A stretch of 32,151 nucleotides of DNA, taken from positions 1-32,151 of IMG/VR virus record IMGVR_UViG_3300047678_000810; one strand, given 5' to 3'. The position numbers and the translations under genes were made by a program. Below the pieces are notes generated by a model. That model did no database searches. It worked only from the letters and a program-made list of their open reading frames with translations, and was not told where the DNA came from. The DNA comes from a virus. Shown here one piece after another: positions 1 to 32,151 of the stretch. Position 1 is the stretch's first letter; each line of letters opens with the position of its first letter.

Positions 1-207
1 GTGAAAGAGCGCATCGTTCAGGGTGGGAAAGACCCGGCACGGTCGGAGGACTTGAACGTGAGGTTCACGCCGGCCGAGGTGCGTCAGCTGGCCAAGGAAG
101 CGTGCCAGCAGGACCGTTCACTCAGCGGGTTGGTGCACTGGATCGTAAAGCGCTATCAGCGCGGCGAATTGGTGCCCAAGACTGGCACCGGAGGTCGCAG
201 CTCATGA
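1..207 (+). CDS. Ribbon-helix-helix-like small DNA-binding protein (possibly 5' truncated)
   Basis: The reading frame opens with GTG at the first base of the window, so the true start may lie further left. The 68-residue product has a short strand-like segment (LNVRFT, about residues 18-23), then a helix starting PAEV, a turn, and a second helix around SLSGLVHWIVKRY. That order (strand, helix, helix) is the pattern of ribbon-helix-helix (CopG/Arc type) repressors, which dimerise and insert the paired strands into the DNA major groove. A role as a phage transcriptional regulator is inference. The stop TGA overlaps a short palindrome that may form part of a terminator followed by eight T residues. 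No catalytic motif is visible. The fold assignment is moderate; the target is unknown. Confidence 0.6.
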   Translation: MKERIVQGGKDPARSEDLNVRFTPAEVRQLAKEACQQDRSLSGLVHWIVKRYQRGELVPKTGTGGRSS

Positions 208-223
208 GCGCGGTCTTTTTTTT
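195..223 (+). terminator. Terminator-like hairpin with T8 run
   Basis: CGC-a-GCT, a CATG loop, then AGC-GCG gives a six-pair stem with one bulge. It is followed at 216-223 by eight consecutive T, which stands out in this GC-rich sequence. It overlaps the 3' end of the first gene and precedes a gene with its own strong GGAGG site. The stem is short, so termination may be weak. Confidence 0.4.
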
Positions 224-283
224 GCCCCGTGCCATAGGGTTTTCCCTGTTCGTGCTATCGGGGAACAGCTGGAGGGTTGTCTC

Positions 284-652
284 ATGAGCGGCCGCCGCGG
301 CGTAGATCTCGCGCCCCCGAAGGCGGCCGCGCCGGCGATGACGGCCGCGGATGCGGCCGATCGCCTGGGAATGACGCTCGACCAGTTCACGGCGTTCGTC
401 CGCCAGGTGCTGCTCGAGCCGACCTACTCGGTCGATGAGGTCCGGCTGCATTTCGGGTTCCAGGGCAAGGACGTCGTCTTCGAGCTGCTAGCCCTCGGCC
501 GCAAGTATGGCGCGGCACTCCACCCGACGAAGGGCGGCCTCTACCCCACCTTCAAACCGAGCCACAAGAGCCGGCGGATCCCGCTGAGCGCGATCGAGCG
601 CCACAAGCGGCACATGTCGCGCGTCCACGACGGCGCTGCGTCGGCGGCTTGA
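284..652 (+). CDS. Excisionase/MerR-like DNA-binding protein, hypothetical
   Basis: 122 residues; the ATG at 284 is preceded by GGAGG at 271-275, a good Shine-Dalgarno spacing. The N-terminus is Ala/Pro-rich. Residues about 20-45 (TAADAADRLGMTLDQF) resemble the first helices of a helix-turn-helix, and residues about 96-107 (RRIPLSAIERHK) resemble the wing and recognition end of excisionase-family DNA-binding domains, which often end R-x-I-P-x-S-A-I-E. I infer a small DNA-binding regulator. An inverted repeat CTGTTC (246-251) and GAACAG (263-268) lies just upstream of the ribosome site and could be an operator, but is short. The product could equally be a phage hypothetical with only superficial HTH resemblance. 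Confidence 0.6.
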   Translation: MSGRRGVDLAPPKAAAPAMTAADAADRLGMTLDQFTAFVRQVLLEPTYSVDEVRLHFGFQGKDVVFELLALGRKYGAALHPTKGGLYPTFKPSHKSRRIPLSAIERHKRHMSRVHDGAASAA

Positions 653-664
653 CCGAATTTTTCC

Positions 665-1312
665 GTGAACGACGCCACACCCAAGCCCACCTCCTTGCTG
701 GCCAACGGCGCCCAGGCTGAGCTCTTCGACGTCGCCAACCTGCCCGACGAGTTCTGGATCGGCGACGAGCAGCCGCAGCAGAAGGACGGCAAGACCGCCG
801 AGGCACGCTACACGGCAGAACGATTTTTTTCTAAGCGCCCGGAAGATTACAAGGCGTGCGTCGCTCTCCTCGCCGCCGGTGCTGGGCTTCTCAAGATCGC
901 CAGACTCCTGCACGTCCATCACGAGACCGTCGCGGCCGTGCGTGATCGCGAGGGCGCCGCGATAGACATACAGAAAGAAAGAATTAAGCGGAACATCCGC
1001 CTTGCCGTCGAGGTGGGTTCGGAGCGCCTTCCTGAGATCATGGGCTCGCTGCCTGGTGGTCAGGTGCCGATCGCGACGGCCGTCCTGATCGACAAGATCG
1101 CCCAGCTGGACGGCGAGCCGACGCAGCGCATCGAGGTCACGCACAAGGGCCACCTCACGCACGCCGCCGTGCAGGCCAGCCTCGAAGCCTTCCCTGACGC
1201 GGAGGTCGTGGAGATCACCGGTTCGCGCGCGGGCGAGATCGCCCAAAAGGACGGCTCCGCACCTGGTCCTGCCTCGATTCCTGATGACGCATCAGGACGG
1301 AAGGCATCTTAA
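665..1312 (+). CDS. Helix-turn-helix protein, hypothetical
   Basis: 215 residues from a GTG start at 665, 12 bases after the previous stop. The middle (about residues 70-92, AGAGLLKIARLLHVHHETV) reads as a helix-turn-helix of the resolvase/homeodomain-like type that recognises DNA. A long amphipathic stretch around residues 98-140 may be a dimerisation helix. The C-terminal 40 residues are Ala/Gly/Asp-rich and probably disordered. Such HTH proteins occur in phages as regulators or as small terminase-like proteins; the distance from the large terminase (about 12 kb) argues against the latter. Function remains open. Confidence 0.6.
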   Translation: MNDATPKPTSLLANGAQAELFDVANLPDEFWIGDEQPQQKDGKTAEARYTAERFFSKRPEDYKACVALLAAGAGLLKIARLLHVHHETVAAVRDREGAAIDIQKERIKRNIRLAVEVGSERLPEIMGSLPGGQVPIATAVLIDKIAQLDGEPTQRIEVTHKGHLTHAAVQASLEAFPDAEVVEITGSRAGEIAQKDGSAPGPASIPDDASGRKAS

Positions 1313-1500
1313 ACATCTGTCCTCTAGCCACTAACCTACCATGCTACAACACACGCTGCACTTTGAACCGAGATCGGGCACCCGGGGGGCGGGGCGGGTC
1401 GCGCTCCAGAGGGGGTGGGGAGAAAAGGCCACGCATTGGTGCGCGGATAATTTTGATCAAAACAGTCGCACAGGTCGCCGCGCGTCCTTCTGCGGCCACC

Positions 1501-1514
1501 ATTCCGCGCGGAAT
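1501..1514. promoter_or_regulatory. Dispersed 14-bp motif, copy 1 (perfect palindrome ATTCCGCGCGGAAT)
   Basis: One of eight copies of ATTYCGCGCGRAAT in the window. This one lies in the 221-base intergenic region 1313-1533, about 8 bases before the GGGAGG ribosome site of the next gene, so it could act as an operator or partition site. Confidence 0.6.
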
Positions 1515-1533
1515 ACAGGCCGGGAGGTGTGTC

Positions 1534-2064
1534 GTGGCTAAGCCTTCTGCACAGAAAAATTCGCCGGCTTCGCCGCCCTCTCCTCCCCCGCGCGCCGCCG
1601 AGCCCTGCTTCACGGCCGCGACGATCGCCCGCGAGCTCGGCGTGCCGCTCGAGCTGCTCCTCGACGTCAGCAACGGCAATACCACCTTCACCCAGCAGGG
1701 CCGCGACGAGCTGCAGGCCGCGATCGAGGCGCGCATGGCCGCGGAAAAATCGCCGCCAGCGGCCGCCGCCGAGACCGCCGCCGCTTCCACCTCGCCGGCC
1801 CCGGCCGAGGCCGCCCTGGTCAAGGAGGACCTCACCCTGTCGCGCGTGTTCGGCTGGTCGACGAAGGTCCTGGCGAACCGCACCAACGGCCTCGAGGTCG
1901 TCGTCCAGGTCAAGGCCTCGCGCTTCCTGAAGCCGGGCATGGTCCTGCGCGAGTGCGTCCAGGGCGAGTCCGGCTGGTTCTACTACGGCCGGCTGCCGCG
2001 CGTCGTCGGCGAGGGCCAGCTCTTCTACCCGCAACCGAAACAGCCGGAGGCCGCCGCGGAATGA
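1534..2064 (+). CDS. Hypothetical protein with Pro/Ala-rich linkers
   Basis: I place the start at GTG 1534 because GGGAGG sits at 1522-1527; a longer reading frame from 1363 would run through the intergenic palindrome and has no ribosome site. The 176-residue product has a Pro/Ser/Ala-rich N-terminus, a short helical block (about residues 26-60, including TAATIARELGVPLELLLDV, which reads like the start of an HTH), a long Ala/Pro linker, and a compact C-terminal part (about residues 100-165) rich in V, R, G and aromatic residues (GESGWFYYGRLPR). Upstream bases 1313-1500 are G-rich and show no clear sigma-70 promoter. I do not recognise the family. Its stop overlaps the next start (ATGA), so the two are probably translationally coupled. 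Confidence 0.6.
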   Translation: MAKPSAQKNSPASPPSPPPRAAEPCFTAATIARELGVPLELLLDVSNGNTTFTQQGRDELQAAIEARMAAEKSPPAAAAETAAASTSPAPAEAALVKEDLTLSRVFGWSTKVLANRTNGLEVVVQVKASRFLKPGMVLRECVQGESGWFYYGRLPRVVGEGQLFYPQPKQPEAAAE

Positions 2065-2237
2065 CGTCAGCGCCGACAGTCCCGGCCGTTGTCCGCCACC
2101 CCACCGGTGGCTGGACCCACGCGCACCCGGACCAGGCGCGGCCGCACGTGCGGATCTACCGCGGCTGGTGGTCTAAAAAATTTCTCGCGAGCCAGGCCCT
2201 GCCGGCGGCCGCGATCGAACGGAGGACCGCCGCTTGA
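2061..2237 (+). CDS. Small hypothetical protein
   Basis: 58 residues, starting at ATG 2061 within an ATGA overlap with the preceding stop. The product is rich in His, Pro, Arg and Trp (RHPTGGWTHAHPDQ; RIYRGWWSKKF) with no recognised domain. It is placed between two coupled hypothetical genes in the early operon, and its stop overlaps the TTG start of the next gene. It may be a small accessory or DNA-binding peptide, but this is not supported by a motif. Confidence 0.5.
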   Translation: MTSAPTVPAVVRHPTGGWTHAHPDQARPHVRIYRGWWSKKFLASQALPAAAIERRTAA

Positions 2238-2623
2238 ACACCTGGGACGACGACGACGTCGAGCGCTGGCTCAACGACAACCCGCTGCCGAAGGATTTCA
2301 TCTACAACGGCGAGAAGGTCTGGCCGCGCTACGTCCTCAAGCACGGCTACGGCCAGTGGCTCAGGACCGCGGGATCCTACCACCCGGCGCTGCGCGGACT
2401 GTTCCGCCTCGTCTGTGACATCCTCAAGGAAGTGCCCGACGGCTCCGAGCTGCCCACGCCCGAGCGGCTGCAGGCCGAGCTCGAGGCCCACGCCTCGATG
2501 CACGGCACCCTCGGCCTCGAGATCGAGCCGGCCACCGAGCCGACGGTCGGCCAGGGCGTCGACTTCTCCCGGCGGCTGAAGCGCAACCAGCCGCCGGATC
2601 CGGCCGCGTCGGCCACCGCCTGA
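2234..2623 (+). CDS. Hypothetical protein upstream of the replication initiator
   Basis: 129 residues from a TTG start in a TTGA overlap; GGAGG at 2221-2225 supports that start. The N-terminal half is compact and rich in W, Y, D and R (DDDVERWLNDNPLPKD, then WPRYVLKHGYGQWL); the C-terminal third is acidic and Pro/Ala-rich and likely flexible. It ends 13 bases before the initiator-like gene, so a replication role is possible by position only. I do not recognise the family. Confidence 0.6.
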   Translation: MNTWDDDDVERWLNDNPLPKDFIYNGEKVWPRYVLKHGYGQWLRTAGSYHPALRGLFRLVCDILKEVPDGSELPTPERLQAELEAHASMHGTLGLEIEPATEPTVGQGVDFSRRLKRNQPPDPAASATA

Positions 2624-2636
2624 CCTACCCCCTTTC

Positions 2637-3518
2637 ATGGACACAAAATTTTCCTCCCACTACTGGAGCCACCCCGAGGTCGAGGCCGCGTCGCCGGAGA
2701 TCAAGCTGGCCGGTGCCTGGATGCGGACCAACGACCGCGTGACCCTCTTCGGCTACGCCCAGGTCACGCCGGAGCGTTTCGCGTTCGAAACCGGTCTGCC
2801 AAAGGAGGGCTTGGCAAGGGCTATACAAGCCCTTCCGGACTGGTTCACACCCCTTCCCAAGGGCTACTTCGTGCCCGGTTTCATCCGCGAGCAGATCGGC
2901 TGCGGTGAAGCGCTCCTGAGCAACAACGTGTGCAAGGGCTTGGTAAGGGCTTTGGTAGCCCTTAACGACCCCGAGGTTTTCGCTCTGGTGATGCAGCATT
3001 ACCCTGAGCTCCAGGTTGCCCTGAAAGTGACTGATTTCAGCAAGCCCTTGGTAAGCCCTTGCCAAGGGGTAAGAGAAGAGAAGAGAGGAGAAGAGAAGAG
3101 CAGCGTAGAGAAGAGAGGAGGTGATAGGGGTGTGGGGAAAGAGGACCCAGCCCCCGTAACGCCAACCGGCCGTTCGCGCCGATCCAAGCCCGGCAGCACG
3201 CTGCCCTCGGAGCTGCCCGAGCCGTTCACCTCGCGGATGATCGAGGTCGGCGCACTCAAGGGCCGGCAGCCGACGACGCCCTGGACCGTGAAGGAGCTCG
3301 AGGCCTTCAAGGAGGCGCGGCTCCACAGCTGCAGCGCGGAGGACTTCGCGGGCCAGCTTGCGCCGATGAAGACCTACTACGCCGCGAAAATTCCGCGCGA
3401 AATCGGCGACTTCCGGCGGCGTGAACTTCTGACCCTTCTGAATAACTGGCCGGGCGAGCTCGACAAGGCCCGCGCCTGGGCCCGCGACCACGACGACGGC
3501 TACCGCAAGGTCAGCTAA
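2637..3518 (+). CDS. Putative phage replication initiator / helicase loader
   Basis: 293 residues, ending 12 bases before a DnaB-type helicase gene. Residues about 1-90 look like a winged-helix domain (RVTLFGYAQVTPERFAFETGLPKEGL gives a helix-turn-helix order), as in phage O-type or DnaD-like initiators. Residues about 140-195 form a charged, low-complexity linker (many K, E, R, G). The C-terminal part (about 195-293) is helical and may contact the helicase. The linker and the part before it are encoded by unusual DNA: nine 8-bp repeats phased at 11 bp, then a purine tract, matching the lambda-type arrangement in which the origin lies inside the initiator gene. Initiator function is inferred from position, domain order and that DNA; no catalytic motif is expected. 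The start ATG 2637 follows a C/T-rich, Shine-Dalgarno-free leader. Confidence 0.65.
   Translation: MDTKFSSHYWSHPEVEAASPEIKLAGAWMRTNDRVTLFGYAQVTPERFAFETGLPKEGLARAIQALPDWFTPLPKGYFVPGFIREQIGCGEALLSNNVCKGLVRALVALNDPEVFALVMQHYPELQVALKVTDFSKPLVSPCQGVREEKRGEEKSSVEKRGGDRGVGKEDPAPVTPTGRSRRSKPGSTLPSELPEPFTSRMIEVGALKGRQPTTPWTVKELEAFKEARLHSCSAEDFAGQLAPMKTYYAAKIPREIGDFRRRELLTLLNNWPGELDKARAWARDHDDGYRKVS
2804..3069. repeat. Iteron-like repeats: three triplets phased at 11 bp
   Basis: The core AAGGGCTT or its complement AAGCCCTT (with small variants) starts at 2805, 2816, 2827; at 2934, 2945, 2956; and at 3042, 3053, 3064. Within each triplet the spacing is exactly 11 bp, one helical turn, so all sites face the same side of the DNA. 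A further copy is at 2859. The first two triplets have orientation forward-forward-reverse; the third is reverse-reverse-forward. Because 11 is not a multiple of 3, the spacing within a triplet is not set by codons. Confidence 0.75.
2804..3120. other. Candidate replication origin embedded in the initiator gene
   Basis: The iteron-like triplets (2804-3069) are followed at 3069-3120 by an almost pure purine tract on the + strand (repeated AAGAG/AGAGG units). Initiator binding sites followed by a strand-asymmetric tract, inside an initiator gene and next to a helicase gene, is the layout of lambda-like origins. The tract is not AT-rich, so unwinding would need another explanation. Confidence 0.6.
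3390..3403. promoter_or_regulatory. Dispersed 14-bp motif, copy 2
   Basis: ATTCCGCGCGAAAT inside the initiator-like gene, near its 3' end. Confidence 0.5.
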
Positions 3519-3530
3519 CCCCCGCGCCCC

Positions 3531-5099
3531 ATGAACGACGAACCTCTCACAGAATCCTCTTCCGGTGGCGGCCGGCGCCGCCCGCCCCTGCGCGCACTGC
3601 CGGGTCCGGGCGACGCTGACTTCAGGGCTATCCCTAGTCGCGAAACACCTTCGAGCGAGGAGGCGGAGCAGCACGTTATTGCCTGCTGCCTGATCGACGG
3701 AGGCCAGACCGTTGACCGCTGCCTGCGGGAAAAAATGGCGCCAGACTTTTTCTATTGGTGGCAGAACGCCCGATTGTTTCAGGTCATTCTGGATCTGCAC
3801 CAGCGGCAGGTCGTGATCTCGCTCGAGACACTGGCGGAAGAACTACGGGCGACCAAGCAACTCGAGGAGATCGGTGGCTTCCCCTACCTGATGCAGGTCA
3901 CGGGCAAGATCCCGACCACCGCGCACGCCGGCTACTTCATCGAGACCGTCCGCACGAAGTGGGTGCTGCGCCGGATGATCCTGCTCGGGACCGACCAGGT
4001 CGAGAAGACCTACGAGTTCACCGGCGGCCTGTCCGACTTTGTCAGTCGTCACGCGCTGCGCCTGCAGCGGCTCGCGGATTCCGTCACGCGCGCCGGGCGC
4101 CCGAGCCAGGAGGATGCTGTCGAGGCCGCGGCCAAGGCGGCCGACGAGATCCTTGCGGGCAAGGTCGACACCACGCGCCGCCTCTCGCTCGGCCTGCCCT
4201 TCGTCGACCAGACCTTCAAGCAGATCGACGTGCGGAACGAGGACTGGCTCAACGTCATCGCCGCGGGCCCGAGCGGTGGCAAGAGCTCGCTGATGCGCTT
4301 CGCCACCGGCGCCAACTGCCGGGCCGGCAAGCGCGGCGCCGTCTTCCTGCTCGAGACCGGCGATCGTCGCTGGCTCTGGACGCTGGCGGCCGGCCTGGCC
4401 AAGGCTGACCTCAACGAGATCCTCGAGACGCCGAAGCAGGCGCTGCCGACGCAGGTCGCGGACTGGAAAAAGGCTAACGCCGAGGTGGCGTCCTGGGTGA
4501 AGGAGGAGCGACTCTTCTTCTTCGACGACCTGTTCTTCATCGAGGACATCGAGCGCCAGATCCGCGAGCTCGACCGCCGCCTGCGCGAGAAGGACCTCGC
4601 GGCCGGCGTCGCGCCCGAGCTGGCGCACGGCCTCGACTTCGTGGTCATCGACTACCTGCAGCTCATGAACACGCGGGAGAAAATCCGTGTTCGCGAAGAA
4701 GTGGTCGCGCACCTGACCCGGACCTGCAAGCGGCTCTTCAAGGCCCTGGACATTTCCGGCTTTGTCGCCGCGCAGATCAACCGCAAGGCCCGCGACGAGG
4801 GCCGGCGCCCGAAACTCTCCGACCTCCGCGAGTCCGGCGCCATCGAGCAGGACGCCGATCGCGTGATCTTCGTCCACACGCCGCCGGAGGACAAGACCGG
4901 CGTCCCGCAAACCGGCGACCGCGGCATCGACGAGGTCGAGCTGCTGCAGGCCAAGATGCGCAACGGCCCGCGCGACGTGTCGGTCGACGTGCTGTTCTAC
5001 AAACGCCAGGGCCGCTACCAGGACGCGCCGCGCGTCGGCGATGCCCGGCCCGGCACGCCGAAGCCGTCGGGCGGCTACAAGCGGGAGGGCCAGTCTTGA
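3531..5099 (+). CDS. dnaB: Replicative DNA helicase, DnaB family
   Basis: 522 residues. This is the ring helicase that unwinds the phage replication fork using ATP. Residues about 41-185 match the DnaB N-terminal domain (SSEEAEQHVIACCLIDGG). The RecA-like core follows: Walker A G-P-S-G-G-K-S-S at about 246-253, the E-T-G segment near 275 where other DnaB proteins have S-x-E-M, Walker B VVIDYLQLM at about 371-379, a Q-I-N motif near 415, and the DLRESGAIEQDADRVIF block (about 431-447) that forms motif 4 and DNA-binding loops. Length is slightly above the bacterial norm because of a roughly 35-residue Gly/Arg/Pro N-terminal extension. The initiator-like gene is directly upstream, as expected for a phage replication module. 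The start ATG 3531 has a C-rich leader without a Shine-Dalgarno site. Identification is strong. Confidence 0.95.
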   Translation: MNDEPLTESSSGGGRRRPPLRALPGPGDADFRAIPSRETPSSEEAEQHVIACCLIDGGQTVDRCLREKMAPDFFYWWQNARLFQVILDLHQRQVVISLETLAEELRATKQLEEIGGFPYLMQVTGKIPTTAHAGYFIETVRTKWVLRRMILLGTDQVEKTYEFTGGLSDFVSRHALRLQRLADSVTRAGRPSQEDAVEAAAKAADEILAGKVDTTRRLSLGLPFVDQTFKQIDVRNEDWLNVIAAGPSGGKSSLMRFATGANCRAGKRGAVFLLETGDRRWLWTLAAGLAKADLNEILETPKQALPTQVADWKKANAEVASWVKEERLFFFDDLFFIEDIERQIRELDRRLREKDLAAGVAPELAHGLDFVVIDYLQLMNTREKIRVREEVVAHLTRTCKRLFKALDISGFVAAQINRKARDEGRRPKLSDLRESGAIEQDADRVIFVHTPPEDKTGVPQTGDRGIDEVELLQAKMRNGPRDVSVDVLFYKRQGRYQDAPRVGDARPGTPKPSGGYKREGQS

Positions 5100-5515
5100 A
5101 ACTGACCGCCACTGGCAAGGAGCAGGCGCTCGTCGACTTCTACGCGCAGATCTCGCGCGACGCCTCAGCGCGGCCTGGCGTGTTCGTGGGCACGGCGACC
5201 GAGCTGGCCGCTCGAGCCCGGATCGGCCGGGCCTACCTGTCGCGCCTGTTGAACGGCAACGTGACGGGCAAGAACACCTGGAAGCACCTCCTGCCACTGC
5301 TGAGTATCGAGGCCCTGTTCCGCCTGAAACAATGCTCCGCGTGGAACAAATACGCTGAAGCTGAGCTGCGGTGCCTTTGCTGGTCCTCGCTCCGCGTGGA
5401 CACCATCGAAACCGATTTCGGCGTCGTGCGGCTGGTGGCGGATCCATTCATGCGCCGCGGCACGTTCGCCGTGTTGCGCGATGCCGCGCCGGTAACCCAC
5501 GCCCAAGCCAGCTAA
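5096..5515 (+). CDS. HTH (Cro/XRE-like) regulator, hypothetical
   Basis: 139 residues from TTG 5096 in a TTGA overlap with the helicase stop; GGGAGGG at 5083-5089 supports it. Residues about 34-70 (ATELAARARIGRAYLSRLLNG) read as a classic five-helix XRE helix-turn-helix with the recognition helix at YLSRLLNG. The C-terminal half is a mixed strand/helix region with three Cys (EAELRCLCW among them) and no known domain. I infer a phage repressor or replication-linked regulator. It stands between the helicase and the ParB-family gene, in the same operon. Confidence 0.65.
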   Translation: MKLTATGKEQALVDFYAQISRDASARPGVFVGTATELAARARIGRAYLSRLLNGNVTGKNTWKHLLPLLSIEALFRLKQCSAWNKYAEAELRCLCWSSLRVDTIETDFGVVRLVADPFMRRGTFAVLRDAAPVTHAQAS

Positions 5516-5527
5516 CTTTTCCAACCC

Positions 5528-6781
5528 ATGAAAACACCCGAAGATTCCACCGGTGGCTCCACGGAGCTGCTTGTCTCGGCCATCGTGCCGGACCCGAAGA
5601 ACCGCAAAGAGCACAACGGCGACCAGCTCCGGTCGCTCGCTGATTCCATCAAGGCCGACGGGCTGCTGCAGCCGATCGTCGTCCGCCAGATCGCGCCCGG
5701 CAAGTTCATGCTGGTGGCCGGCGAGCGCCGCTGGCGCGCGCACGGGCTGCTCAAGCGCGACAAGATCCCCGCGATCATCACGTCGACCGGTGTCCAGGCG
5801 CCGACCGCGGCCGACGTCCGGAAGCGCGCGGCCGAGAACTTCCAGCGTGAGGACCTCACGCCGATCGAGGAGGCCCGGCTCTTTCGCGAGTTGCACATCG
5901 AGCACAAGATCCCGCAGGCCGAGGTCGCCAAGATCGCGGGCCGCGGAAGCCAGTCGACCGTCGCCAACTCGCTCCGACTGCTTGAGCTCCCGTCTGCGGT
6001 GCAGCAGCTCGTCCAGGACGGAAAACTTACTCGGGCGCATGGCGTGGCGCTGGCCCGTTGGGCGAAGTGGTCAAAGATTTGCGAGGCGATCGCCAGCTGG
6101 ACGATCAAGAAAGGCTTGTCGTCGCGGAATCTGGAAGAGGAAGAACTTCCCGTCTCCTACGAACTCGTTCGCGCCGGTCTGGTCGCTGAGATCGACGTCA
6201 TGGGCTATGGGCGCGTGTGTTACACGGTGCCGGCCGAGATGCAGAAGGACCCTGCGTTCGTGAAGCACTACTCGACCTGGTATTGCCTCGAGCCGGCCAA
6301 GTGGACACCGGAGAAGGATCGCCAGGACAAGGCGCGCGCGGCCAAGGAGGCCTCCGAAAAGAAGAGCGAGGCCGCGGCTGTCGCGAAGGGCGGGAAGACA
6401 AAGGAGCAGCTCGAGCGCGCGAAAAAACTGGCGACCAACAAAACGGCCAGACTCAAGATCCAAACCGGCCTCGAGGCCGTGACCGCCCGCCTTCGCCGCG
6501 GCAAGGCTGATGACATCAACCAGGCGGCCGCGCTCGTGTGCAAGAAGAGCGGCGGCCGTGGTGGTGATGTTCGCGAATCGGCTGAATTGCTCGGCATCAA
6601 ACTGCCGAAGGACTTCGATGCCTATGAGGCGTCGGACTGGTCGAAGCTCGCAGTCGCTGACGCTCTCCGCCTGGTGGCCCACACGATTGTCTCGCAGGAG
6701 GCCGCGGCCGCTTCCCGTTTCGCTGGCGATGTTCCCGATGAAATCGAGTTCATGCTGGCGAAGAAAGGCGGTGCCAAGTGA
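5528..6781 (+). CDS. parB: ParB/Spo0J-family DNA-binding CTPase-like protein
   Basis: 417 residues. ParB proteins bind parS palindromes, hydrolyse CTP and slide as clamps; phage members act in plasmid-like partition, gene control or as nucleases. Visible: the ParB N-terminal domain with AIVPDPKNRK (about 18-27), the LADSIKADGLLQPIVVR segment, the box GERRWRA at 65-71 and ENFQRED at 103-109 (both CTP-contacting in the family), then a helix-turn-helix at about 128-152 (AEVAKIAGRGSQSTVANSLR). The C-terminal half is longer than in chromosomal ParB, with a Lys/Glu-rich coiled region (about 260-300) and a helical tail. No parA-like ATPase lies in this window. The start ATG follows the leader CCAACCC, without a Shine-Dalgarno site. 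The next gene starts within the stop (GTGA). Confidence 0.9.
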   Translation: MKTPEDSTGGSTELLVSAIVPDPKNRKEHNGDQLRSLADSIKADGLLQPIVVRQIAPGKFMLVAGERRWRAHGLLKRDKIPAIITSTGVQAPTAADVRKRAAENFQREDLTPIEEARLFRELHIEHKIPQAEVAKIAGRGSQSTVANSLRLLELPSAVQQLVQDGKLTRAHGVALARWAKWSKICEAIASWTIKKGLSSRNLEEEELPVSYELVRAGLVAEIDVMGYGRVCYTVPAEMQKDPAFVKHYSTWYCLEPAKWTPEKDRQDKARAAKEASEKKSEAAAVAKGGKTKEQLERAKKLATNKTARLKIQTGLEAVTARLRRGKADDINQAAALVCKKSGGRGGDVRESAELLGIKLPKDFDAYEASDWSKLAVADALRLVAHTIVSQEAAAASRFAGDVPDEIEFMLAKKGGAK

Positions 6782-7122
6782 GCTCCGACCACGAGGACCT
6801 CGCCAAGGCTGCGACAGCTGGCATCAGCGCGATGCTCAGTCTCATGGGCAAGCGGATGCTCAGCGCCGTCTGCCAGGGCAGCGTGATCGGCCTCCGGCTG
6901 AACCTGATCCTAATCGGGCGGCCGGAGGATAACCTCAAGCACGCCGGTGCGGTGATCGTCGTCGCCGGCGAGATGGCGGACGACGACCTCCGCCGGCTGA
7001 AGGCCTACATCGAGGCCTTCGGCCAGGACGTTCACGCCGGCCTGAAGATGGAGCAGGCGATGAAGATCGACCAGCTCGGCCTGACGGGCGAGAAACCCGA
7101 AACGGGGGGGGCTTCATCATGA
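6778..7122 (+). CDS. Hypothetical protein downstream of parB
   Basis: 114 residues from GTG 6778 (GTGA overlap with the parB stop). Helical throughout, with a hydrophobic run near residues 35-48 (VIGLRLNLILIG) that is too short and too charged at its edges for a clear membrane span. The middle GAVIVVAGEMADDDLRRLKAYIEAFGQD is well-formed alpha/beta sequence. I do not recognise the family. Coupling to parB suggests co-expression and possibly a partner role, which is inference only. Confidence 0.55.
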   Translation: MSSDHEDLAKAATAGISAMLSLMGKRMLSAVCQGSVIGLRLNLILIGRPEDNLKHAGAVIVVAGEMADDDLRRLKAYIEAFGQDVHAGLKMEQAMKIDQLGLTGEKPETGGASS

Positions 7123-7565
7123 AATGGCCCTTCATGCTGCGCTCGACCCACGAGCGCGAACTCAAGGCCGCGGCGGATCATTTCGCGCGGAATCTCGACC
7201 GGGCTACAGACGCCCAGGCCGCCGCGGAGGGCGCCAAGCGCTTCGCCGAAAGCCGCGCGCAGATCTGCCTGGTCCGCGCCGAGGCGGCCGAGGCCCAGCT
7301 CAAGCAGCTCGCCGGGCCCGTGCTCGAGGTCGTGCAGCGCACGTCGGCGCTGACGATCGTCGACCAGGCGCCGGCGCCGGGTGACAAGGCCGTGAAGGTC
7401 GTCGCCTGCCTCACGCTCCGCAGCGATGTTCTGCCGGCGTTCGCCGATCACTCGCGCGTGCTGGGCTACGCCGTGCAGGACCTCGTCCACGGCGCGATGC
7501 AGCTCGTCCACCAACGCGACCACGAGGCCGCCGTCAGGTCCTCGGGCCCGGGAGGCTGCTCGTGA
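7119..7565 (+). CDS. Hypothetical protein with N-terminal coiled coil
   Basis: 148 residues starting in an ATGA overlap. Residues about 10-70 are Ala/Glu/Arg-rich and could form a coiled coil; the remainder has a Val-rich strand region and a helical tail with several His (about 110-140). No domain recognised. A copy of the dispersed 14-bp motif lies in codons 21-25. The gene is coupled on both sides, so it belongs to the backbone operon rather than to the accessory block that begins after the next gene. Confidence 0.55.
   Translation: MKWPFMLRSTHERELKAAADHFARNLDRATDAQAAAEGAKRFAESRAQICLVRAEAAEAQLKQLAGPVLEVVQRTSALTIVDQAPAPGDKAVKVVACLTLRSDVLPAFADHSRVLGYAVQDLVHGAMQLVHQRDHEAAVRSSGPGGCS
7180..7193. 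promoter_or_regulatory. Dispersed 14-bp motif, copy 3
   Basis: ATTTCGCGCGGAAT inside a hypothetical gene, in the opposite orientation to copy 2. Confidence 0.5.
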
Positions 7566-7744
7566 GCGACGATACCTGCCAGCACACCTGGGGCCCGTGC
7601 GAGATCACCGCTTGGTCGGTCTGCCGCTCCTACTATCTTCGCCGAACGGCCGAGGTCAGACGACGCAGCCTCGTGCATCCGCCAACCCCTGATTTTCCAA
7701 AATTCCACGTCACGTCCCATGCGTCGTCTGTAACTCGTGGTTAG
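7562..7744 (+). CDS. Small Cys/His protein, C-terminus apparently replaced by an attC-like element
   Basis: 60 residues from GTG 7562 (GTGA overlap; GGGAGG upstream). The first 30 residues (CQHTWGPCEITAW, then a third Cys) look like the first half of a small zinc-binding phage protein, but no second CxxC follows. The last 35 residues coincide with an inverted-repeat element (7641-7746), and the stop TAG is formed by its GTTAG end. I infer that the original 3' end was lost when the accessory block was inserted. The tail is probably not functional. It could instead be a genuinely short protein. Confidence 0.45.
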   Translation: MSDDTCQHTWGPCEITAWSVCRSYYLRRTAEVRRRSLVHPPTPDFPKFHVTSHASSVTRG

Positions 7745-7746
7745 CC
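7641..7746 (+). repeat. attC-like element 1
   Basis: GCCGAAC (7641-7647) faces GTTAGCC (7740-7746). Between them CAGACGACGC (7657-7666) pairs perfectly with GCGTCGTCTG (7721-7730). The unpaired spacers are 9 and 9 bases. The order R''-spacer-L''-loop-L'-spacer-R' with AAC and GTT at the ends is that of integron attC sites. R' departs from the canonical GTTRRRY at its last bases. Confidence 0.5.
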
Positions 7747-7756
7747 TCTTTCACCA

Positions 7757-8032
7757 ATGAGCCGATCAACACCAATTCGCCAACTCTACTGCTCGCGCTG
7801 CAAAGCGAAACACTTCTTAGCCGCTCTCTGTGGAGAGCCGAAACACTTCAATGTGATCGTGCGCGGACGCACTTCATCCGGCGCGGCTGACTGCCGCTGC
7901 AACACCTGCGGGCATACTTGGATTTCTAATTCCGCCCGCGGTAGGCGGCTGGCTTCAAAACTCTGGACACCTGCCGAGCAGCGTGTGGCTAACAACCTGG
8001 TCAGCGAGGCGGCGCAGCCGCCTTCGCTGTAG
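7757..8032 (+). CDS. Accessory gene A: zinc-ribbon-like protein
   Basis: 91 residues; the ATG lies 11 bases after the GTTAGCC end of attC-like element 1, the usual place for a cassette gene. Two Cys pairs (YCSRCKAKH at about 11-19 and CRCNTCGHTW at about 47-56) suggest a zinc ribbon. The C-terminal tail overlaps the left arm of attC-like element 2. The leader is Shine-Dalgarno-free (TTTCACCAATG). Base composition is visibly less GC-biased than in the neighbouring backbone genes. Function unknown; zinc binding is inferred from the Cys spacing. Confidence 0.6.
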   Translation: MSRSTPIRQLYCSRCKAKHFLAALCGEPKHFNVIVRGRTSSGAADCRCNTCGHTWISNSARGRRLASKLWTPAEQRVANNLVSEAAQPPSL

Positions 8033-8045
8033 TGGCTGGTTCACC
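7987..8045 (+). repeat. attC-like element 2
   Basis: GGCTAAC (7987-7993) faces GTTCACC (8039-8045). Inside, CAGCGA-GGCGGC (8002-8013) pairs with GCCGCC-TTCGCTG (8017-8029) with one extra base on the right arm, like the extrahelical bases of attC hairpins. Spacers are 8 and 9 bases. It overlaps the end of accessory gene A. Confidence 0.55.
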
Positions 8046-8066
8046 CTCTCTTAAATCCACACCAAC

Positions 8067-8375
8067 ATGACAAATATGGAAGAAGCAAATCAGCCTCAAC
8101 CGTGGCGGATGCCCACAGCATACTCCGCTGCCGAACTCAGGCAATGGCACGTCGAGGAAGAATATCACCCGGGAAAATGGCGTCCCGCCCGCTGCTGCCC
8201 ACGATACGGAAGCTGGAGAAAATGGGAGTGCTGGCGGACGCGCTTCGTCCTCGCATGGCGCGTCTTCACGGGGAGGAACGACTGCGTGCATTGGGGCGAA
8301 ATGAGCGGGCGATGGAATAACGACCAAGTGAAATATCGGGACGCCGTGACGCGCCCGACCGCTAAACTTGGGTGA
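8067..8375 (+). CDS. Accessory gene B: Trp-rich small protein
   Basis: 102 residues, starting about 20 bases after the end of attC-like element 2. Very rich in Trp, Arg and Tyr (RQWHVEEEYHPGKWRPARCCPRYGSWRKWECW), a composition seen in many small proteins of mobile gene cassettes but without a recognised domain. The central part FVLAWRVFTG is hydrophobic but short for a membrane span. The leader (ACACCAACATG) lacks a Shine-Dalgarno site. A shorter overlapping frame in another phase (8102-8320) was judged a shadow. The end of the gene touches attC-like element 3. Confidence 0.55.
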   Translation: MTNMEEANQPQPWRMPTAYSAAELRQWHVEEEYHPGKWRPARCCPRYGSWRKWECWRTRFVLAWRVFTGRNDCVHWGEMSGRWNNDQVKYRDAVTRPTAKLG

Positions 8376-8497
8376 ACCACCTCGGTCAGCCACGAGGCGG
8401 GAAATGAAACGTAAAAAACAGGACAATCTACCTATGAAGAAAACGGAAACGAAAACACCCCCGACAGCCTCGTTGCGCTGTAGCGAATTGGTTCAGC
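8371..8497 (+). repeat. attC-like element 3
   Basis: GGTGAAC (8371-8377) faces GTTCAGC (8491-8497). CAGC-c-ACGAGGC (8387-8398) pairs with GCCTCGT-tgc-GCTG (8467-8480). Spacers are 9 and 10 bases. The left arm resembles that of element 2. The long terminal loop (8399-8466) is A-rich and contains the start codons of accessory gene C. Confidence 0.42.
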
Positions 8498-8778
8498 GTC
8501 TGAAACGCGCTCGACAGGTGCTCTCGATCTACAACCGCTGGCGCCGCGCCGAGGGCGTGTGGGCCGACCGCACCTACGACGATATGCCTTTCCGCGATGC
8601 GGACATCGGCCATGCAATCGCTGCCGGCAATGCCGCGCTGGAATCGGTCGATGACCTGTTGACCTTCTTTTTGGAACGCAATCCGGCGCGCACGGCTGTC
8701 GAAAGAAGGATGATGCGCCACCTGCGAAAACTTTCGCTGAACATCGCGGGTCTGACAGCCCCACACGAATCACTATGA
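8404..8778 (+). CDS. Accessory gene C: hypothetical helical protein
   Basis: 124 residues from ATG 8404, which has GAGGCGGG just upstream; a second ATG at 8434 is also possible, and TTG 8368 is unlikely. The first 30 codons run through the loop and right arm of attC-like element 3. The body (SLRCSELVQRLKRARQVLSIYNRWRR onward, split by loops) is helical, with an internal DADIGHAIAAGNAALESVDDLL helix and a basic C-terminus. I do not recognise it. If the element is a true cassette boundary, excision would separate the start codon from the body. Confidence 0.5.
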   Translation: MKRKKQDNLPMKKTETKTPPTASLRCSELVQRLKRARQVLSIYNRWRRAEGVWADRTYDDMPFRDADIGHAIAAGNAALESVDDLLTFFLERNPARTAVERRMMRHLRKLSLNIAGLTAPHESL

Positions 8779-9086
8779 ACTACCATCCTGAAAACCAAGG
8801 CATCGCTAACCAGCAATCGCTCGCAAGCCGGCAAAATGTGGGGCTTGTCAGTGACCGCTGGTTAGCGTCTTTCGAGGAACAGCAACTCTACGCCAGCGAG
8901 CAATACAAACGTCAGATGGCGGATAAGCGCCAGCGAGACGATGAAGCCATCCGAAAAATCTGCAAAGAGATGAACGACTTTTGGAACTCACCGATGGGCA
9001 TCGCGTGTGAGATAATGCAACTGGTCGTAATCGCCCTGCCGATCATCGTGCCAGCCGCAATTGTGCTCATGATGCTGAACAAATAA
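8775..9086 (+). CDS. Accessory gene D: C-terminal membrane-anchored protein
   Basis: 103 residues from ATG 8775 (ATGA overlap with gene C). Residues about 80-101 (IMQLVVIALPIIVPAAIVLMML) form one strong membrane span near the C-terminus, so the product is probably a tail-anchored inner-membrane protein. The region before it is charged and helical (KRQMADKRQRDDEAIRKICKEM). Codons 11-31 are the attC-like element 4; an alternative start after it is ATG 8916, giving a 56-residue form without a ribosome site. Function unknown; small membrane proteins are common in cassette arrays. Confidence 0.5.
   Translation: MNYHPENQGIANQQSLASRQNVGLVSDRWLASFEEQQLYASEQYKRQMADKRQRDDEAIRKICKEMNDFWNSPMGIACEIMQLVVIALPIIVPAAIVLMMLNK
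8804..8867 (+). repeat. attC-like element 4 (best match)
   Basis: CGCTAACCAGC (8804-8814) is the exact complement of GCTGGTTAGCG (8857-8867). Inside it CAAGCC (8824-8829) pairs with GGCTTG (8842-8847). The left spacer AATCGCTCG and the right spacer TCAGTGACC are both 9 bases. The R'' AAC, L'' CAAGCC, L' GGCTTG, R' GTT order and the 64-bp length closely resemble compact attC sites. Confidence 0.62.
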
Positions 9087-9087
9087 G

Positions 9088-9441
9088 ATGAGCCACGCCC
9101 GCCGAAAAACCACTGAGCCCCGAGCGTTGAAGGCCCGCACGAAGAACAGCCCCGGTCGCGGGCGTTGTGCTCTGGCACCTAGTTCGGGGAGTCTTCCCGA
9201 GTGCTACGTCGGAGAGGTCGGCTACTGCGACAGCGTGCATATGGAGCCCGGAAACATCCACTGCGCACACGATATGTTTGGCCGGTGGCGCTTCCGCTTC
9301 TACCGGAGCGAACGACTGGTGGACTGGCTAGAGGAGCCGCCCTCCGATGTCATCGAAACCGTCCTCAACTACCTCGAAAACCGGGGATTTCTTTCCCCGA
9401 ACAAACCAGATGAGGAACGCCCCGCCGTGCGTGCCTCGTAA
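9088..9441 (+). CDS. Accessory gene E: hypothetical protein
   Basis: 117 residues; the ATG is 1 base after the stop of gene D. Codons about 6-34 run through a weaker attC-like element (9104-9188). The body has a Cys/His cluster (ECYVGEVGYCDS, then NIHCAHDMF) and a basic aromatic stretch (GRWRFRFYRSERLVDWLEE). A zinc site is conceivable but not clear. No family recognised. No in-frame start lies directly after the element, so translation through it would be required. Confidence 0.45.
   Translation: MSHARRKTTEPRALKARTKNSPGRGRCALAPSSGSLPECYVGEVGYCDSVHMEPGNIHCAHDMFGRWRFRFYRSERLVDWLEEPPSDVIETVLNYLENRGFLSPNKPDEERPAVRAS
9104..9188 (+). repeat. attC-like element 5 (weak)
   Basis: GAAAAAC (9104-9110) faces GTTCGGG (9182-9188). 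GCCCGC (9133-9138) pairs with GCGGGC (9158-9163), and GAGC (9122-9125) with GCTC (9169-9172). Spacers are unequal. Included because its placement in the array matches the others. Confidence 0.28.
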
Positions 9442-9451
9442 CCCTTCCCAA

Positions 9452-9796
9452 ATGAACACACCATCGAGCGTAAACCCAACGACCGAACCGCAGGGCCAGC
9501 AAGGGGCGTTCCCTCTGGCGGCTGGTTCTCCCTCCGTCCTGCCGTGCCCGAAGTGCGGAAGCGCAGACATCTACCGGCTGCACGCTGAAGCGGGGGAAGT
9601 GCTCGACCTGTCCTACGACGAGCGCAGCACTCGACGCGTGAATGAGTATGTCCACATCGACGGATGGACTGACGCCAAGGTGAAAAAAGAGTGCATCCGC
9701 CATCACTGCCGCTGCTGCCAATACGACTGGGAAACCGGAGTCTTGGAGAACACCGTGCATGAGCCGCAGGCGCGGCAGAAAACTCTCAACCCATGA
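9452..9796 (+). CDS. Accessory gene F: zinc-ribbon-like protein
   Basis: 114 residues from ATG 9452, 10 bases after the preceding stop; a longer frame from 9347 would overlap gene E. Codons about 11-27 are attC-like element 6. The body has CPKCG at about residues 32-36 and CIRHHCRCCQYDW at about 81-93, a typical pair of zinc knuckles, separated by a strand-rich insert. I infer a zinc-ribbon protein of unknown role. The leader CCTTCCCAAATG lacks a Shine-Dalgarno site. The stop overlaps the next start. Confidence 0.55.
   Translation: MNTPSSVNPTTEPQGQQGAFPLAAGSPSVLPCPKCGSADIYRLHAEAGEVLDLSYDERSTRRVNEYVHIDGWTDAKVKKECIRHHCRCCQYDWETGVLENTVHEPQARQKTLNP
9482..9531 (+). repeat. attC-like element 6
   Basis: ACCGAAC (9482-9488) faces GTTCTCC (9525-9531). 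GCCAG (9495-9499) pairs with CTGGC (9515-9519) and AGGG (9502-9505) with CCCT (9511-9514). Spacers are 6 and 5 bases, close to the canonical attC R-to-L distances. Confidence 0.45.
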
Positions 9797-10104
9797 ATAC
9801 AAATCAAACTCTCGAAAACGTGACGCCCGCGCCTGTTGGCTCTGGGCACTTGGTTCTGCCTCCGATGACTGACGACGAACTCAGCAACCTATGGACGATG
9901 TATCACACCGTCATGGGCGGCGGCGTCGCGCCTGTGAATGAGGATGAGGCCAAGCGGCTCGAAACGCTGGGCATGGTGAAACTCTTTCCTGCGAATGAAG
10001 AGGATGCTGTCGCAGGCGAGATCGACCCGGAATATACCTTCATGCTTACGAAGGCCGGCGAAGACGCCGCGCGTGCCTACCGCGCCTCTTGGCAGAACAA
10101 GTGA
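9793..10104 (+). CDS. Accessory gene G: hypothetical, last gene of the block
   Basis: 103 residues from ATG 9793 (ATGA overlap, leader CTCAACCC). An in-frame ATG at 9865 lies 5 bases after the right end of attC-like element 7 and would give a 79-residue product (MTDDELSNLWTMYHTVMGG) in the usual cassette arrangement. The C-terminus FMLTKAGEDAARAY resembles the last helix of small winged-helix proteins. Acidic overall. Function unknown. No attC-like element follows it; backbone-like codon use resumes about 25 bases later. Confidence 0.5.
   Translation: MNTNQTLENVTPAPVGSGHLVLPPMTDDELSNLWTMYHTVMGGGVAPVNEDEAKRLETLGMVKLFPANEEDAVAGEIDPEYTFMLTKAGEDAARAYRASWQNK
9813..9859 (+). repeat. attC-like element 7
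   Basis: CGAAAAC (9813-9819) faces GTTCTGC (9853-9859). GCCC (9825-9828) pairs with GGGC (9844-9847) and GCC (9831-9833) with GGC (9838-9840). Both spacers are 5 bases. The right end GGTTCTGCCTCCG closely matches that of element 6. Confidence 0.4.
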
Positions 10105-10120
10105 TTATGCCTTCCGGTCG

Positions 10121-10762
10121 ATGAACATGTTTTCTAATTGGCGCACCAAGCGCCGCGAGCGCAGGCGGTTGCGGTGCCAGGCCATGGCCCGTCGCTCCAA
10201 CGAGGTGCAGGCCGCCGCCCGCCTCTCCCGCCCGCTCGATGCCGACACCCGCCGCCGGCGCGCCCTCGATGATGCTCGCGGTTCCGTCCTCCGCGAGGGC
10301 GTCTCCATCCGCCGCGACCTGCCGGTCCGGATCATCGACAACGTGAAGGCTGGCCTCACCCCGGCCGCGCTCAGCGCCGCCAGCAAGGCCCGCAAGGACG
10401 CCACGCCGGCGATCCGCCGCGCTCTCGCCCGGGCGGAGATGCGCGCGCCTGGCGGCGTGCATCTCGCCGAGGCCCTGCGGGAGTTCAGTAAATTTATCGA
10501 GTTCACGGGGGGGCGCGACATCCTGCTGTGGGGCAATGGCGCGGCGTTCGACAACGTCATCCTCGCGAGCGCCTACCGGGCCCTGAGGCTCACGCCGCCC
10601 TGGAAGTTCTACAACGACCGGTGCTACCGGACGATGAAGGCCGCCTACTCCGACGTGAAGATGCCGCGGACCGGCACGCATCACAACGCCCTCGACGACG
10701 CGATCAGCCAGGCGAACCACCTGATCGAGATCTGGAAGGCCGCGCGGGGGCTCCTCGTATGA
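10121..10762 (+). CDS. DEDD-type 3'-5' exonuclease-like protein lacking the ExoI motif
   Basis: 213 residues from ATG 10121 (ATG 10127 also possible). The C-terminal part (about residues 115-213) matches RNase T/Rv2179c-like exonucleases: LLWGNGAAFDNVIL carries the ExoII Asp, PWKFYNDRCYRTMKAAY is a family signature, and HNALDDAISQA carries the ExoIII His and Asp. The expected N-terminal ExoI motif (D-x-E) is absent. In its place is a basic, Arg/Ala-rich segment of about 110 residues (RTKRRERRRLRCQAMARR and on) with normal backbone codon use. So either the enzyme is inactive, or it is a fusion left by a deletion next to the accessory block. The two-metal chemistry needs the missing acids, so activity is doubtful. 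Its stop overlaps the next start. Confidence 0.7.
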   Translation: MNMFSNWRTKRRERRRLRCQAMARRSNEVQAAARLSRPLDADTRRRRALDDARGSVLREGVSIRRDLPVRIIDNVKAGLTPAALSAASKARKDATPAIRRALARAEMRAPGGVHLAEALREFSKFIEFTGGRDILLWGNGAAFDNVILASAYRALRLTPPWKFYNDRCYRTMKAAYSDVKMPRTGTHHNALDDAISQANHLIEIWKAARGLLV

Positions 10763-10920
10763 AAACACCCCACTGGCTCAAGCGCCTCCGCTGCTGGTTC
10801 TCCGGCCATGATTGGCAGCCCGGGCCGAGCACGCCCTGGGAGTGCTACGTCGTGTGCCCGAAGTGCGGCCGCCGCGAGGACCTCGTTCAGCCGCGGCCGA
10901 CCGCAAGGAGGGTCCCGTGA
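10759..10920 (+). CDS. Small zinc-knuckle protein
   Basis: 53 residues starting in an ATGA overlap. The pattern C-x3-SGHDW near residues 11-19 and CYVVCPKCGRRE near 31-42 is that of small phage proteins with a Cys/His zinc knuckle, similar to the DUF1660 type (GHKW then CxxCG). Role unknown; probably a structural zinc site. The next gene starts within its stop and has a strong AAGGAGGG upstream. Confidence 0.6.
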   Translation: MKTPHWLKRLRCWFSGHDWQPGPSTPWECYVVCPKCGRREDLVQPRPTARRVP

Positions 10921-11195
10921 ACTTGAGCTTCATCCAGAAGAAGGTGATCTGCGACGTCGCTCGCAAAGCCTACGACCGCTGGCCCGGTCACGAGGAGTTC
11001 GAGCGCAACCAGGCGCCCGGGCTGAATTGCTTCGATGCCTGGCGTCACGCCGAGCAGCTGAAGGCCGTCGGCGTCCAATCCCTCTCCCTCTGCAAGGAGG
11101 AGCACTACAAGCGCCTCGTGGCGCACTTCAGCCGGATCCGCGGACGGCGGCGGGCTGAAGCCGAAAACGAACTACTTCCACTTTTCAACCCATGA
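10917..11195 (+). CDS. Hypothetical protein
   Basis: 92 residues from GTG 10917 (GTGA overlap) with AAGGAGGG just upstream; a longer frame from 10812 overlaps the previous gene and is rejected. Helical, with KKVICDVARKAYDRWPGHEEFERN at the N-terminus and a basic RIRGRRRAEAENELL tail. No domain recognised. Coupled to the alanine-repeat gene by an ATGA overlap. Confidence 0.55.
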   Translation: MNLSFIQKKVICDVARKAYDRWPGHEEFERNQAPGLNCFDAWRHAEQLKAVGVQSLSLCKEEHYKRLVAHFSRIRGRRRAEAENELLPLFNP

Positions 11196-12028
11196 ATACA
11201 AACACCACATCAGTCGCGGAGCGCGCTCCGCTGATCGCCTTTCACGGCGACGAAACCATCAAGCAGAAATATCTTGGCCGCGTTCGCGCCCACCGCGAAG
11301 CCGACGAGATCGTCCAGGGCTACGGCTACTGGAAGCCGGACGACGAAGGCAAGTTCCGCGGCTGCGCCGTGGGCTGCACGTTGCACGGCGACCGCCACAG
11401 CGACTACGAGAAGGAGCTCGGGATCCCGCAGGTCCTGGCGCGCATCGAGGACCGTCTCTTCGAGAACATGCCGGCCGAGAACGCGAAGGTCTGGCCGGAG
11501 CGGTTCCTGGCCGCGATCAACACCGGCGCGGATCTGAGCATGATCTGGCCGAAGCTCGCGCACTGGATGCTCATGGACGAGCACGACGGTGTGATCCGTT
11601 TCGCGAAGAAGGAGTCGACGCGCGAGGCGATCAAGGGTGTGGGTGCGCTTTTCCAGAGATGGTTGGACGGCGATAAGCCGGCCGAGCATCTCTGGAAAAG
11701 CGCCCGGCGTATGGCCGCCGCCGCCGGCGCCGCCTATTGGTCCGCCGCCGGCGCCGCCTATTGGTCCGACGCCGCCGCCGGCGCCGCCGCCGCCGACGCC
11801 GCCGCCGACGCCGCCGCCGCCTATTGGTCCGCCGGCGCCGCCGCCGCCGACGCCGCCGCCGACGCCGCCGCCGACGCCGCCGCCGACGCCGCCGCCGACG
11901 CCGCCGGCGCCGCCGCCGCCGACGCCGCCGCCGACGCCGCCGGCGCCGCCGGCGCCGCCCGTCGTCAAAGCTACCTCAAGATGTCCGAAAAGCTCCTCGA
12001 ACTTCTTGCAGCGGAAAAGGGGAAATAA
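11192..12028 (+). CDS. Protein with alanine-rich AAYWS/AAADAA repeat tail
   Basis: 278 residues. The N-terminal 170 residues form a globular region (LIAFHGDETIKQKYLGRVRAH; GCAVGCTLHGD; LGIPQVLARIEDRLFENM) that I recall from phage and bacterial proteins with low-complexity Ala tails such as repeated SAAWSAAE. Residues about 175-255 are a run of Ala with Asp or Gly every few residues and three AAYWS units, predicted to be one long helix. The last 20 residues (YLKMSEKLLELLAAEKGK) are amphipathic. Repeat length probably varies by slippage. The biochemical function of this family is unknown to me. The leader (CAACCC) has no Shine-Dalgarno site. Confidence 0.6.
   Translation: MNTNTTSVAERAPLIAFHGDETIKQKYLGRVRAHREADEIVQGYGYWKPDDEGKFRGCAVGCTLHGDRHSDYEKELGIPQVLARIEDRLFENMPAENAKVWPERFLAAINTGADLSMIWPKLAHWMLMDEHDGVIRFAKKESTREAIKGVGALFQRWLDGDKPAEHLWKSARRMAAAAGAAYWSAAGAAYWSDAAAGAAAADAAADAAAAYWSAGAAAADAAADAAADAAADAAADAAGAAAADAAADAAGAAGAARRQSYLKMSEKLLELLAAEKGK
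11714..11958 (+). repeat. GCC/GAC trinucleotide repeat tract
   Basis: About 245 bases composed almost wholly of GCC, GAC and GGC codons, broken by three YWS-coding units. The opposite strand reads as a Gly/Val-rich frame, which is a by-product. Such tracts are prone to replication slippage, so length variation between isolates is expected in multiples of three. Confidence 0.85.
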
Positions 12029-12034
12029 AAATCC

Positions 12035-12307
12035 GTGAGCACAATATTCCGCGCGAAATACGTGGTCGTCCTGCACCAGGGCCTGGAGGTGCCGGTCATC
12101 CTGCCGTGCAACGCCGGCATGGCGCACGCCGAGATCGCGAAGATCGGCCACGCGATCGCGGCCGGCGAGTGCGAGCTGCACACGCTGGGCGAGGGGGCCC
12201 TGGGCTTCACGGCTGACGGCGAGAGCCTCAGCCTGAAGCTCAAGGCGCGCCCGGAGAAGGACGCGAAGCTGCTGGACCTGCACTTCCTCAACGGAGGGAT
12301 CCGCTAA
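12035..12307 (+). CDS. Hypothetical protein; start overlaps a dispersed motif copy
   Basis: 90 residues from GTG 12035; AAAAGGGGAAAT lies about 10 bases upstream. The dispersed 14-bp motif (12046-12059) falls within codons 4-9. The product begins with strands (FRAKYVVVLHQGLEVPVILP), then a helix (MAHAEIAKIGHAIAAGEC) and a strand-rich end. It looks like a compact alpha/beta protein of unknown family. Its stop overlaps the next ATG (TAATG), and GGAGGG precedes that start. Confidence 0.6.
   Translation: MSTIFRAKYVVVLHQGLEVPVILPCNAGMAHAEIAKIGHAIAAGECELHTLGEGALGFTADGESLSLKLKARPEKDAKLLDLHFLNGGIR
12046..12059. promoter_or_regulatory. Dispersed 14-bp motif, copy 4
   Basis: ATTCCGCGCGAAAT starting 11 bases after the GTG start of a hypothetical gene, a position where a bound protein could block transcription or translation. 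Confidence 0.5.
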
Positions 12308-12717
12308 TGGCCTGGGCTAATGATCCTTTTAGCGAGGCCGCGTTCCGAGCGATGCGGGAGGATTCTCCGCTGCGCGATTTCATGGGCAGCCAGCAAACCG
12401 CCACGAATACCTATCCCACCGGCCGCCGCCAGCCGACTCCGGAGGAATGGCTCCGTGCCACGGTCGCCGGCTTCGTCTCGCACCTGTCGGTGAATGGCTG
12501 GCGGGTCTCGCGCCGGACTATGACCACGAACGAGGGTGTCGTCTTCACATGGCGCTCGCCTCGCGGCCATCTGCTCGAGACGAAGATCCTCGGGCATGAC
12601 CGCGCGCGGCAGCTGGCCCATGCGTGCGGATTGCTCGCCGGCTGGCAGCCGGAGCTCCGGTATTGGTCCAGCGCCTTCCAGGAGGTCGACGTGCCGACGT
12701 CGGGCAACCGATCATGA
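12307..12717 (+). CDS. Hypothetical protein
   Basis: 136 residues; ATG overlaps the previous stop. The N-terminal 40 residues are polar (FSEAAFRAMREDSPLRDFMG); the rest appears to be an alpha/beta domain (EEWLRATVAGFVSHLSVNGW; VVFTWRSPRGHLLETKILGH; ARQLAHACGLLAGWQPEL). No catalytic motif noted. Coupled on both sides within the run leading to the terminase, so it is part of the middle or late backbone operon. Confidence 0.55.
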   Translation: MAWANDPFSEAAFRAMREDSPLRDFMGSQQTATNTYPTGRRQPTPEEWLRATVAGFVSHLSVNGWRVSRRTMTTNEGVVFTWRSPRGHLLETKILGHDRARQLAHACGLLAGWQPELRYWSSAFQEVDVPTSGNRS

Positions 12718-12839
12718 GCCTCCTACTCCTAGTCCTGCAGCTGGCCGTTCAGCTTCCGCCAGCGCCGATCGTGGCGCCGCGGCCGCCTTGGCGCAGCGCG
12801 AGCAAGGATGATCGCCACCCGTGGAGGGCCGGCCGGTGA
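12714..12839 (+). CDS. Small protein with N-terminal hydrophobic segment
   Basis: 41 residues in an ATGA/GTGA-coupled slot between a hypothetical gene and the transglycosylase-like gene. Residues 2-14 (SLLLLVLQLAVQL) form a short hydrophobic segment followed by Pro-rich and basic residues. This could be a small inner-membrane or secreted peptide, perhaps lysis-related by position, but the segment is barely long enough to span a membrane and no lipobox Cys is present. Translational coupling is the main support that it is a gene. Confidence 0.42.
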   Translation: MSLLLLVLQLAVQLPPAPIVAPRPPWRSASKDDRHPWRAGR

Positions 12840-13201
12840 GCGCGCATCTTCTAGCCGTCATCCTGTGGGGCCTGGCCCGGCTCGAGACGCCGCACGGCAT
12901 CCCGGCCGAGCCGGGTCCGGCCGGCGAGACCGGGGCCTGGCAGCTGACGCCGAAAGTCCGGCACGATCGCACCGCCGAGCTGCGCGCCGCCGGCCGCAAG
13001 GGCCCGTTCACCGACCGCGAGATCGCGGAGGCGCACGTGCGCTGGCTCGAGCGCAACCTGAAGGCCGCCGGCGTGGATCCGTCGTTCTTCAACATCGCCC
13101 TCGCCTGGAACTGCGGCTTCGACCGCACGATCCGCGGCCGCGCCCCGGAGACCAGTTTCCACTACGCCACCCGCCTCGTGAATCTGACCCATGGCAAATG
13201 A
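12836..13201 (+). CDS. Lysozyme/transglycosylase-like protein
   Basis: 121 residues from GTG 12836 (GTGA overlap). The order LARLETPHG (Glu about residue 17, in the position of the catalytic Glu of lytic transglycosylases), GAWQLTP (about 38-44, like the G-x-x-Q-x-x-P strand motif), and ALAWNCGF...TSFHYATRLVNL (compare A-x-Y-N-x-G...Y-x-x-R-V) follows the lysozyme-like transglycosylase fold, which cleaves the glycan strands of peptidoglycan. The domain is near the minimal size and has only a short hydrophobic N-terminus (HLLAVILWGLARL). It may act in virion entry or lysis. Identification is by motif order only. Confidence 0.55.
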   Translation: MSAHLLAVILWGLARLETPHGIPAEPGPAGETGAWQLTPKVRHDRTAELRAAGRKGPFTDREIAEAHVRWLERNLKAAGVDPSFFNIALAWNCGFDRTIRGRAPETSFHYATRLVNLTHGK

Positions 13202-13398
13202 CGCAACACGAACCAAAGCGCTGCTACCGCTGCGACAGATCCCTGGGAACGCCGATCACGGCGGTCGTCGGTGGCCCGGCGTCCGGCCGGCTCAACGACT
13301 ACTACGGAATCTGCGAGCTCTGCAAAGCGGACCTCGCGGCCGCGCGTCCACCGTCACCCGAGCCGGCTGAGCTCACCAAACTCCTGAAACGCGAATGA
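13198..13398 (+). CDS. Small zinc-ribbon protein
   Basis: 66 residues in an ATGA overlap. CYRCDRS at about residues 9-15 and CELCKAD at about 39-45 form two CxxC knuckles typical of a zinc ribbon; the C-terminus is Pro/Glu-rich. Role unknown. It is translationally coupled to the large terminase (ATGA), so a packaging accessory role is conceivable; HNH nucleases often sit here, but no His-Asn-His motif is present. Confidence 0.6.
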   Translation: MTQHEPKRCYRCDRSLGTPITAVVGGPASGRLNDYYGICELCKADLAAARPPSPEPAELTKLLKRE

Positions 13399-15191
13399 GC
13401 ACCGCCATGCTCGAGGGCATCCCGAAGGACCTGCTCGCACCTCACCCGGTGCTGAAGCTGCCGTCGCGCGCGGCCGTGCAGGCCTGGCTCGCCAAGGGCG
13501 ACGAGGGCCGCGCGCACCTGGAGAAGATCCTGAAGGACCGCGCCGAGCTAATCCACCTCGAGCGGCACGACCCGTTGCGCCACGGCTTCGAGCCGGAGAC
13601 CTACGCGAAGGCCCGCGAGCTGCTCGCCAACGTCGACGAGCTGCTGCTCAACGGCGCGAACCGCGAGGGCAAGACCAACTTCGCCGGCAAGTTCAGCGTC
13701 GAGCACCTGACGGAGGCGCCCGATCGCTGCGCGGCTTTCCTGCACTCGAGCGAGCGATCGAGCAAGGACCAGCAGCAGCCGGTGATCTTCTCCTTCCTGC
13801 CTCCGGACATCCGCGCCCTGGGCTTGCGCGGCATCCGCAGCAAGCGCGGGACCTACGTCCAATACACGCGGGCCAACGGCTTCACCGGCGAGAAGTTCAT
13901 CCTGCCGAATACCTCGATGGGCCTGTTTTTCAATTACAAGCAGGACGTCGGCGTGCTCGAGGGCTACCGCCTGACGCTGGTCTGGTTCGACGAGCTCGTG
14001 CCGCTGGCCTTCCTGGACGCGCTGACCTACCGCCTCAGCCAGGGCGAGCGCCTGATCATTCTGATCACCTTCACCCCGGTGCGCGGCTACACGCCGGTCG
14101 TGGCCCGCTACGTCGCCGGCGCGAAGATCATCGAGACCAGGCCGGCCGCGCTGCTGCCGCCCGATGCCGTCCACGTGAAGGGCTGCCCGCGCGGCCACAT
14201 GCCCTACGTGATGGAGCCGCGGCGGCCGCGCAGCCGGGTGTTGTTTTTCCACTGGGGCCAGAATCCCTACGGCGCGAGCCGCGAGGTCCAGAAGAAGCTC
14301 GAGGGCGCGAACAGTTCCGTCGTGAAGATGCGCGCCTACGGCTGGGTGGACAAGCTGGCGAGCAGCGCCTTCGCGAAGTTCGGGCAGCCGCACATCATCA
14401 CGCGGAAGAAATTCCTCGAGATCGCGAAGGGCCCGGGCACCTGGTATTGCTCGACGGATCCGCGGCCGGGCAAGAACTGGTTCATCAAGTGGTATTTCGT
14501 GTCGCCGGAGTGGGGCCCGATCGTGCATCGCGAGTGGCCGGACTGCCGGCGCTACGGCGAGTGGGCCCTGCCGCCGGCGGATGCCAGCGACGACGAGGTC
14601 GCCCGCAAGAACGACTGGCGCCCGGGCCCGGCGCAGCGCCTCGAGGCCGGCCGCGGCATCGCTGCCTACAAGGCGCTGATCCTCGAGGCCGAGGGCTGGA
14701 CCTACGACGAGAAGGACAAGACCTGGAAGCACACGGCCGGCGACTACGGCGCCGGCGTCGAGCGCGTCCACCGCCGCGTGATGGATCCGCGGTTCGCCGG
14801 CAGCGAGGTGCCGAGCCAGGAGGAGGGCCAGACAATCATCGAGATGATGGCTGAGTCCGGGCACAAGGATCCCAAGGGCCGCGTGATCCCCGCGATGGAG
14901 TGGGAGGCGGCGCCGGCGAGCTCCGTCCACGGCGCCGGCAGCGCGCTCGAGATGATCGTCGATGCGATGGACTACGACGAGAAGGCCGAGATCTCACCTC
15001 TCAACTGCCCGCACTGGTATGTCGTCGAGGACTGCGAGCACAGCGTGGTCGCCTACCAGGAGTTCAGCGACGCCGGCACGCCGAAGAACGCCCTCAAGGA
15101 CATCATCGACCCCGACCGCTACTTCGTGAAATCGGACTGCGACTTCGTCCAGCCCGGTTCGATGAAGATGAAACGCGGCGGCTACTTCTAA
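13395..15191 (+). CDS. terL: Terminase large subunit (TerL)
   Basis: 598 residues. TerL is the ATP-driven motor and nuclease that packs phage DNA into the prohead through the portal. Visible: Walker A G-A-N-R-E-G-K-T at residues 87-94, Walker B LTLVWFDE at about 193-200 with its catalytic Glu, and the coupling motif ITFTP near 224-228. The C-terminal nuclease domain begins around TWYCSTDPRPGKNWF (Asp about 355), with further acids at CPHWYVVEDCEH (about 540) that could complete the metal site. Length is in the usual range. No small terminase is obvious upstream; the HTH gene directly downstream is a candidate. The start is in an ATGA overlap. Confidence 0.9.
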   Translation: MSTAMLEGIPKDLLAPHPVLKLPSRAAVQAWLAKGDEGRAHLEKILKDRAELIHLERHDPLRHGFEPETYAKARELLANVDELLLNGANREGKTNFAGKFSVEHLTEAPDRCAAFLHSSERSSKDQQQPVIFSFLPPDIRALGLRGIRSKRGTYVQYTRANGFTGEKFILPNTSMGLFFNYKQDVGVLEGYRLTLVWFDELVPLAFLDALTYRLSQGERLIILITFTPVRGYTPVVARYVAGAKIIETRPAALLPPDAVHVKGCPRGHMPYVMEPRRPRSRVLFFHWGQNPYGASREVQKKLEGANSSVVKMRAYGWVDKLASSAFAKFGQPHIITRKKFLEIAKGPGTWYCSTDPRPGKNWFIKWYFVSPEWGPIVHREWPDCRRYGEWALPPADASDDEVARKNDWRPGPAQRLEAGRGIAAYKALILEAEGWTYDEKDKTWKHTAGDYGAGVERVHRRVMDPRFAGSEVPSQEEGQTIIEMMAESGHKDPKGRVIPAMEWEAAPASSVHGAGSALEMIVDAMDYDEKAEISPLNCPHWYVVEDCEHSVVAYQEFSDAGTPKNALKDIIDPDRYFVKSDCDFVQPGSMKMKRGGYF

Positions 15192-15201
15192 TTTCCAACC
15201 C

Positions 15202-15411
15202 ATGCCCGAACTTCCCAACAAACGCTATATCCGCCGCGGCGACATCCGTCGCTGCTATGGAATGGACGACGAGGACTTCACGAAGCTGGTCCGCGCCAAG
15301 GTCCTCAAGCCCTACTACCTCAACGGCGAGGGCCGCGCCTGGTTCAAGCGCGACGAGGTCCTCGCCGCCGAGGCCGGCGGCAAAATCTTCAAAGCGGAGA
15401 AGACGAGATGA
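15202..15411 (+). CDS. Small excisionase-like HTH protein (possible small terminase partner)
   Basis: 69 residues; leader TTTCCAACCCATG without a Shine-Dalgarno site. YIRRGDIRRCYGMDDEDFTKLVRAK forms an HTH, and GEGRAWFKRDEVL is the wing and final helix of excisionase/MerR-like domains. Small terminase subunits also use N-terminal HTH domains but are usually longer with an oligomerisation region. Placement directly after TerL suggests packaging or late regulation; neither is proven. Confidence 0.55.
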   Translation: MPELPNKRYIRRGDIRRCYGMDDEDFTKLVRAKVLKPYYLNGEGRAWFKRDEVLAAEAGGKIFKAEKTR

Positions 15412-15791
15412 ATCCTGCATCCACGCCGACGGGCACCTGGTGGTGTAATTCACATCAGCGCGAGGCCACCCACACGCGCGCCGATGGCACGCGATGCTGT
15501 GATCCCAAGCTAGGAGGCATCCTCCTGCCGTGCTTCGTCGTTCACGCGCCGATGACGATCGAGAAATCGAAATGCCCGGTCTGGCCGGAAGGATCCGGAG
15601 AATGGACCTATCGTGCTCGGCGCCACTTTGCGGCGACCAACTGCACATTCGCGAAATGCTGTCTGCGGCAGAGCCGTCGTGAGATCGACCGCTGTTACAT
15701 CGTGCCGGAAGTAGATTTCCCGGCCGAACTGGCCCGGCTGCGTTCGGGCCAACCACTTTCCAACCCACCGACAGGAACCATGACCAAATGA
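15408..15791 (+). CDS. Cys-rich hypothetical protein
   Basis: 127 residues in an ATGA overlap. Seven Cys occur at spaced positions (WWCNSHQ, RCCDPK, LPCF, SKCPVW, TNCTFAKCCL, RCYI), suggesting metal binding or disulfides. The composition is less GC-biased than in TerL and portal, and the gene sits between packaging and portal genes where a backbone head gene would be expected, so it may be an accessory insertion. No family recognised. Confidence 0.5.
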   Translation: MNPASTPTGTWWCNSHQREATHTRADGTRCCDPKLGGILLPCFVVHAPMTIEKSKCPVWPEGSGEWTYRARRHFAATNCTFAKCCLRQSRREIDRCYIVPEVDFPAELARLRSGQPLSNPPTGTMTK

Positions 15792-17998
15792 AAACTCAGA
15801 CCGATTCCGTCCGGGCGCTTGCGCGCGCGGCGGCCGTGCCCGACCTCGACGCCCTCCGCGATGAACTCGCCCAGGTCTACAGCCAGGTCGGCAACATCCG
15901 GTCGCGCCAGCAGGGCGCGATCTCCACCCGTCTCTGCCGCTGGGATGGCCAGAGCGACGACTACCGCAAACACGAGAAGGACATCGGCTCGGCGGCCATG
16001 CCCTACGAGGGCGCGCCGGACGTCCGCGTGCCGGTCGTCGACACCGTCGTGCGCGAGCGCGTGGCCCTCTACGTCGAGGCGCTCATGTCCGGCGAGATCC
16101 AGGCCGTGCCGATCGGCGGCCTCGACCAGGGCGAGAACGCGACCAAAATGTCGCGCGTCCTGAAATGGCTTCGCGATAACCGGATGCAGCGCGAGCTGCG
16201 CCGCGAGGCCGAGCTGCTCGCCAACTACGTCGAGGGCGACGACCCGGGCCTCGGCATCCTCAAGGTCTGGTGGAAGCGCGAGCTCGCGCTCGAGCTCCGC
16301 GAGCTCTCCCTGGACGACGTCGCGCTCGAGCTGCTCCGCGTGGGCGGTTTCGAACCCGACGAGAAGGGCCAGCTGCCGGCCGAGGCCCAGGGGGCGATGA
16401 TGGATATCGCCGACCTGATCTACAACCCGATGCGGATCGAGGAGGCGCTCGAGCTCATGGCGGCCGCCTTCCCGAGCGTGGGCAAGAAGACGCTCAAACG
16501 CGCTTTCAAGGACCTGCAGCGCACCCAGCAGACCACGCTGCCGCTGCCCTACGTGAAGGCCAACCGCCCGTGCGTGGCGTCGCTGCGCTTCATGCAGGAC
16601 GTCTTCTTCCCGCAGGACCTCGACGACATCCAGCGGGCCCGCGTGATCTACGAACGCGAGTTCCTCTCCGAGGCCGAGCTCCGCGGCAAGATCGTCGGCG
16701 AGGGCTGGGACGAGAGCTTTGTCGAGGAGGTTCTCGAGGCCGGTCCGGGCCCGAGCCAGTTCGACCCGACGACCGTCCGCTTCGTCACGTCGCCCCGCGG
16801 CTACACCCGCGCCGCCCAGGACGAGCAGAACAACCTCTACGAGATCTGGCACGCCAACGCGCGCGCGACCGACGACTTCGGGATCAACGGGATCTACTGG
16901 ACCGTCTTCTCCGCCAAGGTCGCCGACAGCTGGGGCTACCACCAGCTGCTCGACACCGCCCAGGGCGACTACCCCTACGTCGACTTCCGCAGCGAGGTCA
17001 TTTCGCGCGGAATGGAGAACGCCCGCGGCACGCCCGAGCGCACCGGCAGCTTCCAATACGAGATCAAGGTGCAGCGCGACTGCCGCGGCGCCCACACCCA
17101 GCTCTCCACGATCCCGCCCGTGCGCGTCACCCAGCGCCGCGGCGGCCTCGAGGCCGTGCTCGGGCCGATGGTCGAGGTCCCGGTCCGCCAAGCCGACGAC
17201 GTCACCTGGATGAATCCCCCGCCCTTCCCGGCCGCCTCGATCGAGATGGAGAAGGCCGCCTGGCTCGACCTGAACCAGTATCTCGGCCGCATGGTGCCCG
17301 GCGTGCCGTCCGAGCTCGGGCAGGCCGTCCTGCAACACGACGTCAACCGCTGGCTCGAGGGCTGGAAGACCGCCTGGAACATGATCCAGGAGCTCCAGCA
17401 GGACTACGGTGACGAGCTCGAGGTGCAGATCGTCGCCGGCGGCCCGATGAAGAAGCTCTCGCGCGAGGAGATCCGCGGCCAGTTCACCACGACCCTCGCC
17501 TTCTCCGTGCGCGACCTGAACATCGAGTTCGTCCTCACCCGGAACCAGGCGATCGCCGCGGTCCTGCAGCAGGACATCACCGGCCAGGTCGACCGGACCG
17601 TGATCGTGCGCGCGGGCCTCCGCGCCATCGACCCGGCCATCGCCGACCAGGCGATCCGCGACGGCCAGCAGGTCACGATGCAGGAGGTCAACGACGAGGT
17701 GAACGCCGTCAACATGCTCGCCAACGGCATCGAGGCGCCGCTCCGCAAGTCCGGCGTCAACGCCCAGCTGCGGCTCGACACGCTCACGAAGACCGTGCTC
17801 GGCAGCCCGGTCCTCGCGCGCCGCTACCAGCAGCCGCAAAAGCCGGAGGACGAGTATTTCAAGAAGCTCGTCGAGAACCGCATGAAGAACCTGCAGATGA
17901 TGATCCAGCAATACGGCCCGGGCCCGGACAACAACCAGGCGATCGGCCGCACCGGCACGGCGCCGCTGCAGCCGGCCATCGCGGGAGGTGGCGAGTGA
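15788..17998 (+). CDS. Portal protein
   Basis: 736 residues, coupled to the preceding gene by ATGA and placed after TerL, the usual portal position. The portal forms a dodecameric ring at one head vertex through which DNA passes and to which the tail attaches. The N-terminal part (IRSRQQGAISTRLCRWDGQSDDYRKHE) matches an often seen start of podovirus-like portals, followed by long helices and a strand-rich middle (about 320-520). The C-terminal 60 residues (YQQPQKPEDEYFKKLVENRMKNL) are helical and may form a barrel or tail. No catalytic motifs are expected. Length fits large podovirus portals. The dispersed motif copy 5 lies inside. Confidence 0.78.
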   Translation: MKTQTDSVRALARAAAVPDLDALRDELAQVYSQVGNIRSRQQGAISTRLCRWDGQSDDYRKHEKDIGSAAMPYEGAPDVRVPVVDTVVRERVALYVEALMSGEIQAVPIGGLDQGENATKMSRVLKWLRDNRMQRELRREAELLANYVEGDDPGLGILKVWWKRELALELRELSLDDVALELLRVGGFEPDEKGQLPAEAQGAMMDIADLIYNPMRIEEALELMAAAFPSVGKKTLKRAFKDLQRTQQTTLPLPYVKANRPCVASLRFMQDVFFPQDLDDIQRARVIYEREFLSEAELRGKIVGEGWDESFVEEVLEAGPGPSQFDPTTVRFVTSPRGYTRAAQDEQNNLYEIWHANARATDDFGINGIYWTVFSAKVADSWGYHQLLDTAQGDYPYVDFRSEVISRGMENARGTPERTGSFQYEIKVQRDCRGAHTQLSTIPPVRVTQRRGGLEAVLGPMVEVPVRQADDVTWMNPPPFPAASIEMEKAAWLDLNQYLGRMVPGVPSELGQAVLQHDVNRWLEGWKTAWNMIQELQQDYGDELEVQIVAGGPMKKLSREEIRGQFTTTLAFSVRDLNIEFVLTRNQAIAAVLQQDITGQVDRTVIVRAGLRAIDPAIADQAIRDGQQVTMQEVNDEVNAVNMLANGIEAPLRKSGVNAQLRLDTLTKTVLGSPVLARRYQQPQKPEDEYFKKLVENRMKNLQMMIQQYGPGPDNNQAIGRTGTAPLQPAIAGGGE
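17000..17013. promoter_or_regulatory. Dispersed 14-bp motif, copy 5
   Basis: ATTTCGCGCGGAAT inside the portal gene, in a different reading phase (ISRG) from the copies in other genes. Confidence 0.5.
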
Positions 17999-18348
17999 GC
18001 GAGCCCTGCGCCGCCTGCCGGCGGCCGCTCGTCGGTAACGTCGTGATCTTCTGTCACGATTGTTACTGGCGGCTGCCGGCGCCGGAGCGCGCCTCGCTCC
18101 GCGCCATGTGGCTCCGCAAGGAGAACACCGATTCGAAGGTCGCCAAGTGCGTCCGCCTCCTGAACCAGAAAACCCAATCCCATGAACAACGACAATCCAC
18201 CCACCGCGGCGGCGCCTCTGCCGCTCACGCTCAAGCAACGCATCGCCCGCCGGCTCTTCCCGGTCCGGCACTGCACCTATCCTGTCCTGGAGGGCGGCCA
18301 CCAGGACACCTTCCGGACGGAGGTCACGGTCAAGCTCTCCTGGGCTGA
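17995..18348 (+). CDS. Small zinc-binding protein, possible 3' frameshift
   Basis: GTG 17995 (GTGA overlap, GGGAGGTGG upstream). The first 60 residues hold CAACRRP and CHDCYWR, a zinc ribbon with helices after it. From about residue 62 the frame runs 167 bases into the next gene, with sequence (STHRGGASAAHAQATHRPP) typical of a wrong-phase translation. A TGA at 18183-18185, overlapping the next ATG in another phase, would give the usual overlap of this genome if one base had been gained or lost in the AAAACCCAATCCC stretch. So the true product is probably about 62 residues and the frame is shifted, by mutation or sequencing error. Confidence 0.5.
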   Translation: MSEPCAACRRPLVGNVVIFCHDCYWRLPAPERASLRAMWLRKENTDSKVAKCVRLLNQKTQSHEQRQSTHRGGASAAHAQATHRPPALPGPALHLSCPGGRPPGHLPDGGHGQALLG

Positions 18349-18481
18349 CCGCCTGCGGCTCTTCGCGAGCGGCTGGCTCTGCGTGAAGACGCGCTCCGTC
18401 ACCGCCGGCAAGATCGGCGCCAACAGCACCAACGGCACGTTCCACGTGCTCCCACCCGACTACCTCGAACCCAAGTTCTAA
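18182..18481 (+). CDS. Hypothetical protein
   Basis: 99 residues from ATG 18182, with the Shine-Dalgarno-free leader AACCCAATCCC. The first 20 residues are Pro/Ala-rich; then a basic region (LKQRIARRLFPVRHCTYP) and strands (TFRTEVTVKLSW, WLCVKTRSVTAGKIG). Looks like a small beta-rich protein. No family recognised. Located between portal and scaffold-like genes, so a minor head protein is possible. The next ATG follows one base after the stop. Confidence 0.55.
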   Translation: MNNDNPPTAAAPLPLTLKQRIARRLFPVRHCTYPVLEGGHQDTFRTEVTVKLSWADRLRLFASGWLCVKTRSVTAGKIGANSTNGTFHVLPPDYLEPKF

Positions 18482-18482
18482 C

Positions 18483-18800
18483 ATGGCACGCAAACAGCCC
18501 GAAATCATCACACCCGGCGGCCGGGTCATCTTCATCCGTGCGCCCAAGCGGCTCTCGGCCGAGCAGCTCGTCATGGCGCTCGGCAGCATGGCCGACGACG
18601 ACCCGCGCTGGATCGCGATCAACCAGGTCCTCGACGAGGAGCTGGCCGCGGCCGCGCTCGACGTCACGAACCCGGACACGCCCGACACGAAGATGCGCCA
18701 CGCCAGCGGCCGCATGGACGCGCTCGCCGCCCTCAAGCAACGCCTGGTCGACGAGCGCCGCAAGGTCGTCGCGCCGGCGAAGAAGACTCACCGGAGTTAA
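18483..18800 (+). CDS. Hypothetical head-region protein
   Basis: 105 residues. Strand-rich start (PEIITPGGRVIFIRAPKRL) then helices (SAEQLVMALGSMADDDPRW; QVLDEELAAAALDV; ASGRMDALAALKQRLVDERRK). The stop TAA lies inside the loop of a rho-independent terminator. Position between portal and the terminator suggests a head accessory protein; family not recognised. Confidence 0.6.
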   Translation: MARKQPEIITPGGRVIFIRAPKRLSAEQLVMALGSMADDDPRWIAINQVLDEELAAAALDVTNPDTPDTKMRHASGRMDALAALKQRLVDERRKVVAPAKKTHRS

Positions 18801-18814
18801 CCCTCCGGTTTTTT
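18790..18814 (+). terminator. Rho-independent terminator
   Basis: ACCGGAG (18790-18796), loop TTAACC, CTCCGGT (18803-18809), with six T at 18809-18814. A perfect seven-pair stem with a U-run. It would end or reduce transcription from the packaging/portal operon before the Tad1-like gene. Confidence 0.8.
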
Positions 18815-18823
18815 GGTCATGGA

Positions 18824-18853
18824 AACGCCGCCGGCTGAGGGGCTGGCGGCGTT
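18824..18853 (+). other. Hairpin upstream of the Tad1-like gene
   Basis: AACGCCGCC (18824-18832) pairs with GGCGGCGTT (18845-18853) around a 12-base loop; no U-run follows. It lies in the leader between the terminator and the AGGAGAA ribosome site. It could stabilise the 5' end of the transcript, or be a second terminator lacking T's. No clear sigma-70 promoter is visible here. Confidence 0.55.
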
Positions 18854-18899
18854 CTCCGACCGGATTTAGTCAGCAACCACAACCACAGGAGAAACCAAC

Positions 18900-19412
18900 A
18901 TGAGACAGCTATCGGCCCACAAGGCCAACGGCCTGAACGAGGCCATCAACATCACCGTGCTCGACGAGCCGGGCGCCGGCGGCGCGCATCACGCCTACGA
19001 ACTCAGCGGCGCCGGCAAGACCGTGCGCCTCGAGTTCCAGCACGGGCCGATCAAGGAGGCCGGCCTGAACGGCATTTCCAACGAGGCGCTGCTCGCGATC
19101 GTCGCGGACCGCCTCGAATGCTTCCAGGCCGGCCCGTTCGCGTGCAAGGACAACGAGGACGCGCTCGGCATGGTCAAGGGCGGCCTCACCTGCCTGCTCA
19201 AGCGCACGAAGAAGCGCGTCGACCAGGGCATCGAGGGCACGAACGTGCAGCACGCCGAGCCCGTGCCCGAGCCGCCGGCCGCGCCGTCGCCCGCGCCGGA
19301 GGAGCCGGTCGCTCCGCCGCCGGACACGCCGGCCGAGGACCCCAAGCCGGTCGCTCCGGCCGAGGATCCGGATCCCGCTCCGAAATCCACCAAACCACGG
19401 AGGTCCTCATGA
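18900..19412 (+). CDS. Tad1/Acb2-like putative anti-defence nucleotide sponge
   Basis: 170 residues with AGGAGAA upstream of ATG 18900. The core (about residues 14-114) has the order ITVLDEPGAGGAHHAYEL, LEFQHGPIKEAGLNG, LLAIVADRLECFQAGPFACKDN, LTCLLKRTKKRVDQGIEGT. I recall this F-Q-x-G-P-I-x-E...NG...D-R-L-x-x-F-Q...R-T...R-x-x-x-G-x-E-G-T pattern from phage proteins of the Tad1 (Thoeris anti-defence 1) family and the related Acb2 hairpin domain, which bind and sequester the cyclic nucleotide signals of Thoeris and CBASS defence. A Pro/Glu/Ala tail (about 119-170) is unusual for them. The gene stands alone between two terminators, as phage morons do. If it is instead a structural protein of the head region, the family recall is wrong; no search was possible. 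Confidence 0.55.
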   Translation: MRQLSAHKANGLNEAINITVLDEPGAGGAHHAYELSGAGKTVRLEFQHGPIKEAGLNGISNEALLAIVADRLECFQAGPFACKDNEDALGMVKGGLTCLLKRTKKRVDQGIEGTNVQHAEPVPEPPAAPSPAPEEPVAPPPDTPAEDPKPVAPAEDPDPAPKSTKPRRSS

Positions 19413-19440
19413 GGTAATCCACCGCACAATCGGAACCTTG

Positions 19441-19471
19441 AAGCGCCCGGCACACCCGCCGGGCGCTTTTT
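19441..19471 (+). terminator. Strong rho-independent terminator
   Basis: AAGCGCCCGGC (19441-19451), loop ACACCC, GCCGGGCGCTT (19458-19468), then T's to 19471. An 11-pair perfect stem. It closes the transcript of the Tad1-like gene. Confidence 0.9.
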
Positions 19472-19485
19472 ATTTCGCACGGAAT
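19472..19485. promoter_or_regulatory. Dispersed 14-bp motif, copy 6 (one mismatch)
   Basis: ATTTCGCACGGAAT, one base different from the consensus, directly after the terminator and before the 10-bp repeats. Confidence 0.4.
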
Positions 19486-19486
19486 C

Positions 19487-19526
19487 ACTTGCCCGAAGTC
19501 GCCCGAACTTGCCCGAACTTGCCCCC
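19487..19526 (+). repeat. Four tandem 10-bp repeats
   Basis: Units ACTTGCCCGA, AGTCGCCCGA, ACTTGCCCGA and ACTTGCCCCC lie end to end at 19487, 19497, 19507 and 19517. The 10-bp period is close to one helical turn, so a regulator could bind all units on one DNA face. They lie between a terminator and the capsid operon, where a late activator would bind. Confidence 0.7.
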
Positions 19527-19783
19527 ATTACGGAAGCGCTCCGTTGCCGGTCGGGCCCTGCCGGCCGCACCAAGGCCCCGGCCGCGGAAATTCATGGGTT
19601 GGATGTCCGCGACCGGTGGCGCCCTCACAGGGCGGCTGAATGGTCGCCCCGCCACCCCCTTTCTTCCGACCCAAACCACTGCGCTATATGCCAGGATTAC
19701 AGGCGACCCAAAAACCCGGCCGGGCAGCATCCCCAGCCGCCGCTTCGCCAGCGGGAAAAACCAAAGATGCGGATCTATCCGGG

Positions 19784-20827
19784 ATGCCTCAGGACAGCGG
19801 ACTCGTTTCCGACATCCTGAGGGAATTAGGCGAGAAACCGGATCCCGCCGCAAGCGATACGGACGAACCTGAAGCCGAGAGCGAAGAGCCCGCGGCCGAG
19901 GAGGAGTCCGGCACGGAGGCCCCGGCCGCGGAAACCGATGAAGCCGCCGCTGGTGAATCCGACGAACCCGCCGCCGAGGGCGAAGAGCCCGCGGCCGAGG
20001 AAGGGTCCGAGGAGCCTGCCGCCGAGGGCGAGGAAGGTGAGGAGGGCGAAGAGCCCGCTGATCCGACCAAGCCGAAGGCGAAGGACGACAAGGACAAGAC
20101 GGCCATCGGCCTGAAACGTGAACTCTTCAAGCTGCGCGAGGAATTGCGCCAGCTGAAGGCCGCCGGCGCGCAACCCGCGCGCCAGCTCGCGCCCAGCGAG
20201 CTCGAGATCGAGGGAGCCGACTCCCCCGAGCGCCTCGAGGAGCTCCGCGAGCACTTCGAACGGTTGGAAGACCTGGCCCTCGCGAACCGCGACGGCCTCG
20301 AGGTCCCGGCCGCCAAGGAGGGCGACGAGCCCAAGGTCTACACCAAGGAACAGATGGGGCAGATCCTCACGAACGCGCGCCGTGCGCTCCGGGCCATCCC
20401 GAAGCGCCAGACCGAGATCGTGCAGGAGACCCGCTCCAACCAGGTCGCGGTGCAGATCTACCCGGGCTTCGAGGACCCCGAGTCCGACGAAAGCCGGGCC
20501 CTGGATCACGTGCTCAAGACCGTGCCCGGCATCCGCAAGCTCGCGAACTACCGCCTCGTCATTGCCGACGCGGTGGCCGGCGAGCGGATTCGCATCGCGA
20601 AGGCCAAGCAGGCCGCCGCGGCGAAGAAGGGTCCGGAAGGTCGTCCGTTGGCTGGCAAGGCCGCCGCTCCCGCGGCGCGTCGTTCGCCGGCTCCCGTCCC
20701 TGGTGCGCCGCACCGCGCCCCCAGCGCGCCGGCGCCGAAGGCCCAACGCCTCGCCAAGGCGCGCAAGCGCGCCGAGAGCGGTTCGGAAGCAGATATCGCT
20801 GAGCTCATCGAAGCCGGCCTCGGCTAA
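19784..20827 (+). CDS. Scaffold-like head assembly protein
   Basis: 347 residues from ATG 19784; ATG 19688 or 19640 would add 32 or 48 residues of atypical composition, so the start is uncertain. The gene lies directly before the capsid gene, the usual scaffold position. Residues about 15-100 are strongly acidic (many E-P-A, E-G-E units); about 100-135 are a coiled coil (KRELFKLREELRQLKA); then more helices, including a likely capsid-binding or dimerising part; the C-terminus is basic and Ala/Pro-rich, ending in a short helix. Scaffolds guide prohead assembly and leave or are cleaved; the basic helical C-terminus fits capsid binding. No protease motif is seen. Confidence 0.6.
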   Translation: MPQDSGLVSDILRELGEKPDPAASDTDEPEAESEEPAAEEESGTEAPAAETDEAAAGESDEPAAEGEEPAAEEGSEEPAAEGEEGEEGEEPADPTKPKAKDDKDKTAIGLKRELFKLREELRQLKAAGAQPARQLAPSELEIEGADSPERLEELREHFERLEDLALANRDGLEVPAAKEGDEPKVYTKEQMGQILTNARRALRAIPKRQTEIVQETRSNQVAVQIYPGFEDPESDESRALDHVLKTVPGIRKLANYRLVIADAVAGERIRIAKAKQAAAAKKGPEGRPLAGKAAAPAARRSPAPVPGAPHRAPSAPAPKAQRLAKARKRAESGSEADIAELIEAGLG

Positions 20828-20857
20828 CGAGGCACTTAATCCCGGAGAAATCCAACC

Positions 20858-21874
20858 ATGCCCGCATTCGTTGAACGCGACGCCCTCGGCAAACGTCAGG
20901 ACCTGTCCGACGCCCTTGCCCTCGCCGATCGCAAGAAAACCATCATGAAGGCGATGCTCCCCAAGAGCGTCGCCCCCACCAACACGCTGACCGAGTGGCC
21001 CGTCGACAACTATCCCGCGCCGAGTATCGCGGGCTCGATCGACGAGCAGCCGGTCCAGGCGTTCGAAAACGTCAACAACGTCGCCGCGACCATTTCCGGC
21101 CGCGTGATGATCCAGCAGCGCGCCATCCGCATCTCCCGCTTCGCCGACAAGGTCATGGACCAGGCCGGCGTGGGCAAGCGGAAGGCCTGGGCCAAGGCCG
21201 TCGCCAAGGGCCTCGTGATCGTCTCCCGCGACATCGAGACCCGCATCCTATCCGACCAGGACTCCGTCGCCGGCAGCGGCACGGTCGCCCCGCTCACGCG
21301 CGGCTACGGCTCCTGGTCGAACACCTCGGCGCAGTCCGACCTCCCGGTCGACAGCGCCTTCCGCACGCCGACCGCCAGCGTGACCACGACCACGATCGCG
21401 AACTTCTTCGACGAGACGCTGACCGGCGTGCTGAAGAGCCAGTATGACCAGACCGGCGACGCCGAGATGGATCTCACGCTGCTCGCCGGCTCGACGCTGC
21501 GCCAGAAGCTCTCGCGCCTCACCGCCTACTCCAAGGACGACTCCGGCTTCACCCAGGTGCGCCGGTTCAACCAGGACGCGGAGAGCGCGAAGATCACGAT
21601 GAAGGTCTCGGTGCTCGACACCGACTTCGGCCGCGTCGTCATCCGCCCGAGCTCGTTCATCAACGCGGCCGGTGATCCGACCAGCGCGGCCTCGCGCCGG
21701 CTCGGCTACCTGTTCCCGAACGTGGACGAGTGCCTCCGCCTGCGCTTCGCGTGGGAGACCGAGGCCGAGGAGCTCGCCTCCGACGGCGGCGGCCCGCGCT
21801 GCCTCATCTCGGCGGCCTACGTGATGGAGTGCGGCAACCCCCTGTGGCTCGCCCGCTTCGCCCCGAGCGCCTAA
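20858..21874 (+). CDS. Major capsid protein (SU10/DUF5309-like)
   Basis: 338 residues, CGGAGAA before ATG 20858. This is the main shell protein. The order RKKTIMKAMLPKSVAPTNTLTEW, then DEQPVQAFENVNNVAATISGRV, RISRFADKVMDQAG and DIETRILSDQDSV resembles DUF5309, the family of the phage SU10 capsid with an HK97-like fold: an N-arm, an E-loop-like strand region, a spine helix, and a C-terminal strand block (CLRLRFAWETEAEELASDGGGPRCLISAAYVMECGNP). Length is typical. A scaffold-like gene precedes and a possible decoration protein follows it. Confidence 0.78.
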   Translation: MPAFVERDALGKRQDLSDALALADRKKTIMKAMLPKSVAPTNTLTEWPVDNYPAPSIAGSIDEQPVQAFENVNNVAATISGRVMIQQRAIRISRFADKVMDQAGVGKRKAWAKAVAKGLVIVSRDIETRILSDQDSVAGSGTVAPLTRGYGSWSNTSAQSDLPVDSAFRTPTASVTTTTIANFFDETLTGVLKSQYDQTGDAEMDLTLLAGSTLRQKLSRLTAYSKDDSGFTQVRRFNQDAESAKITMKVSVLDTDFGRVVIRPSSFINAAGDPTSAASRRLGYLFPNVDECLRLRFAWETEAEELASDGGGPRCLISAAYVMECGNPLWLARFAPSA

Positions 21875-21904
21875 CGCGACGATCAACCAAAAGGAAACCA
21901 CCTC

Positions 21905-22351
21905 ATGAAAATCATCGCACTCTCCGAAGCCGAGTCCTCGTTCTACGGCTTCACCCACCGGGCCAACATCAGCTTCGCCGGCGGCGACTTCACCGCCGCC
22001 GCGACGACGCAGACCTACACCCTCATGACGCTCGCCGCGGGCATGTTGGTCAAGAAAGCGGCGCTCCGGCTCATCACCGCCCTCTCGGGCGGCGCGGTGT
22101 CGGCCTGCGTCGCCCTCGTCGGCAAGACGGGCACGACCAACGCCTACGTCACGTCCACCAACGTGTTCACCGGCTCGACGATCATCACGAAGGCGGGCGA
22201 CGGCGCCTCCTTCAACCAGGCCTGCGGCGAGGCGTTTGACGCCGCCTCCGCCCTGATCGTGACGATCACGACCACGGGCGCCAACGTGAACGCGCTGACG
22301 GCCGGCGAGATCAACGTGTTCTTCAGCGTCGTCGACCTGCTGAAGCTCTAA
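21905..22351 (+). CDS. Possible capsid decoration protein
   Basis: 148 residues; AAAAGGAAA precedes ATG 21905. The sequence is rich in A, T, V and G with alternating strand-like patterns (TYTLMTLAAGMLVKKAALRLI; SALIVTITTTGANVNALTAGEI; NVFFSVVDLL), giving a predicted beta-sandwich with no charged active site. Small beta proteins directly after the capsid gene are often decoration or head-stabilising proteins. A similar style recurs in the protein at 23734-24231, perhaps a paralogue. Function is inferred from position. Confidence 0.55.
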   Translation: MKIIALSEAESSFYGFTHRANISFAGGDFTAAATTQTYTLMTLAAGMLVKKAALRLITALSGGAVSACVALVGKTGTTNAYVTSTNVFTGSTIITKAGDGASFNQACGEAFDAASALIVTITTTGANVNALTAGEINVFFSVVDLLKL

Positions 22352-22370
22352 CCCTCAACCCGCGCGGTTT

Positions 22371-22384
22371 ATTCCGCGCGGAAT
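22371..22384. promoter_or_regulatory. Dispersed 14-bp motif, copy 7 (perfect palindrome)
   Basis: ATTCCGCGCGGAAT between the decoration gene and the next terminator. An additional CCGCGCGG core lies 14 bases upstream (22360-22367), so the two cores are spaced in tandem. Confidence 0.6.
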
Positions 22385-22392
22385 TTCGCAAC

Positions 22393-22431
22393 CGGCTGCG
22401 GGCGCCTTAACCCGCCCGCAGCCGTTCTATT
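22393..22431 (+). terminator. Terminator-like hairpin
   Basis: CGGCTGCGGGCG (22393-22404), loop CCTTAACC, CGCCCGCAGCCG (22413-22424), then TTCTATTT. A 12-pair perfect stem with an interrupted T-run. It would partly end the capsid transcript. Confidence 0.75.
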
Positions 22432-22439
22432 TCCAAACC

Positions 22440-22841
22440 ATGTTCGGACCAGGCGCACGCATCATCCATCCCGAGTTCGGCGATTGCACCGAGGACGTCA
22501 TCGCGGCCCTCCAGGAGGAGGCCCGCCTCGACGAGCCGGTGATCCTCGAGCAGCGCCAGGCCCAGATCGCCGCCGAGAGCGGCCGCCTGGCGAAGAAGCT
22601 CTCCTGCGGCCGCCTGGTGGCCGAGATCGAGGAGACGGCCTTCAATGCCTGGGAGAGCCAGCGCCCGGGCTTCTTCAAGAAGGAGAACGACGGCCTCGAC
22701 TACCTCCTGAAGCATTTCCCCGGCTGCCGCGTCGATTACAAGGCGCAGGCCTTCGGCGCCGGCGGCACGGTCGCCTCCGCGCTTAACCGGCCCAAGCACC
22801 GCGTGACCAGCGCCCGCGGCAAAGGGAGATGGGCCGCATGA
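22440..22841 (+). CDS. Hypothetical head-completion protein
   Basis: 133 residues; leader TTTCCAAACCATG without a Shine-Dalgarno site. N-terminal FGPGARIIHPEFGD, then helices (DVIAALQEEARLDEPVILEQRQAQ; CGRLVAEIEETAFNAWESQ) and a basic C-terminus (NRPKHRVTSARGKGRW). Not recognised; position after capsid genes and coupling to the connector-like gene suggest head completion. Confidence 0.55.
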   Translation: MFGPGARIIHPEFGDCTEDVIAALQEEARLDEPVILEQRQAQIAAESGRLAKKLSCGRLVAEIEETAFNAWESQRPGFFKKENDGLDYLLKHFPGCRVDYKAQAFGAGGTVASALNRPKHRVTSARGKGRWAA

Positions 22842-23719
22842 ACGCGAACCTCGTCTACGTGCCCTACAAGCAGATGCTCGATCTCTGGACCGAGTATTGC
22901 GGCCTCAACAGCGGCGCCAACCAGCCGCAGGCGGACAAGGACACCTTCAACCGGCTCTTCTGTCGCGTGGCCAAGCGCGCCTGGGACCGCCGGTTCTGGC
23001 CCGACCTCATGAACCTCGAGGAGCGCCACTATCGCGACGACTGGACCGCCCAGGCTTACGCGAGCGGCGCCGAGGTCTATCACACCTCGACCGACAAATA
23101 CTGGACCGCCAACGCGGCCACGATCTCCACCGACGTGCCCGGCGTCTCGAGCAAGTGGACGGAGCTCACCACGGCCGACACCTACATCGCCTACGACCAG
23201 ACCGGCAAGACCCCGCTCGGCGGCGTGAAGGCTGTCTGGTCCGCTAATTTCCGCACGACCCGGCCGGCCTACGAGCTCCCCTTCGTGCCTGACGAGCGCG
23301 GCATCACCCTGACGGGTCTCGCCGTGCCGCGCAGCGCCTGGGTGCATTTCCGCACGCGCTGCCCGGTGTGGCGCGGCGTCGACTACGTCGGCGGCAACAC
23401 CTACGCCAGCGGCCGCACGGTGTATTTCACCGAGACCGGCTACGTCGACTACGAGGGTGATTACTGGACATCGCTCGCCGCGATCTCCACCGGCGAGAGC
23501 CCGCGCATCGCGCCGACGAAGTGGAAGCGCCTCGGCCTGCCCACCTATCTCTCCGACTTCGTCGTCCAGTGCGCGAAGCTCGGCTTCCTCGAGGGCGACG
23601 GCCAGCTCGAGAAGGCCCTCGCCGCCGACGGGTCCGCCTGGGCGTCGCTCTACGACGCCGAGGACAGCCTGCAGGCCCAGGGCGCGCAGGCCCGCACGAT
23701 CAAGGTTCGCAACATTTAA
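22838..23719 (+). CDS. Head-tail connector-like protein with two carbohydrate-binding-like modules
   Basis: 293 residues from ATG 22838 (ATGA overlap, GGGAG at 22824-22828); ATG 22829 is possible but less well placed. The ends (YKQMLDLWTEYCGL...NRLFCRVAKRAWDRRFWPDLM and a C-terminal helix) look like a head-tail adaptor. Two inserts at about residues 71-112 and 187-233 share the order Y-A-S-G-x-x-V-Y, Y-W-T, I-S-T, K-W-x-x-L, which is the pattern of CBM5/12 chitin-binding-type modules. Such modules on virions can bind surface polysaccharides. The functional split is inferred. Confidence 0.6.
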   Translation: MNANLVYVPYKQMLDLWTEYCGLNSGANQPQADKDTFNRLFCRVAKRAWDRRFWPDLMNLEERHYRDDWTAQAYASGAEVYHTSTDKYWTANAATISTDVPGVSSKWTELTTADTYIAYDQTGKTPLGGVKAVWSANFRTTRPAYELPFVPDERGITLTGLAVPRSAWVHFRTRCPVWRGVDYVGGNTYASGRTVYFTETGYVDYEGDYWTSLAAISTGESPRIAPTKWKRLGLPTYLSDFVVQCAKLGFLEGDGQLEKALAADGSAWASLYDAEDSLQAQGAQARTIKVRNI

Positions 23720-23733
23720 CCCCGCTCAAAACC

Positions 23734-24231
23734 ATGAATGAAACCATCACCAACTTCCAGACGAAGGTCGTGGAAATCACGCCGACCCTCGACACGAGCG
23801 CTTACATCAGCGGCGACGTGCTCTTCATCGCCAACCTCGTGTCCCTCGTCGGCGCCTTGCCGGCCGGCCAAAGCATCCGCGCGGAAGTCGTGGACATCAC
23901 CATCGTCGACAAGAGCGCCAACGCCGGCCTGTTCGACCTGGTGTTCTTCAAGTCGGCCCCGACCACGCTCGGCGCCGTCAACGCCGCGGTGAACCTCTCG
24001 AGCGCCGACGTAGCCCTGGTGCGCCGCGCGATCCCGGTCACGAGCTACACCGCGATGAAGGCCGCGACGAACGGCCTCGCGCAGCCCGAGTTCCAGTCCT
24101 TCACGATCGAGGTCCCGGCCGACGCCCTGGGCTTCTTCGTCGCCGGCATCTCGCGCGACACGAAAACCTACGCGGCGAGCGACCTGCAGATCACGATCGG
24201 CACCCGCCTGCACAACGTCCGCCTGAGCTGA
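23734..24231 (+). CDS. Small virion-like beta protein
   Basis: 165 residues from ATG 23734 (leader GCTCAAAACC); ATG 23738 is out of frame. Strand-rich (KVVEITPTLDTSAYISGDVLFIANL; SIRAEVVDITIVDKS; FTIEVPADALGFFVAGI). Reads like a virion surface or connector protein. No family recognised with confidence. It precedes the lectin-like gene by 3 bases, so both probably serve the tail or host contact. Confidence 0.55.
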   Translation: MNETITNFQTKVVEITPTLDTSAYISGDVLFIANLVSLVGALPAGQSIRAEVVDITIVDKSANAGLFDLVFFKSAPTTLGAVNAAVNLSSADVALVRRAIPVTSYTAMKAATNGLAQPEFQSFTIEVPADALGFFVAGISRDTKTYAASDLQITIGTRLHNVRLS

Positions 24232-24234
24232 CCC

Positions 24235-25599
24235 ATGTCGCTGCCCTGGATCCCGCCCCGTCAGCGCTCCGTGCTCTCCCGCGCGGTGGCCCGGTGGCGC
24301 GCCGGCAACTATGACGCAACCCTAGACGCCTTGCGCGACGAATCTGGCAACGGCCTGAACGCCAGGTTGGGCAGCGCAGTCGGTGCCGACACGAACGACC
24401 CTCTGCGCCTGCCGTTCACAGGGAAGAAGGTCTATTTCCCGGGCTCCAGTGGAAACACCATCAGCACGCCTAACTCGGCCGCATTTCCGACCAGCAGCCA
24501 CGCCTTTGTCACCAAGATTGCCGCCGCGGACTACACTCCAGGCACGGCGCAGAGTCTCGTTTCCAAGTGGGCTGCCGGCCAGCGAAGCATTGCCTTCGAT
24601 ATTCAGACCACCGGCTTTCTGACGTTTTACCGCACCTCTAACGGCAACACCTCAATACCGTATAGCGGGACTACCTCACTCACCACCGTAGCTACGGACG
24701 GCGCCGACATCTGGCTTGCTTACGACTACACCCAAAACGCCGGTGGCGGAAACAGCACCGTTAATTTCTACACGTCCACCGATGGAATCAACTGGGTCCA
24801 ACTCGGTGCCACGGTCACGGTGGCAGACGTAACCGGAATCTTCAATAGCACGACGGCGGTTCATCTCGGCGCGACAGATGCGGGTGCTGGAAACTTCTTT
24901 ACCGGTTCCATCTATTACGCGCAGTTCCGGTCCTCTCTGGCCGGCGCCGCCAGTTTCACGCTTGACGCATCGCTGCTGTCCGAGCCCTACGCCACGCACA
25001 CCGATGCGCAAGGCAATGTCTGGACCCTCAACCGCAGCACCTCCGGCCGAAAGCTTTGCGTCGTGGACCGCGACCTGCTGCTGCTGGGGACCGACGATTA
25101 TCTGGAGGTGGCGGATTCGCCGCTGCTGGATTTTGCCTCGGGAGAGGCAATGACCGCCGTATGTGCCATGCGGCGTTACGGCGGGACACCAGCGGCATCA
25201 ATGGGACTGGTGGTAAAGCAAAGCCAATTCTCGGGCGCCGCAGTTGGTTGGAACCTTCAGTGGGCGCTCGATGGTAAAATCTACACTGATTCGAGCGACG
25301 GAACAAACCGCTCGCTGGTTAGCAACACACAGCCGGCGGCAGGTGTTTCCGCGCTGGTGGCTGCCGTTCGAAGCGCGCCTAGCGTCAAGGCCTATTCCAA
25401 CCCGCTGTCTGTGAACGCCACCGCCGCGAATATTTCGGGCAGCTTGGCGAACGCCCTTCCGCTGAGGATTGGTGCCCACAGCAACGTCACACCTGGTTCG
25501 TTCTTTGAGGGGGAAATTATTAGCGCCGCAGTATTTCGTGAACCATTGAGCATGGCCGACCTCTACCGGCTCGCCCGCGAAATGGGGGTGGCGTCATGA
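24235..25599 (+). CDS. Lectin-like (LamG/ConA-like) receptor-binding protein
   Basis: 454 residues. Two beta-sandwich modules resembling concanavalin A/LamG lectin folds: about 60-240 (FTGKKVYFPGSSGN; AFVTKIAAADYTPG; SIAFDIQTTGFLTFYR; STVNFYTSTDGINWVQLGATVTV; GSIYYAQFR) and about 285-450 (DDYLEVADSPLLDFASGEAMTAV; WNLQWALDGKIY; LPLRIGAH; FFEGEIISAAVFREPLSMADLYRLAREMG, a common LamG end). These folds bind glycans on host surfaces. The gene has visibly more A/T at third positions than its neighbours, suggesting recent acquisition, as expected for host-range genes. It is coupled to the next gene by ATGA. Confidence 0.68.
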   Translation: MSLPWIPPRQRSVLSRAVARWRAGNYDATLDALRDESGNGLNARLGSAVGADTNDPLRLPFTGKKVYFPGSSGNTISTPNSAAFPTSSHAFVTKIAAADYTPGTAQSLVSKWAAGQRSIAFDIQTTGFLTFYRTSNGNTSIPYSGTTSLTTVATDGADIWLAYDYTQNAGGGNSTVNFYTSTDGINWVQLGATVTVADVTGIFNSTTAVHLGATDAGAGNFFTGSIYYAQFRSSLAGAASFTLDASLLSEPYATHTDAQGNVWTLNRSTSGRKLCVVDRDLLLLGTDDYLEVADSPLLDFASGEAMTAVCAMRRYGGTPAASMGLVVKQSQFSGAAVGWNLQWALDGKIYTDSSDGTNRSLVSNTQPAAGVSALVAAVRSAPSVKAYSNPLSVNATAANISGSLANALPLRIGAHSNVTPGSFFEGEIISAAVFREPLSMADLYRLAREMGVAS

Positions 25600-25910
25600 T
25601 CCTGGTATTCAGCACCCGCGCCGAGTTTGACTCCTTCCGCGCCAAGCTGGCGGTCGGCGGCAAGACCAAGAACCCGGGCGCGGCCGTCGTTATCGGCGAA
25701 CCGGCCTATGAGACGGTGGACAAGGACGGCGTGCCGACGCCTGACAGCCGCTTGATCTGCGCGCACGACTTCACCGGCGCCCAGGCTGACTGGTTGGAGG
25801 CGCAAGGTGCCGAGGTGCGCGTGGGCGACAAGGATGGCCCGACTCTGGCCGCCGCAAAGGCCGAGGCGGTGGCCGCCCAGGCCGAATCCGCCGAGGAGGC
25901 CAAGCCATGA
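25596..25910 (+). CDS. Hypothetical protein
   Basis: 104 residues in an ATGA overlap with the lectin-like gene. Begins with a strand and helix (MILVFSTRAEFDSFRAKLAVGGKTK), then a strand region, and ends in a Glu/Ala coiled stretch. No motif recognised. The overlap with the lysis-like genes downstream suggests co-expression. Confidence 0.5.
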   Translation: MILVFSTRAEFDSFRAKLAVGGKTKNPGAAVVIGEPAYETVDKDGVPTPDSRLICAHDFTGAQADWLEAQGAEVRVGDKDGPTLAAAKAEAVAAQAESAEEAKP

Positions 25911-26428
25911 GGTCGTTGCCCAAGATCATACTGATCTGCATGCTGCTGACCCTCGTCTGCGTCTGGGCTTTCTTCGTCAACGCCTGCAGCAAGCGCGAGA
26001 CGCAGCTCTCGACCGGCGCGGTCCTCGCGGCCGCCCAGGTGCAACAGATCCTGCCGGGCTTCGCCGGCGACACGGCCTACGCCACCGTGCAAAGCTCCGG
26101 CCTGCCGGAGATCTACCAGAACTTCCGTGCCGTGCTTAACCAGCAGGGTCTGGTCAAGTGGGACGAGCGCTATGACTGCAACCACTTCGCCGCGCTCTAC
26201 GTCGCCCTGGCTCAATCGCAATACACCGTCGCCGCCTGGCACAGTAACACCAAGGCCCAGACGCTCGCCCTGGCCGAGGTCTGGTATCGGCCGGGCGCCG
26301 GCGCCGTCGGCCACGCGATCGTCGCGGCCGTAACGGAGCGCGGCCTCCTCTTCCTCGAGCCACAGAACGGCCAGGAGATCTCACTCACCGCGGCCGAGCG
26401 CCGCACCATCTACCTGTGCAAATGGTGA
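25907..26428 (+). CDS. Putative lipoprotein with papain-like cysteine-protease motif
   Basis: 173 residues. N-terminal hydrophobic helix (IILICMLLTLVCVWAFFVNAC) ending at Cys27 in V-N-A-C, a plausible lipobox, so the protein may be a lipoprotein facing the periplasm or outer membrane. The rest has Y-D-C-N-H-F-A (Cys91), G-H-A-I-V (His136) and L-E-P-Q-N-G (about 150-155), the Cys/His/polar order of papain-like folds such as the agglutinin-C/MOA-like and transglutaminase-like families found in phages. The substrate is unknown; cell-wall peptides or host proteins are possible. It precedes a coiled-coil membrane protein and a holin-like protein, so lysis is a reasonable guess. Confidence 0.5.
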   Translation: MRSLPKIILICMLLTLVCVWAFFVNACSKRETQLSTGAVLAAAQVQQILPGFAGDTAYATVQSSGLPEIYQNFRAVLNQQGLVKWDERYDCNHFAALYVALAQSQYTVAAWHSNTKAQTLALAEVWYRPGAGAVGHAIVAAVTERGLLFLEPQNGQEISLTAAERRTIYLCKW

Positions 26429-27306
26429 AGAAGTTCCATTCCATCCGCGGCGCCATCGACCCGGTCTCCCTGGTGCTGATCGTTGCCCTCGGCTTGGGCG
26501 GCGCGCACCTGGCCGGCTGGAAGCCGTTCCGCTTCCTGCAGAAGAAGCCGCCGACCGAGCAGGTCACGAAGCTGCAGGCGGAACTGGTGAAGGCCCAGCT
26601 CGAGCTCGCGGCCGCCCGCCAGGCCAAGGCGGCCGCCGATGCGGCCGAGCTGGCCAAGAAGGACGACCAGACCCGCGCCGGCCAGCAGATGGCGGAAGGC
26701 GCGGCCGAGGCGATCAACCGGATCCCGGCCGAACATCGCACGCCGGAAAGCCTGCTTGCCCGGGATCTTCTCGCCCGCGCGAACGTCCGCCTGGCGGCCG
26801 CGATCGGCGCGCTGCCGCGTGAACAGCAGGCCGAGATCCTCCGGATCGTCGACCAGGCGCTGTCCAACGTGGAAGCCGATCGGAAGGCCGCGGCGGCCGC
26901 CCTGGCGGCGAAGGACGCGGAGATCCACCGCATCACGCTCGAGCGCGAGCAGATCAAGCTGCAGCTGCCGGTCCTCGAGGCCAAGCTCGAGGCCAAGGAA
27001 TCGGCCGCCAAGACCGTGCAGGCCGAGCTCACGGTCAAGACGAACGAGGTCCTCGTGATCGCGGACAAGCTCGACAAGAAGGACCGCGAGGCCGGCTCCC
27101 TCGGCGCCGCGGCCGGGCGCTGGTTCCGGATCCTGATCTATGCGGTGCTGGGCTGGGCCTTCACCGCCTACGTGCTTCCGCTGCTGCTCAAGTTCCTCCG
27201 GCCCGGCCGGACCAAGAATATTCTCCGCGACCTGACGGGCTACGCCACCGGCGGGATGCTCTACCACGACGCCAAGAAGAAACTCGCCGCCAAATCCACG
27301 CCATGA
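26422..27306 (+). CDS. Two-span coiled-coil membrane protein (spanin-like candidate)
   Basis: 294 residues from ATG 26422; GTG 26425 in a GTGA overlap is an equal alternative. A membrane segment at about 14-31 (PVSLVLIVALGLGGAHLA) is followed by a long Ala/Lys/Glu coiled coil (about 45-225), then a second span at about 236-260 (ILIYAVLGWAFTAYVLPLLLKFL) and a basic tail. Inner-membrane coiled-coil proteins next to a lipoprotein and a holin-like gene suggest a spanin-type lysis partner, but the C-terminal span is not usual for spanins. A tail or entry protein is also possible. Confidence 0.55.
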   Translation: MVKKFHSIRGAIDPVSLVLIVALGLGGAHLAGWKPFRFLQKKPPTEQVTKLQAELVKAQLELAAARQAKAAADAAELAKKDDQTRAGQQMAEGAAEAINRIPAEHRTPESLLARDLLARANVRLAAAIGALPREQQAEILRIVDQALSNVEADRKAAAAALAAKDAEIHRITLEREQIKLQLPVLEAKLEAKESAAKTVQAELTVKTNEVLVIADKLDKKDREAGSLGAAAGRWFRILIYAVLGWAFTAYVLPLLLKFLRPGRTKNILRDLTGYATGGMLYHDAKKKLAAKSTP

Positions 27307-27560
27307 GTGAAGAATCCAAACCCACCCTCCTGAGCCCGTCGACCTACGTCCCGCTGACGGTGATCGCCAGCGCGATCATCGTCACGGCGCTGGTCATGTC
27401 CAAGCTCAACGCGATCGAGAACTCGATCGCCGAGATCCGCGCCACCTCCACCGATCGCTGGACGGCGACGAATATGGAGAGCTGGATCGACAAGACCCGC
27501 GTCCGCAACCCCGCCCTGGTCCTGCCGGCGGTCGAGGAGATCAAGCGGCCCAACCGCTGA
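27303..27560 (+). CDS. Small membrane protein, holin-like
   Basis: 85 residues in an ATGA overlap. One membrane span at about 17-34 (PLTVIASAIIVTALVMS), then a helical soluble part ending W-T-A-T-N-M-E-S-W...N-P-A-L-V-L-P, a sequence style I recall from small phage membrane proteins near lysis genes. Class III-like holins have one span. Position after the coiled-coil gene supports a lysis or entry module; direct evidence is lacking. Confidence 0.55.
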   Translation: MSEESKPTLLSPSTYVPLTVIASAIIVTALVMSKLNAIENSIAEIRATSTDRWTATNMESWIDKTRVRNPALVLPAVEEIKRPNR

Positions 27561-27562
27561 GC

Positions 27563-27576
27563 ATTCCGCGCGAAAT
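27563..27576. promoter_or_regulatory. Dispersed 14-bp motif, copy 8
   Basis: ATTCCGCGCGAAAT in the 19-base gap before the tail-protein gene; it ends 3 bases before ATG 27580, where a Shine-Dalgarno site would otherwise be expected. Confidence 0.6.
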
Positions 27577-27579
27577 ACG

Positions 27580-29658
27580 ATGCCCCGCTACCGCACATTC
27601 GGCCGGCTCGACGACCCGGAGACCCCTGATGGGGACCAGGCCTTTCTGGGCTTCCGTTCGCGCGTGCAGCCGACGAGTCTGCCCCAGGGCATCACCCGCT
27701 ACCTGGGCAACATGCGGTGCGAGCGCGGCACGATCCGCCCGCGCAAGGGCGCGAAGGCCATGGCGACCGACATCGCCCTGACCAACGCGGCCGTGATCCT
27801 CGAGTTCGACCTGCCGGCGGAATACACCGTCACGATCGTCCGCACCGGTGGCACCGCCCGCGCCACCTTCACCGGCACGCCGCCGGCGACGCTCACGACC
27901 GCCGACATCGCCAGCGTGGACGGCGCCACCCAGGCCGCCTACAATGGCGACTTCACAATCACGGCCGTCGATGCCGGGCGTCTCTGGTTCGAATATGCGG
28001 TCGCCGGCGCCCCCGCCACGCCGGCGACTGGCACGATCAAGGCCTGCTTCAACGCCCCGGCCCTCTACGAGACGGCCAACGACCAGGTGCGCGGCTCCTG
28101 CGAGGTGGCCTTCTCCGACCGCACCGAGGGCTCCGTGCTGGCCTGCACCGACAGCGCCTACCTCTGTCGCGTCGGCGTGGCCAGCGTGGCGATCGCCTAC
28201 CCGACCGGCGAATCCATCCAGTCGACCGACGTCTGCGGCTTGGTCCAGTTCCTCGGCTACTGTTACCTGTTTCGCGGCTACCAGACCTCGGCCGCCTTCA
28301 CCCTGAGCGGCATCACCCAGGCCGCCGGCGTGGCCACTGCCACCAGCGTCTCCCCTCACGGCCGCGCCACGAACGATTGGGTGCTGCACTCCGGCACGGT
28401 GCAGAACGGCTACAAGGGAATCTTCCAGATCACAGTCACCGGCGCCAACACCTACACCTTTGCCGTGGATCCCGCCACCGTCTCGCCGGCGACGGGCTCG
28501 CCGATCACCGCGCGGCCGTGCAAGCCGCCGCTGTATTGGGATCTCAACCCGGCGAACGACTTCCTGGTCGTGCCCGCCGGCCCGAACCCCCTCGCCGGCA
28601 CGCTCATCCGGATGCCGGCTGTCGATTGGGGGATCTACTTCAACCGCCGCCTGATCCTGGGCTATACGCCCGACGAGCTCATCATGTCCGGCTTCGGCGT
28701 GGCCGACAGCTACGACAAGCAATACGGCCAGCTCCGCGTGGTGCCTGGCGCCGACGACTGGCTGATCGGCGCCCTGGGCTACCAGCTCGTCAAGGTCCTC
28801 ATCGGCTTCCGCAAGTCGATGCACCTGCTCTCGATCGACCCGGACACCGGCGCTTCGGTGCAGGTGGAGGAGATCACCCGCCAGGTCGGCTGCGTCGCCC
28901 GCCGCACCCTGCAGACCTGCGGCGACCTGATCCTCTGGCTCTCCGACGTCGGCGTGATGGCCCTGCAGATGGGCCTCGAGCTCAACCTCCGCGCCGCCCG
29001 GCAGCCGCTTTCCGATGCCATCCAGGACCAGATCGACCTGATCAACTGGACCTACGCCGGCGCGGCCGTGGCGCGCTTCTGGAACAACCGCTACTACATC
29101 GCCGTGCCCACCGGCTCGAGCGTCCTGAACAACACCGTGCTCGTCTACAACTTCCTCACCCAGGAGTGGGAGAGCGTCGACTCCTACCAGGGCACCTTCG
29201 ACGTGCAGAACTTCCTTGTGCTCGATTACCAGGGCAAGCAGCGGCTCCACGCCGTGACGACCTTCGGCTTTATCTTCCTGCTCGAGGAGCTCGAGGTGGA
29301 CGAGTTCGGCAACACCCCGGTGATCACCAGCTACACGATCACCGGCACCCTGCGGCCGCGCCACTACACGCTCGGGATCCTGCGCGAGAAGACCTTCTCG
29401 AGCGCGGCGATCGAGGTCGAGGCCGGCTCGGCCGACGACGCCTTCACCGTGGATTTCGTGAGCCGCAACCCGGATTCGCGCGTGACGCTGCCGGCCTACG
29501 ATGCCGCCGCGGCGAACGACGAGACCTACCAGCAGCGCGTGCGGCAGCGCGGCGTCGCCGGCAGTGTCGAGATCGTGACGACCGGCGGCCGCCCGGAGTT
29601 CAAATCAATCACCGTCGACGCCCGCGTGCCCGGCGGAAACCTCAAATCGAAGGCGTAA
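27580..29658 (+). CDS. Tail protein, beta-propeller-like with two FCCH-like repeats
   Basis: 692 residues. The N-terminal arm and the C-terminal 350 residues (repeated hydrophobic strand blocks such as TLIRMPAVDWGIYFNRRLILGYTPDELIMSG, split by loops, and AVARFWNNRYYIAVPTGSS...VLVYNFLTQEWESVDSYQG) look like the beta-propeller tail or nozzle proteins of podoviruses (compare P22 gp10-type stabilisation proteins). Two inserts at about 83-154 and 240-311 share the order T-x-V...YNG/YKG-x-F-x-I-T...P-A-T-G, resembling the FCCH-like repeats seen in phage tail proteins. The protein likely joins the portal to the tail tip. The start ATG lies directly after motif copy 8. Confidence 0.68.
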   Translation: MPRYRTFGRLDDPETPDGDQAFLGFRSRVQPTSLPQGITRYLGNMRCERGTIRPRKGAKAMATDIALTNAAVILEFDLPAEYTVTIVRTGGTARATFTGTPPATLTTADIASVDGATQAAYNGDFTITAVDAGRLWFEYAVAGAPATPATGTIKACFNAPALYETANDQVRGSCEVAFSDRTEGSVLACTDSAYLCRVGVASVAIAYPTGESIQSTDVCGLVQFLGYCYLFRGYQTSAAFTLSGITQAAGVATATSVSPHGRATNDWVLHSGTVQNGYKGIFQITVTGANTYTFAVDPATVSPATGSPITARPCKPPLYWDLNPANDFLVVPAGPNPLAGTLIRMPAVDWGIYFNRRLILGYTPDELIMSGFGVADSYDKQYGQLRVVPGADDWLIGALGYQLVKVLIGFRKSMHLLSIDPDTGASVQVEEITRQVGCVARRTLQTCGDLILWLSDVGVMALQMGLELNLRAARQPLSDAIQDQIDLINWTYAGAAVARFWNNRYYIAVPTGSSVLNNTVLVYNFLTQEWESVDSYQGTFDVQNFLVLDYQGKQRLHAVTTFGFIFLLEELEVDEFGNTPVITSYTITGTLRPRHYTLGILREKTFSSAAIEVEAGSADDAFTVDFVSRNPDSRVTLPAYDAAAANDETYQQRVRQRGVAGSVEIVTTGGRPEFKSITVDARVPGGNLKSKA

Positions 29659-29662
29659 CATC

Positions 29663-30199
29663 ATGGCAGCCCCCACATACTCAATCGGCTACACCTGGAC
29701 CGGCGGCGCGCGCGTGACGCCGTCGCGCATGAACCTGCAGGTCACCGGCCTCTCGATCAACGTCTCAGGCCCGGGCAGGTTCCCGGTCCGCGCCCTGGCC
29801 AGCGTCGGCGCCGGCGCCGTGGACGAGGAAGGCGATCTCGCCGACCTGATCACGACCCGCTCGCGGCCGTCGCGCCTGCAGATCAACGGCCTGACCGCGC
29901 TCGCCTACGCGGCGACTGTCGACATCAACTTCGACACCGGCACGGATCTTTGCACGATCCCGCTCGCCGGCAACCTGACGCTCACGACCAGCAACAAGGG
30001 TGCCGGCAAGAGCAAGGTGATCCGGATCGTCGCCGACGCCTCCGTGCGGACTCTGACCTTCCCGTCCGGCGGCAGCCTTTGGAAATGGGTGTCGGCCATG
30101 CCCGCCTCGATCGCCGCCAACAAGACCGGGCAGCTCGTGCTGATGAACTACGGCACGACCGATGCCGAAATCGTCGCCGCCTGGGCGGTGGAAGCCTAA
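29663..30199 (+). CDS. Tail-tip or fibre-related protein
   Basis: 178 residues. The central and C-terminal parts (AATVDINFDTGTDLCTIPLAGNLTLTTSN, with breaks, then KSKVIRIVADASVRTLTFPSG and PASIAANKTGQLVLMNYGTT) match a sequence style common at the ends of phage fibres and spikes, where strands form a beta-prism or cap. The first 60 residues may be a virion anchor. It is followed by a TAATG overlap to the Ig-like gene. Receptor or fibre role is inferred. Confidence 0.6.
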   Translation: MAAPTYSIGYTWTGGARVTPSRMNLQVTGLSINVSGPGRFPVRALASVGAGAVDEEGDLADLITTRSRPSRLQINGLTALAYAATVDINFDTGTDLCTIPLAGNLTLTTSNKGAGKSKVIRIVADASVRTLTFPSGGSLWKWVSAMPASIAANKTGQLVLMNYGTTDAEIVAAWAVEA

Positions 30200-31173
30200 T
30201 GTCACTCGCCGCCAGACTTCTCCCGATGATGGCCGCCCGCGCGCGGCTCAGCGCCGGCTTGTCCGGCTCGAGCGCGGCCGCAAGCGCGGTCGGCAACGGA
30301 CCCTTCGCGACCAACGCGATCACGGCCATCCCCTCAGGCGGCGTCGGGCCCTACACCTACAGCTGGGCCCGCGCGAGCGGCGACGCCTCGATCGGCGTGA
30401 GCAGCTCGACGGCCGCGGCGCCCACGTGGTCGGCCAGCGGCACGGCTCCGGAGACCAAGGGCGCCGTCTGGCGCTGCACCATCACCGACGCCCAGGGCAC
30501 GACGGCCGTCACGGGCAACGTCACTGTCTCCGTGCAGTTCCAAGTGTCGGCGCTGAGCGTCAACCTGGACACCTCGAGCGTGAACGGCGGCGGATCCGGC
30601 AACGGGCCTTACGACACCGGTCGCTCGACGGCCTCTCCGTCCGGCGGCCTGGCGCCCTACACCTACTTGTGGGAATATGTCAGCGGCGACGGCTCGGTCG
30701 GCCCGAACGACAGCGGCATCAGCAATCCCTATTTCTCGGCCAGTGGCACGGCGCCCTCGACCAAGAACGCCGTCTGGCGCTGCAAGGTTACCGACAACCT
30801 GGGCACGGTCGCCTACTCGGCCGACGTCTACATCGGGATCACCTTCAGCGCGCCGTCGCTCAGCGTGACCGTGGACAAGAGCTTCGTCTACGGCTACGTG
30901 CTCGGCACCTTCAGCCTGGAGACAGCCTACACTGACACCGTGACCGCGACGCCCGTCGGTGGTGTCGGCCCGTTCACCTACGCATGGGAATATGTGAGTG
31001 GTGACAGCTCGACGGCCCTGACTCCGACCACCGCCTATTGCAGCTGGTCCGCCAGCCGCGTGCCCTACGTCTATCTCGGCGGCCTCTATCGCTGCAAGGT
31101 GACCGACAGCATCGGCACGATCGCCTACTCGGAAAACGTGCAGGTCAATCTCGAGTTCGCCAACGGTCTCTAA
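30199..31173 (+). CDS. Virion protein with three Ig-like repeats
   Basis: 324 residues from ATG 30199 (TAATG overlap). After a short basic N-terminus, three tandem repeats at about 24-115, 118-215 and 218-320 share G-G-x-x-P-[YF]-T-Y-x-W...S-G-D...W-S-A-S or F-S-A-S...W-R-C-[KT]-[VI]-T-D-x-x-G-T. This is the PKD/Ig-like pattern of accessory domains on phage virions, which weakly bind host surface carbohydrates. The paired W and C of each repeat fit an Ig core. The third repeat is more diverged and has insertions. Confidence 0.72.
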   Translation: MSLAARLLPMMAARARLSAGLSGSSAAASAVGNGPFATNAITAIPSGGVGPYTYSWARASGDASIGVSSSTAAAPTWSASGTAPETKGAVWRCTITDAQGTTAVTGNVTVSVQFQVSALSVNLDTSSVNGGGSGNGPYDTGRSTASPSGGLAPYTYLWEYVSGDGSVGPNDSGISNPYFSASGTAPSTKNAVWRCKVTDNLGTVAYSADVYIGITFSAPSLSVTVDKSFVYGYVLGTFSLETAYTDTVTATPVGGVGPFTYAWEYVSGDSSTALTPTTAYCSWSASRVPYVYLGGLYRCKVTDSIGTIAYSENVQVNLEFANGL

Positions 31174-31191
31174 CCCTCACCCCCGCCCACC

Positions 31192-32151
31192 ATGCCACAA
31201 GATCGCAACCTCAGCACGGAACTCTCCGGAATCCTCGGCCAGGTGCCCGGCTTCAGCGCCGCGGGCCCGGCGTCGATCAACACGACGCTCTACGGCGCGC
31301 CGAACTGGAGCCAATACGCCGCGGATCCTTCGGTGCGCCAGCACATCACCGAAGGCCGGGGCTCCGGCTACTACGACGACACCTGGTCTGACGACGCGAT
31401 CGCCGAGAACTACTGGTCCAACGTCGGCCGCAACGCGCCAGGCGCCGGTCCCAGCCCGACCTACAGCAACGGCCTGCTTGGCACGATCCAGGGCCTGCAG
31501 CCGGTGATCGACCAGTGGAACGCCCAGAGCGCCACCGCGCAGCGCACGGCCGACCTGGGCGACCTCGAGCTGCTCGGCGGCCGCTACGACGCCGCGCGCC
31601 GCCAGATGAACCCGGAGCTCTACGGCCTCCTGCAACAGCTCGGTAATCCGAGCGCGCTCGAGGGCGAGGCCGCCAGCTACGCCCGCGGCAACCTCGGGCC
31701 CACCGCCGGCGAAGGCTACCTCAACCGCCTGACCGGCGACCTGAGCCAGGCCGACAGCCTCGAGAGTGGGCTCTACGACCAGGCCACGCGCCTGCTCGGC
31801 ACCGGCGGCAACCTGACCGCCCAGGAGCTCTACGACATCGAGCAGGACACCCGCGGCGCCTACGCCGGCCGCGGCCTCTACGACAGCAACAGCGCGCTCG
31901 GCGCCGAGATCCTGGGCAAGGACAGCGCGCGCCGGCAGCGGATGCTCGACAACGCCAACTTCGCCAGCGGCGTCTCGCAGCTGCGGACGAACCGCATCAA
32001 CACCGCCGGCGGCCTCGCCTCGAGCCTGTCGGGCGTGCAGCTGCAGCGCCAGCAGCAGGGCCTCGCCGGCCTGGTCTCGGCCGAGGGCCTCGCGCAGAAC
32101 CGCCAGGGCCTCGCCGCCGGCATCAGCTCCGCGCTCTACCAGGATCCCTAC
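31192..32151 (+). CDS. Virion/ejection-like protein, incomplete at window end
   Basis: Open from ATG 31192 (leader CCCGCCCACC) to the last base, at least 320 residues, no stop seen. The first 120 residues are Gly/Ser/Asn-rich and irregular; the rest is helical (TADLGDLELLGGRYDAARRQMNPELY, with breaks; DARQ-like LTAQELYDIEQDTRGAYAGRGLYDSNSALGAEIL; many Q/R/L). This style, including R-x-A-Y-x-x-R-G-L-x-x-S, is common in internal virion or DNA-ejection proteins of podoviruses downstream of tail genes. The C-terminal part and exact family lie outside the window. Confidence 0.55.
   Translation, partial: MPQDRNLSTELSGILGQVPGFSAAGPASINTTLYGAPNWSQYAADPSVRQHITEGRGSGYYDDTWSDDAIAENYWSNVGRNAPGAGPSPTYSNGLLGTIQGLQPVIDQWNAQSATAQRTADLGDLELLGGRYDAARRQMNPELYGLLQQLGNPSALEGEAASYARGNLGPTAGEGYLNRLTGDLSQADSLESGLYDQATRLLGTGGNLTAQELYDIEQDTRGAYAGRGLYDSNSALGAEILGKDSARRQRMLDNANFASGVSQLRTNRINTAGGLASSLSGVQLQRQQQGLAGLVSAEGLAQNRQGLAAGISSALYQDPY

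Follow-up and report, generated by a model that had tools for sequence, protein, structure and literature searches.

A probable integrase-less array of inverted integron-type cassettes in a tailed-phage genome

A block of seven small genes in a virus record of IMG/VR is, very probably, an integrase-less (CALIN) array of seven integron-type cassettes carried by a phage, in which the cassettes are inverted and the attC sites double as stop/start junctions of the genes. Integrons are bacterial platforms of gene capture, and reports of attC clusters in phages have mainly treated them as parts captured from integrons. The record, analysed here over its whole length of 32,151 bases (the window), has the gene layout of a tailed phage, which includes a helicase, a ParB-like gene, a terminase (13395–15191), a portal (15788–17998) and a capsid gene (20858–21874), and its GC content falls from about 67% in the backbone to 57–59% across the block at 7.6–10.1 kb. 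The first-pass annotation had described an integron-like cassette block differing in composition from the phage backbone. The latter point was confirmed by the GC values, and the former is supported by the architecture of the attC sites, the complementarity of the cassette ends, attC homologues in related phages with homology ending at AAC and GTT, and an integron integrase found with the same type of site in another virus contig, as reported below.

Seven hairpin elements and their ends

The whole window was scanned blindly with a structural pattern (AAC, spacer, arm, loop, arm, spacer, GTT). The seven AAC…GTT inverted repeats already noticed in the block (e1–e7) came out, at the same places, as the top seven + strand hairpins of the window, with scores of 26–35, and the remaining 29.6 kb gave no hairpin scoring above 21 in the same scan. 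Dinucleotide shuffles of positions 7600–10150 produced 0.0075 matches per shuffle at a score of at least 26, with a maximum of one. From AAC to GTT, the elements extend over 7645–7742 (e1; GTT at 7740, loop of 52 nt), 7991–8041 (e2; GTT at 8039, loop of 5 nt), 8375–8493 (e3; 8491, 68 nt), 8740–8863 (e4; 8861, 71 nt), 9078–9184 (e5; 9182, 55 nt), 9400–9527 (e6; 9525, 79 nt) and 9749–9855 (e7; 9853, 51 nt), the AAC lying in each case at the first coordinate; as attCs, all are assigned to the minus strand. The distances between the GTT ends (299, 452, 370, 321, 343 and 328 bases) were as previously annotated, and those between the AAC ends (346, 384, 365, 338, 322, 349 and 347) are evener. The near-equal spacers also stood for the seven elements, with 8–10 nt in 7/7 as in bacterial integron loci; the cases that had been called weak, or given spacers of 5–6 nt, actually have 9–10 nt, so that these elements belong to the series as well.

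The elements therefore combine the AAC and GTT boxes, the two arms and the near-equal spacers around a loop that define an attC. Their R' boxes depart from the consensus GTTRRRY, being of the form GTT[C/A]NNN (on the minus strand, GTTCGGC, GTTAGCC, GTTCACC, GTTCAGC, GTTCAGC, GTTCGGG and GTTCTCC). With seven sites in 2.2 kb, the block corresponds to a CALIN (at least two clustered attCs and no intI), a class assignment which assumes that the sites are attCs.

The bases outside the AAC of each element complement those following the GTT of the preceding one. The matching neighbour ends are GGCTAAC/GTTAGCC, GGGTGAAC/GTTCACCC, GCTGAAC/GTTCAGC, CCCCGAAC/GTTCGGGG and GGAGAAC/GTTCTCC, to which an eighth half-site is added; its AAC is at 10096, and its outer bases, GGCAGAAC, complement GTTCTGCC of e7 exactly. 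Complementary ends were found in this way at 6 of the 7 junctions, e4/e5 being the one at which none was seen. The summed end match was 29 between neighbours vs 6 within elements, a value reached by 2 of 40,320 permutations, and in most other phage arrays as well neighbours pair better than the two ends of the same element. As read from these sequences, the end complementarity is the trace expected of integron cassettes that were excised and re-inserted.

attC models, related phages and integrases

A covariance model of the ordinary bacterial type (R1) was built from 39 attCs identified by the same structural scan, nearly all located around integron integrases in bacterial genomes and three coming from phage-borne integrons. 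R1 recovers three sites of the published CALIN of Tetrasphaera phage TJE1 (25–38 bits) and clearly scores the minus strand of two elements of the related phage L049 (31.4 and 27.7 bits); it found no match at any of the seven elements of the window. A covariance-model scan had been suggested earlier, together with the statement that a lack of any attC score, combined with related phages in which all seven genes form a stable backbone in unchanged order, would speak against integron cassettes; with the ordinary-type model the scan was negative, and this result alone makes up half of that combination.

Since R1 misses all the elements of the window, a second model (R2) was built from 18 elements of the sister phages L049, L008 and L006, with the window excluded and the loops cut to 4 nt. 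With 28.7 bits (E 1e-5), R2 matches the minus strand of e2; e1 and e3–e7, which have long loops (51–79 nt), gave no match with the full model. The same model also recovers one attC of TJE1 and attCs of bacterial integron loci, with 17–44 bits, and matches 13 of 21 virus records, some of which are R2 sources or had been chosen by pattern. We then used a box/arm matrix, which scores boxes, spacers and arms, ignores the loop, and was trained outside the window. In minus polarity, the seven elements scored from −0.7 to 24.9, all above the highest of 151 null hairpins (−6.4); in plus polarity, from −10.7 to −23.2. By the matrix all seven (7/7 above null) thus belong to the R2-type attC family, and by the full model e2 only. 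We regard the window sites as real, though divergent, attCs located on the minus strand. Given that R1 misses them, arrays of this kind may be undercounted, as judged by this model of 39 ordinary attCs rather than by published tools.

Phages with related terminases carry arrays of 2–17 like elements: 17 in L049, at 15.0–21.2 kb, three in L008/L164, two in L006 and two in L028, and further ones were found by pattern searches in L165–L171. The array is located between the portal and scaffold genes in L049, L164 and G017, and in the early region in the window. In BLASTN comparisons between elements of different phages, the alignments begin near AAC and end near GTT, and the flanking genes differ; positions 9078–9187 of the window, covering e5, are 76% identical to L164:4529–4637 (E 3e-14), a sister phage represented by L164/L008. 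An element of L049 had no BLAST match among plasmids and isolate phages, and no sister phage with an empty site or a reshuffled array was found among the metagenomic virus contigs, which are possibly incomplete. As far as the compared sequences indicate, the phage arrays recur at different genome positions and with different genes.

No integron integrase was detected in the window record, which is possibly incomplete, by a TIGR02249 match, as had been noticed in the first reading of the sequence, and a complete integron, with intI and attI, is not seen in it. Such an integrase is instead present in G014 (IMGVR_UViG_3300036766_000439), a contig of 66 kb which we consider a phage from its listing in IMG/VR and from ORFs that, by eye, resemble portal, capsid and tail genes. 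The protein is complete (318 aa), matches TIGR02249 with 313 bits (cut-off 265) as well as the Pfam integrase and SAM-like domains, and shares 37–43% identity with integron integrases in phage and plasmid records, and up to 47% with those in bacterial loci. About 17 attCs lie upstream of the gene, on the minus strand, which is the ordinary placement relative to intI. The earlier suggestion that the cassettes are mobilised in trans by a host integron is possible, and, with such an enzyme present in G014, an integrase encoded by a phage is an equally good candidate. We took two further tyrosine recombinases, in G001 (444 aa; no TIGR02249 match) and G009 (436 aa), for phage integrases of the ordinary kind. 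An IntI-like gene, annotated as xerD, is present in virus Rctr41k (KX853513), in which no R2 attC was found.

The array could also be a true integron array that was captured once and now lacks an acting integrase, an explanation that differs from ours in present activity only. The record without integrase, the divergent boxes and the one mismatched junction are all in line with such a relic; on the other hand, the arms and the end complementarity are well kept, and arrays of differing content recur in related phages. We give this possibility a minor but real share. The recurrence of phage arrays that differ from one another, with an integron integrase beside the same type of site in G014, suggests that phages put cassette shuffling to use on accessory genes of their own.

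Polarity of the sites, gene orientation and insert boundaries

Bacterial attCs carry the extra-helical base on L'' of the attC strand. Of the 71 phage sites, 63 carry it on L' of the gene strand, 8 are equal and none is opposite, counts that overstate the significance since the sites within one array are not independent. In the window, 6/7 elements have the base at the position expected for the minus strand, and e1 is without one. The side of this base thus points to minus polarity of the attCs, with the crossover expected at + strand AA^C and an insert at 7647–10097.

The seven ORFs of the block are all on the + strand: c1 (7757–8032, 91 aa, zinc-ribbon-like with Pfam matches below cut-off), c2 (8067–8375, 102 aa, Trp-rich), c3 (8404–8778, 124 aa), c4 (8775–9086, 103 aa, with a C-terminal hydrophobic segment), c5 (9088–9441, 117 aa), c6 (9452–9796, 114 aa, zinc-ribbon-like) and c7 (9793–10104, 103 aa). 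The start codons of c3 and c6 are within the loops of e3 and e6, that of c5 is within e5, and those of c4 and c7 overlap the stops of c3 and c6, respectively, in ATGA. The coding strand was called by a codon-usage test on the bodies between sites, and was antisense to the attC in 33 units, with the attC in 5, and uncalled in 19. The ratio of antisense to sense units was 10:1 in G014 and 4:0, with 2 uncalled, in the window; in L049 the orientation was mixed (2 antisense, 4 with attC and 10 uncalled). For c2, the + strand is further fixed by homologues that lie outside arrays in the virus contigs L074 and L075. From strand calls and site polarity, the window genes appear to run antisense to their attCs and in the direction of the surrounding phage genes. 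The pairing of genes and elements proposed initially must be revised accordingly: the AAC/GTT elements are real, but the cassette boundaries are the AAC ends and not the GTT ends, and the genes are antisense to the attCs.

We considered the ordinary polarity, in which an attC would belong to the ORF before it and recombination would occur at + strand G^TT. Two observations agree with this arrangement: the ORF stops fall within the left arms or close to them, as they do in cassettes of the ordinary kind, and GTT precedes the starts of c1 and c2. Against it, none of the unequal sites has the extra-helical base on the side that it requires; the scores in plus polarity fall within the null range or close to it, the model matches in these arrays are on the minus strand, and an exchange would cost c3–c6 their start codon or N-terminus, because GTT occurs in different reading frames. 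The ordinary polarity is, on this balance, improbable, and the inverted arrangement was retained.

With the boundary side (the AAC ends) derived from the attC polarity, the whole insert would consist of seven attC + ORF units at 7647–10097, and its excision is predicted to occur at + strand AA^C at either end. On the left, it cuts a phage gene on the + strand (7562–7646), and its removal joins this part to 10098–10762 in one open frame, an in-frame joining expected by chance in one case out of three. The right boundary is the half-site GGCAGAAC at 10091–10098 (GTTCTGCC on the minus strand), which is without a second arm and may be a secondary or attI-like insertion point. Both edges of the block had been described as damaged. 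The exonuclease to the right is in fact N-terminally incomplete, its match covering only positions 68–177 of PF16473; nevertheless, about 330 bp separate this break from the array boundary to its left, and it was therefore rejected as an array edge, the right edge being a clean half-site at 10096–10098. AAC is in frame in 6/7 window ORFs, but the codon use of the backbone favours the same AAC frame anyway (120/165), so that we downgraded it to weak evidence on the boundaries.

The seven proteins gave nothing convincing against Pfam, PHROGs and PADLOC; a match of c3 to Cas1e, at E 0.03, was taken as chance. The concatenated proteins had no match among plasmids and isolate phages, c2 had no relative in one genome per species of 84,980 species, c6 and c7 had none in IMG/VR, and the search with c1 returned a match of 22 residues only.

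Stop/start junctions within the attCs

A stop in the frame of AAC occurs before GTT in 66/71 phage sites on the gene strand vs 25 on the other strand, and an ATG lies within −4 to +15 of that stop in 55 sites vs 24.7 expected from loop shuffles (maximum 31, n = 300). In 42/71 phage sites, and in 1/71 on the other strand, an ATGA supplies the first in-frame stop (TGA); in bacterial arrays, ATGA at the in-frame stop was observed in 1/60 sites on each strand. In the window, the stop is in ATGA in e3, e4 and e7, an ATG follows it in e5 and e6, and neither arrangement occurs in e1 and e2; translational coupling at the attC junctions, as deduced from these signals, would thus be incomplete here.

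Hairpins at stop/start junctions, with ATGA at the in-frame stop in so many sites, could be thought of as elements of a stable phage operon that act as RNA or control translation, and that do not recombine. This explanation predicts neither the complementary outer boxes of neighbouring elements, nor the homology ending at AAC and GTT amid different genes, nor the cross-detection with bacterial attC models, nor the presence in G014 of an integron integrase next to sites of this type; moreover, an Rfam scan of the block gave no match. It appears very improbable, far more so than the relic, and integron-type cassettes remain the preferred reading.

An integron integrase, encoded by the phage or by the host, would recombine the folded + strand at AA^C (the complement of G^TT), and recombination would add, remove or reorder units made of an attC and its downstream ORF. 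The upstream ORF would usually read in frame through AAC into the next attC and stop in or near the loop, and the next ORF would often restart at that stop, often via ATGA, so that swapped cassettes would remain in frame, translationally coupled, and in one operon read from a phage promoter. We lean, by a small margin, towards the broader idea that the phage lineage owns an integron class in which the cassettes are inverted relative to attC and the attCs have taken on the additional role of in-frame stop/start junctions of translation, any order of cassettes being workable and coupled. If the attCs are indeed both recombination sites and translational junctions, they would show how a shuffled modular operon stays in frame.

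Integrons and CALINs are known in Tetrasphaera phage TJE1, Polaribacter phage P12002L, Pseudoalteromonas phage PH101 and in Vibrio and Shewanella prophages (Qi et al. 2023, PMC9892861). Features in common with these (PMC9892861) are attC arrays within phages, mostly integrase-less, and a content of small genes of unknown function and methyltransferases. In TJE1, however, the sites fit the ordinary attC model and the genes run with the attC, whereas the window has other box sequences, genes antisense to attC and stop/start junctions inside attC. Spacer lengths, arm length and position of the extra-helical base are those of sedentary chromosomal integrons, as are an integrase of the G014 type and attCs on the expected strand; unlike in those integrons, the R boxes TAAC/GTTRRRY and the GGAC arm motif are absent, the ORFs are reversed, and ATGA junctions, 1/60 in bacterial arrays, are frequent. 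A limited literature search found no paper describing inverted arrays with stop/start junctions in attC. In class 1 integrons, the proximity of stop and start has been proposed to drive translation of the next cassette (review PMC8876359). That coupling involves ORF-11 of attI1, or fused cassettes with an altered or lost attC (PMC8876359), whereas in the phage arrays the junctions are inside intact attCs, on the antisense strand, and in most sites of several arrays.

Complementarity at the e4/e5 junction

The complementarity between the bases outside AAC of one attC element and those after GTT of the preceding one was absent only at the junction of e4 and e5, the fourth and fifth elements of the array (window 9078 and 8861), where the e5 outer box (window 9078) is instead similar to that of e4; judged from these bases, it looks as if one unit had been exchanged.

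Genes in other virus contigs

A cassette encoding an MT-A70 methyltransferase was found in another array-bearing virus contig (L049:20098-20760), and the ends of a similar unit also align with the virus contig L168. The integron in IMGVR_UViG_3300036766_000439 has cassettes with genes for a C-5 cytosine methylase and for a DUF4326 protein (L174:2963-3889 and 4231-4653). The integrase of this integron is ~40% identical to the product annotated as xerD in virus Rctr41k (KX853513; L178:4680-5678), a record in which no attC of the type modelled from sister-phage elements was found. Homologues of the cassette protein c2 (44-46%) are encoded by ordinary genes in two virus contigs without attC arrays (L074:4998-5282 and L075:4998-5267).

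Genes to the right of the array

The Rv2179c-like exonuclease (PF16473; window 10124-10762) matched only profile positions 68-177, its N-terminal part being replaced by ~100 residues of unrelated sequence, at ~330 bp from the array edge. In the 278-aa ORF at window 11192-12028, an alanine-rich repeat (AAADAAADAAG, AYWS) forms the C-terminal half.
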